Shown here piece after piece: positions 1 through 64,000 of a stretch of DNA of 64,000 nucleotides. Within the stretch, counting starts at the first letter, position 1, and every line of letters starts with the position of its first letter. Source of the DNA: Promethearchaeia archaeon (GTDB lineage Archaea; Asgardarchaeota; Lokiarchaeia; Sigyniarchaeales; SOKP01); assembly GCA_029856145.1 (NCBI GenBank), contig JAHQWK010000002.1:1-64000 (forward strand), written 5' to 3'. The notes beneath the pieces are model-generated. The model saw only the letters and a list, made by a program, of their open reading frames with translations, was not told the DNA's origin and searched no databases. The translations under genes and the position numbers were made by a program.

Positions 1-22
1 ATATACAACTTCCTTTTTATAA

Positions 23-295
23 ATGGCTCTTCAAGAATTTATTATTGAAGTTATTATAACTAATAAAGAAAAAGCTCGTGATCCTGTAGGTGAAACCATA
101 AAACGAGACCTACTTGCAAAAAAAGGTTATGATATGGTCTCAAATGTTAGAAGTGGCCAATACTTGAGGTTTAATCTTGATACTGAAAGTGAAGAGCGAG
201 CTAAAAACATTGTTGAAGACTTGTTAAACAAATTGAGAATTTATAACCCGGTAACTCAAAATTTCAGGATTTTAAAACTAAAAAAAGAAACTTGA
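23..295 (+). CDS. purS: FGAM synthase subunit PurS
   Basis: Small subunit of phosphoribosylformylglycinamidine synthase, the ATP- and glutamine-dependent step that makes FGAM in IMP synthesis. The 90-residue length and the position directly before purQ and purL are typical of the three-subunit enzyme of archaea and Bacillus, where PurS bridges PurQ and PurL and assists ammonia transfer. Six bases separate it from purQ. It ends in TGA (293-295), which shows that TGA is an ordinary stop codon in this genome and bears on the selenocysteine genes further along. The promoter lies at or outside the window edge. Confidence 0.95.
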   Translation: MALQEFIIEVIITNKEKARDPVGETIKRDLLAKKGYDMVSNVRSGQYLRFNLDTESEERAKNIVEDLLNKLRIYNPVTQNFRILKLKKET

Positions 296-301
296 GAAAT
301 T

Positions 302-1012
302 ATGAGTATAAAGATAGCTGTAATCCAATTTCCGGGAGCTAATTGTGATTTGGACACTATTCATGTATTAAAAGATGTTATGCATATCAATGTTGATTTA
401 ATCTGGCATAACTATTTTAAGGAGTCTAAATATGACGGTGTTATTTTACCCGGTGGTTTTTCATTTGGTGATTATTTAAGAAGTGGAATTATTGCGGCTC
501 ATAGTCCTGCAATTGATGAAGCAAAAATAATGGTAAAAGACGGGAGACCTGTAATAGGTATCTGTAATGGATGTCAAATCTTAGCTGAAGCCCAATTCCT
601 TCCAGGTGCATTTTTACATAATGAATCTCTCAAATTTATATGTAAATGGGTAAATCTAAAAGTAGAAAATAACAAAACTGCATTTTCAAATAAAATGAAT
701 ATAGGCGATGTTCTTGCTTTACCTATAGCTCATGCAGAAGGACGGTATTTTAATGATAATGTGAAAGAATTAGAAGAAAATAACCAAATTGTTTTTAGAT
801 ATTCTACTGAAAAAGGTGAACTTACTAAAGATTCAAATCCCAATGGTTCATTAGCAAATATTGCAGGAATTTGTAATTTAGAACAAAATTGCATTGGATT
901 AATGCCTCACCCTGAACGTGCCTCAGAAGCAATTATAACTCCAAAAAGAACAACTCATGGATTATTATTTTTTGAATCTATAATTGAATTTATTAAGCGG
1001 AGGATCTCCTAA
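302..1012 (+). CDS. purQ: FGAM synthase glutaminase subunit PurQ
   Basis: Class I glutamine amidotransferase subunit that releases ammonia from glutamine for PurL. The nucleophile elbow GICNGCQ places the catalytic Cys at residue 88, and MPHPER supplies the His203/Glu205 pair that completes the triad. The PGGFSFGDYLRSG segment (about 51-62) is characteristic of PurQ. At 236 residues it has the usual length of the stand-alone subunit. Its stop overlaps the purL start by one base (TAATG), and a GGAGG ribosome-binding site for purL lies inside the purQ 3' end, so the two are probably translationally coupled. Confidence 0.96.
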   Translation: MSIKIAVIQFPGANCDLDTIHVLKDVMHINVDLIWHNYFKESKYDGVILPGGFSFGDYLRSGIIAAHSPAIDEAKIMVKDGRPVIGICNGCQILAEAQFLPGAFLHNESLKFICKWVNLKVENNKTAFSNKMNIGDVLALPIAHAEGRYFNDNVKELEENNQIVFRYSTEKGELTKDSNPNGSLANIAGICNLEQNCIGLMPHPERASEAIITPKRTTHGLLFFESIIEFIKRRIS

Positions 1013-3258
1013 TGACTAAGATAACTTTAAATAGAGAAGAAGCACATGTAGAGATGACAAAGGGAGAATTTGAAAGAGTAAAGGAATTATTGGGTAGGGA
1101 ACCAAGTATTACTGAACTAGGTGCATTTGATGTCATGTGGTCTGAGCATTGTTCTTATAAATCATCACGTCCAAAATTAAAATTATTCGAGGATGCTGAA
1201 GCAAATTATGACTATGTATTGGCGGGTCCTGGACAAGACGCAGGAGTTATCGATATCGGAGATGGATATGCTTTAGCATTTCGAATAGAATCTCATAATC
1301 ATCCATCAGCAATAGAACCTTATCACGGAGCTGCAACAGGGATTGGAGGTATTATAAGAGATATTCTTTGTATGGGTGTGCGACCAATCGCATTATTAGA
1401 TCCTTTGAGATTTGGTAAACTAAAAAACAATCCGCATTCTCAATGGTTATTTAAATATGTTGTAAAAGGTATTGCTGATTATGGTAATTGTACAGGAATA
1501 CCAACTATCGGTGGAGAAGTTGAATTTGATGATAGTTTTGAAAGTAACTGTTTAGTAAATGTCGCATGTATAGGATTAGGGTCAATAGAGGATTTTAAAC
1601 ATGCTCCAAGCAGAGCTTATAACCCGGGTGATTACGTTATCCTAATGGGAGGGTCTACAGGGAGAGATGGGATTCATGGAGTAACATTCGCATCTCGTAC
1701 TTTAACTGAAATGTCTGAAGCAGACCGCCCTGCTGTCCAAATTGGGGATCCATTTACTAAAAAAATGATTATAGAAGCCACTTTAGAAGCAATAAAGACA
1801 GGTTTTGTAAGGGGATTAAAAGATCTTGGTGGAGGGGGATTAACCTGCGCAACCAGTGAATTGACAGGAGATGGCAATACTGGAGCAAAAGTAGATTTAA
1901 GAAAAGTATTTACAAGAGAACCTGGAATGAATTCTTATGAAATTATGCTCTCAGAATCGCAAGAACGAATGGCTTTCATTGTTAAACCAGAAGGTTTAGA
2001 GATTGTCCTTGATATATTTAGAAAATATGAAATAAATTTTGCTGTAATTGGTAGAACAGATGATTCAAAAGTTCTCAAAGTATATGATGATGATAATCTT
2101 GTTGTAAACATGCCTTCTAAAGCACTTTCTGAATCACCCATATTTAAAAGGCAAGAAAAACGACCATCTTATTTAGATGAATTATTAGTTCAAAAAACTC
2201 CAAAACCATCTTTAGGATTAGATGAAATAATCTATAAATTAATCGCCTCAGAAAATATTTGTAGTAAGGAGTGGGTTTATCGACAATATGATCATGAAGT
2301 TGGAGTTAGATCAGTAGTGAAATGTGGAGAAGGAGATTCAGGAGTTTTAAGAATAATTGGTACAGATAAATTTATAGCTGCGAGTGTTGGCGTCAATTCT
2401 AAGCATTGTTTTTTAGATTCATACGAAGGGGCTAAAGGAGGTTTGGTTGAAGAATGTGGGAATGTTATAGCAAATGGAGCAAAACCAATGGCAATGGTAA
2501 ACTGCTGTAATTTTGGAAATCCTGAAATACCTGAGTCATTTTGGTATTTTTCTCAAGCTGTTGAAGGTATGAATGATTTTTGCAGAAATTTGAGAATTCC
2601 GATAGTGGGGGGTAATGTATCTTTCTATAATGAAGATGAAATCAAAAAAATCGCAATTAAAGCAACACCCTCGATAATGATTGTAGGGCTTATTGAAGGT
2701 GAAGAAAATATCATCACTCTTCCGTTTAAGCATGCTGGAGATGATATCTTTCTTATAGGTGAGACTAAAGCAGAATTAGGAGGTTCAGAATATCATTCAG
2801 TTATTTATAATCTTGAGGGTGGAACACCTCCTAGGGTTGATGAGAGAAAAGTTAAAGATACGTGGGATTTTCTTTTTGAGTTATATAAAAGAAATCTTGT
2901 GAAGGCGAATCATGATATAAGTAAGGGCGGACTTATTATTACAATTGCTGAAATGTGCTTCAAACACAAATTGGGGGCAGATTTAGATTTTTCAAACAGT
3001 TATGGTGAAAAATTAGAGGCTGATGAATTTCTATTTAGCGAATCAGTAGGAAGATTCATTATAGAAACGGATCCTAAGGATTATGATACCATTTTAGAAA
3101 TTTCAAAACAATTTGATATTGAACTTAAAAAAATAGGTAATATAGTTGTTAATCCAGAAATTAATATTAAAGGATTAAGATCTCAAATTTTTAAATTAAA
3201 TATTGAGAAAATGAAAGAACTATTTGATTCTACAATTCCAAGCCTAATGGAAATCTAA
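1012..3258 (+). CDS. purL: FGAM synthase large subunit PurL
   Basis: ATP-dependent synthetase subunit that amidates FGAR using ammonia from PurQ. At 748 residues it matches the short PurL of the three-subunit enzyme and lacks the fused glutaminase of the long form. Diagnostic sequences are MWSEHCSYKSS near the N terminus, RIESHNHPSAIEPYHGAATG, the glycine-rich GLKDLGGGGL loop, and the second AIR-synthase-like half starting around residue 400 (IVGGNVSFYNE, KANHDISKGG). All expected regions are present with no break. It is the last gene of purSQL; the next gene starts about 155 bases later after an AT-rich gap. Confidence 0.97.
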   Translation: MTKITLNREEAHVEMTKGEFERVKELLGREPSITELGAFDVMWSEHCSYKSSRPKLKLFEDAEANYDYVLAGPGQDAGVIDIGDGYALAFRIESHNHPSAIEPYHGAATGIGGIIRDILCMGVRPIALLDPLRFGKLKNNPHSQWLFKYVVKGIADYGNCTGIPTIGGEVEFDDSFESNCLVNVACIGLGSIEDFKHAPSRAYNPGDYVILMGGSTGRDGIHGVTFASRTLTEMSEADRPAVQIGDPFTKKMIIEATLEAIKTGFVRGLKDLGGGGLTCATSELTGDGNTGAKVDLRKVFTREPGMNSYEIMLSESQERMAFIVKPEGLEIVLDIFRKYEINFAVIGRTDDSKVLKVYDDDNLVVNMPSKALSESPIFKRQEKRPSYLDELLVQKTPKPSLGLDEIIYKLIASENICSKEWVYRQYDHEVGVRSVVKCGEGDSGVLRIIGTDKFIAASVGVNSKHCFLDSYEGAKGGLVEECGNVIANGAKPMAMVNCCNFGNPEIPESFWYFSQAVEGMNDFCRNLRIPIVGGNVSFYNEDEIKKIAIKATPSIMIVGLIEGEENIITLPFKHAGDDIFLIGETKAELGGSEYHSVIYNLEGGTPPRVDERKVKDTWDFLFELYKRNLVKANHDISKGGLIITIAEMCFKHKLGADLDFSNSYGEKLEADEFLFSESVGRFIIETDPKDYDTILEISKQFDIELKKIGNIVVNPEINIKGLRSQIFKLNIEKMKELFDSTIPSLMEI

Positions 3259-3413
3259 TTTAATATTAAAAAAAATTAATTTCTATAATATATGTTCTCA
3301 TATAACATTTTTAATCTAAAACCATAAATATGAAATAATTTTATAATTTCTTAATAAATGGACAACTACGTATGTATTTATTTATTTTTAAAAATTAAAT
3401 ATGGATAGTAATT

Positions 3414-3620
3414 ATGAGTGTTCGATGCCGAGCTTGCATAAAATGTAGAACATATCTTGTTATTCATCCAAGTAATCCTGTCAATCAGGTAGAAATCAAG
3501 AGATTTGAAAAGCAGCATTTAGGTCATACAGTAGTAACTGTTGATCTTAATGAAATAAAGGGTAGTTATAGTTCTTCGAAGAATAATAAAACAGAAAAAA
3601 CTACTAAGGAAGCGGAATAA
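3414..3620 (+). CDS. Small Cys-rich protein, unknown function
   Basis: A 68-residue protein I do not recognise by name. The N terminus has three closely spaced cysteines (CRACIKC, residues 5-11), followed by a short alpha/beta stretch (about residues 20-50) and a Ser/Lys/Glu-rich tail. The cysteines could bind a metal, but the second half of a zinc ribbon is missing, so a full zinc site would need dimerisation or a partner. It stands alone, downstream of purL and convergent with the RGG membrane protein gene. The clean open frame, clear composition shift at the tail, and TATA-like AT-rich upstream region support it as real. Confidence 0.6.
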   Translation: MSVRCRACIKCRTYLVIHPSNPVNQVEIKRFEKQHLGHTVVTVDLNEIKGSYSSSKNNKTEKTTKEAE

Positions 3621-3677
3621 TCTCTTTCTTATTCTTAAGTCTATTAAAAAAAGAAAAAAAATTTAAAAATGAATTAA

Positions 3678-5135
3678 TTATTGTTCTATCTGTGTACCAC
3701 ACCATTTACAGAATTTTTCTGTCCCAGTAAGTTTACTTCCACACAATGAACATGTTTTTGCCGTAGCTGGAGTAGTTATTGAAGGAACACCGATTTGTCT
3801 TCCTTCTATTTTTCCCCCACATTTAGGACAAAATTTAGAATCAGGTTTTATTGACGCATTGCACCGTGCACATTTGGTTTCTTTTTCAACAGTTTTGGGA
3901 GGAGTGGTTTTATATGGTGATACCTTTTTTTGGTCTGGTGTTGTTGGTGCTTTAAGTTTCAATTTTTTCTGTCCTCTTCTTGCCACCACTGCAGCTATCA
4001 GTATAATAACAACAACTACAAGTATAATAATTAAGATCCATTGAATATTAATCCACCTGTCTTGAGCGGTTAGACCTGTATTATAGGTTACATCAAAAGT
4101 AATGACCGTTGATGTATCAGGAGGTGGAACATTTATTGGTTCAAAATAAATAAAGAAATACCATTCTCCTGCTTGAGGAACTATAAATGTTTGCTGCGGT
4201 ATTGAGCTAGTTGTATTAATATGAAAATCGGTCTGACTAAAATCTACTACATCTGTAGCATTAAAATTAACGCTAAAATCAACATCAATACTTGTTCCTC
4301 CCCTATTTTCCCATACTACAAAGTAGTCATTTTCGCTTGTAATTAGCAAAGACCCATTTTCTGCAGGTGTATTCTGCTCATTTATATAAATGCTGTTTTC
4401 TATATCTATTATTTGGAAATCCACCAACCCAGATGAGTTAAACTCATAATCGATTGAGGATCCAGGTTTTAAATACATCCAGACATTATCATGCGTACTA
4501 CCGCTCGGTATAGTAATTGGTCCGTTGTAAGGTATATGCATTGTTGTTAAAGGTATATGTTCAAATGGACGATTATCAATAGCAAAATTGATATTAACTG
4601 ATGATGATTGAACAGAGAAAGTCATATCTCCTTCTTCAACATATTCATGTTCAAACCAAAATTCATTGAAGTATAAAGTTTCTGTAGAGCGATAATTAAC
4701 ATAACCATCTACATCTGCATTATTAAATGGAAATAATAATGCAACACCCGCTACTGGGAGGATTATCAATGTAAGAACAATTAAAAATAATATCCCACCA
4801 CCCATATAGACAGGACTATAATACCAAGGTCTATAGTAATGTCCCGCCCAATACGGTGAATACCACCATCTATAATACCAAGGTCGATGATACCACCAAT
4901 AAGGTCTATAATATCTACGATGTGGTCCATAATATCTATGTGAATAAGGACCCCTTGGAGATCTTGATGTTACTCTTGTGGCACCAGTTCTACCAAAGGG
5001 TCTTCCACCACCACGATATCCGCCTCTAGATGAACCAGAACCGCCTCGAAATCCACCACCACGGAATCCTCCGCCAAAACTACCACCACGGAATCCTCCG
5101 CCACCACGAGATCCACCGCCACCACCTCGGGGCAT
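3678..5135 (-). CDS. RGG-rich membrane protein with C-terminal double zinc ribbon
   Basis: A 485-residue protein of unusual layout. Residues 1-70 are Gly/Arg-rich with repeated RGG and FRGG units. Residues 70-110 are dominated by Tyr, Trp, Arg and Pro (YYRPW-type repeats). A first membrane helix follows (about 112-137, ILFLIVLTLIILPVAGVALL), then a beta-rich domain of about 235 residues with Asn-X-Ser/Thr sites, a second membrane helix (about 377-400, ILIIILVVVVIILIAAVV), and a tail with two zinc ribbons (CARC...CPKC and CSLC...CKWC). Zinc ribbons of this type are usually cytosolic, which puts the RGG end in the cytosol and the middle domain outside. RGG boxes often bind nucleic acid or membrane-surface partners; function is unknown. 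It lies 3 bases after the CBS membrane gene, so the two are probably one operon. Confidence 0.75.
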   Translation of the reverse strand: MPRGGGGGSRGGGGFRGGSFGGGFRGGGFRGGSGSSRGGYRGGGRPFGRTGATRVTSRSPRGPYSHRYYGPHRRYYRPYWWYHRPWYYRWWYSPYWAGHYYRPWYYSPVYMGGGILFLIVLTLIILPVAGVALLFPFNNADVDGYVNYRSTETLYFNEFWFEHEYVEEGDMTFSVQSSSVNINFAIDNRPFEHIPLTTMHIPYNGPITIPSGSTHDNVWMYLKPGSSIDYEFNSSGLVDFQIIDIENSIYINEQNTPAENGSLLITSENDYFVVWENRGGTSIDVDFSVNFNATDVVDFSQTDFHINTTSSIPQQTFIVPQAGEWYFFIYFEPINVPPPDTSTVITFDVTYNTGLTAQDRWINIQWILIIILVVVVIILIAAVVARRGQKKLKLKAPTTPDQKKVSPYKTTPPKTVEKETKCARCNASIKPDSKFCPKCGGKIEGRQIGVPSITTPATAKTCSLCGSKLTGTEKFCKWCGTQIEQ

Positions 5136-5138
5136 TTT

Positions 5139-6140
5139 TTATTTTGACACCTCACTTGTTATAGCTTCAGGTCCTACTTCGCTGCGGAAAATATAGTCTC
5201 GATTAATAGCTAATAGAAATAAAATCATCGAAATAATTGACATTGTTAATCCTACAGGATCAATAGTAATAATAGGTTGTGGAGTCTCAATTGCAAAAGC
5301 TATACCGAACAAGATCCATTCAAAAACCATAAAGAAAACAACTAATCCGGGTACTATAGTTCTTAAAATCCGACCTGTCTCTAAATTTCTAGTATCAGAA
5401 AAACTTGTGTAGATTATTGAAAATAACCCGATCATTCCAGATATCAACATAAGAATACTAAATATACCAATTACAAGCCATATTGGATCATTTAAGGTAA
5501 AAAAAGATATCCAAATCCCTGCACCTCTTACATCAAATAAAGTGAAAAACAATGTTGGATCCCCTACGATTGGTCCCATGCCAAGTAAACTCATAAGATC
5601 ACTATATTTCCCGGTAAAAAATCCAAAAATTCCAGCTAAAGGTAAAATTATGCCTAGTGTGAATCCTATAATTGCACACACACTAGCAAACCAGAATTCA
5701 GCTACTTTAGTATTTCTCACTGGAATAAGACCAACTTCATCTACATTTTGATCAGGAATGAAACTCCAACAGTCATGGATAGAGCACACTCCTACAAGTG
5801 TTTCATTCTCTACTACGGGTACCACGTTTACGTTTAAATCACGCATTCTCGTAAATGCGTCAGTAACTGGTGTATCTAAATTCACTGGAGTTATTTTATA
5901 CATTATAGAAATAACTTTTTCAGTTTTAACATCGCGCCCTTCTGCCACAGCATTTTGAACAATATCAAAGTCGGCGATAACTCCAAGAACTTTTTGATTT
6001 TCTCCTTCAACAACTACCAAGTCTGGTACTCCCAATTCTTTCATCTTTTTCGCAGTATCTTGAATCGTTGCTTTAGAATCAATTATCCCATATTCGTCGT
6101 TAATCACTAGATCTCTAACAAAATATTCTTTTAAAGCCAT
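5139..6140 (-). CDS. CBS-domain membrane protein
   Basis: A 333-residue protein with a pair of CBS domains in about residues 1-130 (repeats beginning ATIQDTAKKMKELGVPDLVV and TPVTDAFTRMRDLNVNVVPV) and about four hydrophobic helices in the remaining part (near 155-180, 220-245, 257-285 and 295-315). CBS pairs normally bind adenine nucleotides and control an attached domain, so this may be an energy- or nucleotide-sensing membrane protein. It is the first gene of a two-gene unit with the RGG zinc-ribbon protein. A TATA-like element lies about 58 bases upstream of the start. The exact partner or transported substrate cannot be told from the sequence. Confidence 0.85.
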   Translation of the reverse strand: MALKEYFVRDLVINDEYGIIDSKATIQDTAKKMKELGVPDLVVVEGENQKVLGVIADFDIVQNAVAEGRDVKTEKVISIMYKITPVNLDTPVTDAFTRMRDLNVNVVPVVENETLVGVCSIHDCWSFIPDQNVDEVGLIPVRNTKVAEFWFASVCAIIGFTLGIILPLAGIFGFFTGKYSDLMSLLGMGPIVGDPTLFFTLFDVRGAGIWISFFTLNDPIWLVIGIFSILMLISGMIGLFSIIYTSFSDTRNLETGRILRTIVPGLVVFFMVFEWILFGIAFAIETPQPIITIDPVGLTMSIISMILFLLAINRDYIFRSEVGPEAITSEVSK

Positions 6141-6197
6141 GGATTAAACATCCCATTTATTTTTAGATTAATTTTTATGAGGAATACGCTAAATAAA

Positions 6198-6208
6198 GTA
6201 TATAAATC
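6198..6208 (-). promoter_or_regulatory. TATA box of the CBS/RGG operon
   Basis: Read on the minus strand this is ATTTATATACT, a good archaeal TATA element preceded by a purine-rich stretch that could serve as BRE. The implied transcription start is about 25 bases downstream, leaving a leader of roughly 30-35 bases before the ATG at 6140. Confidence 0.5.
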
Positions 6209-6406
6209 TTTCTGTTAAAAAGCAATACTCTTTTAAGAAAAAGAAAAAGAAAAATCGGACTCTTTATCTTTCATATAATGTAGTTAAAACTTGAATATGT
6301 TAGTTCAATTAAATCAATTTTATTCAAAAGATGTAAAAACTATTCTAATAAATGTTGTAGAATATGGCCTAATTGCTATATTTAGCATGATATATATTAG
6401 ATAGTA

Positions 6407-7207
6407 TCATCTGAATTTAATTAATTCTTTTAATGAACTAAATGAATCAATAATTAAATATGGTTTAATCCTCGATTTAGTTAAATCAAAAAATTGTCCT
6501 TTTCCGGTTTTAACTAAAATTCCTTTAATTCCTGCATTAATTGCTCCTTGAATATCAGATTCAATATCGTCACCAATTACTAAAACTTCATCGGGATTGA
6601 GATCTATTTTTTCTAAGGCTTGTAGAAAATATTCTTTTGAAGGTTTTCCAAATATTTTTGGAATTACATCAGCCGCTTTTGCAATCATTTGTACAAAAGA
6701 GCCCGTATCTATGACTGGTTCACCTTTACGGTCAAGATAATATTTATTGCCTTGTGTTCCAAGAAGCATTGCACCCTTAAGCACATATCTAAAGGCTAAA
6801 TTTAAGCGATTAACATCCCAGTTATCATGAAAATCACCGATAATGACAAAATCAGGGATCTCAGAACCTTCCACTTGTCCAAATTCTTGAAATTCTTTTG
6901 CGACTTCATCTGTTGAGACCAAATAAGACTTTTTATTTATATGCTTAGATAAAAATTCTTTCAATGCAATAATTGGGGTAAAGATCTCATCCTCATTTAT
7001 GACAAATCCATAATCTTGTAAAATGTTTAGAACTGTCTTTGGAGATTTACTATCAGTATTCGTAAGAAAAAGTAGTTTTAAGCCAGCTTCCCGAAGTTTA
7101 GATACAGTATCAATTGCTTCAGGAATTGGCGTTCCTTTAAAATAAAGAGTCCCATCAATATCAGTTAGGATTCCTTTAATATTTTTTAATTTGTTTTTTT
7201 TATCCAT
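6407..7207 (-). CDS. HAD-superfamily phosphatase, IIA subfamily (NagD-like)
   Basis: A 266-residue HAD hydrolase. Motif I is DIDGTLYFKG (about residues 17-26) with the nucleophile Asp and acid/base Asp. Motif II is FLTNTDS, motif III includes the Lys of GKPSKEYF, and motif IV is VIGDDIESDIQGA. The cap inserted between motifs II and III is of the C2 type, as in NagD and the PGP/HDHD2 family. Such enzymes dephosphorylate small sugar or nucleotide phosphates; the substrate cannot be deduced. It is a single gene with its own AT-rich upstream region, divergent from padR. Confidence 0.85.
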   Translation of the reverse strand: MDKKNKLKNIKGILTDIDGTLYFKGTPIPEAIDTVSKLREAGLKLLFLTNTDSKSPKTVLNILQDYGFVINEDEIFTPIIALKEFLSKHINKKSYLVSTDEVAKEFQEFGQVEGSEIPDFVIIGDFHDNWDVNRLNLAFRYVLKGAMLLGTQGNKYYLDRKGEPVIDTGSFVQMIAKAADVIPKIFGKPSKEYFLQALEKIDLNPDEVLVIGDDIESDIQGAINAGIKGILVKTGKGQFFDLTKSRIKPYLIIDSFSSLKELIKFR

Positions 7208-7559
7208 TATTATTATAAAACAAAATGGTACTTTAAAGAATTATCAAGGTAATTATAAATGATCGTGAAAGCTTCATTTCACGTATTTTATAATATCTTC
7301 TAGTATTTTCTCAATAATGCTACAATATTACCTGAAAAATCTCTTACATTCACATTAACATTTATTTAAAGAGACATTAAAGTTTTTAATGGATATTTCA
7401 ACATCGAATAATCAAGAAACTTTAATATAGGGACTAATCTAAGAATAAAATGATATATTACGATGCTTTTATATATTATAAATGATTTTTTCTTATTTTA
7501 AGTTAATGTTATTCATTTATTCCTGTTTATTTCTTTTTTCATTGGATATTCGATCTCCG

Positions 7560-7570
7560 ATATATTTAAA
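7560..7570 (+). promoter_or_regulatory. TATA box of padR-hsp20
   Basis: The element atatatttaaa lies about 67-77 bases upstream of the padR ATG. A start site about 25 bases downstream (near 7595) would give a leader of about 40 bases and would sit inside the inverted repeat at 7588-7616. Confidence 0.45.
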
Positions 7571-7587
7571 TAGTAGTCTTTTCTTTA

Positions 7588-7616
7588 ATATCATAAGTTT
7601 TATCAAAAACTGATAT
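7588..7616 (+). promoter_or_regulatory. Possible PadR operator (inverted repeat)
   Basis: The half sites ATATCA (7588-7593) and TGATAT (7611-7616) form a perfect 6-base dyad with a 17-base spacer, just after the predicted TATA box and before the padR start. PadR-family repressors commonly bind inverted repeats at their own promoter, so autoregulation is plausible. The dyad is short and the region AT-rich, so chance is possible. Confidence 0.3.
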
Positions 7617-7636
7617 ATTGTGTGGAGTTAAAAAAA

Positions 7637-8287
7637 ATGTTCTTTGGCAAACGATTTAGTGGCTATCATGGTGGACTTTTTTCAGGCTTAGATATTTTAG
7701 TACTTTCAATAATTAGAAATAAAGAAGGAAGATCTGGATATGAAATCATTCAAGAAATTAATAAAAAATTTAAACCAATGTGGAGAGCTTCTCCTGGAAC
7801 TATTTATCCTTTATTGAATAGACTAGATAAAAAAGGATTCGTTGACACTGAAGAATACATTGATGAAAATAATCGTCAAAAAAAGGTCTATAGGATCACT
7901 TTTCAAGGCATTGAGAGATTAAAAGAAGTCTTAAAAAATAACTTTGAGCCAAGTATGAATACTCTTGGAGATTACATTCGTACAGTTGTAAATGCTTGGT
8001 TACCACATGAAAAAGGAATTAAAGGCGTTATGTCGTGTTTCCCCTTTCATTGTGCACCTATTGATAAAGAAATCAACCAAAAAGATTATTCTCTGACAAA
8101 TATCAATAGAGTTGTAAGAATTGTCAATGATTTAAAATTTAGTAAAGAGAGGATTTCAATAAGAATAGCGGAAATTGACAGTGAAATCAAAAAGTATGAA
8201 GATATCTTAAGAGATCTAAAAATGGAAAGAGAAAAGAATACAAAGACAATTCCGATTGTGGATGATGAAGAGTATGAGAATTTTTAA
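7637..8287 (+). CDS. PadR-family transcriptional regulator
   Basis: A winged-helix regulator, about 216 residues from the ATG at 7637. I chose this start because a GGAG ribosome-binding site at 7624-7627 lies 9 bases before it; the in-frame GTG at 7622 would overlap that site. The PadR domain occupies about residues 20-100 (SGYEIIQEINKKFKPMW, then GTIYPLLNRLDKKGFV and the wing with RITFQGIERL). The C-terminal third is a charged coiled coil (about 155-205) typical of dimerising PadR proteins. A short segment CFPFHCAP between the two carries Cys/His residues. It lies 50 bases upstream of the Hsp20 gene and probably controls it, by analogy with stress-linked PadR/HspR-type arrangements. Confidence 0.88.
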   Translation: MFFGKRFSGYHGGLFSGLDILVLSIIRNKEGRSGYEIIQEINKKFKPMWRASPGTIYPLLNRLDKKGFVDTEEYIDENNRQKKVYRITFQGIERLKEVLKNNFEPSMNTLGDYIRTVVNAWLPHEKGIKGVMSCFPFHCAPIDKEINQKDYSLTNINRVVRIVNDLKFSKERISIRIAEIDSEIKKYEDILRDLKMEREKNTKTIPIVDDEEYENF

Positions 8288-8337
8288 CTTTCACCAATTT
8301 AATCTATGGAAAAATAAAAAATAAGGAGGAAAAAAGC

Positions 8338-8817
8338 ATGAATAATGAAAACTATCATGGACCGAGGGGGTTTGCTGGTTGTTTCCATTTTGGACCTCAC
8401 GATGTGGCAAAAATGAAAAGAATGGCTAGGCATTTTATGGGGGGTTTTATGGGATCTCATATCCCCTATAATGTTGAAGATCTTGGAGATCGCTATTTGA
8501 TTACTGTTCCATTAGCAGGTCGTACTAAGGAAGATGTTAAAGTATCATTGATTAATAAGCATATAAATATTAAAGCAGAGAAGCCTAAGATTCCTGAAGG
8601 AGAAAATGTGAAAGAAAAACCAGAAGGAGAGAAAATGCCCCAAGATTGTTGTGTTCCATTTTTTGGAAAAGGTTTTACATTTATAAATATGGATACGGAC
8701 ATTCCATTGCCTGCTGATGCAAATACAGATACACTTGTCTCCAAAATGGCAAATGGTCTCTTGAAAATAACTATAGAAAAGAAGCCAGCTAAAAACATTG
8801 ATATTAGTGAAAACTAA
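8338..8817 (+). CDS. Hsp20/alpha-crystallin small heat-shock protein
   Basis: A 159-residue small heat-shock chaperone. The alpha-crystallin domain spans about residues 45-155: it opens with YNVEDLGDRYLITVPLAG, has the TKEDVKVSL strand, and ends with the conserved ANGLLKITIEKK strand just before the C terminus. An insertion around residues 90-115 carries an unusual Cys pair (DCCVP). A strong ribosome-binding site (aaggagg) precedes the ATG. The N terminus is rich in His, Gly and Met (for example HFMGGFMGSH). It follows the PadR gene in the same direction and is probably cotranscribed. The C-terminal I-X-I anchor is not evident. Confidence 0.9.
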   Translation: MNNENYHGPRGFAGCFHFGPHDVAKMKRMARHFMGGFMGSHIPYNVEDLGDRYLITVPLAGRTKEDVKVSLINKHINIKAEKPKIPEGENVKEKPEGEKMPQDCCVPFFGKGFTFINMDTDIPLPADANTDTLVSKMANGLLKITIEKKPAKNIDISEN

Positions 8818-8843
8818 TAAAAATTATAGAAATTAAAGGAGGA

Positions 8844-8935
8844 GCGCTTTAGAATTAAGAAATTAAAAATTCACGGGGAGTGATATTATAAATTTTAACT
8901 CTAAAGCACCCCAATTAATAATATTTTTTTTTTCC
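8844..8935 (+). terminator. Stem-loop and T-run after hsp20
   Basis: An inverted repeat, gctttagaattaa (8846-8858) against ttaactctaaagc (8895-8907), pairs over 13 positions with one mismatch and encloses a 36-base loop. A run of ten T follows at about 8925-8934. This could be a terminator or a small structured RNA. A ribosome-binding-site-like aaaggagga (8836-8844) sits just before the stem without any usable reading frame after it. Confidence 0.4.
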
Positions 8936-9063
8936 TATTTAAATTGTTTTTTAGTATATTCTTTACTGAATAATAAAATTATTTATACAACTTCTTTCTT
9001 AAAGATTTTATAATTTAAAATCTAATCTCATGTTATAAGAATATACTTAAAAATTTGATTTTT

Positions 9064-11667
9064 ATGAAGTTAAAAAAAAACAAAGAAAAAGATTCTCGAC
9101 CTATAAATTTAGTACTTCTTGCTGTATCTTTTATTATATTTAGTGTTTTAGGTATTGTATTTATTACTCAGATGGAACTTCATGCGGGATGGGCATGGGA
9201 GGAACTTAGGGAAAGTTATCCGGTAGATGTGTATGCTTTTGAAACCGAAGATTTGAATGGAAATGGTGTTAATGAAATCATTGGTTATGCCGATATTGAT
9301 GGAACTGATCGCCCAGAGTATTATGATACACTTAATTTTGGAGGAATTTTTTGTTTAGAAGGATCAAATGGAAATGTTTTATGGGCAAGGGAGTATGACG
9401 GGCCAGTGAAAAAGGTATTTCCTATAATGGATGTTGATGGAGATGGAGTTAAGGATTATTTTACAAGTAGAACTTCGGTAGGTGCCAATTGGACAGTCAT
9501 TAATAGTCACTACGAACCACATATACTTCGGAATTTCTACACAAATCAACTTATTAATGGAAGTGACGGTACTGACATTCCTATTTTAACTGGAGATGGA
9601 CTTAATTTCACTAATTTTTATGTTCATGATTTGATAAGTTTTAATGATTTGACTGATTCACAAGAAGATCTTATTTTATTGGAAGGGGAAGGCTATAAGG
9701 TTGTTGATGGTAATCATACTTGGACGGAGTATAATTGTAGTATTAATACTTATTTTATAAACGGAACTAAAAAAAATAGTATTTATGAAGTTTTTGATGG
9801 CAGTATTCGTTCCGAAGAATTTCTCCCTGCATTTGAATTATTTCAATACATAGATCAATCTCATTTGTTATTTCTTAATAGAGATTCTATGTTTTTATAT
9901 AATCTAAGCTCAGATAATATGCTAGATGAAATTTATAATACTACGTTCTCTAAATCGATCAATGATTATGAAATCATTGAGGACTTAAACTTAGACGGAA
10001 TCCCAGAAATATTAATTGAAACTTGGGACGGAAATATAACCCTTTTAGATGGCTTTGATGGTGGAGAGCTCTACAACATTTCAATAGGTATTGAAACGTG
10101 GGATACTCAAATAACGGAAATTCATAGTGCTGAAGGTGATGGTATCTGTTATTTCTTGATAAAGATGGGATATAAAGTTGAAGATGAAGAATATAAATTA
10201 ATACATATATACTCCCTGACAAACACATCTCATGAATTAATATGGAATAAGGAGGGGCCGCGTAGAAATTTTGATGTCTTCGTTTTAGAGGAAGATTTTG
10301 ATGGAGATTCTGTTGATGAGATAATTTATTATGTAAGTCATCGACCGATTGTGGGATTTGGGGAGGTAAATCGCTATAAAATTATAAGCATTGTTAATGG
10401 AAAAGAGTTTGCTCTTATAAATACAGGATATTCTGGTGATTCGGTAATTACAATTAGTGATTTCGATGGAGACGGCAAAAAGGATTTTGCACTTGCTGGA
10501 GATGATAGTATTATAGCACTTTCTACTCGAAAGCCATTGGGATTATGGTTATCGCCAATGTTTCCTTTAGGTTTCCCTCTATTCGTTGTTCTTGCAATAT
10601 TACTAGTCGCAGGGGTAATTATTATTATATTACGAGGAAAAAGATTACAATATAGACGCCAAGCTGTTGGGCAATATAAACTCACTGTTGCTGTAAATGT
10701 TCTCGCGATTGGGTTAATGACTTTAACATTCATACTCTTCCTGATATTAATGAATGTTTTTAATAATACTCTAATAACAGGTTCTAATAATTCAAACATA
10801 GTAATTGCGTTCTTACTTGTTACCATTATTTGGTATGGTACACTACCATTAACCGCTGCTCTTTACAATCGCTTCGCTCCACAATTTGCTTATGTTTTTA
10901 TTAAACTAAGGAACTTATTCTTTAAAGTTTCTAAAGGCTATAAACACGATATACTTGTATTGGATATGGGAGATAGAAAGGATATTGGTCTCATCATTCA
11001 ACTCAAAAGGTTAGTATTGCCGTTACTTCTTTCAATAGCAGTCGGATTTTACACATATGATGCATTAACCACTTTATTTAAATACCCCACGACTTTCACC
11101 GTATTTGGGTCCACAGAATTCTTCAATTTCATGATGGGGTATATGTTGTTTTGTATTTTACCAATGATATTCTCATTTCTATTATTTGCATTTTTCATTT
11201 CAGGGAATTATTTACTTGATGACGCAGGGATTGTATATTACCGTGAAAATAAGAAATATCGCCAACCTGGAGATATTGAACCTATAAGTATCTGGGCACA
11301 ATCTATTGTTAAAGGTATTGCTGGACTTTCGGCTTTAATTACATTTGGTGCATTTCTTAGTTCTGTAGATTTTTCTGGGTTTTTTGGAGAGGGAGATGCT
11401 TTTAATCTCATTTTTGGATTTCTTATTACAATAGTTATGTTTTTCGGTATTCCGTTTTTAACAGCTTTTTCCTATATACTCCTTGCGGGAGAAGTCATGG
11501 AATTAAGTGCTGAAGAAAATATCAAAAAACTCTATAACATCATGGAAAATAATGGATACGATACGAAACCTCATGATATTACAAAAATTTATCCCTCTGG
11601 CTATGAAGCTTCAAAAAGAGAAACTTCGGAAAAAAGGAATGAAGATAATAGTATTCTATCTGAATAA
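9064..11667 (+). CDS. Membrane protein with FG-GAP/integrin-like ectodomain and seven C-terminal helices
   Basis: About 867 residues from the ATG at 9064 (an in-frame TTG lies three codons earlier). A basic N terminus and one membrane helix (about residues 13-33) lead to a domain of about 460 residues that carries five Asp-rich calcium-type loops: DLNGNGVNE, DVDGDGVKD, DLNLDGIPE, DFDGDSVDE and DFDGDGKKD. These are typical of FG-GAP/VCBS beta-propeller repeats. The C-terminal part has seven hydrophobic helices between about 505 and 810, with the basic loops RGKRLQYRR and a long RFAPQ...KR segment predicted to be inside. The charged tail of about 50 residues would also be cytosolic. It looks like a calcium-dependent receptor or adhesion protein; ligand unknown. 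Single gene with no obvious operon partner. Confidence 0.8.
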   Translation: MKLKKNKEKDSRPINLVLLAVSFIIFSVLGIVFITQMELHAGWAWEELRESYPVDVYAFETEDLNGNGVNEIIGYADIDGTDRPEYYDTLNFGGIFCLEGSNGNVLWAREYDGPVKKVFPIMDVDGDGVKDYFTSRTSVGANWTVINSHYEPHILRNFYTNQLINGSDGTDIPILTGDGLNFTNFYVHDLISFNDLTDSQEDLILLEGEGYKVVDGNHTWTEYNCSINTYFINGTKKNSIYEVFDGSIRSEEFLPAFELFQYIDQSHLLFLNRDSMFLYNLSSDNMLDEIYNTTFSKSINDYEIIEDLNLDGIPEILIETWDGNITLLDGFDGGELYNISIGIETWDTQITEIHSAEGDGICYFLIKMGYKVEDEEYKLIHIYSLTNTSHELIWNKEGPRRNFDVFVLEEDFDGDSVDEIIYYVSHRPIVGFGEVNRYKIISIVNGKEFALINTGYSGDSVITISDFDGDGKKDFALAGDDSIIALSTRKPLGLWLSPMFPLGFPLFVVLAILLVAGVIIIILRGKRLQYRRQAVGQYKLTVAVNVLAIGLMTLTFILFLILMNVFNNTLITGSNNSNIVIAFLLVTIIWYGTLPLTAALYNRFAPQFAYVFIKLRNLFFKVSKGYKHDILVLDMGDRKDIGLIIQLKRLVLPLLLSIAVGFYTYDALTTLFKYPTTFTVFGSTEFFNFMMGYMLFCILPMIFSFLLFAFFISGNYLLDDAGIVYYRENKKYRQPGDIEPISIWAQSIVKGIAGLSALITFGAFLSSVDFSGFFGEGDAFNLIFGFLITIVMFFGIPFLTAFSYILLAGEVMELSAEENIKKLYNIMENNGYDTKPHDITKIYPSGYEASKRETSEKRNEDNSILSE

Positions 11668-11935
11668 TTTTTTACTTAATTTTTTTTTTATTTGCATTTT
11701 AAAATTTGCATTTTAGGAAACTAAGTCTGTTCTATACGACTTATAATAATGTTTATTTGCATTATAGTAGAAACGATAGACTTTTTTTTTCAATTTCATG
11801 TTAAAATTCACTTTTTAAGGATTAGATTTTGGATATATTATCGTAGTATTATACTCATATATTTACTTTTCAAAGTTTGTAAATTATAACAAAAACTATA
11901 AGTTTTGAATATTAAAAGGGGTTTTATAAAAAAAA

Positions 11936-12094
11936 ATGAAATTAATAACATGTCATATTCCAGAAGCGTATCTAAGTGGAATAGAAGAGCTTGTTAACAT
12001 GAACCTTTATCCTAATCGTTCAGAAGTGATCCGTGTAGCTATTCGCGATTTGCTTAAAACTGAACTCAGTTCACTTTTGAGAAAACCAGAATAA
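11936..12094 (+). CDS. Short ribbon-helix-helix DNA-binding protein
   Basis: A 52-residue protein beginning MKLITCHIPEAYLSGI. The sequence fits a CopG/NikR-type ribbon-helix-helix fold: a beta strand (KLITCHIP), helix A (AYLSGIEELVNM), the turn NLYPNRSE and helix B (VIRVAIRDLLKTEL). The R-S-E-V-I-R-V-A-I-R motif is the classical second helix. Such proteins act as dimeric transcription regulators. There is no toxin gene beside it, so I favour a stand-alone regulator rather than an antitoxin. The preceding sequence has a gggg element about 15 bases upstream. Confidence 0.75.
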   Translation: MKLITCHIPEAYLSGIEELVNMNLYPNRSEVIRVAIRDLLKTELSSLLRKPE

Positions 12095-12174
12095 TTAAAT
12101 ATATTTTTTTCTCATTTCTTTTTCATTTTCCTTGGGATTAAAATTTTATAAAGATAATTTAATTTTCATTAGTA

Positions 12175-13038
12175 ATGACTTTTTCACATACCGATTTCGA
12201 ATATATTGATTGCCATACTCATTTTTTTCCACCTAAGATTTTCAAAGCGATTTGGGAGTTCTTTGAAAGCCCAAATGAAGACCTCAAAATTCAAGGTTGG
12301 CCAATTATTTATAAGCTTTCCCCAGATGAAATGGTTAGATTCTTAGAAAAGCAGAATGTCAAAGCTTTTACCACATATAATTATGCTCATAGGAATGGTG
12401 TTGCAAATTATATTAATGAATGGGTGAATGATTTTTGTAAAAAGTATAAACATTCAATTCCTTTCGGTTGTGTTTGGCCCGAAGATAAGGATCGTAAGGA
12501 ATATATAAGAAAGATCTTAGATGATTATAATTTTTATGGAATAAAGATCCAACCACTTGTTCAGAATTTTTACTTGAACGATGAGAGAATGTATGAAATC
12601 TATAAATTACTTGTAGATAGAGATAAATGGCTATGTGTTCATATTGGCACTGCCCCGTATAGGAATGAATATGTGGGCTACGAGAATTTCATAAAATTCT
12701 TAGAAAAATTCCCTAATATGAAAATAATTATCCCTCATATGGGTGCTTTTGAATATTCGAAATTTTTAGATCTATTAGATAAGTATGAGAATCTCTATTT
12801 AGACACGACAATGATTTATATTCCAGACAATATTTTTCCTGAAAGAACTACTAAAAGACCTAAACCAGATACCTTATTATCTTACCAAGATCGTATATTA
12901 TTTGGCAGTGATTTTCCCAATATTCCTTATGATTATGAATATTCTACGAAAGGATTATTAGAATTTGATTTGCCAAGAGAATTTTATGAAAATATCTTCT
13001 ATAAGAACGCTAAGCGATTATTCAATATTTTAAAATAA
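12175..13038 (+). CDS. Amidohydrolase-family metal-dependent hydrolase
   Basis: A 287-residue TIM-barrel protein of the amidohydrolase-2 family. It has the metal-binding motif DCHTHFFPP near the N terminus (His14, His16), a second-strand His in CVHIGTAP (about 160), the IIPHMGAFE segment (about 185) and the catalytic Asp in LFGSDFPNIPYDYE (about 245). Members are decarboxylases or hydrolases of small carboxylic compounds; I cannot assign the substrate. The C-terminal NIFYKNAKRLFNI is the usual end of the family, so the gene is complete. Monocistronic. Confidence 0.85.
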   Translation: MTFSHTDFEYIDCHTHFFPPKIFKAIWEFFESPNEDLKIQGWPIIYKLSPDEMVRFLEKQNVKAFTTYNYAHRNGVANYINEWVNDFCKKYKHSIPFGCVWPEDKDRKEYIRKILDDYNFYGIKIQPLVQNFYLNDERMYEIYKLLVDRDKWLCVHIGTAPYRNEYVGYENFIKFLEKFPNMKIIIPHMGAFEYSKFLDLLDKYENLYLDTTMIYIPDNIFPERTTKRPKPDTLLSYQDRILFGSDFPNIPYDYEYSTKGLLEFDLPREFYENIFYKNAKRLFNILK

Positions 13039-13206
13039 TGCTAGGCTTATTGCCATAACAAACATTCCAGTAGCAATTCCTAAAAGTAACTCATTTTAAA
13101 ATTATGAAGTTCTACACAACAAAAGTTATAATCATTATTTAAAAAATAATAAATAGAAACTTGTATAATCTGAAATTATAAAATAGATCGAAGATAGTGT
13201 TGTTAA

Positions 13207-13704
13207 ATGCGAACGATAACTGACGCTGATAAAATATTTTATTTTGAAAAGAGTTTCTTTACTATGGATGGTTTATGGATGCTAGAAACGGAAAAGGAAG
13301 TAGGGTGGGATACTGCTCTAAAAATTGATAAAGCAGTTTGGATTAGGCTTATGAATATTACTTTTAGAAGGATTAAGAAGTATTTAAACATTGATAAAAA
13401 TAACCTAAATGATTTAATTGAGATTCTTACATTCCGATGGTCTATTGAGGGTTGGAAATATTCAATTAATCAATACTCTGAATTTGAAGCAGTAATTGAA
13501 ATAAATGAGTGCCCCTATAAAGCAATAATGGATAGAAATCCCGAACGGCGAGAAAAAATCTCTTTAATTTGTAAAGATATGTGTATTCCTTTTTATAACG
13601 CTGTTTTAGAAGATTTTAATCCAAAAATAAAATTAGAAAGGAGTAAATTTATGGGTTTAGGAGATAATGTTTGTCATTTTCATTTTAGACAAAGAGATAA
13701 ATAA
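13207..13704 (+). CDS. DUF6125 / ATC-hydrolase-like protein
   Basis: A 165-residue protein resembling the family related to L-2-amino-thiazoline-4-carboxylic acid hydrolase (DUF6125-type). Recognisable features are an N-terminal helix FFTMDGLWMLETEKEVGWD, a middle segment ending in ECPYKAIM, the ICKDMCIPFYNAVLEDFNP block with two Cys, and the C-terminal GDNVCHFHFRQ. In archaea such proteins are widespread with unknown physiological substrate. It converges on the DNA methyltransferase gene with a 13-base gap. Confidence 0.6.
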   Translation: MRTITDADKIFYFEKSFFTMDGLWMLETEKEVGWDTALKIDKAVWIRLMNITFRRIKKYLNIDKNNLNDLIEILTFRWSIEGWKYSINQYSEFEAVIEINECPYKAIMDRNPERREKISLICKDMCIPFYNAVLEDFNPKIKLERSKFMGLGDNVCHFHFRQRDK

Positions 13705-13717
13705 GTAGCCTTATTAA

Positions 13718-15604
13718 TTATCTATAAATAGTTCTAAAATGTCTAATCTGATTTCTCGTTTTTGAGATAATCAAATTTGCCTCATTTTCTGCTATTGAAA
13801 ATATATTAAATATAATATCATCGATTTCTCTTAACACACTATAAAACTTCTCTAAATCGATGCTATCATTTTGTAATAATATGTTGATCACATCTACTTT
13901 TTCTACAATTTTATTTTTAGTATTATTACCTGGTTTAATGATAGGTAAATGTCTAATCATATACTGATTTAAATTAATAGTTGTATCTTTCTGATTATTA
14001 ATTGCATAAATACAATAAAACTGGATTAAGATTGAATTAAAAATGGCACATAAGTATTTAAGTTCACTAACATCGTTATGAAGTAATGAATAAATTGATG
14101 ATGTAAAACATATATTTTCTTCTGTATAAATTGCTTCAGGAATTATATTATTATGTTTAATTAACAATTTCGGTTCCTTATAGTATTCATAATCATTACC
14201 CTTCAAGATCTTTGGATCTAATTCTTCAATATTAAAAGTCTTATTTTTTTTGAAGATATAATAATTAAAATCGTTTCTAGCACTTACAAAAAAACAAGAA
14301 CCACTAATATCTTTTCTTAATTTTCTTTTTACTATCTCTAACCCCTTTTCTTCTTCTCCCCTAATCATCCTTGGAAAATCTACAGAATTTAAATAATTTA
14401 GATCTCCAATCTTTTCTATTTTTTCAATTAATTGATATATCTCTTCGTTTGGTTTAATCCTTATACGATTCAATTCGACCGTTTTTGATTCACAATATGG
14501 ACATTTCTTCTTAAAAGTATAAACGTAAAATTTTTTGGACGTTAAAAATAAGGGGCATTCTAAATTGAAACAAATCTTTAAGGAATCTACATCTTGATTT
14601 GGATAGGTAATAATCTTAGTTCTAGGATAATCATAAATGATTAAATCTTTTCTAAAATACTTACTTTCGTTTTCATATATTATTATTTGAACTTCATTAG
14701 TTGCTCTCTTAAACATTTTGGAGCCAAGATCAAAGATTTTAAAGATATTTGCTTTAGAAAGGAAATTACTTCTAAATTTAATATAACCTTGCCTTAGAAG
14801 GAAACTTTTTGGAACCAAGAAACCGATGACTTCATTACTCCATTTTAAAGCTTTTAGTAAAAAAGCACAGTAAATATCCTTATAAAAAACATTTTCTTTT
14901 TTAAGAACTTCTTTTTCTTTCTGATTTAAAATATTCCCGTAAGGGGGGTTGCCAATTATTATATCAAATTTTGGAAATTTTGAATTGATTATGCTATTTT
15001 GTATTCTTAAATTTGATTTTAGAATTGATATTAATTTTTCCATTCTTGTTTTGTCCTCATTATTATACCACCTTAGAAGTTTTAAAATGCACAATTTAAT
15101 CGCATATTCATTAATATCAAATCCAAATAGATTGTTTAGTATTTGCTTTTTAATTTGAATGTCAGGTAAGTGATAATTTAATTTGAGAATAGTATTATAA
15201 AGAATATGAGCGGCGCTTAAGAGAAAAATACCTGAGCCACATGCTGGATCGCAGATTGTAATATTTAATAGTATTTTTATTATCTTTTGTTTAAGATCTT
15301 GATCAAATTTAAGAATTTCATCTAGACTTTGTATATTTTTAATATTTTGAGTGTGATTATTTAATTTTTTATTAATTAAACACAGTAAAGTTTCTGTAAC
15401 TATAAAATCTGATATGCTTCTATTTGTATAAAAAGTACCCTCTTTCTTCCGTTTGTGATATCCACTTAAAAATTGTTCTTCAAAACTATCAATTAAAGGA
15501 AAAAGGCTACGTATTTGTTGAAAATCATTAGTCTTTATAGATTTATCAAATAATCCAATAAAGTCTTTGAATTTTTCAAAATTTTTTTGTTTTTCCACTT
15601 TCAA
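13718..15604 (-). CDS. N6-adenine DNA methyltransferase (Eco57I/TaqI-like)
   Basis: A 628-residue gamma-type adenine DNA methyltransferase. Motif X is KRKKEGTFYTNRSISDFIV (about 56-74), motif I is DPACGSGIFLLSAAH (about 118-132), and motif IV is IIIGNPPYGN (about 215-224), in which NPPY flips and binds the target adenine. After the catalytic region comes a Cys4 cluster (C-X4-C ... CPYC, about 345-375) and a C-terminal target-recognition-like domain ending in helices (LNQYMIRHLPI). No nuclease motif is seen at the N terminus and no restriction gene lies beside it. It may be a solitary methyltransferase or a type IIG relic. Confidence 0.85.
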   Translation of the reverse strand: MKVEKQKNFEKFKDFIGLFDKSIKTNDFQQIRSLFPLIDSFEEQFLSGYHKRKKEGTFYTNRSISDFIVTETLLCLINKKLNNHTQNIKNIQSLDEILKFDQDLKQKIIKILLNITICDPACGSGIFLLSAAHILYNTILKLNYHLPDIQIKKQILNNLFGFDINEYAIKLCILKLLRWYNNEDKTRMEKLISILKSNLRIQNSIINSKFPKFDIIIGNPPYGNILNQKEKEVLKKENVFYKDIYCAFLLKALKWSNEVIGFLVPKSFLLRQGYIKFRSNFLSKANIFKIFDLGSKMFKRATNEVQIIIYENESKYFRKDLIIYDYPRTKIITYPNQDVDSLKICFNLECPLFLTSKKFYVYTFKKKCPYCESKTVELNRIRIKPNEEIYQLIEKIEKIGDLNYLNSVDFPRMIRGEEEKGLEIVKRKLRKDISGSCFFVSARNDFNYYIFKKNKTFNIEELDPKILKGNDYEYYKEPKLLIKHNNIIPEAIYTEENICFTSSIYSLLHNDVSELKYLCAIFNSILIQFYCIYAINNQKDTTINLNQYMIRHLPIIKPGNNTKNKIVEKVDVINILLQNDSIDLEKFYSVLREIDDIIFNIFSIAENEANLIISKTRNQIRHFRTIYR

Positions 15605-15720
15605 AAATTACAAAATTCTTTTGTATATCATCTATAATTTTCAATTTAAAATATTTTATTGTTTATGCGATATTTTGTTTATATTTTTATAGTTAGATTA
15701 CCTTAATATAATAGGATACT

Positions 15721-16215
15721 ATGACTAATGATAAAGAGGAAGAAAAGGATTACTACGGAGTTGCTCCAATTAGTTCAATAGTTAAAAAAATGAAAAAAGA
15801 ATATGATAGAGACAGAAAGGATTGGAGAGTCATAGGTTCAAATGATAAAGATGGCAATTTGGATACTTTTATAACAAAAAAACCCAATGCTTATTGGTTA
15901 AAATCAAAACAATTAAGTCCCTATTCAGCCTTGAGTATGGGCACGGTCGCTAGGAACTTAGATAAAGATATTGATGAAAAAATTGGAAAAAAGATGTCAT
16001 CAAACGATATGTTTCGTTTATTTGGTATGATTGTTCCTATTAAAAAAGACCAGAATGTAATTGCTACCGGTATTGAAAAATATTCTCAAGAACATGGTAA
16101 TTATCTTAAGAAATTAATAAGTGATCGAGATCCAAATATAGGCCCTGCATTAGGAAGGCGTATTGATAAGGAATTTTCTAAAAAACATCCACAACGACGT
16201 GGCTTATATATTTAA
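15721..16215 (+). CDS. Conserved-looking protein of unknown function
   Basis: A 164-residue soluble, basic protein that I do not recognise. It starts with an acidic/lysine run, continues with GVAPISSIVKKMKKEYDRDR, has a middle stretch with AYWLKSKQLSPYSALSMG, and ends HPQRRGLYI. No cysteine motif or membrane segment is present. The upstream gap is AT-rich with a TATA-like stretch around 15677-15685. It ends 8 bases before the convergent gene at 16224. Composition (many Lys/Asp/Met) looks like a cytosolic, possibly nucleic-acid-associated protein, but no function can be given. Confidence 0.6.
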   Translation: MTNDKEEEKDYYGVAPISSIVKKMKKEYDRDRKDWRVIGSNDKDGNLDTFITKKPNAYWLKSKQLSPYSALSMGTVARNLDKDIDEKIGKKMSSNDMFRLFGMIVPIKKDQNVIATGIEKYSQEHGNYLKKLISDRDPNIGPALGRRIDKEFSKKHPQRRGLYI

Positions 16216-16223
16216 ATAAGGAG

Positions 16224-16634
16224 TTATACTTTCTCTTTTAATTTACCTAACTCATCTTTACTTTTAATTATAAAATCAGTATTGCTAGTATATTTTGACG
16301 CGTTGTTTATTAATTCTGTAATAATTGTTACTATTAAATCAGAACCAGATTTTCCAGTACCTCCAGCAAATTCTTTTAATAAAGGTACTTTTAAATCTTG
16401 AACATAGAAAGTAAGGCCTTTTGAAATCTCTTCCATCATTAATTGGTAAGCAAAATCGGGGCTCTTCTCTCCTTTCATTAAAGGCTCATCAGGATCTTCG
16501 AAAGTATAAGATACTTCTAGCCATTTATCACCAGCAGTTGGTACCATACCATAAATGTAATCAGTAGTATAGAGCCATAATGGTGTTCCATTATCGAAAG
16601 AAGAATCTACAATTGCTTTAAATTCCTCACTCAT
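16224..16634 (-). CDS. Small soluble protein of unknown function
   Basis: A 136-residue acidic protein starting MSEEFKAIVDSSFDNGTPLW. It is predicted alpha/beta: a strand-rich N-terminal half (PLWLYTTDYIYGMVPTAG, KWLEVSYTFEDPDEP) and a helical C-terminal half (PLLKEFAGGTGKSGSDLIVT and after). The GGTGKSGSD stretch is only superficially like a P-loop, because the spacing does not match GxxxxGK[ST]. No family assigned. It is transcribed divergently from nadE. Confidence 0.55.
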   Translation of the reverse strand: MSEEFKAIVDSSFDNGTPLWLYTTDYIYGMVPTAGDKWLEVSYTFEDPDEPLMKGEKSPDFAYQLMMEEISKGLTFYVQDLKVPLLKEFAGGTGKSGSDLIVTIITELINNASKYTSNTDFIIKSKDELGKLKEKV

Positions 16635-16768
16635 TCTTAATCAAGACTTTTAAAATAAAATTACTTCTATTAGATAAAGTTAAGTTAATATATTTAATTT
16701 TATTATGATCTTATCTTTTAAGTTTATGCAAAAAAGAGGATTACATAAAAGTATTAAGGGAAAAAATC

Positions 16769-17533
16769 ATGCGAAAACTAGATTATCAAAAGATTATTTC
16801 TGAAATTCAAGAATGGATAAAAGAATATGTAATTTCCGCTAAAGTTAAAGGAGTTGTTGTGGGAATTAGTGGAGGTATTGATAGCGCGGTCACAACAACT
16901 TTATGTGTTAAGGCACTTGGTAAGAAAAATGTCATTGGTCTAGGTTTACCATGTTCATCAATTCCCCAAGATTTAAACGATGCAAATAAATTGGCCAAAA
17001 TTTTAGGAATTAAGTTTATCATATTAGAATTAACAAATACTTATAACGAATTTTTGAAAAATTCATCCTCTTTATTTGAATCTAACAAACTAGCAACAGC
17101 AAATTTAAAACCACGATTAAGAATGATGGCTATTTATTTTACCGGTCAATCTTTAGGAAAGTTTCTGGTTGCTGGTACCAGTAATAGAACGGAAATAGCT
17201 ATTGGTTATTTCACTAAGTATGGTGATGGTGGAGTTGACATTGAACCAATAGGAGGTCTTTATAAATGTGAAGTAAGAGAGAGCGCCAAAAAGCTCAATA
17301 TCCCAAAAGAGATCATAAATAAACCACCGAGTGCAGGATTATGGGAAGATCAAACAGATGAAGATGAAATTGGTTTAACATATAATGTTTTAGATGAAAT
17401 TATCTTTAGGATTGATAATGATTTAGATTTAAATGATTTAAACCAAGATAATGTAAAGAAAGTAAAGGAAATGATGAAATCAGCGCATCATAAACTTACA
17501 ATGCCGCCTACTTTCAGGATAAAGAATAATTAA
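16769..17533 (+). CDS. nadE: NH3-dependent NAD+ synthetase
   Basis: Catalyses the last step of NAD synthesis, amidation of deamido-NAD with ammonia and ATP. The PP-loop GISGGIDSAVTT (about 34-45) binds ATP pyrophosphate. VAGTSNRTEIAIGYFTKYGD (about 137-156) and the PSAGLWEDQTDEDEIG segment (about 190-205) are typical of NadE. The C terminus SAHHKLTMPPTFRI also fits. At 254 residues it is the short form without a glutaminase domain, as usual in archaea. It converges on the charged coiled-coil gene. Confidence 0.95.
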   Translation: MRKLDYQKIISEIQEWIKEYVISAKVKGVVVGISGGIDSAVTTTLCVKALGKKNVIGLGLPCSSIPQDLNDANKLAKILGIKFIILELTNTYNEFLKNSSSLFESNKLATANLKPRLRMMAIYFTGQSLGKFLVAGTSNRTEIAIGYFTKYGDGGVDIEPIGGLYKCEVRESAKKLNIPKEIINKPPSAGLWEDQTDEDEIGLTYNVLDEIIFRIDNDLDLNDLNQDNVKKVKEMMKSAHHKLTMPPTFRIKNN

Positions 17534-17546
17534 AGATAGTTTAAAA

Positions 17547-19049
17547 TTATAAACTTGAGATAACACGTCTTATTTTGTTAATTTTCGATGTTATACCATT
17601 TAGTCTTCCTCTTAGTTCTTCACCCTGCTTTTTGTATTTAGAATCATCAATAGAACCTGTGCTATAAGTTTTTTCTAATTCTTTAAAAGTTTTTTCTAGA
17701 GAATAACGTTTGCCCTCAAGAGCAATTAATTCTTGATATAAGGAATCTTTATCAGAAGGCAGTTCTTCTTCAATATCTGGCTCAGGTTCAGTGTAGCTAC
17801 TAATTTTAGAATCAGAAGCTTTAAATCCAACAAAAGGTATTGTATCACTTTTTTCTTCCTTTTTCTTTTTCTTAACTTTTACTGGTGTCGAACTAAAAGC
17901 ATCATCTAGCGTCGGTAGTTTTTTAGATGGTTTTTCTCCGACTGAAGAAAATACGTTAAATAATTCAGTTCCAGTAGAGTGAATTTCTTCATCTTCAATT
18001 TCTTCTATACTTACTGAGGTAATTTTAGGTTTTGTTGTAATAGCAGGCCTTTCAATAATTTTCGGTTCTTCAACATTTTTGGTTTCTTTGATGGTAAATG
18101 GTATTTTCTTTTCTTTTTCTGAGGTTTCAACTTCTATAATTTCAGGTACTAGTGATCTTTTCTTAGGTTTTTCAGGCATTATAGTAAAATTTGGTGGTTC
18201 TCGTGGTTCTAAAGGTATCTCAGATTCTTCAAGAATATCTAAAATCGATTCTGGGTCTTTCGAAATTTCTGAAATAATTTTTTCTTCTTGTATTTTTTGA
18301 ATAAGATCCTCTTTAATCTCGGGTTTTTGCTCAAAAATAGAATTATTTTGTTGTCTTTCTAATTCTTGTTCAATTTTTGATTGAACTTGCTCAATCGATT
18401 TAATTCCAATTGCTTTTTTAGGTTTTTCTGCTTCAGATTTTCTTGGAGCTTTAAGTTGAGGAGGGTGATCAGGTTTTTTGATAACAGGAAGCTTAATTTT
18501 TGGTGGAGGTAATTTCACATCTTTTTTAGGAGTAATTTTTTTTATAACTTTGTTATGAGAAACTTGATGAATTGTTTCATCTTTTTTCTCTAACTCTATC
18601 TTTAAGACATCTATTTTTTGTTTTAGATCATCTATTTCTCCTTTAAATTGTTCAGAAACTTTATCTACAATCTGATCTATATCAAAACTAGCGGTCTCTA
18701 AATCTTCATGTAAGCGAGCGGTTGGAGACTCTTTTATATCTTCTTCAGGCGCAAATTCAGGAAGTTCATCAGTAATTTTGATAATTTTTTCAATATTTTC
18801 AGGCAACTCAGATTCTAAAAACCAAAGTTCCAAAGTATCCCAGTTATCTAATTTATTTAATGTTTCTTCAAATAAAGCTAGATTCGCTTCTACATTAAAT
18901 GTTTTTACAGATTTTAAAGTTTGAATCTGGTTAATTAATTTCTCTCGAGCTGTAATCTCATCATCCGGAGTTGGTTCTCCCTTTGTCAAGTATAAATAAA
19001 TATCTTTAATTTCTTGTATTATTGAATTGAACTTTTCTTCTTCGCTCAT
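17547..19049 (-). CDS. Long charged protein with C-terminal coiled coil
   Basis: A 500-residue protein with no family I can name. Residues 1-110 look helical and folded. Residues 110-160 form a coiled coil (QFKGEIDDLKQKIDVLKIEL). A long Pro/Lys/Glu-rich linker (about 170-420) is probably disordered. The final 65 residues are again helical, with a pattern LEKTY...GSIDDSKYKKQGEEL that recurs in archaeal short coiled-coil domains. It occupies the place downstream of uS11 where many archaea have rpoD, but is separated from uS11 by about 275 bases and has its own TATA-like element. A scaffold or cytoskeleton-associated role is possible but unproven. Confidence 0.65.
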   Translation of the reverse strand: MSEEEKFNSIIQEIKDIYLYLTKGEPTPDDEITAREKLINQIQTLKSVKTFNVEANLALFEETLNKLDNWDTLELWFLESELPENIEKIIKITDELPEFAPEEDIKESPTARLHEDLETASFDIDQIVDKVSEQFKGEIDDLKQKIDVLKIELEKKDETIHQVSHNKVIKKITPKKDVKLPPPKIKLPVIKKPDHPPQLKAPRKSEAEKPKKAIGIKSIEQVQSKIEQELERQQNNSIFEQKPEIKEDLIQKIQEEKIISEISKDPESILDILEESEIPLEPREPPNFTIMPEKPKKRSLVPEIIEVETSEKEKKIPFTIKETKNVEEPKIIERPAITTKPKITSVSIEEIEDEEIHSTGTELFNVFSSVGEKPSKKLPTLDDAFSSTPVKVKKKKKEEKSDTIPFVGFKASDSKISSYTEPEPDIEEELPSDKDSLYQELIALEGKRYSLEKTFKELEKTYSTGSIDDSKYKKQGEELRGRLNGITSKINKIRRVISSL

Positions 19050-19099
19050 GAAAGATTACTTGAATGGTTTATTTTAATTATCTCTTAAAATATCTCTTT

Positions 19100-19112
19100 A
19101 AGTATTTAAAAA
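19100..19112 (-). promoter_or_regulatory. TATA-like element upstream of the charged protein
   Basis: On the minus strand the sequence reads TGTTTTTAAATACTT across this site, a reasonable archaeal TATA element about 50-60 bases before the ATG at 19049. It suggests that the gene is not simply read through from the ribosomal cluster. Confidence 0.4.
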
Positions 19113-19326
19113 CATTTCACTAATATATTTTTTTGCGATGTCAAAGGAAATTGAATCTTGAAAATTCATTATAAATATTTAATCTAATTAGAGAAAAATC
19201 TGAAATTTTAATTAAAGTCCATATCTCTTTTATCTTCAAAAACATCTTAAGAATTTTTTAGTATAGATGTAGAAAAAGTGAACTGAATAATTTATTTTGA
19301 CCCGGCTGCTAAGAAAATCTACTTAA

Positions 19327-19725
19327 TTATACCCTACGACCTCTATGGCCTCCCTTTCTACGGCAATGGTCATGCGATTTGGGAGTTACTTCTTCAATTC
19401 TTCCTACTTGTAACCCTGTTCGAGCTAAAGCACGTATACAAGCTTGTGCTCCTGGTCCAGGAGTCTGAGATTTGTTTCCTCCTGGTGCTCTCACTTTAAT
19501 GTGTATTCCTCTAATTCCTTTATCCCGAAGATCATTCGCTACTCGGAATCCTGCCTGCATTCCTGCGTAAGGATTAGACTCATCTCGATCTGCTTTAACT
19601 ACCATACCACCGGAGCATTTTGCGAATGTTTCCGCTCCGCTAAGATCTGTGGCTGTAACAATCGTGTTATTGTAAGAACTGAATATATGAACGATTGCCC
19701 ATTTAGTTTCTTCTTTTTTACTCAT
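19327..19725 (-). CDS. rps11: Ribosomal protein uS11
   Basis: Small-subunit platform protein, 132 residues. Conserved uS11 sequences include [20 protein letters not shown] at the N terminus, the [15 protein letters not shown] segment, the [18 protein letters not shown] loop, and the C-terminal [18 protein letters not shown], a strongly basic tail that contacts rRNA. Last of the uS13-uS4-uS11 group; 13 bases separate it from uS4. In many archaea rpoD follows next, but not here. Confidence 0.97.
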
Positions 19726-19738
19726 TATTTAACCCTAC

Positions 19739-20242
19739 TTAACTTTTTTCTTTAATTGCCGATAAAGGACTTTTCGGAGCAAAACTGATAAGATCTTCTT
19801 CCTCCCTTTTAACAATATAGGAAGGAGCATTTATTTTTTTTCCCTTTACTTGAATGTGTCCGTGAGTAATATATTGTCTTGCTTGATAAATGGTACTTGC
19901 AAGTCCTTTTTCATAGACAAAGGTTTGGAGTCTTCTTTTTAAAATATCTTCTGTTGTAAGAAGAAGAACATCTTCAAACTCTGCTTCTGAGCCAATAATA
20001 CCTAGTCGATTTAATTTCTGAATTAAAGTCTGCTGAGCTTCCACAGCACGTTCTTTAGATAACGCTCTAGATTGTCGAGCAATATGACGCCAATTCCCTA
20101 AAATAGTACGCATTTTCCAGTATTCTCGCTTATTTCTTAGCCCATATTTACCGAGGAACTCGAGTTCTTCCATTATTCGTTCTTTTTGAAATGGATGTTT
20201 TGGTTTTTTAAATTTTTTCTTTAAACGTCTTGGATCTCCCAT
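19739..20242 (-). CDS. rps4: Ribosomal protein uS4
   Basis: Small-subunit assembly protein, 167 residues, of the archaeal/eukaryotic type without the bacterial zinc-binding N terminus. The N-terminal part (MGDPRRLKKKFKKPKHPFQ) is basic. The S4 RNA-binding domain lies at about 103-165 (RRLQTFVYEKGLASTIYQAR, then HIQVKGKKINAPSYIV). It is placed between uS13 (20-base gap) and uS11 (13-base gap) as in most archaea, so the three are almost certainly cotranscribed. Confidence 0.96.
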   Translation of the reverse strand: MGDPRRLKKKFKKPKHPFQKERIMEELEFLGKYGLRNKREYWKMRTILGNWRHIARQSRALSKERAVEAQQTLIQKLNRLGIIGSEAEFEDVLLLTTEDILKRRLQTFVYEKGLASTIYQARQYITHGHIQVKGKKINAPSYIVKREEEDLISFAPKSPLSAIKEKS

Positions 20243-20262
20243 ATTCTCACCTTAATTTCTTT

Positions 20263-20751
20263 TTACGTTTGGTCCCGTTTTCTTCTTCTCATGACACCCA
20301 CAACTAAACCATGACGGCCGGTACTTTTTGTTCGTTGACCACGGACTTTTAATTTTAAGTGATGTCGGACCCCTTTATAACTTTTGATTTTTTTCATTCT
20401 ATCGACGTCTCTTCTGACAGTTATCTCCAGCTTATTTCCAATAACATGAAGATCCTCACCAGTACGTAAATCTTTTGGTCTGTTTACCATCCAATTTGGA
20501 ATACCATTTTCAATTGGATTTAAGATTATTTCTTCAATTTTGTTTAGATCTTTTTCAGCAACTGCTCCTATCCTTAGATTTGGATCTATTTTTGCCACTC
20601 TAATAATAGCTTGGGCGAATCTTCTACCTATGCCTCTAATTTGTGTTAAACCATGTTCAACTTTAGCATTTCCATCTACTTGTGTTCTTAGTTTACGAAA
20701 AAACAGCTTTTCACGGAAATTTTTTGGGCGAATAGCGGATAAAGAACTCAT
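20263..20751 (-). CDS. rps13: Ribosomal protein uS13
   Basis: Small-subunit head protein, 162 residues, with the helix-two-turns-helix region (LTQIRGIGRRFAQAIIRVAK, about 35-54) and the C-terminal basic tail (YKGVRHHLKLKVRGQRTKST, about 124-143) that touches P-site tRNA. It has the longer archaeal/eukaryotic form. It is the first gene of this ribosomal group. The preceding 130 bases up to the next gene are AT-rich and probably hold the promoter, though I cannot single out a box. Confidence 0.96.
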   Translation of the reverse strand: MSSLSAIRPKNFREKLFFRKLRTQVDGNAKVEHGLTQIRGIGRRFAQAIIRVAKIDPNLRIGAVAEKDLNKIEEIILNPIENGIPNWMVNRPKDLRTGEDLHVIGNKLEITVRRDVDRMKKIKSYKGVRHHLKLKVRGQRTKSTGRHGLVVGVMRRRKRDQT

Positions 20752-20882
20752 ACGAACTCATTCAATTAATTTAATGTATTCTATTTTGATTTAATGTTAG
20801 TAAATACAGAATTTAATATTAAATTTTTGGTTTTACTTAAGAATAAGTTAGAGGATTCATAAATTTCTTAAAACTTAAAAGT

Positions 20883-22376
20883 CTAATAATTTGGAACTCT
20901 CTTATTTTCTTCTAATTTTGAATTTATATGTTTCTTACTCTTAGTTTTTTTGGAATTAGCAATTTTTTCTAATAGAGGTAAACCGGGTTTTACATCTCCA
21001 ATTGGTTTAGACTCAATTAGTTTGCTTTTAATTAACTCATTATATAATTCTTTTCCTTTTTCAGTCCTAATAAGCACTGTGTTCCATCCTGAAGGAGATC
21101 CTATAGATCCAATTGATATATCTGCTGACTCAGAAGTTAAATCATAACAAATTTCACAGTCTTCTCGAGCTAAGTGCGAAATTTCTTTAATTGGGATATT
21201 TAGTTCGTCTCCTTTTTTGGTATAAACAAAGAATTTCCCTTTATTGATGTCCATCTTTTTCGCATTGTTAATGTCAATATCTAGTTTCTTACAAATATTT
21301 AAAAGAGATTCATACGAAAAAGATTCCATACAAAAGATACCAATTCGATATTCTATATTATTTAATGAGGAAAATCCGATATCATATATCTTTGATTTCA
21401 GAAGAGCCTGCATTTGGCATGGTACACCTACAACCGCGATTTTTTTTCCAGTAAGCTCGTTTTCATTTAATAATTGTAAGTTAGGATTGTTCACGTATTT
21501 AGTACCTGCTGAGAGGAGGATATCTTCCTTGTTTTTAATTAAAAAAGGTTCAGGTCGCCATAAAGTATTGCTCATTTTAGCTCCAATAGCCAAATCTATT
21601 TTGTTTTTTTCCAAAAGATAGTGTATACAAGTGCTTGAAATACCTCCATCTTGACATATCTCAGAAATCTCTTTTATTTTAGTTCTCGCTGAATATGCTT
21701 CAATATAATATCCAATTTTAGTAGAATCTTTAATTTCAGAGGCATTCTCTTGTACCATATTTAAAACTTTAACAGGTAAATAAGATCTAGGACAAACAAA
21801 ATAGCATAATCCGCATCGAATACACTTATCTTCATCAATTTTGCCAAAACCATTATAAATTCGAAGACAATTTACGGGGCAGATTCCCGCACACAGTCCA
21901 CAACCTGAACAATTTTTAGATTCAAATATGACCTTTACAGGTTCATAAATAGTTTTGAGTTTTGAAATTTCTCCTTCATAAACTTTGATTGAAAAGTCTT
22001 TAAAGATGAGTTTTTCGGGATTATTTTCATCTCCTTCAAGTTTATCATATATCTCTTCTGCAATTATAAGTTTTTCATTTTTAAGAAGTTCCAATAAGCT
22101 CAATGTTTTATTTAAATCAATGGAGCTTATTTCAGAAAATTGATTTAAGGTTTTTAGATTATTTTCAGAATTATTTTTTAAAAAATTAAATAAAGTGTAT
22201 TTTAATTTCTCTTCATCTAACATTTTATAAAGGATACTATCATACTGTGATTCACTATAGATTCCAGCTTCTAAAATGTCACGCTTAGCATCAATTAGCG
22301 CTCGAATTCTATATGAATCTAAGGCATCTGCTAGATTTTTTAAATATTCCCATGAAAGATTTTTTTCAAGACTCAT
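20883..22376 (-). CDS. F420-dependent oxidoreductase, FrhB-like with ferredoxin domain
   Basis: A 497-residue protein of the coenzyme F420 hydrogenase/dehydrogenase beta-subunit family. Residues 1-140 are an extra helical, winged-helix-like region. Residues about 150-200 hold two 4Fe-4S motifs (CSGCGLCAGICPVNC and CIRCGLCYFVCP). The FrhB core follows (about 225-470), with GIFCMESFSYESLL and a conserved CEICYDLTSESADISIG segment. FrhB proteins carry FAD and exchange electrons with F420. It lies 94 bases downstream of vhuD in the same direction, so it may link the HdrA-VhuD unit to F420H2. cofC at 28 kb, an F420 biosynthesis gene, agrees with this. The charged C-terminal tail is unusual. Confidence 0.85.
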   Translation of the reverse strand: MSLEKNLSWEYLKNLADALDSYRIRALIDAKRDILEAGIYSESQYDSILYKMLDEEKLKYTLFNFLKNNSENNLKTLNQFSEISSIDLNKTLSLLELLKNEKLIIAEEIYDKLEGDENNPEKLIFKDFSIKVYEGEISKLKTIYEPVKVIFESKNCSGCGLCAGICPVNCLRIYNGFGKIDEDKCIRCGLCYFVCPRSYLPVKVLNMVQENASEIKDSTKIGYYIEAYSARTKIKEISEICQDGGISSTCIHYLLEKNKIDLAIGAKMSNTLWRPEPFLIKNKEDILLSAGTKYVNNPNLQLLNENELTGKKIAVVGVPCQMQALLKSKIYDIGFSSLNNIEYRIGIFCMESFSYESLLNICKKLDIDINNAKKMDINKGKFFVYTKKGDELNIPIKEISHLAREDCEICYDLTSESADISIGSIGSPSGWNTVLIRTEKGKELYNELIKSKLIESKPIGDVKPGLPLLEKIANSKKTKSKKHINSKLEENKRVPNY

Positions 22377-22402
22377 AATTATACTTAATACTTTTTAAAT
22401 TC

Positions 22403-22450
22403 AAATTTTTCCGAAAACCCGGGCCTCGGGTTAGTTTCTCTTCAACTAAA
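22403..22450 (-). promoter_or_regulatory. Candidate SECIS element
   Basis: The only GC-rich hairpin in the hdrA-vhuD region, 94 bases long between vhuD and the FrhB-like gene. On the minus strand, AACCCG (22432-22427) pairs perfectly with CGGGTT (22421-22416) around a five-base loop AGGCC. Below it lies a purine-rich asymmetric internal loop (GAAGAGAAACT against TTCGGA), and then an A/T helix. A GC stem above a GAA-rich internal loop in the 3' UTR is the archaeal SECIS plan. An intrinsic terminator is the alternative, but only four T follow. Confidence 0.5.
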
Positions 22451-22470
22451 ATTTTTTTGAAAAGATCATT

Positions 22471-22899
22471 CTATTTCGGATTATATTTTGGTAAGGGAGG
22501 GAGGGCATGAATTCTGGATGAAATATCTTCAACTGATTTTATAAACTTTTCAACTTCTGCTGCTGAACAGAAATATTGCTGAATTCTTTCCTCAGAAATA
22601 CCTTCATGTTTTAACAATTTCTTTAAAGTGAGAACATGTTCGTATGTATTAATATTACCATTCCCAAATTCACATTCTCCTTCTTTTCAAGAAATTATTG
22701 CAACACCATCAGCACCGTTTAAAAAAGCTTCCATAATTAAATGAAGTCCTATTCGCCCAGTGCATCTCACTCGAATGAGATGAAAGTCTGTTGAATATGA
22801 TTTTCTTGTAACTCCTGTTAAATCTGCTACCGAATAACCTCACTTATCACAGCCAAAGGCTATAATTCTCCTTGAAATATCATTTTTTTTATTGGACAT
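22471..22899 (-). CDS. vhuD: VhuD/MvhD-like iron-sulfur selenoprotein
   Basis: Electron-transfer subunit that links a hydrogenase or dehydrogenase to heterodisulfide reductase HdrA. I read it as 142 codons from ATG 22899 to TAG 22471, through two in-frame TGA codons. These fall exactly where the family has cysteine: residue 20 (FGCDKUGYSVADLTG, family form CxxCxYxxADxxG) and residue 71 (ISUKEGECEFGNGN, family form CHxGDCH). Other conserved parts, such as LIRVRCTGRIGLHLIMEAF and NGADGV, are intact, so this is selenocysteine recoding rather than decay. A GAGGT ribosome-binding site lies in the 12-base gap after hdrA. Selenocysteine forms of VhuD are known in methanogens and Lokiarchaeota. Confidence 0.9.
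22687..22689 (-). other. Recoded TGA (selenocysteine) codon 71 of vhuD
   Basis: In-frame TGA at the position of the first Cys of the CHxGDCH motif of MvhD/VhuD. The reading frame is open and family-like on both sides. Confidence 0.88.
22840..22842 (-). other. Recoded TGA (selenocysteine) codon 20 of vhuD
   Basis: In-frame TGA at the second Cys of the N-terminal CxxC of MvhD/VhuD. The following GYSVADLTGV matches the family. Confidence 0.88.
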
Positions 22900-22911
22900 T
22901 ATTTTTTACCT

Positions 22912-24924
22912 CTAATCTGTCGATTCTTCAATACTTTTGGGTGATAGTTCTATTAATTCTACTTCACTGCATCCGATACCTTTAATTTCTTGAGTAAACT
23001 GTCTATCACGGTAATATTTTAAGTCAATAGCTCTTGCCGGACAAGATGATATGCATACGCCACATCCTTTACATTTTAAATCATCTACTTCGGCAATTTC
23101 ATTCTCATTTACCTTTATCGCTTCATAAGAGCAGAGCTTTTCGCATCTATGGCATCCCATACAAAGATTCCCATCTACTTCAGCAATAATTAATTCTTGT
23201 TTAATAGTATCATGAGATAAAAGAGTTGATACTTTACTCGCAGCCGCCAAAGCAGAAGATACTGAATAAGGAATATTTTTTGGACCTGCAGCACATCCAG
23301 CAATGTATATTCCCATATCTTTTGTTTCTTGTGGGTATAAACATCCATGAATTTCAGAGAGGAAACCTCCTGGACCTTTGCTTAATCCCATTACATCTAT
23401 CATTTCTTCAGTTCCTTTTGAAGGAATCATTCCTGTTGATAAAACAACTAAATCAGCATCTATTTTTACAATTTCTCCAGTTAAAGATGAGTATGCTCTA
23501 ACTTTTAACTTATTTGTTTTATTGTCTTCTATAATTTCACCCACTTTTCCTCTAATCATTCGAATACCCGATTCTCTTATTTTTCTATAGTATTCTTCAT
23601 TGCCCTTATCTGTTGTTCGAATATCGATATAGAATATAATAACATCCATTTCTGGATATTCTTGCCTTAATAATTGAGCATTTTTAAGCGCTACGCTACA
23701 GCAAACAAAAGAGCAATAAGGATTGGCATTTATATCTCTAGATCCGACACATTGAATCATTACAACAGTTTTTGGTGTTTCTCCGTTGGAAACTCGATAA
23801 ACGTGCCCTCCAGTAGGTCCTATAGGACTTAATATTCGCTCTAACTCTATTTGTGTAATTACATCAGGATAATATCCATAATTATATTCATTGGTCTCCC
23901 ATATTGGATATTCATCCCACCCTGTAGCAATAATTACCGCACCAACCTTTACATCTATATACTCTGTCTCTTGTTCAAAATTAATTGCTTCTGCAGGACA
24001 TATTCGTTCACAATTTTTACAATCAATACATACACTTCTATCCATAACAGCTAATTTGGGTACCGCTTGAGGAAAGGGGATATAGATAGCACATCTTTCA
24101 CCAATACCCCTATCAAATTCGCTAGGAACTTTAATAGGACAATTTGTTGTACATAATCCACATCCCGTACATTTTCTTTCATCTACATAACGGGGGTTTT
24201 TACGAATCTTAACATTGTAATCCCCAGGAATACCACTAAATTCCACAACATCACTATATGTAAATAAATTTATATTTGGGTGTTTTGATGCATTTACCAT
24301 TATAGGTGCTAGAACTCATATTCCACAATCATCTGTAGGGTAAATTCTATCTAGTTGTGCCATTTTTCCGCCAATTGTAGCTTCTTTCTCAACCAAATAC
24401 ACGGGAATTCCTTGATTGGCTAGGTCTAAAGCAGCGTTCATACCAGCAATACCCGCACCGATAACTAAAACCGCTTTTTCTACAGGTATTTCTTTTCGAG
24501 GGATAATTTCTAATTCTCGTGCACGATTAATTCCTGCTTTAACCAATCTTATAGCTTTCTCGGTTGCTTTTTTCTTATCATCTCTGTGGACAAAACTACA
24601 GTGTTCTCGTAAATTGACCATTTGAAAATAATAGGGACTTAAACCCGCTTCAATTAAAACTGCTCGATAGGTAGATTCATGAATTGCAGGCGTACATGCG
24701 GCAACTACTACTCTATTTAGATCTTGTTCCAAAATATCATTTCTAATTGTATTTTGTCCTGGATCTGAACACGTAAACGAGTTAACTTTGGAAATGACTA
24801 CATTTGGTAAGTTTTCTATTGCGTCTTTAACTGCATCACAATCAACAGAAGCTTTAATATTCACTCCTCACTCGCATACATAAACTCCAATTCTAGGTTC
24901 ATCCATGGTCTGTTTATCAGACAT
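22912..24924 (-). CDS. hdrA: HdrA-like flavin/Fe-S selenoprotein (heterodisulfide reductase A)
   Basis: FAD- and Fe-S-containing core of heterodisulfide-reductase complexes, the site of electron bifurcation in methanogens. Read through two in-frame TGA codons it is 670 residues, the normal HdrA length. The N terminus RIGVYVCEUGVNI matches family CxC at residues 17-19. The FAD-binding fold is VLVIGAGIAGMNAALDL (about 152-168). YPTDDCGIUVLAP (Sec 203) matches the family DCxxCxL motif. Ferredoxin motifs follow at about 252 (CTGCGLCTTNCP), 290 (CIDCKNCERICP), and two near the C terminus (CMGCHRCEKLCS, CKGCGVCISSCP). First gene of hdrA-vhuD-frhB-like. HdrB/HdrC are not in the window. Confidence 0.92.
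24316..24318 (-). other. Recoded TGA (selenocysteine) codon 203 of hdrA
   Basis: In-frame TGA within TDDCGI-U-VLAPIM, where HdrA normally has the second Cys of DCxxC. The ATG at 24300 that follows lies inside the conserved HdrA sequence and is not a real start. Confidence 0.9.
24868..24870 (-). other. Recoded TGA (selenocysteine) codon 19 of hdrA
   Basis: In-frame TGA within GVYVCE-U-GVNI, where HdrA normally has CxC. The upstream 18 codons (start MSDKQTMDEPRIGVYV) match the HdrA N terminus, so the gene must begin at 24924 and not after the TGA. Confidence 0.88.
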
Positions 24925-25153
24925 TTTTTTCACCTTTTTGTAAAGTATCACCACAATTTTTTGTTAATTTGAAATTTTGCACTAAATTTTATTGAGTTTT
25001 GAAATTAATGAAATAATTTATTTTTTCTGATTAGACTTCAATAAGTGGTATTAATTATTTTCTTTTATTTTATCCCTTAATCATTTAATTTTCAATTAAT
25101 CCTTTATAGGACTTCTCGTGAATTTTTTATTGAAAAAATAATTACTTATTAAT

Positions 25154-25339
25154 ATGTCAGAGGAAGAAGAAAAAAAGAAAGAAGATTATGCAAAAGAGTT
25201 TATGGCAGAAGAAGGTTTAAAAGGAAAAGCAAGAAGAATTAAAATAATAAAGATTATTGATATGGTGGGTTATGATAAAAGGAAAATTAAAACGGCATTA
25301 GCTCGTTCCACTATAACTGATAGGATTCAGCATGAATAA
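25154..25339 (+). CDS. Small charged protein, unknown function
   Basis: A 61-residue, highly charged protein starting MSEEEEKKKEDYAKEF. It is predicted to be helical throughout, with the acidic/lysine N terminus leading to a basic middle (KGKARRIKIIKIIDMVGYDK). The C-terminal part could form a short helix-turn-helix-like unit (GYDKRKIKTALARSTITDRI), which would fit a small nucleic-acid-binding protein, but this is only a guess. It lies upstream of serS in the same direction with a gap of about 105 bases. Confidence 0.5.
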   Translation: MSEEEEKKKEDYAKEFMAEEGLKGKARRIKIIKIIDMVGYDKRKIKTALARSTITDRIQHE

Positions 25340-25445
25340 TATCAATTTTTATAAAAATATTTTTGAATCAACTTCACATTTTAATAAAATAATATTTTAT
25401 AAATCTTATATTACAATTTCCAAGATAAATTAAAGGAGCTAAATT

Positions 25446-26735
25446 TTGCTTGATATTGAACTATTCAGAAAAAATATCGATAAAATAATTAAGTCGGAGA
25501 AAAAAAGATTTAAAGATACTTCAATTGCAGAAAGAGTATTAGAATATGATAAAAAGTGGAGACGAAATTTACAAGAATTACAAGATTTAAGGAAAGAAAG
25601 AAATGAAATTTCAATTAAAATTGGAGAATTTAAAAAATCTGGCGATAATAAGAAAGCCGAACAATCAATAGCTAATTCAAAAAGAATAAAAGATAAAATT
25701 GATGAATTAGAAAAACTGAAAATTGAATATTTAGAACAGCGAGAAAAATTTCGATATATGATTGGAAATATATTACATGAATCTGTTCCCATAGGCGAAA
25801 CTGAAGAAAAAAATGAAATTTTAAGAACTATTGGGAGTTTACCAAAATTTAATTTTAAACCACTTTCTCATGTTGATTTAATCTCTAAAATTGGTGGAGT
25901 AGATACAAAAAAGGCTTCAGAAATAGTTGGATCAAGGTTTTATTACTTAAAAGGAGATTTAGTACTTCTTAATTTAGCTCTTTTGAAATTTGCTTTAGAT
26001 AAATTAATAAGTAAAAATTATACCCCTATGTGGACTCCCTTTTTTATTAAGCATGAAGTAATGAAAGCTGCGGCAGAATTGACAGATTTTGAAGAACAAT
26101 TATATAAAATTCAGGATGAAGACTTATATATGATTGCTACTTCCGAACAGACATTAGCAGCTTATCACTACAATGAAATAATTGACCCCGAGAAATTACC
26201 ATTGAAGTACGCTGGAATTTCATCATGTTTTAGGAGAGAAGCTGGATCACATGGAAAAGATACCCTAGGAATATTCAGAGTTCATCAATTTGAAAAAGTT
26301 GAACAATTTATTTTCAGTAAACCAGAAGAATCATGGATATATTTTGAAGAATTAATTAGTAATGCTGAAGATTTGTATAAAGAATTAAAAATTCCATATA
26401 GAATAGCAAACATAGCTTCTGGAGAAATAAATGATAATGCAGCTAAAAAATACGATTTAGAAGCATGGTTCCCGGCTTCAGAGACATATCTTGAATTAAT
26501 ATCATGTAGCAATTGTTTAGATTATCAAGCAAGGAAATTAAAAATACGGATGGGAAAAGTTGGTTCACAGCAAGCGAAAGAAGTATTACATACTTTAAAT
26601 TCAACAGCAATAGCAACTGAACGTACAATTTGTTGCATTCTTGAAAATTATCAAAATAAAGACCATTCAATTACAATTCCAGAAGTACTTCAAAAATATA
26701 TGAATGGTAGAAAGATTATTAAAGCAATAAAATAA
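25446..26735 (+). CDS. serS: Seryl-tRNA synthetase
   Basis: Class II synthetase that charges tRNA-Ser, and in selenocysteine users also tRNA-Sec as the first step. At 429 residues it is the common bacterial/eukaryotic-type SerS, not the divergent methanogen type. The N-terminal tRNA-binding coiled coil covers about 1-110. Motif 2 is CFRREAGSHGKDTLGIFRVH (about 259-278) and motif 3 is STAIATERTICCILE (about 386-400). The start is TTG at 25446, chosen because aaaggagc (25432-25439) gives a good ribosome-binding site 6 bases before it, and because the sequence MLDIELFRKN is the standard SerS start. A coiled-coil gene follows 16 bases later. Confidence 0.95.
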   Translation: MLDIELFRKNIDKIIKSEKKRFKDTSIAERVLEYDKKWRRNLQELQDLRKERNEISIKIGEFKKSGDNKKAEQSIANSKRIKDKIDELEKLKIEYLEQREKFRYMIGNILHESVPIGETEEKNEILRTIGSLPKFNFKPLSHVDLISKIGGVDTKKASEIVGSRFYYLKGDLVLLNLALLKFALDKLISKNYTPMWTPFFIKHEVMKAAAELTDFEEQLYKIQDEDLYMIATSEQTLAAYHYNEIIDPEKLPLKYAGISSCFRREAGSHGKDTLGIFRVHQFEKVEQFIFSKPEESWIYFEELISNAEDLYKELKIPYRIANIASGEINDNAAKKYDLEAWFPASETYLELISCSNCLDYQARKLKIRMGKVGSQQAKEVLHTLNSTAIATERTICCILENYQNKDHSITIPEVLQKYMNGRKIIKAIK

Positions 26736-26751
26736 AACCTAGTAGGATAAA

Positions 26752-27984
26752 ATGATTGAAAAAGATCTTGAAGATTTTGAGGAAATCTATAAACAACGGG
26801 TAAATGCACAATTTTTTAAAATTAAAAAAGTTACCAAGAAATTAATCTTAGAGGTTAGAGAGAATTTAATTGAAATCAAAGTAAGTTTAGATCACTTCTT
26901 AGAAACTGGAAAGGATAAAATTGACCAAAAAGCTCAAAGATCATTGAATTTCTTTTCTGATCGTATTAGAAAAGAGATTAATGAGATTGAAATCCCTGAA
27001 GAAGAATTAAATTATGATAATATTAATGATGTAATAAATTCAATTAAGAAGCTATTTACTAGCATTAATGAAATTGCTAAAAAATCTTTACCAAAGTTTC
27101 ATAAAGAAGTACAAGCAGAAATTAAAGAGTTAAATTATATTACTCGAAAACTAGGGAAAAAACAAGCACAATTAGATGAATTCATGAGAAAAAAATATAC
27201 AGATGTCAAAAATGCAGAATATTTACTTAAGAAACTACCAAAGCTCTATCATCTTAAAGAAAATATTGAACATGCAAAAGTAGATTTGGATGAGTTTGAA
27301 AATGAGTTGGAGGAGCGGAATAGAAAGCAAGAGGATTTAAACTCAGAATTGGTAAAGATTGAAAAAAATGATCTATTTAAAGAATTAGAAGTTGAAAAAG
27401 ACAAAATATTTCAATTACAATTAAAAATTAATGATGAAATCGGATTTAAAAAAGCTTTAAAGAAATTAAAGTTTGAATTAGAAAAAAAATCCATTCACAT
27501 TTCAAATATTGATCTAAATTACATGAGGGATTTTCTCAAAAATCCAATAAAGATGTTAATTAATGAACGGAAAGATTTACCTAAATTTACAGCTCTTATG
27601 GTCCAATTACGTCATACGTTAGAAGAAAATAAATTAAATCTTAAAACTGAAACGAAAGAAAAAACTATTGACCAAATAAATGCAATTTTTGATGAAAAGA
27701 AACTACAGGCAAATATTGAAGAATACTTGCAAATAAGAGATAATATTAATGAAATAGAAAAAAAGATTGAGGATGCAGGATTAGCTCAGAAATTAGAAGA
27801 GGTAAAGAATCAAATTTCTTCGAATACTATAAAACTCGAGCGTGTCGAGGTAGATTTTAATCGAAAAAATAAAGATTATATTAGATACCTTAACGCTCTT
27901 AAAACCGAAAGAGAAGAATTCCAAAATTCAGTCGAAGAAATCTTAAATGAGAAAGTAAAAATAAATATAACATTTTCTTTCTAA
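26752..27984 (+). CDS. Coiled-coil protein of unknown function
   Basis: A 410-residue, almost entirely helical protein with long heptad-rich stretches (about 90-230 and 300-400), such as KLYHLKENIEHAKVDLDEFE. It is rich in Lys and Glu, has few aromatic residues, no cysteine motif and no membrane helix. It is 16 bases after serS, so the two are probably cotranscribed. It could be a structural, scaffold or SMC-like accessory protein; nothing in the sequence identifies an enzyme. Confidence 0.7.
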   Translation: MIEKDLEDFEEIYKQRVNAQFFKIKKVTKKLILEVRENLIEIKVSLDHFLETGKDKIDQKAQRSLNFFSDRIRKEINEIEIPEEELNYDNINDVINSIKKLFTSINEIAKKSLPKFHKEVQAEIKELNYITRKLGKKQAQLDEFMRKKYTDVKNAEYLLKKLPKLYHLKENIEHAKVDLDEFENELEERNRKQEDLNSELVKIEKNDLFKELEVEKDKIFQLQLKINDEIGFKKALKKLKFELEKKSIHISNIDLNYMRDFLKNPIKMLINERKDLPKFTALMVQLRHTLEENKLNLKTETKEKTIDQINAIFDEKKLQANIEEYLQIRDNINEIEKKIEDAGLAQKLEEVKNQISSNTIKLERVEVDFNRKNKDYIRYLNALKTEREEFQNSVEEILNEKVKINITFSF

Positions 27985-27988
27985 AATA

Positions 27989-28720
27989 TTACTTTCTTCT
28001 TGTAATTTTAAAGCTTCGATTATTATTGGCGTCAATTTTTTTGAGAGTTAATTTTAAATTATTTTGTAAGAATCTAAAAACATCAGTATCCATTAAATTA
28101 AAGACTTTTAAGTACTCATATCCTAAAACTAAATCTTGCTTAATATCTATATCGAATCCCGCTCTAAAGGAATCATAAAGAGCTATTTTATCTATCCCTT
28201 TCTTAGAAGCATTACTAAGCAAGGCAACTAAAGAAGGTATTTTTGGATCTGAAAAATAAGATGAAATGATATCAGGAGGTTTCCGTCCAAAAATAGAAAT
28301 ACCAGCAGAATGGATTGCAGGACAAATAACTAATTGATTCTCTCGGATTAATTGATTAATTTCATAGAAATTTTTTGATGACACTAATATCAAATCCAAA
28401 AATGAAAACACCGTTTGCTTCGCATCAAACTTTTTAATAGCTATATTGTTAATATCTTCTATAACTTCATCAAATGATTTAGGGGGGGATGTTAATTCCT
28501 CTTTGATCCCAATTAAATCATAATCTTTAGCAAGTTCTAATATCTCAGGAGTATTGCAATATACTATCTTTTGATCGAAACAAGTTACATCTGTTAACGT
28601 CTTTCCAAGATCTTTGAACATAGCAATTGTCAATTCTTTAAGCTGTTTATTGGAAAAACAATCTTTCAATCGACTTTTTGTTCTTGTGAGGGGGGCAACA
28701 GGAATTAGTAAAATACTCAT
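27989..28720 (-). CDS. cofC: 2-phospho-L-lactate guanylyltransferase CofC-like
   Basis: Nucleotidyltransferase that activates 2-phospholactate (or a related acid) with GTP in coenzyme F420 biosynthesis. The N terminus IPVAPLTRTKSRLKDCFS matches the CofC/GT-A start, in which the Lys-Ser-Arg contacts phosphate. The segment with FGRKPPDIISSYF and the later YDSFRAGFDIDIKQDL with its metal-binding Asp pair are also family-like. At 243 residues it is slightly longer than usual and rather divergent in the middle. It supports F420 use by the FrhB-like protein at 21 kb. Convergent with the coiled-coil gene. Confidence 0.8.
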   Translation of the reverse strand: MSILLIPVAPLTRTKSRLKDCFSNKQLKELTIAMFKDLGKTLTDVTCFDQKIVYCNTPEILELAKDYDLIGIKEELTSPPKSFDEVIEDINNIAIKKFDAKQTVFSFLDLILVSSKNFYEINQLIRENQLVICPAIHSAGISIFGRKPPDIISSYFSDPKIPSLVALLSNASKKGIDKIALYDSFRAGFDIDIKQDLVLGYEYLKVFNLMDTDVFRFLQNNLKLTLKKIDANNNRSFKITRRK

Positions 28721-28807
28721 AATATATGTTTATTTAACCTCGAAACCAAAATATAGTGTAGGTATTATTGTCAAAAATGAGTTTTAAAATTTAAGATTAT
28801 TTAGATT

Positions 28808-29365
28808 TTATTTAAAAGTGTTTAAAATCTGAACTGATAAACTCTCGAAGGCTTCATCTACATTCTTATTTAATTTTGCGGAGGTCTCAAAATATTTTAC
28901 TCCAAGACTTTTTAATTTATTTTCAATCACTTCTTTATTAACTTTTCTTTCTAAATCTGTTTTATTTCCCACTATAATGTATGGCACATCTCCACTTAAT
29001 TCTTTTAGTTTTTCGATCCAAAAATCAATTTGTTCAAAGGAAGTAACTTTTTCTAAGGAAAAAATAACCATCGCTCCAACTGCTTGAACAAAATAATATT
29101 CATTAGCCCAAAGTTTATCTGTTTGCCCTCCAATATCCCAAAAGTAAAGCTTAAAACCTTTATCTTTAATATCTTTCTTTAATTTTGGGTTTTTTATATC
29201 CAATTGATCTAAAATCTTAGTCAAATCAATTTCTTTTATTAGAAAATTAGCTCCTATGGTTTGATGATATTCTTCACTAAATTGACCATCAACATATTGA
29301 GCTAATAGACTAGTTTTACCAACACCGGCGTCTCCGAGTAATATAACCTTTCCACGATAAGACAT
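28808..29365 (-). CDS. Ras/Rab-like small GTPase
   Basis: A 185-residue small GTPase with all five G motifs: GDAGVGKTS (G1, about 9-17), a G2 Thr in YHQTIGANF, DIGGQ (G3, about 76-80), GNKTDLE (G4, about 127-133) and FETSAKLNKN (G5, about 150-159). The effector region with TIGANF resembles eukaryotic Rab/Ran-type proteins. A short Lys-rich insertion (residues 50-65) lies between G2 and G3. There is no C-terminal Cys, so no prenylation site. Ras-like GTPases of this kind are numerous in Asgard archaea. Confidence 0.93.
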   Translation of the reverse strand: MSYRGKVILLGDAGVGKTSLLAQYVDGQFSEEYHQTIGANFLIKEIDLTKILDQLDIKNPKLKKDIKDKGFKLYFWDIGGQTDKLWANEYYFVQAVGAMVIFSLEKVTSFEQIDFWIEKLKELSGDVPYIIVGNKTDLERKVNKEVIENKLKSLGVKYFETSAKLNKNVDEAFESLSVQILNTFK

Positions 29366-29465
29366 AATGCTTTTCCCCTATTTACTTGAAAATGTTAAAT
29401 AATTATGTTTTTGACTTTAAATTATATATTTTATTAATTATTTATTTTTAATTAAATTAAAAAAT

Positions 29466-30299
29466 TTAATTTTTAATGGGCGTTAATTGTATAATTTTAC
29501 ATTCGCTTGTAATAAAATGTTTAAACAAATGTTCATATCCTACAATTTGTTTTGGGGTACCATTTTCTAGCCATAATCCTGAAGTATATTCAGGTGCCTC
29601 TCTAACACTATCTAATGTTGTAAGTAAAAATTCATTATCTGTTATTAATAATCCAAAAGGTATAACGTTATCTCCTTCAATTGAATGAATATTTATTGAA
29701 ATCTTCAGTAATTTTTTAATTTCTTCTTTTAAAAGTTCATTATATTTTAAAGCAATTACAATTTGAATGTCGGAAGAGAATTTCTTGTTCCAAAGTTCTT
29801 TTAGTACCCAATCATATCCTCCTAATTCTTGCATAAGCAAATCAGGTGTGATAATAAAGAAAACTCTTTCATTAGCAGAACTTATTAATTCTTTAACTTT
29901 TTTCCGAATTTTCGAACGAGAATTTATTGACCAAACTCTTGGTTCTGATTCTTCTTTGTCGATTTTCAATTCGCTAATTATTTTTTCTAATATTAAAGTA
30001 TCCTCAATCTTTGCTTTATATTCTTCACGGATTACCTTAAAGATTCTTTCTATCGGAATTACTTGATAATTAGCTCCTCTTTTAATTGGTTCTTTTTGAA
30101 TAAAACCTTTTTCTATTAACCTGTTTAATGAATCATACACTCTTGCTCGATCAACGCCTGAATATTTAGCAATATCGGCAGGACTTAGGATCTTGAACTT
30201 ACACAATGTAAGTAAGACTTTAGAATCGTTTTTAGTAAATCCTAATGTCTGAAGAGCTACCTCAATTTCAGATTCATCTAACTTTTTCGCGTTCGACAT
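29466..30299 (-). CDS. TrmB-family transcriptional regulator
   Basis: A 277-residue regulator with an N-terminal TrmB winged helix (about 10-80: ALQTLGFTKNDSKVLLTLC, then ADIAKYSGVDRARVYDSLNR). A short coiled linker (about 88-110) and a C-terminal effector domain of the phospholipase-D-like TrmB kind (about 120-270) follow, with FIITPDLLMQELGGYDWVL and LTTLDSVREAPEY. TrmB proteins usually sense sugars, or act as global metabolic regulators when the sugar-binding end differs. No transporter or sugar gene is adjacent, so the target is unknown. A 622-base gap separates it from the divergent histone gene. Confidence 0.85.
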   Translation of the reverse strand: MSNAKKLDESEIEVALQTLGFTKNDSKVLLTLCKFKILSPADIAKYSGVDRARVYDSLNRLIEKGFIQKEPIKRGANYQVIPIERIFKVIREEYKAKIEDTLILEKIISELKIDKEESEPRVWSINSRSKIRKKVKELISSANERVFFIITPDLLMQELGGYDWVLKELWNKKFSSDIQIVIALKYNELLKEEIKKLLKISINIHSIEGDNVIPFGLLITDNEFLLTTLDSVREAPEYTSGLWLENGTPKQIVGYEHLFKHFITSECKIIQLTPIKN

Positions 30300-30921
30300 A
30301 AATAGTTAAAAACTAAAGATCAAATCTAATAATTTTTTTTTTAATACTCTAATTCAACATTTACTATTTTAATTTTTATATTTGAAAAAATCATGAAACT
30401 ACAATGTTTTAAGTTTTGATGATTCCAAACTATTAATATTTCTTTATAAAATGTTTATATCTTTATAAAAGATTAAAAAAATTGATCTACTTTAATTTTT
30501 CATAGAAATCCTTATCGATATATTTAACAATAGTGAAAATAAAGAAAAATTAGAATTCAAGGCTTTACGAGGTCAAATTTATAATTTTTTTAATTCTCAA
30601 TTCATTAAAATTTTAACACAATTTAATTAGTGATTAATAAATTATCAACTGGATCAATTGGATTACTAATAATAGTAAAAATTCAAAAAATAAAGAAACC
30701 ACGGCTTTATTTAATAAAAATTAAAATTCGTTTTTAGTCGGAAAAATTAATATCAAATTAATAAAACGATCTCATTTTCGATTCAATATGATCTCTTATT
30801 GCTCTTTCATAATAATATTGATTCCAATCATAACATTTATATAATAGAAATGTGTAGTTATACATAATTAACATCTAAAAAATAAACTAAAATAAACTAA
30901 ATAAATAGTGGAGGAATAAAT
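30300..30921. other. Long AT-rich gap between trmB and histone genes
   Basis: About 620 bases without a supported gene. It holds a TATA element for the histone gene (30837-30844), a direct repeat aaaataaact/aaaataaact near 30878-30899, and AT-rich tracts likely to be promoter DNA for trmB near 30440-30470. A 45-codon open stretch at 30495-30630 lacks a start codon and is not called. Confidence 0.5.
30837..30844 (+). promoter_or_regulatory. TATA box of the histone gene
   Basis: The sequence tttatata lies about 80 bases before the histone ATG. A start about 25 bases downstream would give a leader of around 50 bases that carries the ribosome-binding site ggagga at 30910-30915. Confidence 0.5.
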
Positions 30922-31155
30922 ATGGCTAAAAAGAAAGCACCTGCTAAGAAATCTGAAGGATATATTGCTAAGGCTCCAATAAGACGTTTAATGAAAAAAG
31001 AGGGAGCAGATCTCGTAGCAGCAGAAGCTTTAGATAAGTTAATTGACTTCCTTGAAAAGAGCGCAGCAGCAGCAACTAAAGATGCTATTAAAGTTTGTAA
31101 AGCTGATAAACGTAAACGAGTAACGGCAGCCGATATTCGAGATGCTACAAGATAA
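30922..31155 (+). CDS. Archaeal histone with lysine-rich N-terminal tail
   Basis: A 77-residue single histone fold that wraps DNA. The fold begins at about residue 14: APIRRLMKKEGADLVAAEAL, then the middle helix LDKLIDFLEKSAAAATKDAI, and the end KADKRKRVTAADIRDATR, which carries the conserved Arg-Thr pair. Before the fold lies a short tail, MAKKKAPAKKSEG, with six lysines; standard euryarchaeal histones start almost directly with the fold. Some Asgard histones have such eukaryote-like tails. The ribosome-binding site is ggagga 7 bases upstream. Its long upstream region suggests strong, separately regulated expression. Confidence 0.96.
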   Translation: MAKKKAPAKKSEGYIAKAPIRRLMKKEGADLVAAEALDKLIDFLEKSAAAATKDAIKVCKADKRKRVTAADIRDATR

Positions 31156-31210
31156 ACGCTTCAGATTTATATAATTAAGAAATTTTTTTTCCTTTTTATT
31201 TTGTTTAATG

Positions 31211-31741
31211 TTAATAATTCTCAAAAAATTCTTTAGTTAGATATTTACTAATATTCCTTTCTAACTTCTTTTTAACAGCATCTAATCCTTCGGGTAATAC
31301 ACGTGTTTCGCCCACTATATCTATGAATCCAAGTTCCGAACCGTATCTTGGTACTATGTGAAAATGTAAATGCTCAATACTACCTCCCGCATCTCTCCCT
31401 TGATTTATACCTATGTTATACCCTTTAGGATTGTATAAATCATTTATTAATAATTGTAATCCTTGAATCGTGCGAAATATATGGAGAATCTCAGATCTGG
31501 CAAGATCGAGGATTCTTGTTTTATGTTGTGAGGTAGCAACCATTAGATGGGCAGGGTTATACGGATAAAGGTTAAGAACTACAAAACAAATGTCATCTTC
31601 ATAAATTTTTAGGGATGTAACTCTATCATCATTATCCCTCACAGCACAAAGAATGCAATCCACATTTGGTCTTGCTTTTCCTTGAACATATTCTATTTTT
31701 CCAAGTGCTTGTAGCCATTTTTTAAAAATTCTTTTCACCAC
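31211..31741 (-). CDS. HIT-family nucleotide hydrolase/transferase
   Basis: A 176-residue histidine-triad protein. The signature HLHFHIVPR (about 123-131) contains the three alternating His; the central one is the nucleophile that forms a nucleotidyl intermediate. Upstream motifs (AHLMVATSQHKTR, about 65-77, and a Cys pair in CILCAV, about 29-34) resemble Ap4A hydrolase/phosphorylase-like HIT proteins of archaea. The IGINQGRDAGGSIEHLH region is very typical. Convergent with the histone gene (55-base gap); the unknown gene at 31759 lies just upstream in the same direction. Confidence 0.93.
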   Translation of the reverse strand: MVKRIFKKWLQALGKIEYVQGKARPNVDCILCAVRDNDDRVTSLKIYEDDICFVVLNLYPYNPAHLMVATSQHKTRILDLARSEILHIFRTIQGLQLLINDLYNPKGYNIGINQGRDAGGSIEHLHFHIVPRYGSELGFIDIVGETRVLPEGLDAVKKKLERNISKYLTKEFFENY

Positions 31742-31758
31742 TAGATTTAAAATTGAAA

Positions 31759-32307
31759 TTATGAATAGAGAGAAAAGTTAGAGTCGGAATCGAATTCTTT
31801 AGATTTCAAAAAGTCTTCTGGTTTTATTTTACCAGCACAATATTCTGATAATATAATGTTACTGTAAGCGGCGCAATTAAAAACCTTTCGAACGGTTTTG
31901 AAAAAAGAATTCTTAGAAAATTTTTCATTGCTATCAAGAAAATATTGATCTATTATTTCAAACCTGTGATTTTTTATATCTATTCGAAAAAAAACATCTC
32001 TTAAAAGAAAGGATTTTCTTAAATCCATGAAAAAATTCATTTTTTTATTTTTTTCTAAAGAATCTAAAGCTTTTATATGTGGATCTGAGATTTGAATGCC
32101 TAAACTCATAATAATTAAATTTTTATTTTTAGGTCGAAAAACTACCATATTTCTACCAACTTGTCGTCCTAATGGATCTTTTCCAGGAGGGAAAATAAAT
32201 CGAAACCCAAACTCTACTTTAGGATCTGTTATCTTTTCTCGTAATAATCCTTCATCTAACAAATAATCATGGATTAAATGTTTGATTTTACTCTCTTTGC
32301 TCGACAT
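31759..32307 (-). CDS. DUF2299-like conserved archaeal protein
   Basis: A 182-residue alpha/beta protein with the look of the archaeal DUF2299 family (a type III secretion chaperone/YbjN-like fold): an N-terminal helix ESKIKHLIHDYLLDEG, a strand pair with VEFGFRFIFPPG and NMVVFRPKNKNLII, then MNFFMDLRKSFLLRDVFFRI. The family has no known reaction. It lies 17 bases upstream of the HIT gene and may be cotranscribed with it. Confidence 0.55.
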   Translation of the reverse strand: MSSKESKIKHLIHDYLLDEGLLREKITDPKVEFGFRFIFPPGKDPLGRQVGRNMVVFRPKNKNLIIMSLGIQISDPHIKALDSLEKNKKMNFFMDLRKSFLLRDVFFRIDIKNHRFEIIDQYFLDSNEKFSKNSFFKTVRKVFNCAAYSNIILSEYCAGKIKPEDFLKSKEFDSDSNFSLYS

Positions 32308-32403
32308 TATAATTCAGTAATGTTAAAAATGAAGTGAATTTTATATTTTTTTTCTAAAATAATATATGTTTCTGCTTTTATCAAGTCAAGAAACAAGTGA
32401 AAA

Positions 32404-32757
32404 TTAATATTTTCCCTTCGGTCTAGGTTGAGGTTCAATTCCAGCGGATTTTAATACTTTAATATTACTTTCCAGATCTTCAATAGGAGTACAATATATC
32501 ACTTGAAGAGAATCTAAGTCGACATAGATCTTGCCAACAATACCTAACCCCTTTAGTTGGTTATCCTTATCAACAAAAGTATGATCTATATTCATTTTAA
32601 TCGCTTTCTTACCTCCTTCAAGTTCCACTAAAGAGGGTTGACAAGCAGTAAAACCAGGCCCTCGATTTTGAAGTAAATAATTCATTAAAGCAAAATCTAA
32701 TTCATCATTGATTTCTCCTTTCTCTTGAATGATTTTAATTATACTTGGATCTTGCAT
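32404..32757 (-). CDS. Conserved archaeal protein of unknown function
   Basis: A 117-residue soluble protein, beginning with a helix MQDPSIIKIIQEKGEINDEL and continuing with a strand-rich part (KKAIKMNIDHTF and GLGIVGKIYVDLDSLQVI) that resembles a small beta-sheet sensor or binding fold. The tail AGIEPQPRPKGKY is Pro/Lys-rich. I know of no function. It stands between the DUF2299-like and DUF211 genes, with short AT-rich gaps on both sides. Confidence 0.6.
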   Translation of the reverse strand: MQDPSIIKIIQEKGEINDELDFALMNYLLQNRGPGFTACQPSLVELEGGKKAIKMNIDHTFVDKDNQLKGLGIVGKIYVDLDSLQVIYCTPIEDLESNIKVLKSAGIEPQPRPKGKY

Positions 32758-32855
32758 CTCAAAAAAATATATCTTATTTAGTTTAAAATGAGTAGAACTA
32801 GTTTTTATTTTTTTGGTTAACCCAATAAAAAAAAAAATATGGAAAAAAGATTTAA

Positions 32856-33110
32856 TTAATCTCTTTCTTCACAAATAACCTCGTCTACACTGTGCAAAGC
32901 GCAATTATTCATTCCAAGTGTTTCAGTTACGTCCTCAAGAGAGAGATTATTCCCCTCAATGTGAATATGTAAAGAAGCTGTTTTTTGATCTAATTCATCT
33001 ACTTTAACACTAACTCTTAATACTCCAGTAACTTTCATTAATTCTTTAGCCACAATATATGAATTGGGTTGATGAGGTTTGAGAACATCCAAAAGAAATT
33101 CTACTTTCAT
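32856..33110 (-). CDS. DUF211 family protein
   Basis: An 84-residue protein with clear DUF211 features: the opening VEFLLDVLKPHQPNSYIVAK, the central VDELDQKTASLHIHIEGNNL and the closing NNCALHSVDEVICEE. The family has a ferredoxin-like alpha/beta fold and is widespread in archaea. Its role is unknown, although the fold resembles small ligand- or metal-binding regulators. Normal family length. Nothing in the neighbourhood points to a pathway. Confidence 0.85.
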   Translation of the reverse strand: MKVEFLLDVLKPHQPNSYIVAKELMKVTGVLRVSVKVDELDQKTASLHIHIEGNNLSLEDVTETLGMNNCALHSVDEVICEERD

Positions 33111-33185
33111 TATTTTATTTTAAACCCTTGTATGTAATTATATAATAATAGATTTATTGATTATTTTATTAATTTTTTTTTTAAT

Positions 33186-33875
33186 TTATAAAAGTTTCTC
33201 AATTTCTTCAATTAATTTTAGTGGTATTTCATTTTCTTTAATTATTGTATCTGCCATTTGAAGTGTTTCAACTTTTGCTAATTTTGTGTGTGTAGCTATA
33301 GATTGAGCCCCTACATTGATAGCTGCTTCAATGTCTCGGAGATTATCTCCAATTACTAAAATTTCATCTGGTTTTACATTTAACAGTTTACAGATATGAG
33401 TTAAATGATCCGGATGAGGTTTTAGATTCGTTACATTATCTCTTCCTAGAATTATGTTGAAATAACGTAATAAATTCACATTTTTGAGAGAAATTTCCGC
33501 ATTTTTTTTTGTATTAAAAGTAAAAATAGCTTGTTTTAGATCTTTATTTTTGGCAAATTCTAATACTTGATCTATTCCATTAATCATTGTAGCATTTATT
33601 GCAGCTTCATATTCTATTTTATTAATCTCATTATCTACTTCTTCTATTATTTCATTTATTCTATCCTTAGAGAAACCTTCTTTTTCAAAAAATTCTTTAG
33701 CAAATTTCATATTTTCTAAAATAGAAATTCTTACTGTAAGAAGAGGTTTAGGAACTCCAAATTTTTTTAAGATTTCTATAGCTATTTTCCGCGCTCTTAG
33801 ATAGTCAATTTTAAAATGAATGAGTGTACCATCTAAATCCCAGACAATTGCTTTAATAGGGTTTTTTTTCTGCAT
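33186..33875 (-). CDS. HAD-superfamily phosphatase (phosphoglycolate phosphatase-like)
   Basis: A 229-residue HAD hydrolase with a C1 cap: motif I VWDLDGTLIHF (about 11-21), motif II FTFNTKKNA (about 118-126), motif III Lys in TNLKPHPDHL (about 148-157) and motif IV VIGDNLRDIEAAI (about 172-184). The substrate is probably a small phosphate ester such as phosphoglycolate. Last gene of an apparent three-gene unit: its ATG immediately follows the stop of thpR. The grouping with an RNA 2',3'-cyclic phosphodiesterase and a hydroxyacid dehydrogenase may be shared transcription rather than shared pathway. Confidence 0.87.
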   Translation of the reverse strand: MQKKNPIKAIVWDLDGTLIHFKIDYLRARKIAIEILKKFGVPKPLLTVRISILENMKFAKEFFEKEGFSKDRINEIIEEVDNEINKIEYEAAINATMINGIDQVLEFAKNKDLKQAIFTFNTKKNAEISLKNVNLLRYFNIILGRDNVTNLKPHPDHLTHICKLLNVKPDEILVIGDNLRDIEAAINVGAQSIATHTKLAKVETLQMADTIIKENEIPLKLIEEIEKLL

Positions 33876-34448
33876 TTAATATACCAAATCAGAATAGATT
33901 GGTCCCTTTGGTGTTAATTGAGATTTTTTCAGTTTCACTTGATTAATATTAAAATCTCCAAACTCCAAATCTCTATTTTCATTAATTAAATTCTTAAGTG
34001 TGTCAAATGTTTTATAATTTATTTTACCTTTTTTAAGTCTTCCAATAGTTAAATGAGGTTTGAATTTAGTTCTTTTATCGCGTTCTATTTTTAATTTATC
34101 AAATAGGAAATCTTCAGTAGAATCTTTAATATTCTGTAAGAATTGAATATTACCTATAAGTTTTATCCATAGAACTGAAAACCTATTAAATTGACCAACA
34201 CCTTTCAAATGATATTTTAAAGTTTTCCCCTGAAACAGTTTTTCATTAATTTCTTTTTGCAATATCGCATAAATTTTTGGTGCTAAAGGTTCAGGTATAT
34301 TTCCTAAAAACTTCATCGTAATATGAAGATTTTCTGGTTCTACAATCTTAATCTTAGGTTGATTTTGCTTTAATCTTTGAGAAAATGTGTTAATTTTCTC
34401 AATAGTTTCTTTATCTTTTAATTCAATAGCTATAAATGATCTTAACAT
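33876..34448 (-). CDS. thpR: RNA 2',3'-cyclic phosphodiesterase (ThpR/LigT)
   Basis: A 2H-phosphoesterase that opens 2',3'-cyclic phosphates and can ligate tRNA halves 2'-5' in vitro. The two catalytic motifs are HITMKFLG (about residues 43-50) and HLTIGRLK (about 134-141). I take the ATG at 34448 (MLRSFIAIEL), the usual ThpR beginning, over the TTG at 34460. This gives 190 residues and a seven-base stop/start overlap (ATGTTAA) with the dehydrogenase gene upstream. tRNA splicing is relevant here because an intron-containing tRNA is encoded at 48.5 kb. Confidence 0.93.
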   Translation of the reverse strand: MLRSFIAIELKDKETIEKINTFSQRLKQNQPKIKIVEPENLHITMKFLGNIPEPLAPKIYAILQKEINEKLFQGKTLKYHLKGVGQFNRFSVLWIKLIGNIQFLQNIKDSTEDFLFDKLKIERDKRTKFKPHLTIGRLKKGKINYKTFDTLKNLINENRDLEFGDFNINQVKLKKSQLTPKGPIYSDLVY

Positions 34449-35584
34449 TTTTTTCCCCAATACTTATAAATTCTCCATTTTTTTTCTGTTAATTGGTTTT
34501 TATGTTCATGGATAATATGAATTTCTTTTAAATCTTCTATAGAAGAAGATTTTATAATTTTAATTATATCTTTTAAAAAAAGTATATTCATTTTAGCTCG
34601 TGTATTTGCGTCAGATGAGGCATTATGTGGAATTAAAATCATTCTTATATTTGGTTGAGCAATTTTTATCTTTTTCAATCTTGCAAGAGTTTTAGAATCG
34701 ATAGGTTCTATGGGAAAAACATCAAAAGCGATATTTATTTGAATTTCTTTATTTTCTAACATATTTACTAGATTTTCTAAATCCAAAACACCCCCCCGCG
34801 CTGTATTTATAAGTAAAGAATCCTTTTTCATTAACTTTAGTAAGTTTTTATCTACTAAATTTTCAGTATGGCCATTTAAAGGCACATGTATACTAATGAT
34901 ATCTGATTTCCTAAAAATATCCTCAATATTTTCTCTAAATTCGATTAATGGATAGTCTTTCTCAAAGTCTTTCATTTGTCTAATATCATAATAAAGGATT
35001 TTAACACCCCAGGGAGATAATCTTTTTACTACACCCTTTCCGATTTCACCCAATCCTATTATACCGAGTGTTTTGTCTGTAATTATGGAAGAAAGAGATT
35101 GATCTAAATCCCATTTATCATTGGGAGTCCATTTTTCATTCCATACATAATTATGAAGATCAAGTAAATTCCTTAAATTAGCCATAATTAGAGCAACAGT
35201 ATAATCTGCTACCGTCTCATGAAGAACACCCGGAGTATGGGTAATCAAAATATCATCTTCTTCAACTCTTTGGATATGATTGTATCCTGCTGTTGATGTG
35301 GAAACAACAAAAATATTAGAATTTTTTAAAACGTCTGAAGATATGATGTGACTTAAATGGCATCCAAGAATATCTGGATTAAAATTCTCAACTTCTTTTT
35401 TAATTTGAGCCTCTGATGGAAATCTACCGTTAAAAATATTTACTTCTGAAATCTTATCTAATTGTTGCCATAAATTTATAATTTTTTTACGTAGATTTTC
35501 AGAGATTTTTTCATTTGAGCCAATCTCCTTATCTGAAAAGACATTGGAGGTGAAATATATTTTTGGTCTATAAGTCATATGCAT
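34442..35584 (-). CDS. D-isomer-specific 2-hydroxyacid dehydrogenase
   Basis: A 380-residue NAD(P)-dependent dehydrogenase. The Rossmann motif is IIGLGEIGKGVVKRL (about 174-188). The catalytic Arg is in LINTARGGVLDLENL (about 257-271), and the C-terminal IPHNASSDANTRAKM (about 328-342) provides the catalytic His. VADYTVALIMANLRN (about 126-140) is the usual dimer helix. Likely substrates are glyoxylate, hydroxypyruvate or related 2-oxo acids. It is about 50 residues longer than typical, through extra N- and C-terminal parts. It heads the unit with thpR and the HAD phosphatase. Confidence 0.88.
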   Translation of the reverse strand: MHMTYRPKIYFTSNVFSDKEIGSNEKISENLRKKIINLWQQLDKISEVNIFNGRFPSEAQIKKEVENFNPDILGCHLSHIISSDVLKNSNIFVVSTSTAGYNHIQRVEEDDILITHTPGVLHETVADYTVALIMANLRNLLDLHNYVWNEKWTPNDKWDLDQSLSSIITDKTLGIIGLGEIGKGVVKRLSPWGVKILYYDIRQMKDFEKDYPLIEFRENIEDIFRKSDIISIHVPLNGHTENLVDKNLLKLMKKDSLLINTARGGVLDLENLVNMLENKEIQINIAFDVFPIEPIDSKTLARLKKIKIAQPNIRMILIPHNASSDANTRAKMNILFLKDIIKIIKSSSIEDLKEIHIIHEHKNQLTEKKWRIYKYWGKKC

Positions 35585-35705
35585 ATCCCGTATTATTGAC
35601 TATTTGAATTATTTGATTATTTGAGAATATTTGTATTTTTGTTATTCTTAATATTTATTAAAATTAAATTTAATTTATAATTAAAAACTATAGTAGTGGT
35701 AGAAA

Positions 35706-35861
35706 ATGGCTAAAGTAAAATGTCAACAATGCAAAAAAGAAATAATTGGCAGGGCCAAATTACAAGAGTTTGACCCAATCGAGCCTAAGACCATGCACGT
35801 TTTCTGTTCCGCATTTTATAGAGAAAAATGGATTTCTGCTCAAGAAAAGAAGAAAAAATAA
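35706..35861 (+). CDS. Small zinc-finger-like protein
   Basis: A 51-residue basic protein starting MAKVKCQQCKKEIIGRAKL. CQQC (residues 6-9) and FCSAFYREKW (about 33-42) resemble a TRASH/FCS-type treble-clef zinc finger, but the second knuckle has only one Cys plus a preceding His (TMHVFC), giving a possible C2HC site. It ends in a Lys-rich tail (QEKKKK). Such small proteins often bind RNA or ribosomes. It converges with the kinase-like gene and has a TATA-like A/T stretch upstream (35660-35690). Confidence 0.65.
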   Translation: MAKVKCQQCKKEIIGRAKLQEFDPIEPKTMHVFCSAFYREKWISAQEKKKK

Positions 35862-35875
35862 AATATTCCCTTATA

Positions 35876-36838
35876 TTACCTTTCAATTTTCCCTGGAAGG
35901 TAGAAATCATATTTTTTGCGAAATACTTTAGTTTTTAGATATCTATCAAATTTTCTAACATTTTGAAAAATTACCCACATATTTGCATCGCTTTTATAAT
36001 ATTTTTGAACTTCTGTTAAAGTTATTGGGTCAATCTCAAATTCATTCGCTTCTTCTTTAAAAAATTTATTAACGAGTCGAATTAAGTTAGGAATTAACTC
36101 AGACTTTTGCTCTTTAAAAAAATTCGCTACTAAATCAATTGTGACTTTTCTCCAATCGTAATATCGGGCTATTGTTTCTTCTAAAAAAAGAGCTTTTAAA
36201 AGCCATCTTAAAAATGAAGGGGCACTCTTTAGAAAAAGTTCTGCCTCCATAGCTTCTTTCCCATTCATGCGAAACATCGGAGTACTTGTATCTAAATAAT
36301 ATAGTTTGGAATCATCGTTAACTTTTGGCTTATTTGAATCATAATCAATTAATGCAAAATTAGAAATTTGCCCATCAAGTCCTAAATCGATGATTTTATT
36401 CTTTCGACTATAATTCCAAACTTTATACATCTCTTTCATAGCAAGGAGAACCAATGTTTCTACTTCTTTGCTGCTAACCTTATGAATTATTTTATTACCT
36501 ACTGAATCAGGATTAATTTTCTCCTGAACACAATAAAACTGAATTTTTTCGTTTTCATCTTTAAACCAAGCAGTATCAAAATGAGGTAGGTTTAACCCAA
36601 TTTCTTCCATTAAAATTCTATTATATTCATTAAACGCCCATATATGTCTTTTTACCTGATTTTCATTATCAAAAATAGGGATTCTTTTATAAGCTAAACG
36701 TTGAGGATCATCTGACAATTCAAAAACCAAACTTATTTCTCCATAACCTAGAATTTTGATAGGGACTTTCCCTCCTTCGGGGTTAACCGTATCAATTGTA
36801 CGTTCTAATTCTTTTAATAATTCTAAATTCACTTTCAT
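35876..36838 (-). CDS. Kinase-like protein (DUF6206/aminoglycoside-phosphotransferase-like fold)
   Basis: A 320-residue protein with a degenerate protein-kinase/aminoglycoside-kinase plan: a glycine loop ILGYGEISLVFEL (about 28-40), a Lys in RLAYKRIPIF (about 47-56), a catalytic-loop equivalent IDLGLDGQISNFALID (about 151-166) with Asp and Asn, and a metal-binding-like YYLDTSTPMFRMNGKE (about 180-195). The C-terminal half is helical. I associate this pattern with the archaeal DUF6206 group; substrate unknown. Monocistronic, with its own AT-rich upstream region. Confidence 0.65.
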   Translation of the reverse strand: MKVNLELLKELERTIDTVNPEGGKVPIKILGYGEISLVFELSDDPQRLAYKRIPIFDNENQVKRHIWAFNEYNRILMEEIGLNLPHFDTAWFKDENEKIQFYCVQEKINPDSVGNKIIHKVSSKEVETLVLLAMKEMYKVWNYSRKNKIIDLGLDGQISNFALIDYDSNKPKVNDDSKLYYLDTSTPMFRMNGKEAMEAELFLKSAPSFLRWLLKALFLEETIARYYDWRKVTIDLVANFFKEQKSELIPNLIRLVNKFFKEEANEFEIDPITLTEVQKYYKSDANMWVIFQNVRKFDRYLKTKVFRKKYDFYLPGKIER

Positions 36839-37017
36839 AAAAAATCAATTTCAAAACTAGGAATATACCTTAATCTTAATTTAACATTAATGTTATTTAT
36901 AAGTATAAAATTTATTCATTTCATTTTCTTTATTGAATTATTTATAACGCACTAAATAATTTTCCATATTTTAATTCAAAATATATAAATATTCAATTGA
37001 AGGTTATATTATTTAGT

Positions 37018-37428
37018 ATGTCAATTTCATCAAAAACTATAAATGTAATCCTTCTCAGTGGTGTAGTTCTTTTTTTTATTGGAACCTTTTCAATTATTTT
37101 TTATTTCATAATGTGTTTTGTAATTGAGATAATTATATCTGCTTTATATTCTATTATTGGATGGTTATTATTTGCTATTGGAGGATTTTTTATTTTAATA
37201 ACACCAAGGAAGTATTACCATACTATAAAAAGGGGGAATAAGAGACCCTTGGAAATAGAATTACTTATTATAGGTTTATGTGGATTAATATTAGGTACTT
37301 TTATATCTATAGCGGTTGATATTTATATTTATAGAAATGATGGGGTATTTCCCTTTCGAACATTATTATTTTTTACTGCTGGTTTTGTAGGATTTATTAT
37401 AGTAAAAATAATACGGAAAAAAAGGTAG
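37018..37428 (+). CDS. Small four-helix membrane protein
   Basis: About 136 residues from the ATG at 37018 (an in-frame TTG lies 21 bases upstream at 36997). Four hydrophobic helices are visible: NVILLSGVVLFFIGTFSIIF, then IGWLLFAIGGFFILI, LLIIGLCGLILGTFISIAV and LLFFTAGFVGFIIVKII. A basic cytosolic loop (RKYYHTIKRGNKR) lies between helices 2 and 3 and the end is RKKR. No family recognised. It could be a small channel, stress or cell-envelope protein. Confidence 0.6.
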   Translation: MSISSKTINVILLSGVVLFFIGTFSIIFYFIMCFVIEIIISALYSIIGWLLFAIGGFFILITPRKYYHTIKRGNKRPLEIELLIIGLCGLILGTFISIAVDIYIYRNDGVFPFRTLLFFTAGFVGFIIVKIIRKKR

Positions 37429-37616
37429 TAGATGAAATTATTTATTGCGTTATAAATAATAATAAAGAAATATGCATAAGTTAAGGGATTTCAATTCAAT
37501 TAGTAAATGCCAATATCCATCAGAGGATTTGAGAGAGAAGGAGTAAAATTATTTATATGTTAAAATATAAAATTTAAATAGTTTAGATTTTAGAAATTTA
37601 AAGTGGATTAAATTAT

Positions 37617-38432
37617 ATGGCTCGTCCTTTATGGTTTGTAAAATTAATTAAAAAATCCTTTCCAAATATTAAATTCATTGCCAAATTGACAAATTTACCT
37701 ATTTTGGGCACTTTATTTGATCTTCTCCTTTTTAAGGGTGATGATATAATTTATCTACCTCAAGATAAAGTTATTGAGGTTAACAGACCCTTAGGAGAAT
37801 TTCATGAATACGTTTTGCCATCTCAAGTCTTGGAATATTTTATTGAAAAAGCTAAACACCATTGGATCATGAACTTTTGTATTTGTAGATCCAGTATGAA
37901 ATGTCAAGATTATCCCATCGATTTAGGGTGCCTTTTTCTTGGAGATGCGGTTTTAGATATCAATCCACAATTAGGAAAATTGGTTTCTAAAAAGCAAGCT
38001 TTAGAACATTTAAAAAAATGTAGAGATGCTGGATTAGTTCATATGACAGGCAGAAATAAATTAGATGCACAATGGCTCGGGGTTAATCCTGGAGATAAAC
38101 TCTTGAGCATTTGTAATTGTGATCCATGTTGCTGTTTATGGCGTATAGCTCCAATTGTAGCCCCAAAAATTGGATCTAAAGTTAAAATAATGCCTGGGAT
38201 AAAAATTCAGGTTACTGATAAGTGTATAGGATGTGGGACATGTACAAAGGGAGTATGTTTTGTAAACGCTATAGAATTAATAAATGAACATGCGGTTATA
38301 AGCCAAGAATGTAGAGGCTGTGGTCGATGTGTTGATATATGCCCACAAAAAGCAATAAAAATAACAGTCGAAGATGAAAATTATGTTAAAAAGACAATTA
38401 AGGAAATTGGGAATCTAATAGATGTGACTTAA
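37617..38432 (+). CDS. Ferredoxin-domain protein with Cys-rich N-terminal module
   Basis: A 271-residue protein. The N-terminal 200 residues contain the Cys clusters FCICRSSMKCQDYPIDLGC (about 96-114) and SICNCDPCCCLW (about 162-173). The C terminus carries two 4Fe-4S motifs, CIGCGTCTKGVCF and CRGCGRCVDICP (about 201-246). Related proteins in archaea and anaerobic bacteria are annotated only as 4Fe-4S binding proteins. The Cys clusters could hold additional Fe-S clusters, giving an electron-transfer role in the cytosol. It is convergent with the acyl-CoA synthetase gene (10-base gap). Confidence 0.8.
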   Translation: MARPLWFVKLIKKSFPNIKFIAKLTNLPILGTLFDLLLFKGDDIIYLPQDKVIEVNRPLGEFHEYVLPSQVLEYFIEKAKHHWIMNFCICRSSMKCQDYPIDLGCLFLGDAVLDINPQLGKLVSKKQALEHLKKCRDAGLVHMTGRNKLDAQWLGVNPGDKLLSICNCDPCCCLWRIAPIVAPKIGSKVKIMPGIKIQVTDKCIGCGTCTKGVCFVNAIELINEHAVISQECRGCGRCVDICPQKAIKITVEDENYVKKTIKEIGNLIDVT

Positions 38433-38442
38433 TTTTCAAAGC

Positions 38443-39900
38443 TTAAGTTTTTTTTTCCCAGAAGTAGTTTTTTAATTTCAAATTGTCTACTCGAGTTCTC
38501 TCTTTTAACGCAGATACCGCTTGAACTGCTTCTTTAATTGAGTGAAAAACAGGAATGTTACTTAATTCAAGAGATTCAATGATTAAGGAATACTTCTCAA
38601 CATAAGGAACAAAACATACTAATGGCTTGTTTTTATAAGAGATAATATTAGCAATTCTTCTACCAATTTGAAATGAGATATTTGGGGGATATGGGAGTAA
38701 GAGTAATATGATGCACTCAATTCTATCTAAATCTGATAAGTATCGAATTATATTTTCAATATCAGTATCTAATACTGAACCAGTTAAATCAATAGGATTA
38801 TTAAACGATGCTATTTCTCTAGCAACTGGATTCATAAGTTCTTTCAAATCTCTTTTTTCTTGATGTGAAAATCGTACAGCGCTTAATCCATATTTTCTTA
38901 GCATGTCCGATGCTAATACAGCATGCCCTCCAGAAACAGATACTATTGCGACATCGCCATGAATTATAACATTCTCTCCAAACGGATTTCTTTTTTGCGA
39001 TAAGACATCAAATACTTTTAAACTTGTCAATAACTCTCTTTCAGATTGGGGTTGAACAATATAATGTTGTCTTAAAGCATCATAAATAAGTTTATAATCA
39101 CCTGCTAAACTTGCTGTATGTGATTGTGTAGCAACTTTTCCTTCTCGCGTTTTTCCCCCAAAAAATACTATTACTGTATCATCTGACTCTTTTGCTAATT
39201 GCAAGAATTTTCTTGCTCTACCTTCTTTGAAACCTTCTAAATAAAATGCAATATTTGATGTTTCAGGATCTACTTGACTGAAGTATTCTAATAACATAGC
39301 TTCATCAACAACAGCACGATTACCTATAGAAACTGCAGTTGATACGCCGATGTTTCTCTCGAAGAATTTATTGAAGAATTGATCGACGAGCACGCCCCCT
39401 GATTGACTAATTAATGCTACAGAACCTTTTGGAGGTCGTGTGATACGTTCTGTGGGCAGAAAGATAGTATCGACTATTGGTGGAGCGTAAACTCCTAGAC
39501 AATTTGGTCCTAATACTGCAATATCGTTTTCAAATGCAATCTTCTCAAGTTCTTCTTGTCTCTTCTTCCCTTTACCACCAATTTCTGCAAATCCCCCTCC
39601 AATGATAACAGCTGCAGGGATCTTTAAATCAGCACAATCTTCAATATAGCCTAAAGTATCATCAGGTCCTACTGCTACCACGAGTAGATCTGGGATTTGT
39701 GGTAATTTATCTAATCGTTCATATAATTGAATTCCTTCAATATTTCCACCATTTGGATAAATTCCATATACTTTTACGTCCAATTCAAACTCGTTTTTTA
39801 ATAACACAATTCTTCCAGGACTTAAAGGGTTTTTCTTACTGATACCTACTACAGCCATTGATTTGGGTTTAAAAAGTCTTTCTAAATCCATCTTAAACAA
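38443..39900 (-). CDS. Acyl-CoA synthetase (NDP-forming) alpha subunit
   Basis: A 485-residue protein of the ADP-forming acetyl/acyl-CoA synthetase family, which makes ATP from acyl-CoA. The CoA-binding domain opens with LFKPKSMAVVGISKK. GPNCLGVY (about 151-158) is the family signature and SHTASLAGDYKL (about 261-272) carries the catalytic phospho-His. The ligase-CoA part is followed by the second succinyl-CoA-ligase-like domain. It has the alpha part only; the ATP-grasp beta subunit is not in the window. This fits peptide or acetate fermentation in an anaerobe. Confidence 0.9.
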   Translation of the reverse strand: MFKMDLERLFKPKSMAVVGISKKNPLSPGRIVLLKNEFELDVKVYGIYPNGGNIEGIQLYERLDKLPQIPDLLVVAVGPDDTLGYIEDCADLKIPAAVIIGGGFAEIGGKGKKRQEELEKIAFENDIAVLGPNCLGVYAPPIVDTIFLPTERITRPPKGSVALISQSGGVLVDQFFNKFFERNIGVSTAVSIGNRAVVDEAMLLEYFSQVDPETSNIAFYLEGFKEGRARKFLQLAKESDDTVIVFFGGKTREGKVATQSHTASLAGDYKLIYDALRQHYIVQPQSERELLTSLKVFDVLSQKRNPFGENVIIHGDVAIVSVSGGHAVLASDMLRKYGLSAVRFSHQEKRDLKELMNPVAREIASFNNPIDLTGSVLDTDIENIIRYLSDLDRIECIILLLLPYPPNISFQIGRRIANIISYKNKPLVCFVPYVEKYSLIIESLELSNIPVFHSIKEAVQAVSALKERTRVDNLKLKNYFWEKKT

Positions 39901-40003
39901 AACGTAAATATTAGGTATATAAGTTTAAGATTCTAAAATATTTATTTTTGCCCTAAATTAGAATTCAACAAAGAAAGATTTTATAATTTAAAAAAATGGA
40001 AAT

Positions 40004-40969
40004 TTAGTCTTTAACAATATCTTTAAAAATATTAACAAATGCCCTAACATCTTTATTAACGAAATATATATCTAATGGATTTTTTCTTTTTAATACAAGC
40101 ATATAATATGGTAAAGTTGTTTCTTCTAGCATTATTGGTTTGAATAAGAAGTATTTTTCTGATCTTCTAACAACAATCTGATCCTCTTGTTGTTCTAACT
40201 CCATATCTGAAAAGACATCATTAAGCGTTAGAAAGTAAGCAATAGTACTACTCAATATTTTTTTTGAGTCATCGCCTTTAAAACAAGAACCTAAAATAAT
40301 AGAATTTTTATCGATTATGATTAAACCCTCACAATCTAATTTCCTCGCAAATGCTTCAACTGTCTTTTGTATTAATTGCTTTTTTGGATATAACTCCAAT
40401 AATATCTTAGACATCGCATTTATGATTGTGTACGGGTCATATATCGAAGTGCTAAAGAAATTTATTTTTTTATAATTCAATGTCTCCATTATTTCTTTCT
40501 TTAAATCACCTATTTGGTTTTGTATTTCTTTTTGTACAGTTTGGATTAATCTAGGATCATATTTATGAAAAAAAATATTAATATAGGGTTCAATGTTCAA
40601 TTCAATGAACTTATCAACTACATCATAAAGGTAACTCAAAGACTCATGTATTCGAGAAGCATCTAATATATCTATAACATAAATTGCAACTTCTGTGTCA
40701 TCAAAATATTTACCAGGATTTCTTAAATAAGAAATAAGATAACTCTTTTGTCCTCCCAAATCCCATTCACTTATTTCCCTTCCTAACAATTTAAATGTTC
40801 TTCTTTGAGCTCCTCTAGTTGGCTCGATTAAAGCTATTGTCGAGAATTCCCTCTGCAGAGTCAAAATTATACTTGTTTTGCCTGCTGCATCCAAACCAGT
40901 GAAAAGGATCTTGTAAGTCCTTTCCTCAGATGGTTCCTCTTCATGAAAAAATTGTAAAGAATCTTCCAA
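40004..40969 (-). CDS. Rag/Gtr-like GTPase with C-terminal roadblock-like domain
   Basis: A 321-residue GTPase. G1 is GLDAAGKTS (25-33), G3 is DLGGQ (70-74) and G4 is HKYD (135-138). The HKxD in place of NKxD, with the order of GTPase then a separate domain, matches eukaryotic Rag/Gtr proteins. The C-terminal part from about 200 reads as a sheet/helix unit (EAFARKLDCEGLIIIDKNSI and LPYYMLVLKRKNPLDI), as in a roadblock/longin domain. It has a close counterpart at 47503-48438. In eukaryotes Rag GTPases control TORC1 at lysosomes. Here the role is unknown, but membrane-linked signalling is likely. Confidence 0.85.
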   Translation of the reverse strand: MEDSLQFFHEEEPSEERTYKILFTGLDAAGKTSIILTLQREFSTIALIEPTRGAQRRTFKLLGREISEWDLGGQKSYLISYLRNPGKYFDDTEVAIYVIDILDASRIHESLSYLYDVVDKFIELNIEPYINIFFHKYDPRLIQTVQKEIQNQIGDLKKEIMETLNYKKINFFSTSIYDPYTIINAMSKILLELYPKKQLIQKTVEAFARKLDCEGLIIIDKNSIILGSCFKGDDSKKILSSTIAYFLTLNDVFSDMELEQQEDQIVVRRSEKYFLFKPIMLEETTLPYYMLVLKRKNPLDIYFVNKDVRAFVNIFKDIVKD

Positions 40970-41143
40970 ATGGATTTCACCTCTATTACCCTTAATAAAA
41001 TAGATAATTATTTAATAATAAACATGATGTATATTTCCGCCTAGAATTATATAGATAATTTTGTATTTAAATCTATTTTAAGTAAAAACTATAAAATTTT
41101 TTTAAATTTTGGTACAAACTCGAAAATTACTTCAACTAATTTA

Positions 41144-42454
41144 TTAAATCCTTAATTTCTTTAATTTAGATATGCCTCTATTTATTCGATCTAATATTTC
41201 ATCAAGCTCATGTTTTTGTACTATTAAAGGTGGCAAAATCTTGAGAGTATCTTTTTTATTATTACAATAATCAAGCAATACTCCTTCTTTTATTATAGAG
41301 AGCATAGCTAATTGACTATCTGTTTCATTGTAGAACTCAACACCCAACATAAGACCCCTCCCTCTAACATCTTTAATTAAATCAGAAAATTCATTTTTTA
41401 TTCCTTCTAATCCGTTCTGGAAAAGCCTTCCCATTTCTTTAACGTGATTTAAGAACTTTTGATCTGATTGGATTTTTAGCATTTCAAGAGTGATTGCACA
41501 TCCAATATCAGAACCCCCTGTAGTGGAAATATGAATAAATGGATCATCTTTATAAACAGCTTTTTCAATAAATGGTTTATAACTACAAGTAGATAGTGGA
41601 TAAATTCCAGCTGTCATACCTTTTCCTAATACCATGAAATCTGGTACTACTTTTTCATTTGGATAAATTCCTCCGTATATTGCCCATAAATGACCAGTTC
41701 TACCTAACCCTGTTTGCACTTCATCTATAATCATCATGGTACCTGTGTCATCACAGATTTCCCTTACTTCTGCGAAATATCCTTCAGAAGCAATCAATAT
41801 ACCTGCAGTAGCGGGAATAGTTTCTAATATAACACAAGCAATATCATTCGTTACGGCTCTTCTCATAGCATCAATATCATCAAATGGAACTTGCTTAAAT
41901 CCTGGAAGTTCCCAAAGGAATTTATCTCTAAATCCGGGATCCCCTGCTGCTAAAGCAAAACCAGTATGACCATGATATCCACCTATAGCAGATACGCAAC
42001 CTTTCCGTTTTGTATACGCTCTTGAAAATTTGATAGCACAATCTATTGACTCCCCTCCTCCAACTCCAAATGTGGTTTTGCTGATATCACCTGGCAATAA
42101 ATCAGCAAGTTTCTTTCCTAAAAGAGCTCTTTGTTCAGATAAGAGGATGTGATCGCCAATATCTAGCCCTTCTTCCAATGCATCTTTAAAGATTTGAAAA
42201 ATTATTGGATTTTGATGTCCTAAGTTATATACGCCTCCAGAAGTACGACAATTTAAAAACTCTAGAGGAGGTTCACCGGGTTTTGAGCCTTCCAATGTTC
42301 GCATTTTAACTCCCTCTCTCTCTCCTGGAATAACTCCTAACCCAAGACTTTTGAAAAATCGAACTTTAGGGCCATTTACATGCTTCATGTATAGCTTGAG
42401 TAATTCTTTTTGAGGAAAAGTCCCAATAAATTTTTTCTTAGGATTCCCTTTCAT
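41144..42454 (-). CDS. Class III pyridoxal-phosphate aminotransferase
   Basis: A 436-residue PLP-dependent aminotransferase of the acetylornithine/4-aminobutyrate group. The PLP Asp is in MMIIDEVQTGLGRTGHLWA (about 237-255), and the Schiff-base Lys in FMVLGKGMTAGIYPLST (about 271-287). An N-terminal substrate-binding part carries LNCRTSGGVYNLGHQNP. The substrate amine (for example ornithine, 4-aminobutyrate or another omega-amino acid) cannot be decided. Single gene with about 215 bases upstream to the next gene. Confidence 0.9.
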   Translation of the reverse strand: MKGNPKKKFIGTFPQKELLKLYMKHVNGPKVRFFKSLGLGVIPGEREGVKMRTLEGSKPGEPPLEFLNCRTSGGVYNLGHQNPIIFQIFKDALEEGLDIGDHILLSEQRALLGKKLADLLPGDISKTTFGVGGGESIDCAIKFSRAYTKRKGCVSAIGGYHGHTGFALAAGDPGFRDKFLWELPGFKQVPFDDIDAMRRAVTNDIACVILETIPATAGILIASEGYFAEVREICDDTGTMMIIDEVQTGLGRTGHLWAIYGGIYPNEKVVPDFMVLGKGMTAGIYPLSTCSYKPFIEKAVYKDDPFIHISTTGGSDIGCAITLEMLKIQSDQKFLNHVKEMGRLFQNGLEGIKNEFSDLIKDVRGRGLMLGVEFYNETDSQLAMLSIIKEGVLLDYCNNKKDTLKILPPLIVQKHELDEILDRINRGISKLKKLRI

Positions 42455-42670
42455 AATGTTAATTAAAACGTGGAAAAATATTTTAAAATTTTGAAATTAC
42501 ATAGACAAATTACATTAATCGATGAATAATAATAATCATAATTTTAATAGAATCAGTAAATAGCTGAAATTATGAAAATATGCATAATAACTATATTAGA
42601 AAAGAAAAAAGGAATAATAAAAAAATCGTTAAAAAAGTCTGCCGAATTTGCGTTATGGTTGATCTTTCAC

Positions 42671-43519
42671 CTAAAATTCATAGCCACATTTCTTACATAC
42701 ATGTTTTTTAGCATACATGGGAATATGACCAACATAACTTAAGACTTTGCTCTTATCTTCCACGGTTTTAATGTTACCTCCCACAGCGCCGCACATAGGG
42801 CAGGTAATTCGTTCATCACTTGCAAATCCTCCCGCACCTATTTCTGGGGGTTTCAATTCTTCTAACTCAGATTCGACATCATGAAGATGCGCTGCTGTGG
42901 ATTCTAAGGATTGTTCTTTTTCAGTGACTCGGTCGCTTAATTCTTGAATTTGAGCATCTCTTTGTAGGAGAGTGTTATTTAGTTCGCTTAATTGTGAATT
43001 AAATTGAGTAATTTCACCTTGAGCAGTTGTGAGCTTAGAATTTAATTCTTCAACTTTATTATTAGCATCATTAAGTTGATTTTCTAAATCAGAAGCTTTT
43101 TCTAATTCTGAAGATATATTTAATATTTTTTCATTGAATTCAGCAATTTTTGTCTCATTAATAGCTAATTTGTTTTCTAGATCTTCAGATTTAGATTTAT
43201 ATTCTGCTAATTCCGTTTTAAGATTATTATTTTCAGTATTTAAATCCCGAATTACATCTTGATCATCTGTTTTAGTCTTTTCAAGATCAGTTTTAGTGTC
43301 TGTTAACTGGTTTTCTGTTTGTTCAAATTTACTACTAGTTTCGTCTAAGTCATTCAGAGTATCTGCTAGTCTATCTTTTGTTTGAGCTAATTCATTTTTG
43401 GTGTCAGCTAGTTGTTTTTCTAGATCATTAACTTTAGATCTGAGATCTAATAAGAATTTTCCTTCAACCGATAATTTTTTTTCAGGTTTTGCTTCTGCTT
43501 TTGCCCAGTCGATTGGCAA
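42671..43519 (-). CDS. Coiled-coil protein with C-terminal zinc ribbon
   Basis: A 282-residue protein made of one long coiled coil (about 20-220) with many near-repeats such as QLADTKNELAQTKDRLADTL, ending in a zinc ribbon (about 235-282) with CPMCGAVGG and CKKCGYEF. The ribbon is of the type seen in archaeal transcription or RNA-associated factors. The coiled coil would form a rod-like oligomer, so it may be a scaffold. No family assigned. Confidence 0.75.
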   Translation of the reverse strand: MPIDWAKAEAKPEKKLSVEGKFLLDLRSKVNDLEKQLADTKNELAQTKDRLADTLNDLDETSSKFEQTENQLTDTKTDLEKTKTDDQDVIRDLNTENNNLKTELAEYKSKSEDLENKLAINETKIAEFNEKILNISSELEKASDLENQLNDANNKVEELNSKLTTAQGEITQFNSQLSELNNTLLQRDAQIQELSDRVTEKEQSLESTAAHLHDVESELEELKPPEIGAGGFASDERITCPMCGAVGGNIKTVEDKSKVLSYVGHIPMYAKKHVCKKCGYEF

Positions 43520-43715
43520 TTTTGATAACCTCGATTTTAAATTTTGAATTAATTTTATGAATTAAATTTATTAATAATATATAAATCATAGTGTATTAAG
43601 TTTTTAATTATTTTTACTTTTAGAGTTCAATTTCTTAGATTAAGTATTATAATTTAATTATTTTCAAAATTATAATATATTATAAAGAAATCAAAAATGA
43701 AGAAAGATTATTTAA

Positions 43716-44582
43716 ATGGAAACTACAGATGATTCACAATTCAAGATTGAATATATTTCTACCTCAGGAGTGTTTAAAACACCGTTTACACTGATTATTC
43801 TTCTACAATTTATAGTTGGATGCTTAATTATTATATTAATCAATTTATGGTTCTATAATGATCTTTATTATCTCTTAACAGGAAAAAAAATTATACCATT
43901 TCTTTTAATAGGTCAGTGGTGGGAATGGTTTCTCCTTCCTCTGAATATTTATGGTAATCTTCTATTATTTGCATTTTCTATTATTTTATTCTCAGCAGTA
44001 ATTTTTAAAATTTTAAATAAACTGCATCCACCGGAAGAGGGCATATTTGAAAGAGGCAGTAAAGAGTGGAAATATACCCATCGAAGATTTTGGACCGCAT
44101 ATTTTCCAATTTGGCTAGCAAGGTCTCTACCTTTGCCATGGTCAGATATTTTTGTTTATCGTTTTCTAGGGGTTCATATAGGAAGGAATGTGGTTGCTTA
44201 TGAAGGATATATAGATCCAGAATTAATCGAGATTGGAGATTTTACTATGACCTCACTAAATATTTGTATATTTTCACATCTAATTTATCAAGATAGAATC
44301 TTTATTAAAAAAGTAAAAATAGGAAAAGCGTGTATTGTTGGGCCACACACTATAATAAGCCCTGGGACGGTACTTCAAGATGGAGCAATTTTAGGTGTAA
44401 ACAGCTATACTTGGATAAACCAAGTATTAGAAGGAGATTTGATTCATGTGGGAATCCCTGTAAGCATGACACTTCCAATTCAATCAGTTGAACAATCTCA
44501 AAAAAAAGCAGAGAAAATAAAAAGTGAATCGTTGGAAGAAACTAATCTCGATAATAAAAGCAAAGGTGGAGGGAGCAACTAG
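43716..44582 (+). CDS. Membrane protein with hexapeptide-repeat acyltransferase-like domain (copy 1)
   Basis: A 288-residue protein. Two hydrophobic helices (about 18-50 and 72-95) are followed by KLHPPEEGIFERGS, then a block FLGVHIGRNVVAYEGYIDPE and left-handed beta-helix repeats of hexapeptide type (EIGDFTMTSLNI, KIGKACIVGPHTIISPG, GAILGVNSY). This plan resembles acyltransferases and the C-terminal domain of Pls/PosA-type enzymes. The last 30 residues are charged. It is followed after 3 bases by a related gene and then by a phosphoesterase gene, so the three form one operon, possibly for modification of lipids or a cell-surface glycan. Confidence 0.75.
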   Translation: METTDDSQFKIEYISTSGVFKTPFTLIILLQFIVGCLIIILINLWFYNDLYYLLTGKKIIPFLLIGQWWEWFLLPLNIYGNLLLFAFSIILFSAVIFKILNKLHPPEEGIFERGSKEWKYTHRRFWTAYFPIWLARSLPLPWSDIFVYRFLGVHIGRNVVAYEGYIDPELIEIGDFTMTSLNICIFSHLIYQDRIFIKKVKIGKACIVGPHTIISPGTVLQDGAILGVNSYTWINQVLEGDLIHVGIPVSMTLPIQSVEQSQKKAEKIKSESLEETNLDNKSKGGGSN

Positions 44583-44585
44583 CAT

Positions 44586-45323
44586 ATGTTTCAACCAGCA
44601 AGTTTAAAAGGAGATTCTCCAACTCCAATAGATGAGAGCATTAGAAATAAATATCTTACTCTATATTTTGTCACAATTATTTTAAGTTTTATACCTTGTG
44701 TGTTGTTTGAATGGATTTATGCTGTTTTTCTTTGGAAAGAAGGATTGTATTTGTTGTTCATTTTTTTATTTCCTTGTAATATCTTAGTTTTAATTCATTT
44801 ATTACAAGTAAGTGCCATTTTATTTTCTGTTTTATTTTTAACCGTATTAAAACTTATATATCCTCCAAAAGAAGGAATATTTAGTAGAAATATCAAAGAT
44901 AAGAATTATTTTTATTGGAATTTGAGAAATATTGTTAAAAAATGGCCACTTTTTATTAATGCTTCAAACCCATTTCCATGGTTCAAAAATCGGTTTACAC
45001 TTCGATTTTTTGGAGTAAAAATTGGAAGAAATGGAATACATGATAATAGTTGGATCTCCTCTGAATTTGTTTCTATAGGTAAAAATGTTATTATTGGAAT
45101 GAATAGTAATATTTTGAGTTTTGGAATTGAACAGGATAAATTTATTTTAAAGAAAATAGTTATAGAGGATGATGTTTTAATTGGAGCTAAATGTGTATTA
45201 CTTCCAGGAACTTATATAAAGCGAGATACAAAATTATCTGCTCATTCTTATACAAATTTCAATCATGTATTACATGAAAAATCAATATATATAGGTCATC
45301 AGGCAAAATTAAAAGAGAATTAA
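44586..45323 (+). CDS. Membrane protein with hexapeptide-repeat acyltransferase-like domain (copy 2)
   Basis: A 245-residue relative of the preceding protein with the same order: two helices (about 24-50 and 55-92), the signature LIYPPKEGIFSRNIKDK, then FFGVKIGRNGIHDNSWIS and hexapeptide repeats (SIGKNVIIGMNSNIL, VIEDDVLIGAKCVLLPGTY). The shared region with copy 1 shows a tandem duplication followed by strong divergence. Only six bases separate it from the phosphoesterase gene. The pair may act as a heteromeric membrane transferase, by inference from the tight arrangement. Confidence 0.75.
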   Translation: MFQPASLKGDSPTPIDESIRNKYLTLYFVTIILSFIPCVLFEWIYAVFLWKEGLYLLFIFLFPCNILVLIHLLQVSAILFSVLFLTVLKLIYPPKEGIFSRNIKDKNYFYWNLRNIVKKWPLFINASNPFPWFKNRFTLRFFGVKIGRNGIHDNSWISSEFVSIGKNVIIGMNSNILSFGIEQDKFILKKIVIEDDVLIGAKCVLLPGTYIKRDTKLSAHSYTNFNHVLHEKSIYIGHQAKLKEN

Positions 45324-45329
45324 AAGAAT

Positions 45330-46925
45330 ATGATTTCTGAAAAAAGTGTGAAATTAAATACTGAAAAAGAAAAAGTATCAAAAAAAAGAATAGTAATTGT
45401 ATCGGATACCCACATCAGTCGAGCTAGAGGACCTTTTAATCTTCACGCTTATAATTTAGGTATACAACAAATAAATAAGATAAAAGATGTTGATCTGTAT
45501 TTACATCTTGGAGATATTACTCATACCGGCACTCTTTTAGAATATGAATATGCTATGGAGCAATTCAAGAAGTTTAAACCAATTTCTGAATGCCCATTAA
45601 TGATTCTAATTGGAAATCATGACGCTATGAATGTTGGGTATCTTTTGTTCGAGGAAATGATCGGTAGAAGGCATTATGAATATGAAGATGATGAATTATA
45701 TATAATTGGAATAGATAGTACTAAACCAGACTTGCCGGGAGGGATTATTCATCATAATGTAATTGAAGCAGTAAGAAAGAGATTAGATAAACCAGAACGA
45801 GAGAATAAATTCAAAGTAATATGTTTTCACCATCAACTCATCCCAATTCCATATACAGGGAAAGAAAGATCTGCAATTGATGATTCAGGAGATATGCTAA
45901 AAATGCTTCTAGATACAAAAGCAGATTTAGTGTTAAATGGTCATAGACATACTTCAAATTTATATACTGTGAGTAGTAGTGAAAAAGATTTATTCATTTT
46001 TAATGCGGGAACATTTAGTTGTAATAAAACAAGATATCGAGATTTGTTTACTTATTCTATCATTGATATAGACCAAACCAATCTTACTTTTAAGATAATT
46101 CCAATATTGGATTCTAATGCTAAAAAACAAATTCATCGAAATGTTAATTATTATCTCCCATTGGAATTAAATAAAGATCAAAAGCCGATTTGTAAGTTTA
46201 TACAGTTTTCACATTCTTTAATTAATGAAGAATCGAGAAAGGAGATTACTAATCTTGATAAGGCTATTGAGCGAATAAATAGAATTGAGGATGTAGATTT
46301 AGTCGTCCATGCTGGAAATGTAACTCAAAATAGTTATAAAGAAGAATTTAAAATAGCGAAAGAAAAAATAAGTAAATTAAAATATCCATATTTAGTTGTA
46401 CCAGGAAATACGGATTCAAAACCGCCCGCTTGGGAATATTGGGAACAATATTTCGGTGAATTTGATCCTTTATATGAAAATGATAAATTATATTTTCAAG
46501 GATTAAATTCTACCACTCGGGATTCCACTGAAGGTTTTATTGGTAGAAAAAAAATGAACAAGTTTATAGAGAAGGTTTTATCTCTTAGTCATCAAAAGAT
46601 ATTCGGAGTTTGTTGTTTTCATAGTTTAATTCCTACTCCTTTAAGTGTATGGAGGACAGAATTAATAGATTCAGGTGACGTACTTTCTCAATTTGCACGT
46701 TCACAAATTGATCTTTGTTTAAATAGTTCGCCCAGTATTTCATTTAATGTAAAAATTGATCATACTATCTTTTCTAATGGGGGAAACCTTAATCTAAAAC
46801 GTTTTAATGAGACCTTTATTGAAGTTGACATTTATAAAAAAGGGAATGTTGTATTAAAAGAACATGATTTGAAAACGGGTCTCGTAAAAACAGTTGGTAA
46901 TTATAATATAACTATTTTTATTTAA
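45330..46925 (+). CDS. Duplicated metallophosphoesterase with a degenerate second domain
   Basis: A 531-residue calcineurin-like phosphoesterase made of two domains. The first (about 15-270) has the full metal motifs: VSDTHIS, HLGDITHTG, GNHDA, FHHQLIP and NGHRHTS. The second (about 285-530) repeats the fold but the motifs are altered: SHSLINE, HAGNVT, GNTDS, CCFHSLIP and NSSPS. Most metal ligands are missing, so the second half is probably a structural or regulatory pseudo-domain. Last gene of the operon with the two membrane transferases. The substrate is likely a phosphate ester of the same pathway. Confidence 0.85.
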   Translation: MISEKSVKLNTEKEKVSKKRIVIVSDTHISRARGPFNLHAYNLGIQQINKIKDVDLYLHLGDITHTGTLLEYEYAMEQFKKFKPISECPLMILIGNHDAMNVGYLLFEEMIGRRHYEYEDDELYIIGIDSTKPDLPGGIIHHNVIEAVRKRLDKPERENKFKVICFHHQLIPIPYTGKERSAIDDSGDMLKMLLDTKADLVLNGHRHTSNLYTVSSSEKDLFIFNAGTFSCNKTRYRDLFTYSIIDIDQTNLTFKIIPILDSNAKKQIHRNVNYYLPLELNKDQKPICKFIQFSHSLINEESRKEITNLDKAIERINRIEDVDLVVHAGNVTQNSYKEEFKIAKEKISKLKYPYLVVPGNTDSKPPAWEYWEQYFGEFDPLYENDKLYFQGLNSTTRDSTEGFIGRKKMNKFIEKVLSLSHQKIFGVCCFHSLIPTPLSVWRTELIDSGDVLSQFARSQIDLCLNSSPSISFNVKIDHTIFSNGGNLNLKRFNETFIEVDIYKKGNVVLKEHDLKTGLVKTVGNYNITIFI

Positions 46926-47072
46926 TTATAATTAATATGGTTATAGAGTGTTTCACTAAGTTCAATATAAGCGCTATACTTAATAAAAAATAACCTTAAT
47001 AAGGATATTTTTTTTATAAAAATAGGCAATACATATTAATTGAATAATAGATATCAGAGGAAAAACATTTTT

Positions 47073-47354
47073 ATGGCTAAAGTGAAACTTAACTTATTAA
47101 ATATTTTTCAGCTTAGAATTAATAAAAAATCTATAAACTATGAAGGCAAAACCGTTAGGGATGTAATCTCTCAGTTTTTAAGCGAAAATAGAGAGAAACT
47201 CGATGTTGAATTATTAGATAAAGACAAGAAAAAGTTTAATTCTCATGTACTTATTCTATTAAACGGTAGAAATATAAAATATCTGAAAAACTATAAAACC
47301 AACCTTAAAGATGGAGATGATCTCTACTTATCTTATGCTTTAGCTGGAGGTTAA
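47073..47354 (+). CDS. MoaD/ThiS/Urm1-like ubiquitin-fold protein
   Basis: A 93-residue beta-grasp protein from the ATG at 47073 (a TTG 33 bases upstream is less likely because gaggaaa lies just before this ATG). It begins MAKVKLNLLNIFQLRINKKS and ends in YLSYALAGG, the double glycine that is adenylated and thiocarboxylated for sulfur transfer or conjugation. The middle VLILLNGRNIKYLKN fits the MoaD fold. It may serve molybdopterin or tRNA thiolation, or protein conjugation as Urm1. No partner E1-like gene is adjacent. Confidence 0.85.
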   Translation: MAKVKLNLLNIFQLRINKKSINYEGKTVRDVISQFLSENREKLDVELLDKDKKKFNSHVLILLNGRNIKYLKNYKTNLKDGDDLYLSYALAGG

Positions 47355-47502
47355 AAATTTAAGGTTTTTAAACATTAAGCTTAAATAATAAAATCATCAT
47401 TATTTCTTTGCCTAAAGTGATCATTTATTAATTATTCTTAATATTGAATATTTTAGAAGACATATCATTAAAAACAACATATTATCTATTTGGTGATTTT
47501 TT

Positions 47503-48438
47503 ATTACAAAAAGAATTTCAGTAATAGGCCTCGATAACGCCGGTAAGACTAGTATTATAACAGTTATTACCAGACGCTTCGGTTTTGAAGATGAGATAGC
47601 TAGATTAACACCAACAAGAAGAATTGCCCGCGATTCATTTAAATTTCTTGGTATTGAATTTACGAGAATGGATTTTGGAGGTCAAAAACAATATAGAGAA
47701 GAGTATTTAAAACATCCAAAAAAATATCTTAGTGGAACAGATTTAATGTTCTATGTTATAGATGCTCAAGATTTTAATCGGTATATAGAATCTATAGATT
47801 ATTTAGAAGAGGTTTTACTTTTTTTCAAGGAAGAACAAGATTATGTTCCAATCTGCATTCTTTTTCATAAGTTCGATCCCCAACTTGTAGATGATGTACA
47901 AATCAATAAAAGAATTCTCACTTTAAAGCAAGCATTAACAAGGTACTCTAATGATTTTGACATATTTTTCTTTGAGACGACAATTTTCGATATAAAATCA
48001 ATTATGGATGCCTTCTCAAGCGGGTTATCCATGTTATTCGAGAAGATGGAAATGGTTTCACAATTATTTTCAGAAATTAGTAAAAACTATAATTCCATTC
48101 TTATAGCATTATTTGATTCTAAGGGGGTAACTCTAGGAGAGTATTATAGGTCTCATCTCCAATTGAAGGAAAAAATAAAGATTTATGAAATTTATTTAGA
48201 ATTACAAAAGCGTGTAGTTGCCGAGAATAGAACCCTTCTTGAGTTTTCAGATAAATTTGAAAGTGGAGAAAGGTTTTCAGGTATAATTGAAGTTCTCCAA
48301 TTCGGAAATCTTGATTTTTATTTATTATTTATTGTCGAAGAAGATAAAGCTGATTTAGAGAAAACAATATCACTTATAGATAGAATTGAATCAGCAAAAC
48401 CTCAAATGAAGAATCTTATTTTACAAATAATTCAATAA
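47503..48438 (+). CDS. Rag/Gtr-like GTPase with C-terminal roadblock-like domain, probable AUU start
   Basis: 311 residues: GLDNAGKTS (G1, 9-17), DFGGQ (G3, 57-61), HKFD (G4, 122-125) and a C-terminal roadblock-like part from about 185 (NYNSILIALFDSKGVTLGEY). It is parallel to the protein at 40004-40969. No ATG, GTG or TTG precedes G1: an in-frame TGA (47494-47496) is followed by TTT TTT ATT ACA. The ATT at 47503 has a ribosome-binding site ggtga (47492-47496) six bases before it, so I infer AUU initiation. The first ATG (47668) would remove G1 and cannot be the start. A sequencing error is the alternative. Confidence 0.75.
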   Translation: MTKRISVIGLDNAGKTSIITVITRRFGFEDEIARLTPTRRIARDSFKFLGIEFTRMDFGGQKQYREEYLKHPKKYLSGTDLMFYVIDAQDFNRYIESIDYLEEVLLFFKEEQDYVPICILFHKFDPQLVDDVQINKRILTLKQALTRYSNDFDIFFFETTIFDIKSIMDAFSSGLSMLFEKMEMVSQLFSEISKNYNSILIALFDSKGVTLGEYYRSHLQLKEKIKIYEIYLELQKRVVAENRTLLEFSDKFESGERFSGIIEVLQFGNLDFYLLFIVEEDKADLEKTISLIDRIESAKPQMKNLILQIIQ

Positions 48439-48451
48439 ATATTAATAAAAG

Positions 48452-48564
48452 CGCAGCTGGAGGGATTCGAACCCCCGAGCGCTTTCGCGCACCGGCTTTC
48501 TTGATTATTTGACCATACCAAATAAGACTCGAAGCCGGCGTCTTACCATCTAGGCTACAGCTGC
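48452..48564 (-). tRNA. tRNA-Ser (anticodon CGA) with an intron
   Basis: A seven-pair acceptor stem (GCAGCTG with CAGCTGC), G73 discriminator, T-arm GGGGG-TTCGAAT-CCCTC, and a long variable arm GCGC-GAAA-GCGC that marks a class II tRNA. The anticodon stem is CCGGC/GCCGG with loop TTCGAG...A, so the anticodon is CGA (serine, UCG codons). A 30-base intron follows position 37 (48498-48527) and contains a perfect seven-pair helix TTATTTG/CAAATAA, as expected for an archaeal bulge-helix-bulge intron. The D-arm has one C-A mismatch. CCA is not encoded. Confidence 0.93.
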
Positions 48565-48701
48565 TTTCCTATTTTTTTAAATGATTTTCTAATAATCTTA
48601 AAATATGATAAGTATAAATTTATTTCTCTTTTTTTAAACAGCAAAATCAAATACTAAGTATTTAATTAAAAGAAATTCCTTAAACTGAATAACAGGTAAT
48701 T

Positions 48702-49001
48702 TTAAGACGAAGGAACATAAATTTTCAATTTTAAGGATGAGTCAAATAATTTAATCAAACCTTCTTCTTCATATTGTTTTAAGAGTAATTTTACTGTGGA
48801 GACTCTAATATCATATCTAAGAGCGATATCTGTTGCTAGAATTGTCTTTTTCTTTAAGATTGATTCTTTTATTTCTTTTTCAAGCTGTTTTGGAATAAAA
48901 GCATCTCTCTCAACAACATTTATTTGTTTAGTTCTTCCATATTTTCTTCTTAGGTTTAGCGTAGTCTTTCTCACTATTTGCTTTTCTTCCTTTTCTGGCA
49001 T
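48702..49001 (-). CDS. rps25e: Ribosomal protein eS25
   Basis: A 99-residue winged-helix protein resembling the small-subunit head protein eS25. After a basic N terminus (VRKTTLNLRRKYGRTKQ) come the recognition helices KKTILATDIALRYDIRVSTV and the typical LLLKQYEEEGLIKLFDSS, with a final KIYVPSS strand. I take the ATG at 49001; a TTG two codons earlier is less likely. eS25 occurs in eukaryotes and part of the archaea. The N terminus is somewhat divergent, so a stand-alone winged-helix protein is the alternative. Confidence 0.8.
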   Translation of the reverse strand: MPEKEEKQIVRKTTLNLRRKYGRTKQINVVERDAFIPKQLEKEIKESILKKKTILATDIALRYDIRVSTVKLLLKQYEEEGLIKLFDSSLKLKIYVPSS

Positions 49002-49149
49002 CAACAATCACATATTATTAATTTAAATATTGAAAATAAAGGCTGAATGAAATTATAAATATTTAAAATTTAATAAAATTTTTGTTTTAATAGTAAACAT
49101 TAGATTTCTAGGTTTATTAGCTAATTAAAATATTCAGACTCAATAGAAT

Positions 49150-49782
49150 TTGAGCGATAATTATAGTTTTAACATTAAAAGAAGAAGACCAGAAGAAATC
49201 TATAATAATGCCTCAGACTACTTTAGAGGAGAAATCTTAGAACAATATGCTACCTCTAAAAATATTATGAAAATACAAGAAAAAATTACAATCCGAGCAT
49301 TAGAGATTTTAAATCTTAGTGAAAAAGATGTTCTTATTTTGGATGCTGGTACTGGTCCCGGATTTACAGCAATGTATTTAAATGAAATAGGATATAAAAC
49401 TGTGGCTATTGATATAATATCAGAGTTCTTAAATTATTATGATATAAAAACTTTAAATCCCGTTGCATCAGATATGTGTTTTCCACCTTTTAAACCGCAT
49501 ATTTTTGATGCTATTATCTCAATTTCCTCATTGCAATGGATCTATAGAGAACTAAATAATAAATCGATGAAGGATCAGATAATTAATCTAGCAAAATCTT
49601 TCTATATGATTTTAAAACCCAAAAAAAAAGTTGTATTTCAATTTTATCCTAAAAATAGAGACATTCTTGACAGAATTGGTAAAATATTTTTAAATGAAAC
49701 TGCTTTTACCGGCCACTTTATTATAGATAATCCTAAAAGCCCAAAGAAAAGGAAGATTTTTTTGTTTTTAGAAAAGGATTGA
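49150..49782 (+). CDS. Bud23-like rRNA (guanine-N7) methyltransferase
   Basis: A 210-residue SAM methyltransferase close in pattern to eukaryotic Bud23 (WBSCR22), which methylates a guanine of 18S rRNA with Trm112. It begins with RRPEEIYNNASDYF, has motif I LDAGTGPGFTAMYLNE (about 65-80), then SDMCFPPFKPHIFDAIISIS, SLQWIYRELN (about 121-130) and VVFQFYPKNRDIL, and ends with FTGHFIIDNPKSPKKRKIF. All of these are signature parts of Bud23. The start is TTG at 49150. The basic tail of eukaryotic Bud23 is short here. A decayed second copy lies at 54749-55200. Confidence 0.88.
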   Translation: MSDNYSFNIKRRRPEEIYNNASDYFRGEILEQYATSKNIMKIQEKITIRALEILNLSEKDVLILDAGTGPGFTAMYLNEIGYKTVAIDIISEFLNYYDIKTLNPVASDMCFPPFKPHIFDAIISISSLQWIYRELNNKSMKDQIINLAKSFYMILKPKKKVVFQFYPKNRDILDRIGKIFLNETAFTGHFIIDNPKSPKKRKIFLFLEKD

Positions 49783-49930
49783 CATTTCTTCATTTTCTTA
49801 TTCTTATTTTCTAATGAAATTCCAAATTTTCTTAAAACAGAATTAGTTTCAGTATTTTTTTATAGATAATATTAAATTAAGATTTTTCTATATGTTAGTT
49901 AAAAAAATTTAACCACAAACTTATAAAAAA

Positions 49931-52900
49931 ATGATTAAAATGAATATTTCTAAAAATACTCAAATAAAAGGACTTAGTGTTCTCTTTCTTATTACTATAA
50001 TTCCTTTAATATTCGGATTACTACCAAATTCAAATGTAAATCTAGATAATTCTGTCGAAAGTGGACAAAATCAGGAACCAAAGAATTTACAGCTAGGTTT
50101 ACCACCAACTTCTTATGATTGGTGGAACAATTCGTGGAATTTCCGAGTTCCTGTATCAATTGAAGCAGTAGGGAGCCAACAAGAGGCACCAGTTGAGCTT
50201 TATATAAATTTTACTGAATACTTTGATGATTTAGATATACAAGATTCTGTGTTAAATATATCAACTATCCGTGTAATTGAATATTTCTCAAGTTCCAGTT
50301 ATTATGAAGTCGAGAGTCAATTTGACCCATATTTAAATTCTTATGATAGCCAAACCAATGCAGCAGGAGATTTAATTTGGATATTAAATGGTACAACTCC
50401 AAACGGGCAAATTCGGGATTTTTTTATTTATTTTAACAATGGAACGGATTTTAAGATTACCGATCCAAATTATGACACTATAAGGCTTTGGCATGAAGGT
50501 TTTGAGGATTATCAGTCTGGAGATATTGTAAGACCGATTGATGGACAAGATAATTATCATCCAACTTTCTGGGAAATCAGTAATTCAACTTCAGCAAGAG
50601 GAAGTTCCTCTCTGCGGATTTGGGGAAATTGCTGGAAAATGTCTCCTACAGGTTCAATGCCTGTAAATTCAGACATGAGAGTTACTGCAAAAATGAGATT
50701 TGACGATCCGAGTATTCAAAGAGAAATTTCTGGAATTGGATTCGATAATTCCCCAAATAATATTCCTAGTAGTGCAAATAGTTATAATATACGAGGTTCC
50801 CAATCTTGGGGTGCTGCAGGCGGTTATAAATTTAGAAATCAATATTACGCAGCAAACACCTTTTTCTGGTATACATTCATTCCTAGCACGGAATTTTCTT
50901 TAAGTCCATTTACTCACATCGTTTATGTAGCTGATGATGACAGTTGGACAAGTCTTGATTTGTATTGGGATGATATTTCGATATGGAATAAACCTGTCCA
51001 GACAACTCCAAATAATTCAATTCAAACAACAATGGGAGATATTCAACCAATCGCCTATACATTAAAAGTTATTTGTAAAGATGAAGATAGTAATCGTGTT
51101 TCTAATGCTCACATTTACTTAACCAATAACAATTTTCCTTCATACAACCAAGATCATGAAACTGATGAGAATGGTGAATGGACATTTGAAGGAATAGAAA
51201 AGGATGCATTATATAATATCACAGCTAACTATACGCAAAATGGTCTTACTAATCCAAAAACGGCTACAGTATTTTCTTATGAAAATTATCCAATTACCCA
51301 ATTGAACAATCGGATTATTGCTTATCTTAACTTAGCAAAATTCAACTTTGATATAAAAGATAAAGATAATGATTCGATTCAATATGGTTTTGTTCTACTC
51401 AAAGATGGAACAGAAACTGTAGGAAAAACGGTACTTAGCGATTCTGGGACTGGATCCATTACATGGGTAAATACCACAGCTTATGACTACGAAGCTTACT
51501 ATGATTATGATTCACTTCCAGATATATCAACGTATAGATATTCAAATTTACTGATTCATAATAATTCGATAATATCTAAAGATATTGATGTAAATACTGA
51601 AATTACAAAAACAACTTTTAATGTTACTGATAGTACTGTGGAGAAGGTACCTTTTACTAATGCTAAATTAAGATTTTATAACACATCTGATTATGATATT
51701 GAGCACCAAATAATTGCTAATGTGACAGTTGATATTAATGGATTAGCCACATTCATCTCATTCAGCAACACTTATGGAACTTGGGGAGATTATACAGTAG
51801 ATATCTATTTTGGTGGTTCTGAACAAGACTTTCATGTTGTTGGAGGTCCACCTTTAGTACATGAGCATGATTTCATTTTAAGGACTGAAAACTATACACA
51901 GATTGAAATACCTTTGAATAAGGATCTATATAATTCTACTGTGAATATAATAAGTTATACTTCTAATGTATTTTGGGGAGATGATATTACAATAAACTTC
52001 AATTTTACAGCACAATATCCTCTTGGGCCAACGCCCACATTAGTAGATCCAGATGAACTAACCATACAAATGTATGAAGAACAAATAACTCCTTATGGAG
52101 GAGATGTCGATATTCTAGCTTCGAGGATTTCTACTGGAGTTTTTAGCTATACATTTAATACAGGAGATTTCAACTTAAATGGAGATTCTATTTATTACTT
52201 CAGAATTACTGGAAATTATAAGAGTTATGTATTTATAGCTTTAGATGTAAAATTCATCTTCATTCAGGGATTACCAACTGGGATAACATATTATGACTAT
52301 TCTTTAACAGAGTTAACTGATCAAAGATTTTCAGTAATATTTGGCGAATCTGTCAACATAACTGTTGATTATTTTAATAGCTATACCAATGCTTCTTTAG
52401 ATGGAGCTTATATTACATACGATTGGGATTATGGTTCTGGAATCCTCCTTGATGATCCATTACACGCGGACCTATATTATTTTGAATTTGATTCTTCAAC
52501 AACACCCAATAGCGCTGAATATATAATCGATATTGAAGCAACACTTACAAATTTTAGCACTATTGATGACTCAATTATTGTCGCAATCCAACCTAGACCC
52601 ACCACTATTAATGGAACAGCTACTCTCTTTCAAAAGTCACCCAATATCTATGTTTTTGACTCCGTTAACTATTTATTTGAATATAAAGATGCCCTACGAG
52701 ATATTACACTCGGAAATTTAGATGTTATTAGATATTATTGGAATAGGTTAGATGAAAATGGAGATCCTCTTAGTGGCTCTGGAAACGAAGGAAGCGGATT
52801 TTTGAGCAGTGGACCAAATAATTTGTATATTCTAGATTTCGATACAGAACTGAGAGAAGTTGGAGAATATTCTTTATTTGTTACAATGCAAAAAAATAAT

Positions 52901-53605
52901 TATGATGTCAGAAATGCCATTATATTATTAACAATCAGCAAGAGACCGATAACTATGGATTTGAGTGCTACAGGATTATCTGGTAATAGAGTAAATATTG
53001 TTCAGGGGAGATTGATTAATTTTAGTATTATTCTCACTGATGAGACTGATGGAATCCAATCATTAACTGGAGCAAATGTAACATTATGGCTCAATGGAAA
53101 TGATATTTCAGTGGATGAAGTTCTTGGTTCACCTGGGACATATGAATTAATCTTCCCTACTGGCAATATAAATGCCTTCTTTATGCCTCAAACATTAACA
53201 GGTCAAATCACAGTGGAATTAGAAAATTACGAGATAGCTCCAAGATCTATTACAGTTGTAGTAGGAATGACAGAAATTTTCCCTGGATTTCCAATGTTTT
53301 ATTTCTTGCTAATAGTAGGGGCAGTAGTAGCAGTAGCGGGTAGTTTAGCCGCATATCGCATGATTCAAAGAGCTCGAATCCCTACATTTGTGAAAAAAGT
53401 AAGGCAGATGAAAAGTATTATCAAATCCAAAAAGACAATTTCAGATTCGCTTCTATATCCTTCAAAAGAGGAATATATCATAAAGAATTTAAGAGATAAA
53501 TGGGATCAACTTGGATTATCATTAGAAGATATTTTAGGTTTGGAAGAAAAGAAGAAGAAGAGTTTGCCAGAATTTACAGGAGAATATAAAACAGGTGAAG
53601 AATAA
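49931..53605 (+). CDS. Giant surface protein (DUF2341-like), receptor-like
   Basis: 1224 residues. The N terminus has a signal peptide (LSVLFLITIIPLIFGLLPNS). The region after it opens with WWNNSWNFRVPVSIEAVG and is DUF2341-like, followed by many beta-sandwich units, including a carboxypeptidase-regulatory-like unit (NAHIYLTNNNFPSYNQD ... DENGEWTFEGIE) and four or more Ig-like repeats with many Asn-X-Ser/Thr sites. A membrane helix lies at about 1120-1142 (FPMFYFLLIVGAVVAVAGSL), followed by a basic cytosolic tail of about 82 residues with RIPTFVKKVRQMKSIIKSKK. The stop overlaps the start of the next gene (TAATG). ATG 49931 or 49940 may be the true start. A receptor or adhesin role is inferred. 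Confidence 0.85.
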   Translation: MIKMNISKNTQIKGLSVLFLITIIPLIFGLLPNSNVNLDNSVESGQNQEPKNLQLGLPPTSYDWWNNSWNFRVPVSIEAVGSQQEAPVELYINFTEYFDDLDIQDSVLNISTIRVIEYFSSSSYYEVESQFDPYLNSYDSQTNAAGDLIWILNGTTPNGQIRDFFIYFNNGTDFKITDPNYDTIRLWHEGFEDYQSGDIVRPIDGQDNYHPTFWEISNSTSARGSSSLRIWGNCWKMSPTGSMPVNSDMRVTAKMRFDDPSIQREISGIGFDNSPNNIPSSANSYNIRGSQSWGAAGGYKFRNQYYAANTFFWYTFIPSTEFSLSPFTHIVYVADDDSWTSLDLYWDDISIWNKPVQTTPNNSIQTTMGDIQPIAYTLKVICKDEDSNRVSNAHIYLTNNNFPSYNQDHETDENGEWTFEGIEKDALYNITANYTQNGLTNPKTATVFSYENYPITQLNNRIIAYLNLAKFNFDIKDKDNDSIQYGFVLLKDGTETVGKTVLSDSGTGSITWVNTTAYDYEAYYDYDSLPDISTYRYSNLLIHNNSIISKDIDVNTEITKTTFNVTDSTVEKVPFTNAKLRFYNTSDYDIEHQIIANVTVDINGLATFISFSNTYGTWGDYTVDIYFGGSEQDFHVVGGPPLVHEHDFILRTENYTQIEIPLNKDLYNSTVNIISYTSNVFWGDDITINFNFTAQYPLGPTPTLVDPDELTIQMYEEQITPYGGDVDILASRISTGVFSYTFNTGDFNLNGDSIYYFRITGNYKSYVFIALDVKFIFIQGLPTGITYYDYSLTELTDQRFSVIFGESVNITVDYFNSYTNASLDGAYITYDWDYGSGILLDDPLHADLYYFEFDSSTTPNSAEYIIDIEATLTNFSTIDDSIIVAIQPRPTTINGTATLFQKSPNIYVFDSVNYLFEYKDALRDITLGNLDVIRYYWNRLDENGDPLSGSGNEGSGFLSSGPNNLYILDFDTELREVGEYSLFVTMQKNNYDVRNAIILLTISKRPITMDLSATGLSGNRVNIVQGRLINFSIILTDETDGIQSLTGANVTLWLNGNDISVDEVLGSPGTYELIFPTGNINAFFMPQTLTGQITVELENYEIAPRSITVVVGMTEIFPGFPMFYFLLIVGAVVAVAGSLAAYRMIQRARIPTFVKKVRQMKSIIKSKKTISDSLLYPSKEEYIIKNLRDKWDQLGLSLEDILGLEEKKKKSLPEFTGEYKTGEE

Positions 53606-54708
53606 TGCCAATTGGATTAGTTGTAATGAGATGGAATGAGAGAGTGGGTACTGAATTACTGAACAAGTATCCTGAAGAAATGGAAATAACAGATAAGACA
53701 CTTATGCAAATATATAGTACTCATGAATACAGTGGAGAATCTGGGTTGGTTAGTTTAATGATTGGATCCTTAAACATTGCTTCTTACTACACAGGCCCAG
53801 AAAATGAATACTATGTAATTCTCCTATTAAATATTGATGAAGATCCAGATTCTTATGAAGAAGGTTTAATAGACGTTTCTCGAATTATTATACAAAATTT
53901 AGATGGCGATGCTTATTTTAAAATGATACCTTCTATTTTTCAAAGATTATCTGTGTATCCTACCCTTAATATTGAACAGAAACTTGCATTCACATATTAC
54001 GATAAGGTTAAACGGATGATTATTAACCGTTTAAGGGAAGATGGTGCTGTATCTAAATCAGAGATTACAATCTGGTTAAAGGATCAGTATAAACAAGGTT
54101 TTCTCAATATAAACGCAGATATAATGGAATTAATTAAACGTGATATAATTAAACAAGTATCTGTAAAAGGAGTTCCTTCAGAATTAATATTTCTGATAAA
54201 CGACATCGTATGTATGCGTGTTCCACCCGTGAAATTAGTGAAAGATCCGTTAGATCGCGGTTTACCTTCTAGACTAGTAGAAAATTATAAAACAGAAGTT
54301 AAAAAATTCTTTCTAGACTATAATCCTACAGAGGCAGATAACTTAAGGGTATTAGATGTTCTTACTAATCCTCAAGCTTATGAAACTCTACGTTTATTAA
54401 GAACTGCAATTGTAACGAGGAATGATCTAGAAAAGCTAAGAAAGAAGGGTATAGACGATCTCGATAATATATTAAAAATGCTTTGGGAAACTCAAATTGT
54501 GCAAATCTTTCGGGATGAAAACGAAAATGAATATTATGCACTTCTTTCTGATTTTTATTTAGATCTGATATTCCCCAAGTATCTAATGAATGTTATAAAA
54601 ATGAATTATATCAAGAAATCAAAAGCCGAACCAGTTCTGATAGAATATCTCACTATACTTGAAGATAGTTATATTAATAGAAAAGCAACAAGAAAATCTA
54701 AAACATAA
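53605..54708 (+). CDS. Cytosolic partner with longin/roadblock-like and winged-helix domains (copy 1)
   Basis: A 367-residue soluble protein. Residues 1-115 (starting MPIGLVVMRWNERVGTELL) read as an alpha/beta sensor of roadblock/longin type. Residues about 125-205 form a winged helix (LREDGAVSKSEITIWLKDQY), and about 245-325 a second one (LRLLRTAIVTRNDLEKLRKK). The ATG overlaps the stop of the receptor-like gene by one base (TAATG), so the two are translationally coupled and likely act together, with the partner probably meeting the receptor's cytosolic tail. A second copy is at 59753-60865. No catalytic motif is seen. I do not know a named family. Confidence 0.75.
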   Translation: MPIGLVVMRWNERVGTELLNKYPEEMEITDKTLMQIYSTHEYSGESGLVSLMIGSLNIASYYTGPENEYYVILLLNIDEDPDSYEEGLIDVSRIIIQNLDGDAYFKMIPSIFQRLSVYPTLNIEQKLAFTYYDKVKRMIINRLREDGAVSKSEITIWLKDQYKQGFLNINADIMELIKRDIIKQVSVKGVPSELIFLINDIVCMRVPPVKLVKDPLDRGLPSRLVENYKTEVKKFFLDYNPTEADNLRVLDVLTNPQAYETLRLLRTAIVTRNDLEKLRKKGIDDLDNILKMLWETQIVQIFRDENENEYYALLSDFYLDLIFPKYLMNVIKMNYIKKSKAEPVLIEYLTILEDSYINRKATRKSKT

Positions 54709-54748
54709 AAATTTTTTTCTATTTTTTTATTTTTTTATTTTTTATTCT

Positions 54749-55200
54749 TTAGAGCTTTTAAATCTTAGAAAAAAGGATGCTTAAATTTTAAATGCCGGTA
54801 CTGGTCCAGAATTTACTGCTATTTATCTAAATGAAATAGGATATAAAATTGTGGCTATTGATATTATTTCAGAATTCTTAAATTATTATAATATAAAAGG
54901 GTTAAATCCTATTGCCTCAGTTATGTGTTTTCCTCCTTTTAAATCAAATATTTTTAATATTATTATCCCTATCTCTGCTTTACAATGGATTTATAGAGAT
55001 ATTAAATATGAAAAAATGCACTTTTTGTTAAAAAGTCTGTCTAAATCTATTATTCAGATTTAAAATCATTCTCTCAAGTGATAATTCAATTTTATCCCTA
55101 GAATAAGGAAATATTGGAAAAAATCGGTAAAATTTTTACAGAAAACACTGCTTTTTATGGAAATTTTATAATAGATAATCCAAATAGACCGAAAAAGTGA
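54749..55200 (+). pseudogene. Decayed Bud23-like methyltransferase copy
   Basis: A degraded relative of the gene at 49150. The first third is missing. An in-frame TAA (54782-54784) lies just before motif I, which reads LNAGTGPEF in place of LDAGTGPGF. After IIPISALQWIYRD the frame breaks and a stop occurs at 55061-55063. Later QFYP is followed by TAG (55099-55101). The rest of the C terminus (KIGKIFTENTAFYGNFIIDN) is still readable. Several independent lesions show that it is not expressed as protein. It marks the border between the two duplicated units. Confidence 0.92.
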
Positions 55201-55379
55201 ATGATTTAACTTTTACTAAAAAAGAAGACATAATTTGAGAGTTAGACTTGATATTTTATATAGAACTCTTTTCTATTTTGTATATTAGAACTTATTTATT
55301 TACATAATATTTTATTTAACTTCTCCCATGATATTGTTAAAAATTATATCTAAAAATTTCAAATTAGAATGATGATTTT

Positions 55380-58300
55380 ATGACAATACAAAATAAACAT
55401 AAATATCGATTAAAACAAGCATCATTACTGTTGATAATACTTTTTTTAAGCCTTTTTCCAACATATTTAGCAAATTTTTCTAATTTTACAAACGATATTG
55501 AGAATAACAAGAGTACTGAAACTTTTAATATAGAAAACCTAAATCCTAGTGTTTTAGGTAATGATACTTGGTGGGATACTGATTTTGCTAATCGCCGATT
55601 AATCATTATTACAAATCCTTATGATGCTAAATTTACTGATTTTGGAGTAAGTGCGACGTTTAATTATGCAGAATTGGGTAGTTTAATTCAATCTGATCTA
55701 GATGATATAAGAATCGTAGAGAATGGTGTTTTACGAAAATATTACGTTGTTAAAGATTACCCCTCAACAAATTTAGCTACTGTATGGTTTGACACTAATG
55801 CATCACAATCTACAACTGAAAGAGACACCTATCTTTATTTTGGAAACAGTTTAGCTGGAAATACTGAAGCTAGTACTATGATAGATAGTTTTGGTTGGGT
55901 TAAAAATGGGGATTTTGAATTAGATAATAGTACTGATCAATATTTTGATCCTTATGGATGGACTTTTTCTCATGATCAAGTTGATCAAATTAAAGATATA
56001 AGTGATGCAAGGGAAGCTTCAAATTATTCATTGGACAGCTATATTAATTTTGAAAATAATCTAGTCCATATAGATGATCTTTCTACATCGGCTGAAAGAG
56101 TAGAATCGGGATATTATGCTTATAAGTGGGGAGCTCAGGGTTCCTTGCTCCCTCAAGTAGCATGTAAAGATTATGTAGGAACGTTTTATTCTTATCCCTT
56201 TAAAGTTCCAATAATAGAAGGAGGAGAAATTAGTTTAAATCTTTATCGCAATGTAAGAACCTGGTTTTTCGAAGACCCAGATTCTTCTCTCCCTACAATT
56301 TCTGAAGATGGCTATTTTCTAAGGATGTGTAATGGATCAGATTCAAAATATACAGCTGATGTCGATTTGCATGAAAATATTGGAAGCGGTTATGATAGCT
56401 GGTTGGAAACATATGGAGGATTTGCTTATATTTCACCAAATAAGAAAACATTGAGATATCATGATGAATTAAAGGAACATTTTGAATTAGACCCTGAAAT
56501 ATATACTAGATCAGACACGAGTTCAGATGGAGATTTGACTGGTTCTTTAGAGATTGATGTTACTGATTATATGGGTGAAGAAATATTCATAGAATTTGGC
56601 ACTTGGGGTCCAGAAGATGGCGATGTTCAAACGATAAAATCAGGATTCTTTCAAGTAGATGACGTAAGGTTTAATTACACATTATCAGCAGAAGTTCAAG
56701 AATTACAAGCGCAAGTATCATCAATAGATGTAATTGTAAAAGATATTGATGGAAGGAGTGTTCCTACAGCAGATATAATGATCATTGACAATTCTTATAC
56801 GAAAGGATCACCAAATTATAACGTTGCAAACGGAACAACTATTAACGGGAGAATTACTTTCAGTAATATACCTATTGGTTATTATAATATTACTGCGAAT
56901 TATACGTTAGGTTCTCAGAAAACTGAGGTGTTCAATAGTATTAAATCGGGTATAGGTCCATATTATTTTAACGGAATAAATTATACTGTTAATATCCAAC
57001 TGGATATATGGACTATTGATTTTGAAATAGTAGATTGGGATGGTATTCCATTGAAATATAGTTATATTGAGATTAATGAAAGTCAAGGAGGACCTTTATT
57101 AGATACATTAACACTTGATGATACTGGAAAAGCAACTTTTCGATGGTTAAACAGCTCGAGTTATTATTATAAAGTTTACTATAATAATGACGATTATGGT
57201 AGCAATTTCAGCCCCGTTCCTTTAAATGAAAGTTACATATATCGAAGTGATTATATTCAGGACAATGTGAAATTTAGACATCATACTATAAATGTGAATG
57301 AAACTAGTATAGGGAGCTATTCAGTAAGTGAGCGTTTCTATACAGATGGGTCGCGAACTACATTAGGGAATAAAAAAATAATTGAAGCTAGTATTACTCT
57401 GACGGATATGGAAAATTACATGACAGATATTTCTATTTATTATATAGATAAGGATGACTTAATAGTAGGAAATCGTATTTATTATAAGGAATATATTAGT
57501 TCTAATGTTACAGATGATTTGATTGAACTTGATATTTCTCATATAAATAATGATCATTTAAAAAGTGATAATTATGAAGTATATGGATTATTAGTTGAGG
57601 TTAATGGGTTTAATGCTACACTATGCAATGGTATCGTTAAAGTTGATTTAGTTGAAACTTGTAATGTTTATACAGAAACCCCAATAGCTCGATTAAATAT
57701 TCGATTAACGTACTTTAGCGATATAGATAAAGAATATAAACCATTAAGCGGAACTATTAAAGTGATTGATAATGCTACTGGACAGCCTTTAGTAAACCTT
57801 TCGGCATTTTCAAGTAGGGATGGATACGCCTATGCTCCAAAAAATTCTTATGAAACCCCCTTTTGGTATTTAATCGGGAGGGTATATAATTTTTCAATAG
57901 ATGTTCCTGATAATCCAAATGTGGATTTTAATATTACATATATCGATCCACCGCAATGGATACCCGCACCTGGAGAAAAAATTAAGGAATACAACTATAC
58001 ACTTTATAAAAACTCAACAATCACTTTTAATGTAATACCAGAAACAGTTGTAAATTTTACACAATATGATACATCGTTCAATATGTCTTATAGTACAAGT
58101 GAAGTATTATGGGGAGAAAACATGAATTTCTGGGCAGAATTTTTATTTACCAACGACAACTGGCAAACCTCAGATTATGTCTCAAAACCTCCTGGTAGCT
58201 GCATTTTAACAATAAGATTAGCAGGCTCAGAAGAGATCTTGAGAACCGTAGAGATGGATTATCTTAGTAATGGTAATTATACATTAATCTTTAATTCTGG

Positions 58301-59753
58301 ATTGATTTCAGCTGGAAATGATAGGGAATATTATGATGTTGAAATAAACGGATATCACCCGATATATGACAATCCAACTCCGCTAGTTTATTTAGTAAAA
58401 GTAATAGCAAAACCAACGACAATGAGCGCGCACGATTATGATTCACTTGCGGTAATACCCTCTAAAACATACTTAGTATATTATGACGAACTCATAAATA
58501 TAACAGTTAGATATTCAGAAACTGAATTTGGAACTTCTTTAACTAATGCTCTTCTAAGTTATGAATGGATCGGTCTCAATCCGATTAGTTTCTTTTCTGA
58601 TCCTTTAAATAGTGATTATTATACATTTACAATTAATACGGCAGATGCGCAGAGTACCGGTTTAAAAATAATTAGTATAACAGCCTCTTTTGAAAATTAC
58701 ACTACACAATCAGACTTCTTAGTTTATCTTAATATACTTGATAGAAAAACGACTCTTAATGACCAATCTGAGGACTTATATTACATTAGTTCAAGGGTAT
58801 ATGTCCAAGATCAGAGAAACTTCATTTTCACGTACCAAGACGCCGATACATTTGATATAATTGGGGATTTAGCTATTTCTAATTATGTTTGGGAAGAATT
58901 ATATGATAATGGAACAAAAGTTCCTGGTAGCTTTGGTTCAGGAACTTTAACTCAAAATTTAAACCATAGCTATACTTTAGATTTTAACACGGAATTAAAA
59001 CCAGTTGGATACTATTTCTTGTATGTTACCTTAAAACAAGACAATTATGAACAGAAAAATGCCTTTATTTATTTGGAAATAATGCTGAGAGAATTTTCAG
59101 TTACAATCCAAGAACCTCAGTTAGGGAGTAACAATCAAATTGTTATAGCTCAAGGTAGTGATATTGATTTTGAGATCCACTTATGGGATGATACTAGAGG
59201 AGAAGAACTGCAAAATGCGATTGTTAAATTTAATTTTAGAGGTACAACTTATATATTGGATCCAATTCCAACTGAACCAGGTGCTTACAACACATCAGCA
59301 TTAACCAGAGATATTGATACATTCTTTATGGCACAGACTTTTGTAGGGAAAATTTACATTGAAGCCGCTAATTTTACTAGCCAAGAATTCACAATCACTA
59401 TTACAGTGAAAATGCAGGAGATATGGCCCGGAATGCCAACCTTTTACTTCATTATAATAACAGCCGCGATTGTTGGTGTTGTAGGAAGCGTAGTTGGATA
59501 TAGAGTTATCCAACAAGCAAGAATACCCAAGCATGTTAAAAAGATCAGAAAGGTTAAAGGCTTGATAAAATCCAAAAAGAAAATCACTGAATCATTTTCG
59601 GTATCAACTAAAGAACTAATGATGGTAAAAATATTTGGAGATGATTGGAAGGAAATTGGGCTCTCAATCGAAGAAGCATTAGGAATAGCCGACCTAAAAA
59701 AGAAATCTTCATTAAAAGATAAAATAACAACGGAAAGAGGTGAAAACGAGTAA
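55380..59753 (+). CDS. Giant surface protein (DUF2341-like), copy 2
   Basis: 1457 residues. A signal peptide (ASLLLIILFLSLFPTYLANF) is followed by a DUF2341-like domain starting WWDTDFANRRLIIITNPYDA. Next is a beta-rich part with a concanavalin-like look (about 170-430), then repeated Ig-like and carboxypeptidase-regulatory-like units (DIDGRSVPTADIMIIDNSYT) with many glycosylation-type sequons. A membrane helix lies at about 1353-1375 (PTFYFIIITAAIVGVVGSVV), followed by a basic tail with RIPKHVKKIRKVKGLIKSKK. The tail clearly resembles that of copy 1, whereas the outer domains differ much more. The stop overlaps the next ATG (TAATG). Confidence 0.85.
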   Translation: MTIQNKHKYRLKQASLLLIILFLSLFPTYLANFSNFTNDIENNKSTETFNIENLNPSVLGNDTWWDTDFANRRLIIITNPYDAKFTDFGVSATFNYAELGSLIQSDLDDIRIVENGVLRKYYVVKDYPSTNLATVWFDTNASQSTTERDTYLYFGNSLAGNTEASTMIDSFGWVKNGDFELDNSTDQYFDPYGWTFSHDQVDQIKDISDAREASNYSLDSYINFENNLVHIDDLSTSAERVESGYYAYKWGAQGSLLPQVACKDYVGTFYSYPFKVPIIEGGEISLNLYRNVRTWFFEDPDSSLPTISEDGYFLRMCNGSDSKYTADVDLHENIGSGYDSWLETYGGFAYISPNKKTLRYHDELKEHFELDPEIYTRSDTSSDGDLTGSLEIDVTDYMGEEIFIEFGTWGPEDGDVQTIKSGFFQVDDVRFNYTLSAEVQELQAQVSSIDVIVKDIDGRSVPTADIMIIDNSYTKGSPNYNVANGTTINGRITFSNIPIGYYNITANYTLGSQKTEVFNSIKSGIGPYYFNGINYTVNIQLDIWTIDFEIVDWDGIPLKYSYIEINESQGGPLLDTLTLDDTGKATFRWLNSSSYYYKVYYNNDDYGSNFSPVPLNESYIYRSDYIQDNVKFRHHTINVNETSIGSYSVSERFYTDGSRTTLGNKKIIEASITLTDMENYMTDISIYYIDKDDLIVGNRIYYKEYISSNVTDDLIELDISHINNDHLKSDNYEVYGLLVEVNGFNATLCNGIVKVDLVETCNVYTETPIARLNIRLTYFSDIDKEYKPLSGTIKVIDNATGQPLVNLSAFSSRDGYAYAPKNSYETPFWYLIGRVYNFSIDVPDNPNVDFNITYIDPPQWIPAPGEKIKEYNYTLYKNSTITFNVIPETVVNFTQYDTSFNMSYSTSEVLWGENMNFWAEFLFTNDNWQTSDYVSKPPGSCILTIRLAGSEEILRTVEMDYLSNGNYTLIFNSGLISAGNDREYYDVEINGYHPIYDNPTPLVYLVKVIAKPTTMSAHDYDSLAVIPSKTYLVYYDELINITVRYSETEFGTSLTNALLSYEWIGLNPISFFSDPLNSDYYTFTINTADAQSTGLKIISITASFENYTTQSDFLVYLNILDRKTTLNDQSEDLYYISSRVYVQDQRNFIFTYQDADTFDIIGDLAISNYVWEELYDNGTKVPGSFGSGTLTQNLNHSYTLDFNTELKPVGYYFLYVTLKQDNYEQKNAFIYLEIMLREFSVTIQEPQLGSNNQIVIAQGSDIDFEIHLWDDTRGEELQNAIVKFNFRGTTYILDPIPTEPGAYNTSALTRDIDTFFMAQTFVGKIYIEAANFTSQEFTITITVKMQEIWPGMPTFYFIIITAAIVGVVGSVVGYRVIQQARIPKHVKKIRKVKGLIKSKKKITESFSVSTKELMMVKIFGDDWKEIGLSIEEALGIADLKKKSSLKDKITTERGENE

Positions 59754-60865
59754 TGCCTATAGGATTAGTCATAATGAGGTGGGATATAAAAGTAAGTACA
59801 GAAATCCTTGCTAAATATCCTGAGGAACTTATTATTAGTGATGAGACTTTAATGCAAATCTATGCAGCACATGAATATACAGGAGAACCAGGCATGATAA
59901 GTTTATTAGTTGGACCTTTAAATATCGCTTCATATTACACAGGACGAGAAAAACCACTTTATATCATCTTACTGTTGAATTTAGATGAAGATGCTGATAC
60001 CTATGAAGGAGGTTTATCAGACATTTCACGGGTAATATTCCAAAATTATGAAGATAATGCCTATCTGGAGATGATTCCGTTTCTATTCCAACGTTTATCT
60101 ATATATCCTCATTTGAATGAAGAACAAAGTTTAGCCGTCACCTTTTCAGATAATGTAAATCGATTGATAATAGAGAGATTAAGAGAAGAGGGGGTTATTA
60201 CTAAATCAGAATTAAAGATATGGTTAAAAGATAGATATAGAGAGGGCTTTTTTGATGTTGATGCAATTTTAATGGAATTAATTAAAAAAGAAATAGTAAA
60301 AGAAACATCAGTAAAAGGAATGCCTTCTGAATTAATCTTTCTTATTAACGATCTTTTCATGATAAGAAGACCTCCAATTAAACTACTCAAAAATCCTGTA
60401 GAACGTGGACTTCCGGAGAGATTTCTCGAGGAATACAATGTTGCAGTAAGAAAATTCTTCCAAAAGTATCGTCCCTCAGAAGAAGATAATATTAAAATTT
60501 TAGATGAAGTTATTGGAGACCCCCAAGTCTATGAAATTCTGAAACTTCTAAGAATTTCAATTGTTACTAAAAATGTATTGGAGAAACTCCGTAAAAAAGG
60601 TGTCGATGATATAGATGGAGGCTTAAAGAAATTATGGGAAAATCAAATGATTCATGTATTTCAAGATAGTAAAGGAAATGAGTACTATGCTTTAATTTCT
60701 GACTTTCATAATTCAATAGTTTATCCTAAATACATGTTAAATACGATTATTTATCAATATAGAGTAAAATCAAAATCAAATAGTGTTTTGATCGAATATC
60801 TAAATGTTCTTGATGATAATTATCGATCTATAAAATTTAAAGCTGAAGTACAGGAAGAAGAATAA
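59753..60865 (+). CDS. Cytosolic partner with longin/roadblock-like and winged-helix domains (copy 2)
   Basis: A 370-residue paralogue of the protein at 53605. The same three parts align over the full length: the sensor domain (MPIGLVIMRWDIKVSTEILA), first winged helix (LREEGVITKSELKIWLKDRY) and second winged helix (LRISIVTKNVLEKLRKKGVD). It is strongly conserved compared with the neighbouring surface proteins, which suggests that its interface is under constraint. The ATG overlaps the receptor stop. The longin-GTPase gene at 60933 lies just beyond and converges on it (67-base gap). Confidence 0.75.
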   Translation: MPIGLVIMRWDIKVSTEILAKYPEELIISDETLMQIYAAHEYTGEPGMISLLVGPLNIASYYTGREKPLYIILLLNLDEDADTYEGGLSDISRVIFQNYEDNAYLEMIPFLFQRLSIYPHLNEEQSLAVTFSDNVNRLIIERLREEGVITKSELKIWLKDRYREGFFDVDAILMELIKKEIVKETSVKGMPSELIFLINDLFMIRRPPIKLLKNPVERGLPERFLEEYNVAVRKFFQKYRPSEEDNIKILDEVIGDPQVYEILKLLRISIVTKNVLEKLRKKGVDDIDGGLKKLWENQMIHVFQDSKGNEYYALISDFHNSIVYPKYMLNTIIYQYRVKSKSNSVLIEYLNVLDDNYRSIKFKAEVQEEE

Positions 60866-60932
60866 AATTTAATACTTTTTTTTATATTTTTATCAATATT
60901 TTTTTTAAATAAAATAATTATAATAATTTCTA

Positions 60933-61970
60933 TTAATTAGTTAAATAACCTTTCAATTTATTTGCTTTTTCATGAAATTCCTTATAGAGATTATCGTCCC
61001 CTAATTCAAGGCATAAATCAGAAATTTTTTCAAAATACTCAGCGGTTTGGGCAATATCTCCATTTTCTAAACTAAGTTTTGCTTGATGGATTAGTTGATC
61101 TCTTTCGAATAAAGGTTTTAATAACGGTGAGGCATCAGTACTAACCTCTAGGATATCTGCTATAATTTGAATCATCTTTTCTCGATTATCCGGTTCAATT
61201 GCAACCATTGAATATGTTTTCAAACCAAGTATTTCTTCAATTTTTTGCACATTTAAGGCATCAGTTAAATCTTGTTTGTTCCCTATTATAGCAGTGTGGG
61301 CATGGGGGGCATGTTCCTTTACTAATTCAATAAAAAATTTACTTTTTTCTACATTTTCCAATGTAGAGTCTGTAATGATAAGAACAGCATCACTACCAAG
61401 AATAAACTCATTCCATAGGTAGCTAAATTGTTCTTGTCCAGCAAAATCCCATAAGTGAAAATATAATTTTCCAATTTTAATAGTTGAAATTTTTCCTGTA
61501 ATAGTAGGAATATGTACGGATGGGATCTCAGTAGCACATATTAGTTTCGTAGTAGTTGTTTTTCCAACACCTGAAAATCCTACTAAAGAAATCTTTGTCT
61601 TAAGATTTCTATGAATGGAATCTATTATTGGATCAAGTAATTCCATAAGAGATGTATCTAAATTATCTAAAGCATCACCAAATGTATCTAAAAATTCGCT
61701 TTGAAGATTTGCTAGTTCGCGTTTAGTTCGTGAGAGTTCGTCATTAATATCAGTTATAAACATAAACGTTAATTTTAAATCCTCTTCTAATGCAAAAACT
61801 AATTTGTATTTAATATAATCATAGCTGTTAAGTTCTATCCCTGTACCTTTTGTAGATACTTCGATTATCTCCTGATAAAGTTTATTAAAATCCTCCTCAT
61901 ATATTCCTTTGCCGAAGTTCTTATTGTATATTATTTTTTCATCCTTTAAAATATAAACTTGCCTTAACAT
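60933..61970 (-). CDS. Longin-GTPase-TPR-like fusion protein
   Basis: A 345-residue protein in three parts. Residues 1-100 begin MLRQVYILKDEKIIYNKNFG and read as a longin-type domain. Residues 126-280 are a Ras/Arf-type GTPase with GFSGVGKTT (131-139), DFAGQE (175-180) and GNKQDL (230-235); G5 is SMVAI in place of the usual SAK. Residues about 285-345 form a TPR-like helical hairpin (AKLSLENGDIAQTAEYFEKI). The order longin then GTPase recalls the signal-recognition-particle receptor alpha family, but here the GTPase is of the small Ras/Arf kind. It sits next to the receptor-partner genes and may be part of that system. Confidence 0.8.
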   Translation of the reverse strand: MLRQVYILKDEKIIYNKNFGKGIYEEDFNKLYQEIIEVSTKGTGIELNSYDYIKYKLVFALEEDLKLTFMFITDINDELSRTKRELANLQSEFLDTFGDALDNLDTSLMELLDPIIDSIHRNLKTKISLVGFSGVGKTTTTKLICATEIPSVHIPTITGKISTIKIGKLYFHLWDFAGQEQFSYLWNEFILGSDAVLIITDSTLENVEKSKFFIELVKEHAPHAHTAIIGNKQDLTDALNVQKIEEILGLKTYSMVAIEPDNREKMIQIIADILEVSTDASPLLKPLFERDQLIHQAKLSLENGDIAQTAEYFEKISDLCLELGDDNLYKEFHEKANKLKGYLTN

Positions 61971-62501
61971 ATTTCCCCGTCTAATTCTTATAAAATTTTA
62001 AAAATAAAGAAGTCAATTTATCTTTTTTTAAAGTTACAAATATAACTTTACTATTTTTCTTTGATTCTACAATCTAAATTTAAATATTTAAATTTTGAGA
62101 AATTGAAAAATATGAAAGGCATAAGATAGAATTATTGAAATTATATTTAAACTCAAAAAAAAGAAATAGATGAATGGTTGCATTATTTACATGCATTTTA
62201 CAACTGGGTATATCATTTCATGGCAAAATTTTGATTTTATTTCCATTTATTCTAATAAAATCTTATTTGAAAAAAGAATCGTTTAAGTGTTAACAAACTT
62301 TTCGAAAATAAATCATTTATTTCAAATTATGTACACTCTAACTTATGTCTTAAAAATTTGTTGTAAAACTATCAAGAATATATCGTGGTGTTACTCATAA
62401 ATAAAAAGTTAAATAGGAAAATTTGTATAATAAATGATAAAAAACTCTTTTTTTAAAAAATTTAAAATAAAAACAATCTAATAAATAAATTGATAATAAA
62501 C
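61971..62501. other. AT-rich gap between the longin-GTPase and the third surface protein
   Basis: About 530 bases. I see no gene, no further methyltransferase remnant and no strong hairpin. It presumably holds two divergent promoters; several TATA-like tracts are present but none stands out. Confidence 0.5.
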
Positions 62502-64000
62502 ATGAATAGACTAAATAGAAAAACAAAAAAGGTAATTTCTGTAACCTTTTTATTGATTCTTTCATTGAGCTCGGTTTTAATTATGTTTCCATCAAATGTT
62601 TCGAATTCAGTAGATTTTAATGAAAAAACAGAAGAAGACAGAGAATCTAATCTTATCCGTCCATTATTAAATGCACCAATAGGAGAAGATCCTTGGTGGA
62701 ACGTATCATATCAGTGGCGACAATGTATAAATATTACTAATCCTGGAACTTATAATTTAACTGATAATTTCATGAGCATTCAGTTTGATTATGCTACACT
62801 ACGAGATAACTATAATATGGATCCTAATTTGTACGACGTCAGAATAGTAGAAAATAATGTAGTAAGAAATTATTATGTAAAGAAGGACTTTCCTAGAGTC
62901 GATTATGCAACCATCTGGTTCGAAACTAATTCTACCGCTGGTGAATCTGAATATGACACATTTATGTATTGGGGAAATGCCTCTATTAACTATCGTGGGA
63001 GTAAGCATGTTGATTTTGACCCATCTGGAACAGCGTGGTGGAGTTTTGAAGAAGGTACTGGAGTTCAAGACTCCGCTGTAGAAGATTCATTGGGTCTTGC
63101 TGATGGTCATCTCTATGGGACTGGGGGTAATTATCCTGTTTATGATTCAGATAGTGCCGTAGGTTCTTATTCTCTTGAATTTGTTGGGAATAATGATTTT
63201 GTTTATATAAATGATTCATTGCATTTTACAGAACCAAACGAAATTTCTGCGGTGACTGTCAGTCTTTGGTTTAAAACCTCCGCCAATATAGGTGACTGGA
63301 CACAAAATTGGGCTTTTTTCGATTTTGATAGATCTGAGTATTTTAACTTCTTTATAAGACCAGATGACGGAACATTAGGTTTTTGCAGTGCAGCTTCAGG
63401 ATATAGTGGTCAGAATGATTTTTATAGTAGTACTACAGGTTTGAATGATGGAGCGTGGCACTTTGCTTGCATAGTATATGATGGTTCTGACAAAATTATT
63501 TATGTTGATGAGGGTGTAGAAGATGCAAGATGGGTAAATGCAATGGGTGGACGAGCTTTCGGAACAGGAACTGATAGATGGGGCTTTTTTGGTGATGGTT
63601 CAGAGGCAACAGGAGTAAATGGTGGGAGAAACAATAGGTATTACGAAGGAAATATGGATGAAATTAGGTACTTTGAGTATGCAGTTGCACCAGATGAAAT
63701 TCAATGGTTGGCAAATTATTATTCTGTTGATATAGATCTATTACCAGTTACAGAACGAGCAGCTGCAGTGACTGTTTTAGTAAAAGATATTGATGACCGA
63801 TTAGTTCCTGGAGCTGAAGTCTCTTTATGGAAAAATTCTACACATATCTTAGAAGTAGATGGAACTCCCTATACAGAATATACTTTACTTGATGGCACTG
63901 TGTCTTTTACAAAAGTTCCATTCGGATTTTACTACATTAGTGTAAATTATACTCTAAATTCAGGATTGTATGAAGAAGTAGTATATGATAGCAGAATTCA
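62502..64000 (+). CDS. Giant surface protein, copy 3 (partial, runs off the window)
   Basis: An open frame from ATG 62502 to the window end, about 499 codons with no stop. It has a signal peptide (VISVTFLLILSLSSVLIMFP), a DUF2341-like domain starting DPWWNVSYQWRQCINITNPG, then a LamG/concanavalin-like domain (about 167-410: GTAWWSFEEGTGVQDSA, the middle LNDGAWHFACIVYDG and end YYEGNMDEIRYFEYAVAPDE). A carboxypeptidase-regulatory-like unit (VLVKDIDDRLVPGAEVSLWK) starts near residue 425. It resembles copies 1 and 2 in the first and last of these parts, so it is a third member of the family. Whether a partner gene follows cannot be seen. Confidence 0.85.
   Translation, partial: MNRLNRKTKKVISVTFLLILSLSSVLIMFPSNVSNSVDFNEKTEEDRESNLIRPLLNAPIGEDPWWNVSYQWRQCINITNPGTYNLTDNFMSIQFDYATLRDNYNMDPNLYDVRIVENNVVRNYYVKKDFPRVDYATIWFETNSTAGESEYDTFMYWGNASINYRGSKHVDFDPSGTAWWSFEEGTGVQDSAVEDSLGLADGHLYGTGGNYPVYDSDSAVGSYSLEFVGNNDFVYINDSLHFTEPNEISAVTVSLWFKTSANIGDWTQNWAFFDFDRSEYFNFFIRPDDGTLGFCSAASGYSGQNDFYSSTTGLNDGAWHFACIVYDGSDKIIYVDEGVEDARWVNAMGGRAFGTGTDRWGFFGDGSEATGVNGGRNNRYYEGNMDEIRYFEYAVAPDEIQWLANYYSVDIDLLPVTERAAAVTVLVKDIDDRLVPGAEVSLWKNSTHILEVDGTPYTEYTLLDGTVSFTKVPFGFYYISVNYTLNSGLYEEVVYDSRI

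What the first reader, a model, noticed from the sequence alone, without database searches (positions are those of the whole stretch)
49931..62000. Coupled receptor and cytosolic-partner pairs, possible undescribed signalling system
Two large surface proteins, each with a signal peptide, long beta-rich ectodomain, one membrane helix and a conserved basic cytosolic tail, end in TAATG. This overlap starts a soluble protein with a longin/roadblock-like N-terminal domain and two winged helices. The partner is better conserved between copies than the ectodomain, as expected for a signalling core with variable ligand-binding outside. A longin-GTPase gene lies next to it and a third receptor follows. 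This is inference: no published system with this combination is known to me.
Basis: partly seen in the sequence, partly recalled or inferred. Interest (0 to 1): 0.8.

Follow-up and report, generated by a model that had tools for sequence, protein, structure and literature searches.

The report
Asgard surface receptors with longin partners

Summary
The window (a Lokiarchaeia-like Asgard genome) holds two complete receptor-partner pairs joined by TAATG and a third receptor, whose partner lies just outside the window, again behind TAATG. The partner is a longin domain plus two winged helices (AlphaFold2 pLDDT 92); its best solved-structure matches are GATOR1/SEA subunits and other longin GTPase regulators. 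Within the order, 32 of 34 unfused partner genes start at -1 to +3 bases from a one-helix surface-protein gene. In one clade the two are fused in frame (2,087-2,669 aa). The receptors share an ~60-residue basic cytosolic tail, predicted to pack on the partner in a natural fusion (pLDDT 92-98, pTM 0.85). In the home genome all seven tail matches flank partner genes. Across 228 Asgard genomes the tail never occurs without the partner (154 both, 8 partner only, 66 neither). Outside the order the partner sits instead beside an AP-sigma-like longin-Arf GTPase (21/53 against 1/248 control genes), the gene type next to the pair in the window. Most likely: a receptor-tethered longin/winged-helix adaptor controlling a longin-Arf GTPase. 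The module is well supported; GTPase regulation and signalling are inferred.

The parts
49931..53605 (+). Receptor R1, 1224 aa: signal peptide, beta-rich ectodomain with a weak CarboxypepD_reg-like stretch, one membrane helix, cytosolic tail
53300..53605 (+). R1 membrane helix (about 53300-53359) and conserved basic cytosolic tail (IPTFVKKVRQMKSIIKSKKTI...LGLSLEDILG)
   Evidence: tail profile A8: in the home genome the five strong matches and two weak ones all flank partner genes
53603..53607 (+). TAATG: stop of R1 overlapping start of P1
   Evidence: gap -1 or 0 in 29 of 34 order-level unfused loci
53605..54708 (+). Partner P1, 367 aa: longin (about 53605-53955), winged helix 1 (about 53971-54222), winged helix 2 (about 54331-54570), C-terminal helices
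   Evidence: AlphaFold2 pLDDT 92.4, Foldseek; no Pfam or NCBIfam family for it
55380..59753 (+). Receptor R2, 1457 aa, same architecture, sub-threshold DUF2341 and CarboxypepD_reg matches
59445..59753 (+). R2 membrane helix and cytosolic tail
59751..59755 (+). TAATG: stop of R2 overlapping start of P2
59753..60865 (+). Partner P2, 370 aa, 58% identical to P1
60933..61970 (-). Longin-Arf GTPase, 345 aa: N-terminal AP-sigma/mu-like longin (about 61596-61970), then Arf/Rag-type GTPase with intact GFSGVGKT, DFAGQ and NKQD motifs
   Evidence: Pfam Arf 4e-19; N-terminal profile matches AP-2 sigma at E 6.6e-6; motifs; same GTPase type is the conserved neighbour of the partner elsewhere
62490..64000 (+). 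Receptor R3 (TTG start), N-terminal part; complete protein 1288 aa with a LamG/concanavalin-like domain, followed outside the window by partner P3 (G000:C2:66356-67472) at TAATG

Best explanation
This is a cell-surface receptor (or contact-sensing adhesin) module. A large ectodomain on one membrane helix carries a short basic cytosolic tail that permanently docks a soluble longin plus double-winged-helix adaptor, made from the overlapping next gene so that the two chains are produced together. The adaptor's longin domain is a platform for a small GTPase whose own N-terminus is an AP-sigma-like longin (the longin-Arf GTPase), in the manner of eukaryotic longin-domain GTPase regulators. Ligand or partner-cell binding outside would change recruitment or nucleotide state of that GTPase under the membrane. 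Shown here by computation: the module, its conservation, the one fusion clade, tail and partner co-occurrence, folds, and the partner/longin-GTPase linkage. Inferred: tail-partner binding (model only), GTPase as client, signalling direction, ligand class.
For: (1) Coupling: 32 of 34 unfused partner genes in order-level loci start -1 (20), 0 (9) or +1 to +3 (3) from a TM surface-protein gene, against 1/125 and 3/125 for gaps -1 and 0 in other gene pairs. (2) Natural fusions SP-ectodomain-TM-tail-partner of 2,087-2,669 aa, one well supported clade nested in the pair type (SH-aLRT 99). (3) Tail: profile search of the home genome finds five strong and two weak matches, all flanking partner genes; in 228 Asgard genomes 154 have both, 8 partner only, 0 tail only, 66 neither; in 42 tested, mostly distant genomes 43 of 135 tails lie within 8 kb of a partner, 2.0 expected. 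(4) AlphaFold2 of a natural TM-tail-partner protein: tail blocks pLDDT 92-98 like the core, linker below 50, pTM 0.85 as for the partner alone. (5) Partner fold: longin plus two wHTH; best Foldseek matches GATOR1/SEA subunits, DENND10, Fuzzy-Inturned and longin SNAREs from two separate models. (6) GTPase link: outside the order 21 of 53 partners lie within 1 kb of a longin-Arf GTPase against 1 of 248 control genes; other GTPases are not enriched; several overlap (-3 to -18), and L099 has receptor-partner-GTPase in one operon. (7) GTPase N-terminus matches AP-2 sigma/mu, AP-3 sigma, Vamp7 and MglB by sequence.
Against: No experiment. No chain-pair confidence (PAE) was available, so tail docking rests on pLDDT and pTM. 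Full-length Foldseek TM-scores are low (0.16-0.25), so domain arrangement differs from GATOR1. Within the order only a minority of pairs have the longin-GTPase close by (7 of 54 within 1 kb, p 0.018). No invariant arginine in the longin domain, so arginine-finger GAP activity as in NPRL2 or SMCR8 is not supported. Partner-longin and GTPase-longin profiles barely align with each other (hhalign probability 6.5%). The phyletic p-values ignore shared ancestry.
Confidence: 0.6

Rival explanations
1. Membrane-tethered transcription regulator: the winged helices bind DNA and the receptor sequesters or activates them at the membrane, like ToxR/CadC-type one-component receptors or CodY (sensor domain plus wHTH).
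For: Two winged helices; distant members match ArsR/HTH_20, TrmB and TFIIE-alpha Pfam models; CodY appears among the weaker Foldseek hits.
Against: All 93 family members are acidic (pI 4.5-6.4, median 5.05) and the recognition helices begin acidic (mean net charge -1.5 and -1.1 over the first 7 residues); linkage to longin-Arf GTPases is not expected of a transcription factor; longin/wHTH proteins of the NPRL2/3 type are GTPase regulators, not transcription factors.
Confidence: 0.15
2. Structural anchor or adhesion linker without signalling: the partner ties surface adhesins to an internal scaffold or sorts them during trafficking, and the GTPase only governs membrane delivery.
For: Ectodomains look like adhesins or lectins (LamG, DUF2341, Ig-like); longin and AP-sigma folds are typical of trafficking and cargo adaptors; in distant lineages tail-bearing surface proteins often outnumber partners, as cargo outnumbers an adaptor.
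Against: Within the order each receptor keeps its own dedicated partner, and in one clade they are fused, which suits a stable complex better than a transient cargo adaptor.
Confidence: 0.2
3. Mere operon hitch-hiking: co-transcription of unrelated genes in compact genomes, no physical or functional tie.
For: About a quarter of same-strand neighbours in these loci are within 20 bases (33 of 125).
Against: Exact -1/0 junctions far above background, one fusion clade, tail motif confined to partner neighbours in the home genome, genome-wide co-occurrence, correlated divergence of tail and partner (Mantel r 0.90, 0 of 2000 permutations, though linkage alone also produces correlation).
Confidence: 0.03

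Closest known systems
GATOR1/SEACIT subunits NPRL2 and NPRL3 (Rag/Gtr1 GAP)
   Same: N-terminal longin followed by tandem winged helices in a protein of similar length; best Foldseek matches from two separate models; longin-domain GTPase regulators.
   Different: Here two rather than three wHTH domains; no conserved longin arginine (NPRL2 uses Arg78; PMC8534245); tied to a surface receptor and neighbour of a longin-Arf GTPase rather than Rags plus DEPDC5; no sequence-level match (PF06218 absent from the genome). PMC9834061 lists an 'NPRL2-like longin domain' category among Lokiarchaeal ESPs; whether these proteins belong to it could not be checked.
C9orf72-SMCR8, FLCN-FNIP and DENN proteins; Mon1-Ccz1, BLOC-3, Fuzzy-Inturned, TRAPP
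   Same: Longin platforms, often heterodimers, that act as GAP or GEF of Arf/Rab/Rag GTPases; Fuzzy-Inturned, BLOC-3 and DENND10 appear in the fold search.
   Different: None, to my knowledge, is coupled or fused to a single-pass surface receptor; the GTPase itself carries no longin.
Asgard longin-GTPase and roadblock-GTPase fusions (Tran et al. 2024, PMC10933270)
   Same: The longin-Arf GTPase of the window is of this described architecture.
   Different: That paper found that MK-D1 GTPase genes generally do not lie in operons with longin or roadblock genes, so regulators could not be matched from gene order; the present linkage offers such a match.
MglA-MglB(-RomR/RomX) polarity module of Myxococcus
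   Same: Prokaryotic small GTPase regulated by a roadblock/longin-superfamily partner.
   Different: No receptor coupling; roadblock rather than longin; no winged helices.
Receptors with GTPase-regulating tails (plexins; yeast Wsc1/Mtl2-Rho1 sensors)
   Same: Analogy only: a surface ectodomain feeding a small GTPase.
   Different: Unrelated domains; eukaryotic.

Membership tests
Longin-domain family | bb-a-bbb-a-a longin fold at the N-terminus | tested here: met
   AlphaFold2 secondary structure E4-11 E15-22 H30-43 E47-53 E56-62 E69-75 H81-97 H104-116 at pLDDT about 90; Foldseek probability about 1.0 to Ykt6, Vamp7 and Sec22b longins
NPRL2/NPRL3 (GATOR1) | Longin followed by tandem winged helices | tested here: met
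   Two wHTH in the model; top Foldseek hits are GATOR1/SEA subunits, E 4e-4 to 5e-3, but TM only 0.16-0.25
NPRL2/NPRL3 (GATOR1) | Sequence membership (Pfam NPR2 PF06218; similarity to solved NPRL2/3) | tested here: not met
   No PF06218 match in the genome at E<=1; no GATOR1 chain in the profile search of PDB sequences
NPRL2/NPRL3 (GATOR1) | Catalytic arginine finger in a longin loop (NPRL2 Arg78) | tested here: not met
   Highest arginine frequencies in the longin region are 0.51 (position 13) and 0.57 (114) over 93 members
NPRL2/NPRL3 (GATOR1) | Longin-longin heterodimer acting on a GTPase | not testable with these tools
   No complex modelling with pair confidence; the GTPase-borne longin is a candidate partner by linkage only
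Longin-Arf/Rag GTPase (Asgard) | Intact GTPase motifs and an N-terminal longin | tested here: met
   Pfam Arf 4.1e-19, motifs GFSGVGKT/DFAGQ/NKQD, N-terminal profile to AP-2 sigma E 6.6e-6
DNA-binding winged-helix regulator | Basic recognition helix and DNA binding | tested here: not met
   Recognition helices acidic, pI median 5.05; binding itself not tested
Receptor-partner module (this work) | Coupling by gene overlap or fusion and shared tail | tested here: met
Roadblock/LC7 | a-bb-a-bbb-a order with N-terminal helix | tested here: not met
   Model starts with two strands and ends with two helices

The most novel reading that the evidence does not exclude
An Asgard-wide class of cell-surface receptors uses a shared cytosolic tail to hold a longin/winged-helix adaptor that controls a longin-Arf GTPase: a receptor-to-small-GTPase signalling pathway older than eukaryotes, whose adaptor resembles the building plan from which NPRL2/3- and DENN-type regulators arose, and which in Lokiarchaeia evolved from a shared hub into dedicated pairs and then a single-chain receptor.
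Probability: 0.45. Interest if true: 0.92.

Novelty: categorically new. Interest (0 to 1): 0.78.

Why it matters
Asgard genomes are full of eukaryote-like small GTPases, but what feeds them and which regulators act on which GTPase is unknown; a recent structural study states that gene order does not help (PMC10933270). This module ties a surface ectodomain, a longin/winged-helix protein and a longin-Arf GTPase together by gene overlap, fusion and phylum-wide co-occurrence, so specific tail-partner-GTPase triples can now be tested. If right, it places receptor-linked longin GTPase control before the origin of eukaryotes, and it offers a molecular handle on how the abundant surface proteins of syntrophic Lokiarchaea could report contact to the cell interior. 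All folds involved are known; the system is not, to the extent the library and family databases searched here can tell.

Tried and rejected
Pfam and NCBIfam on the partners: nothing above cut-off. PDB sequence search with partner profiles: only generic winged helices and nothing for the longin part. hhalign of partner longin against GTPase longin: probability 6.5%, not informative. Deep alignment A3 was too diverse for the genome-contig scan; the closer set A4 gave 71 loci, all titled Lokiarchaeota or Lokiarchaeia, but its peptide patterns are Loki-type, so it does not test distant homologues outside Asgard. Roadblock fold for the partner: rejected by strand order. DNA-binding regulator: weakened by acidic recognition helices. 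Arginine-finger GAP: no conserved arginine. Enrichment of GTPases in general near the partner: not found, only the longin-Arf type. The idea that the fusion arose several times: rejected, the fused copies form one clade. One tail alignment failed on wrong coordinates and was redone by script.
Full report
WHAT IS THERE. Both receptor-partner junctions read TAATG. In the whole genome (3.55 Mb, 32 contigs) R3 is complete at 1288 aa and is followed at TAATG by a third partner, P3, at G000:C2:66356-67472. The three partners are 58-69% identical, TM+tail 44-62%, the membrane-proximal ectodomain 36-42% and the N-half of the ectodomain 26-34%. Related named genomes are all Lokiarchaeota/Lokiarchaeia, so the window is Lokiarchaeal by kinship.

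THE PARTNER. P1 modelled on 93 relatives gives pLDDT 92.4 and pTM 0.86. Residues 4-116 show the longin order of strands and helices (bb-a-bbb-a-a), followed by two winged helices (123-206, 243-322). Foldseek against solved structures puts GATOR1/SEA subunits first in two separate models (8fw5, 9o5d, 9v0j, 9h4q, 8adl, 7t3a; most at E 4e-4 to 5e-3), with Fuzzy-Inturned, DENND10 and BLOC-3 among the matches and longin SNAREs at probability about 1.0. By size (363-406 modelled residues) I take the GATOR1/SEA chains to be NPRL2/NPRL3 and their yeast counterparts; the tool does not name them. Full-length TM-scores are low (0.16-0.25), so the parts match better than their arrangement. The longin-plus-tandem-wHTH plan of Npr2/Npr3 is described in PMC3521125 and the longin in PMC8534245. 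No Pfam or NCBIfam family covers the partner; distant members hit ArsR/TrmB/TFIIE-alpha type wHTH models.

COUPLING. I surveyed partner loci from the same order and beyond. In the order-level set, 32 of 34 unfused partner genes begin -1 (20), 0 (9) or +1 to +3 (3) bases from a surface-protein gene with a C-terminal membrane helix; in other same-strand neighbours of these loci, gaps of -1 and 0 occur in 1 and 3 of 125. The two exceptions are L060:8183-9286, which lacks the receptor, and a truncated copy in L055. In another set of loci the partner continues the receptor's reading frame: signal peptide-ectodomain-TM-tail-partner in one chain of 2,087-2,669 aa where the ORF is complete (L043, L044, L045, L046, L124; partial in L047, L048, L049, L051). 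These fused copies form one clade (SH-aLRT 99) nested within the pair type, so the fusion most likely happened once and was then multiplied.

THE TAIL. Just inside the membrane all these receptors share about 60 residues: an invariant proline, a basic stretch (IP.FVKK.R.MKK.IK..K.I) and a second part (KE...W..LGLS..DILG). The basic stretch carries a mean net charge of +6.8, while the partner is acidic (median pI 5.05). A profile of the tail run over the whole home genome gives five strong matches, all directly upstream of full-length partners (two of them in a tandem before the fourth partner on contig 3), and two weak ones (E 0.01-0.03) that turn out to lie beside a fifth, diverged partner on contig 29. 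Over 228 Asgard genomes the tail (E<=1e-4) and the partner (E<=1e-5) occur together in 154, the partner alone in 8, the tail alone in none, neither in 66. By the tool's family labels that is 17 families with both, 2 with the partner only and, judging by the label numbers, 9 with neither (p 8e-6; families are not independent either). In 42 tested genomes, mostly outside the home family, 43 of 135 tail matches lie within 8 kb of a partner, 2.0 expected; some of the tail profile's own training loci are among them, but hits in many genomes (for example G183, G184, G186, G188, G189, G194, G222) were not in the training set. In those genomes tail-bearing surface proteins often outnumber partners, which suggests one partner serving several receptors.

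TAIL ON PARTNER. The natural fusions allow a single-chain model of TM, tail, linker and partner without inventing a sequence. The model (L045, 62-row alignment in which most rows are tail-only or partner-only) has tail blocks at pLDDT 92-98, a linker below 50 where the unfused genes have their stop-start, and pTM 0.85 over 478 residues, about the same as the partner alone. If tail and helix were placed at random against the partner I would expect pTM near 0.7 (my estimate). This supports docking; without PAE it is not proof. Tail and partner divergence correlate across 32 loci (Mantel r 0.90), which linkage alone can also give.

THE GTPASE. The 345-aa gene next to P2 has an Arf/Rag-type GTPase with intact GFSGVGKT, DFAGQ and NKQD motifs after an N-terminal domain whose family profile matches AP-2 sigma (E 6.6e-6), AP-3 sigma, AP-2 mu, Vamp7 and MglB by sequence: a sigma/mu-like longin. 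The home genome has 86 Arf-family matches and 22 matches to this longin, so chance adjacency is a fair worry within one locus. Outside the order it is excluded: 21 of 53 partner genes lie within 1 kb of a longin-Arf GTPase against 1 of 248 control genes (p 6e-17, relatedness ignored), while other GTPases show no enrichment. Several overlap the partner gene by 3-18 bases, and in L099 receptor, partner and longin-GTPase follow each other with gaps of about -4 and 7. Inside the order the link is weaker (7 of 54, p 0.018): window, L052 and L055 share the arrangement, and the fused genes are flanked by longin-GTPase or roadblock-GTPase genes.

HOW IT MOST LIKELY WORKS. The receptor tail holds the longin/winged-helix adaptor under the membrane (well supported, not proved). 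The adaptor's longin is a GTPase platform, and its client is the longin-Arf GTPase (supported by linkage and by what longin domains do in GATOR1, C9orf72-SMCR8, Mon1-Ccz1 and TRAPP; inferred). Outside binding alters GTPase recruitment or nucleotide state (inferred). I do not call it a GAP of the NPRL2 kind: no arginine in the longin domain is conserved. I do not call it a transcription factor: recognition helices are acidic. Ectodomains carry LamG, DUF2341-like, CarboxypepD-reg and Ig-like pieces, so glycan or cell contact is a reasonable guess for the ligand.

KNOWN OR NOT. Literature searches found no receptor-longin system in Asgard archaea (the library holds open-licence papers only). Two prior points matter. 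PMC9834061 lists an 'NPRL2-like longin domain' class among expanded Lokiarchaeal proteins, which may overlap the partner's N-terminus. PMC10933270 describes longin-GTPase fusions and states that GTPase genes are generally not in operons with longin or roadblock genes. The coupling to surface receptors, the tail, the fusions and the partner/longin-GTPase linkage appear unreported. I grade it categorically new as a system, with known folds; if function proves to be plain GTPase regulation, 'new variant' of the longin-regulator kind would be the fairer label.

LIMITS. Draft genomes, unnamed in the search tool; signal peptides and helices by hydropathy; p-values ignore phylogeny; alignment-based tail profile partly trained on linked tails; no complex modelling; no experiment.

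Noticed in passing
48452-48564 (minus): A tRNA gene found by Rfam (42 bits, 113 bases for a 71-position model) but missed by ARAGORN; the length suggests an intron.
   Followed up: no
47509-48438 (plus): A Gtr1/RagA-type GTPase (Pfam Gtr1_RagA 3e-15) lies 1.5 kb upstream of R1; its GTPase domain begins before the listed ATG at 47668, so the start codon is probably further upstream.
   Followed up: partly
47040-47354 (plus): A 104-aa protein ending in GG that looks like a MoaD/ubiquitin-like fold (by eye).
   Followed up: no
L009:10216-16503 and L223:6332-13452: A second, diverged form of the module in the same genome: two surface proteins with the tail, a partner, and a TrmB-like coiled-coil protein of 650-733 aa; in L223 the surface proteins are divergent from the partner. 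L050 (another genome) has a similar set.
   Followed up: partly
L044:2122-5338, L045:2697-3677, L046:14721-15707, L048:77-1060, L051:384-1370: Roadblock-Ras-like GTPase genes (about 327 aa) recur beside the fused receptor-partner genes, with a conserved 286-aa protein in between in four of the loci.
   Followed up: no
L012:5075-14769: A cluster with two multi-PAS/GAF histidine kinases, a response regulator, a Gtr-type GTPase with the same kind of N-terminal longin as the partner, a second GTPase and a longin-coiled-coil protein: a possible two-component to GTPase link.
   Followed up: no
L010:11135-11509: Stand-alone 125-aa longin closely related to the partner's N-terminal domain; similar short forms occur in other Asgard genomes.
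   Followed up: partly
L060:6800-9286: A partner gene whose receptor is missing: the methyltransferase that precedes R1 in the window stands directly before the partner.
   Followed up: partly
L008:8939-18470: Three leucine-rich-repeat proteins with a shared N-terminal region follow P3 in the genome, outside the window.
   Followed up: no
G083:C5 1332198-1334087 and G083:C11 425981-427894: Two tail matches within or next to one another in frames of the same reported length: possible genes with two membrane helix-tail units.
   Followed up: no
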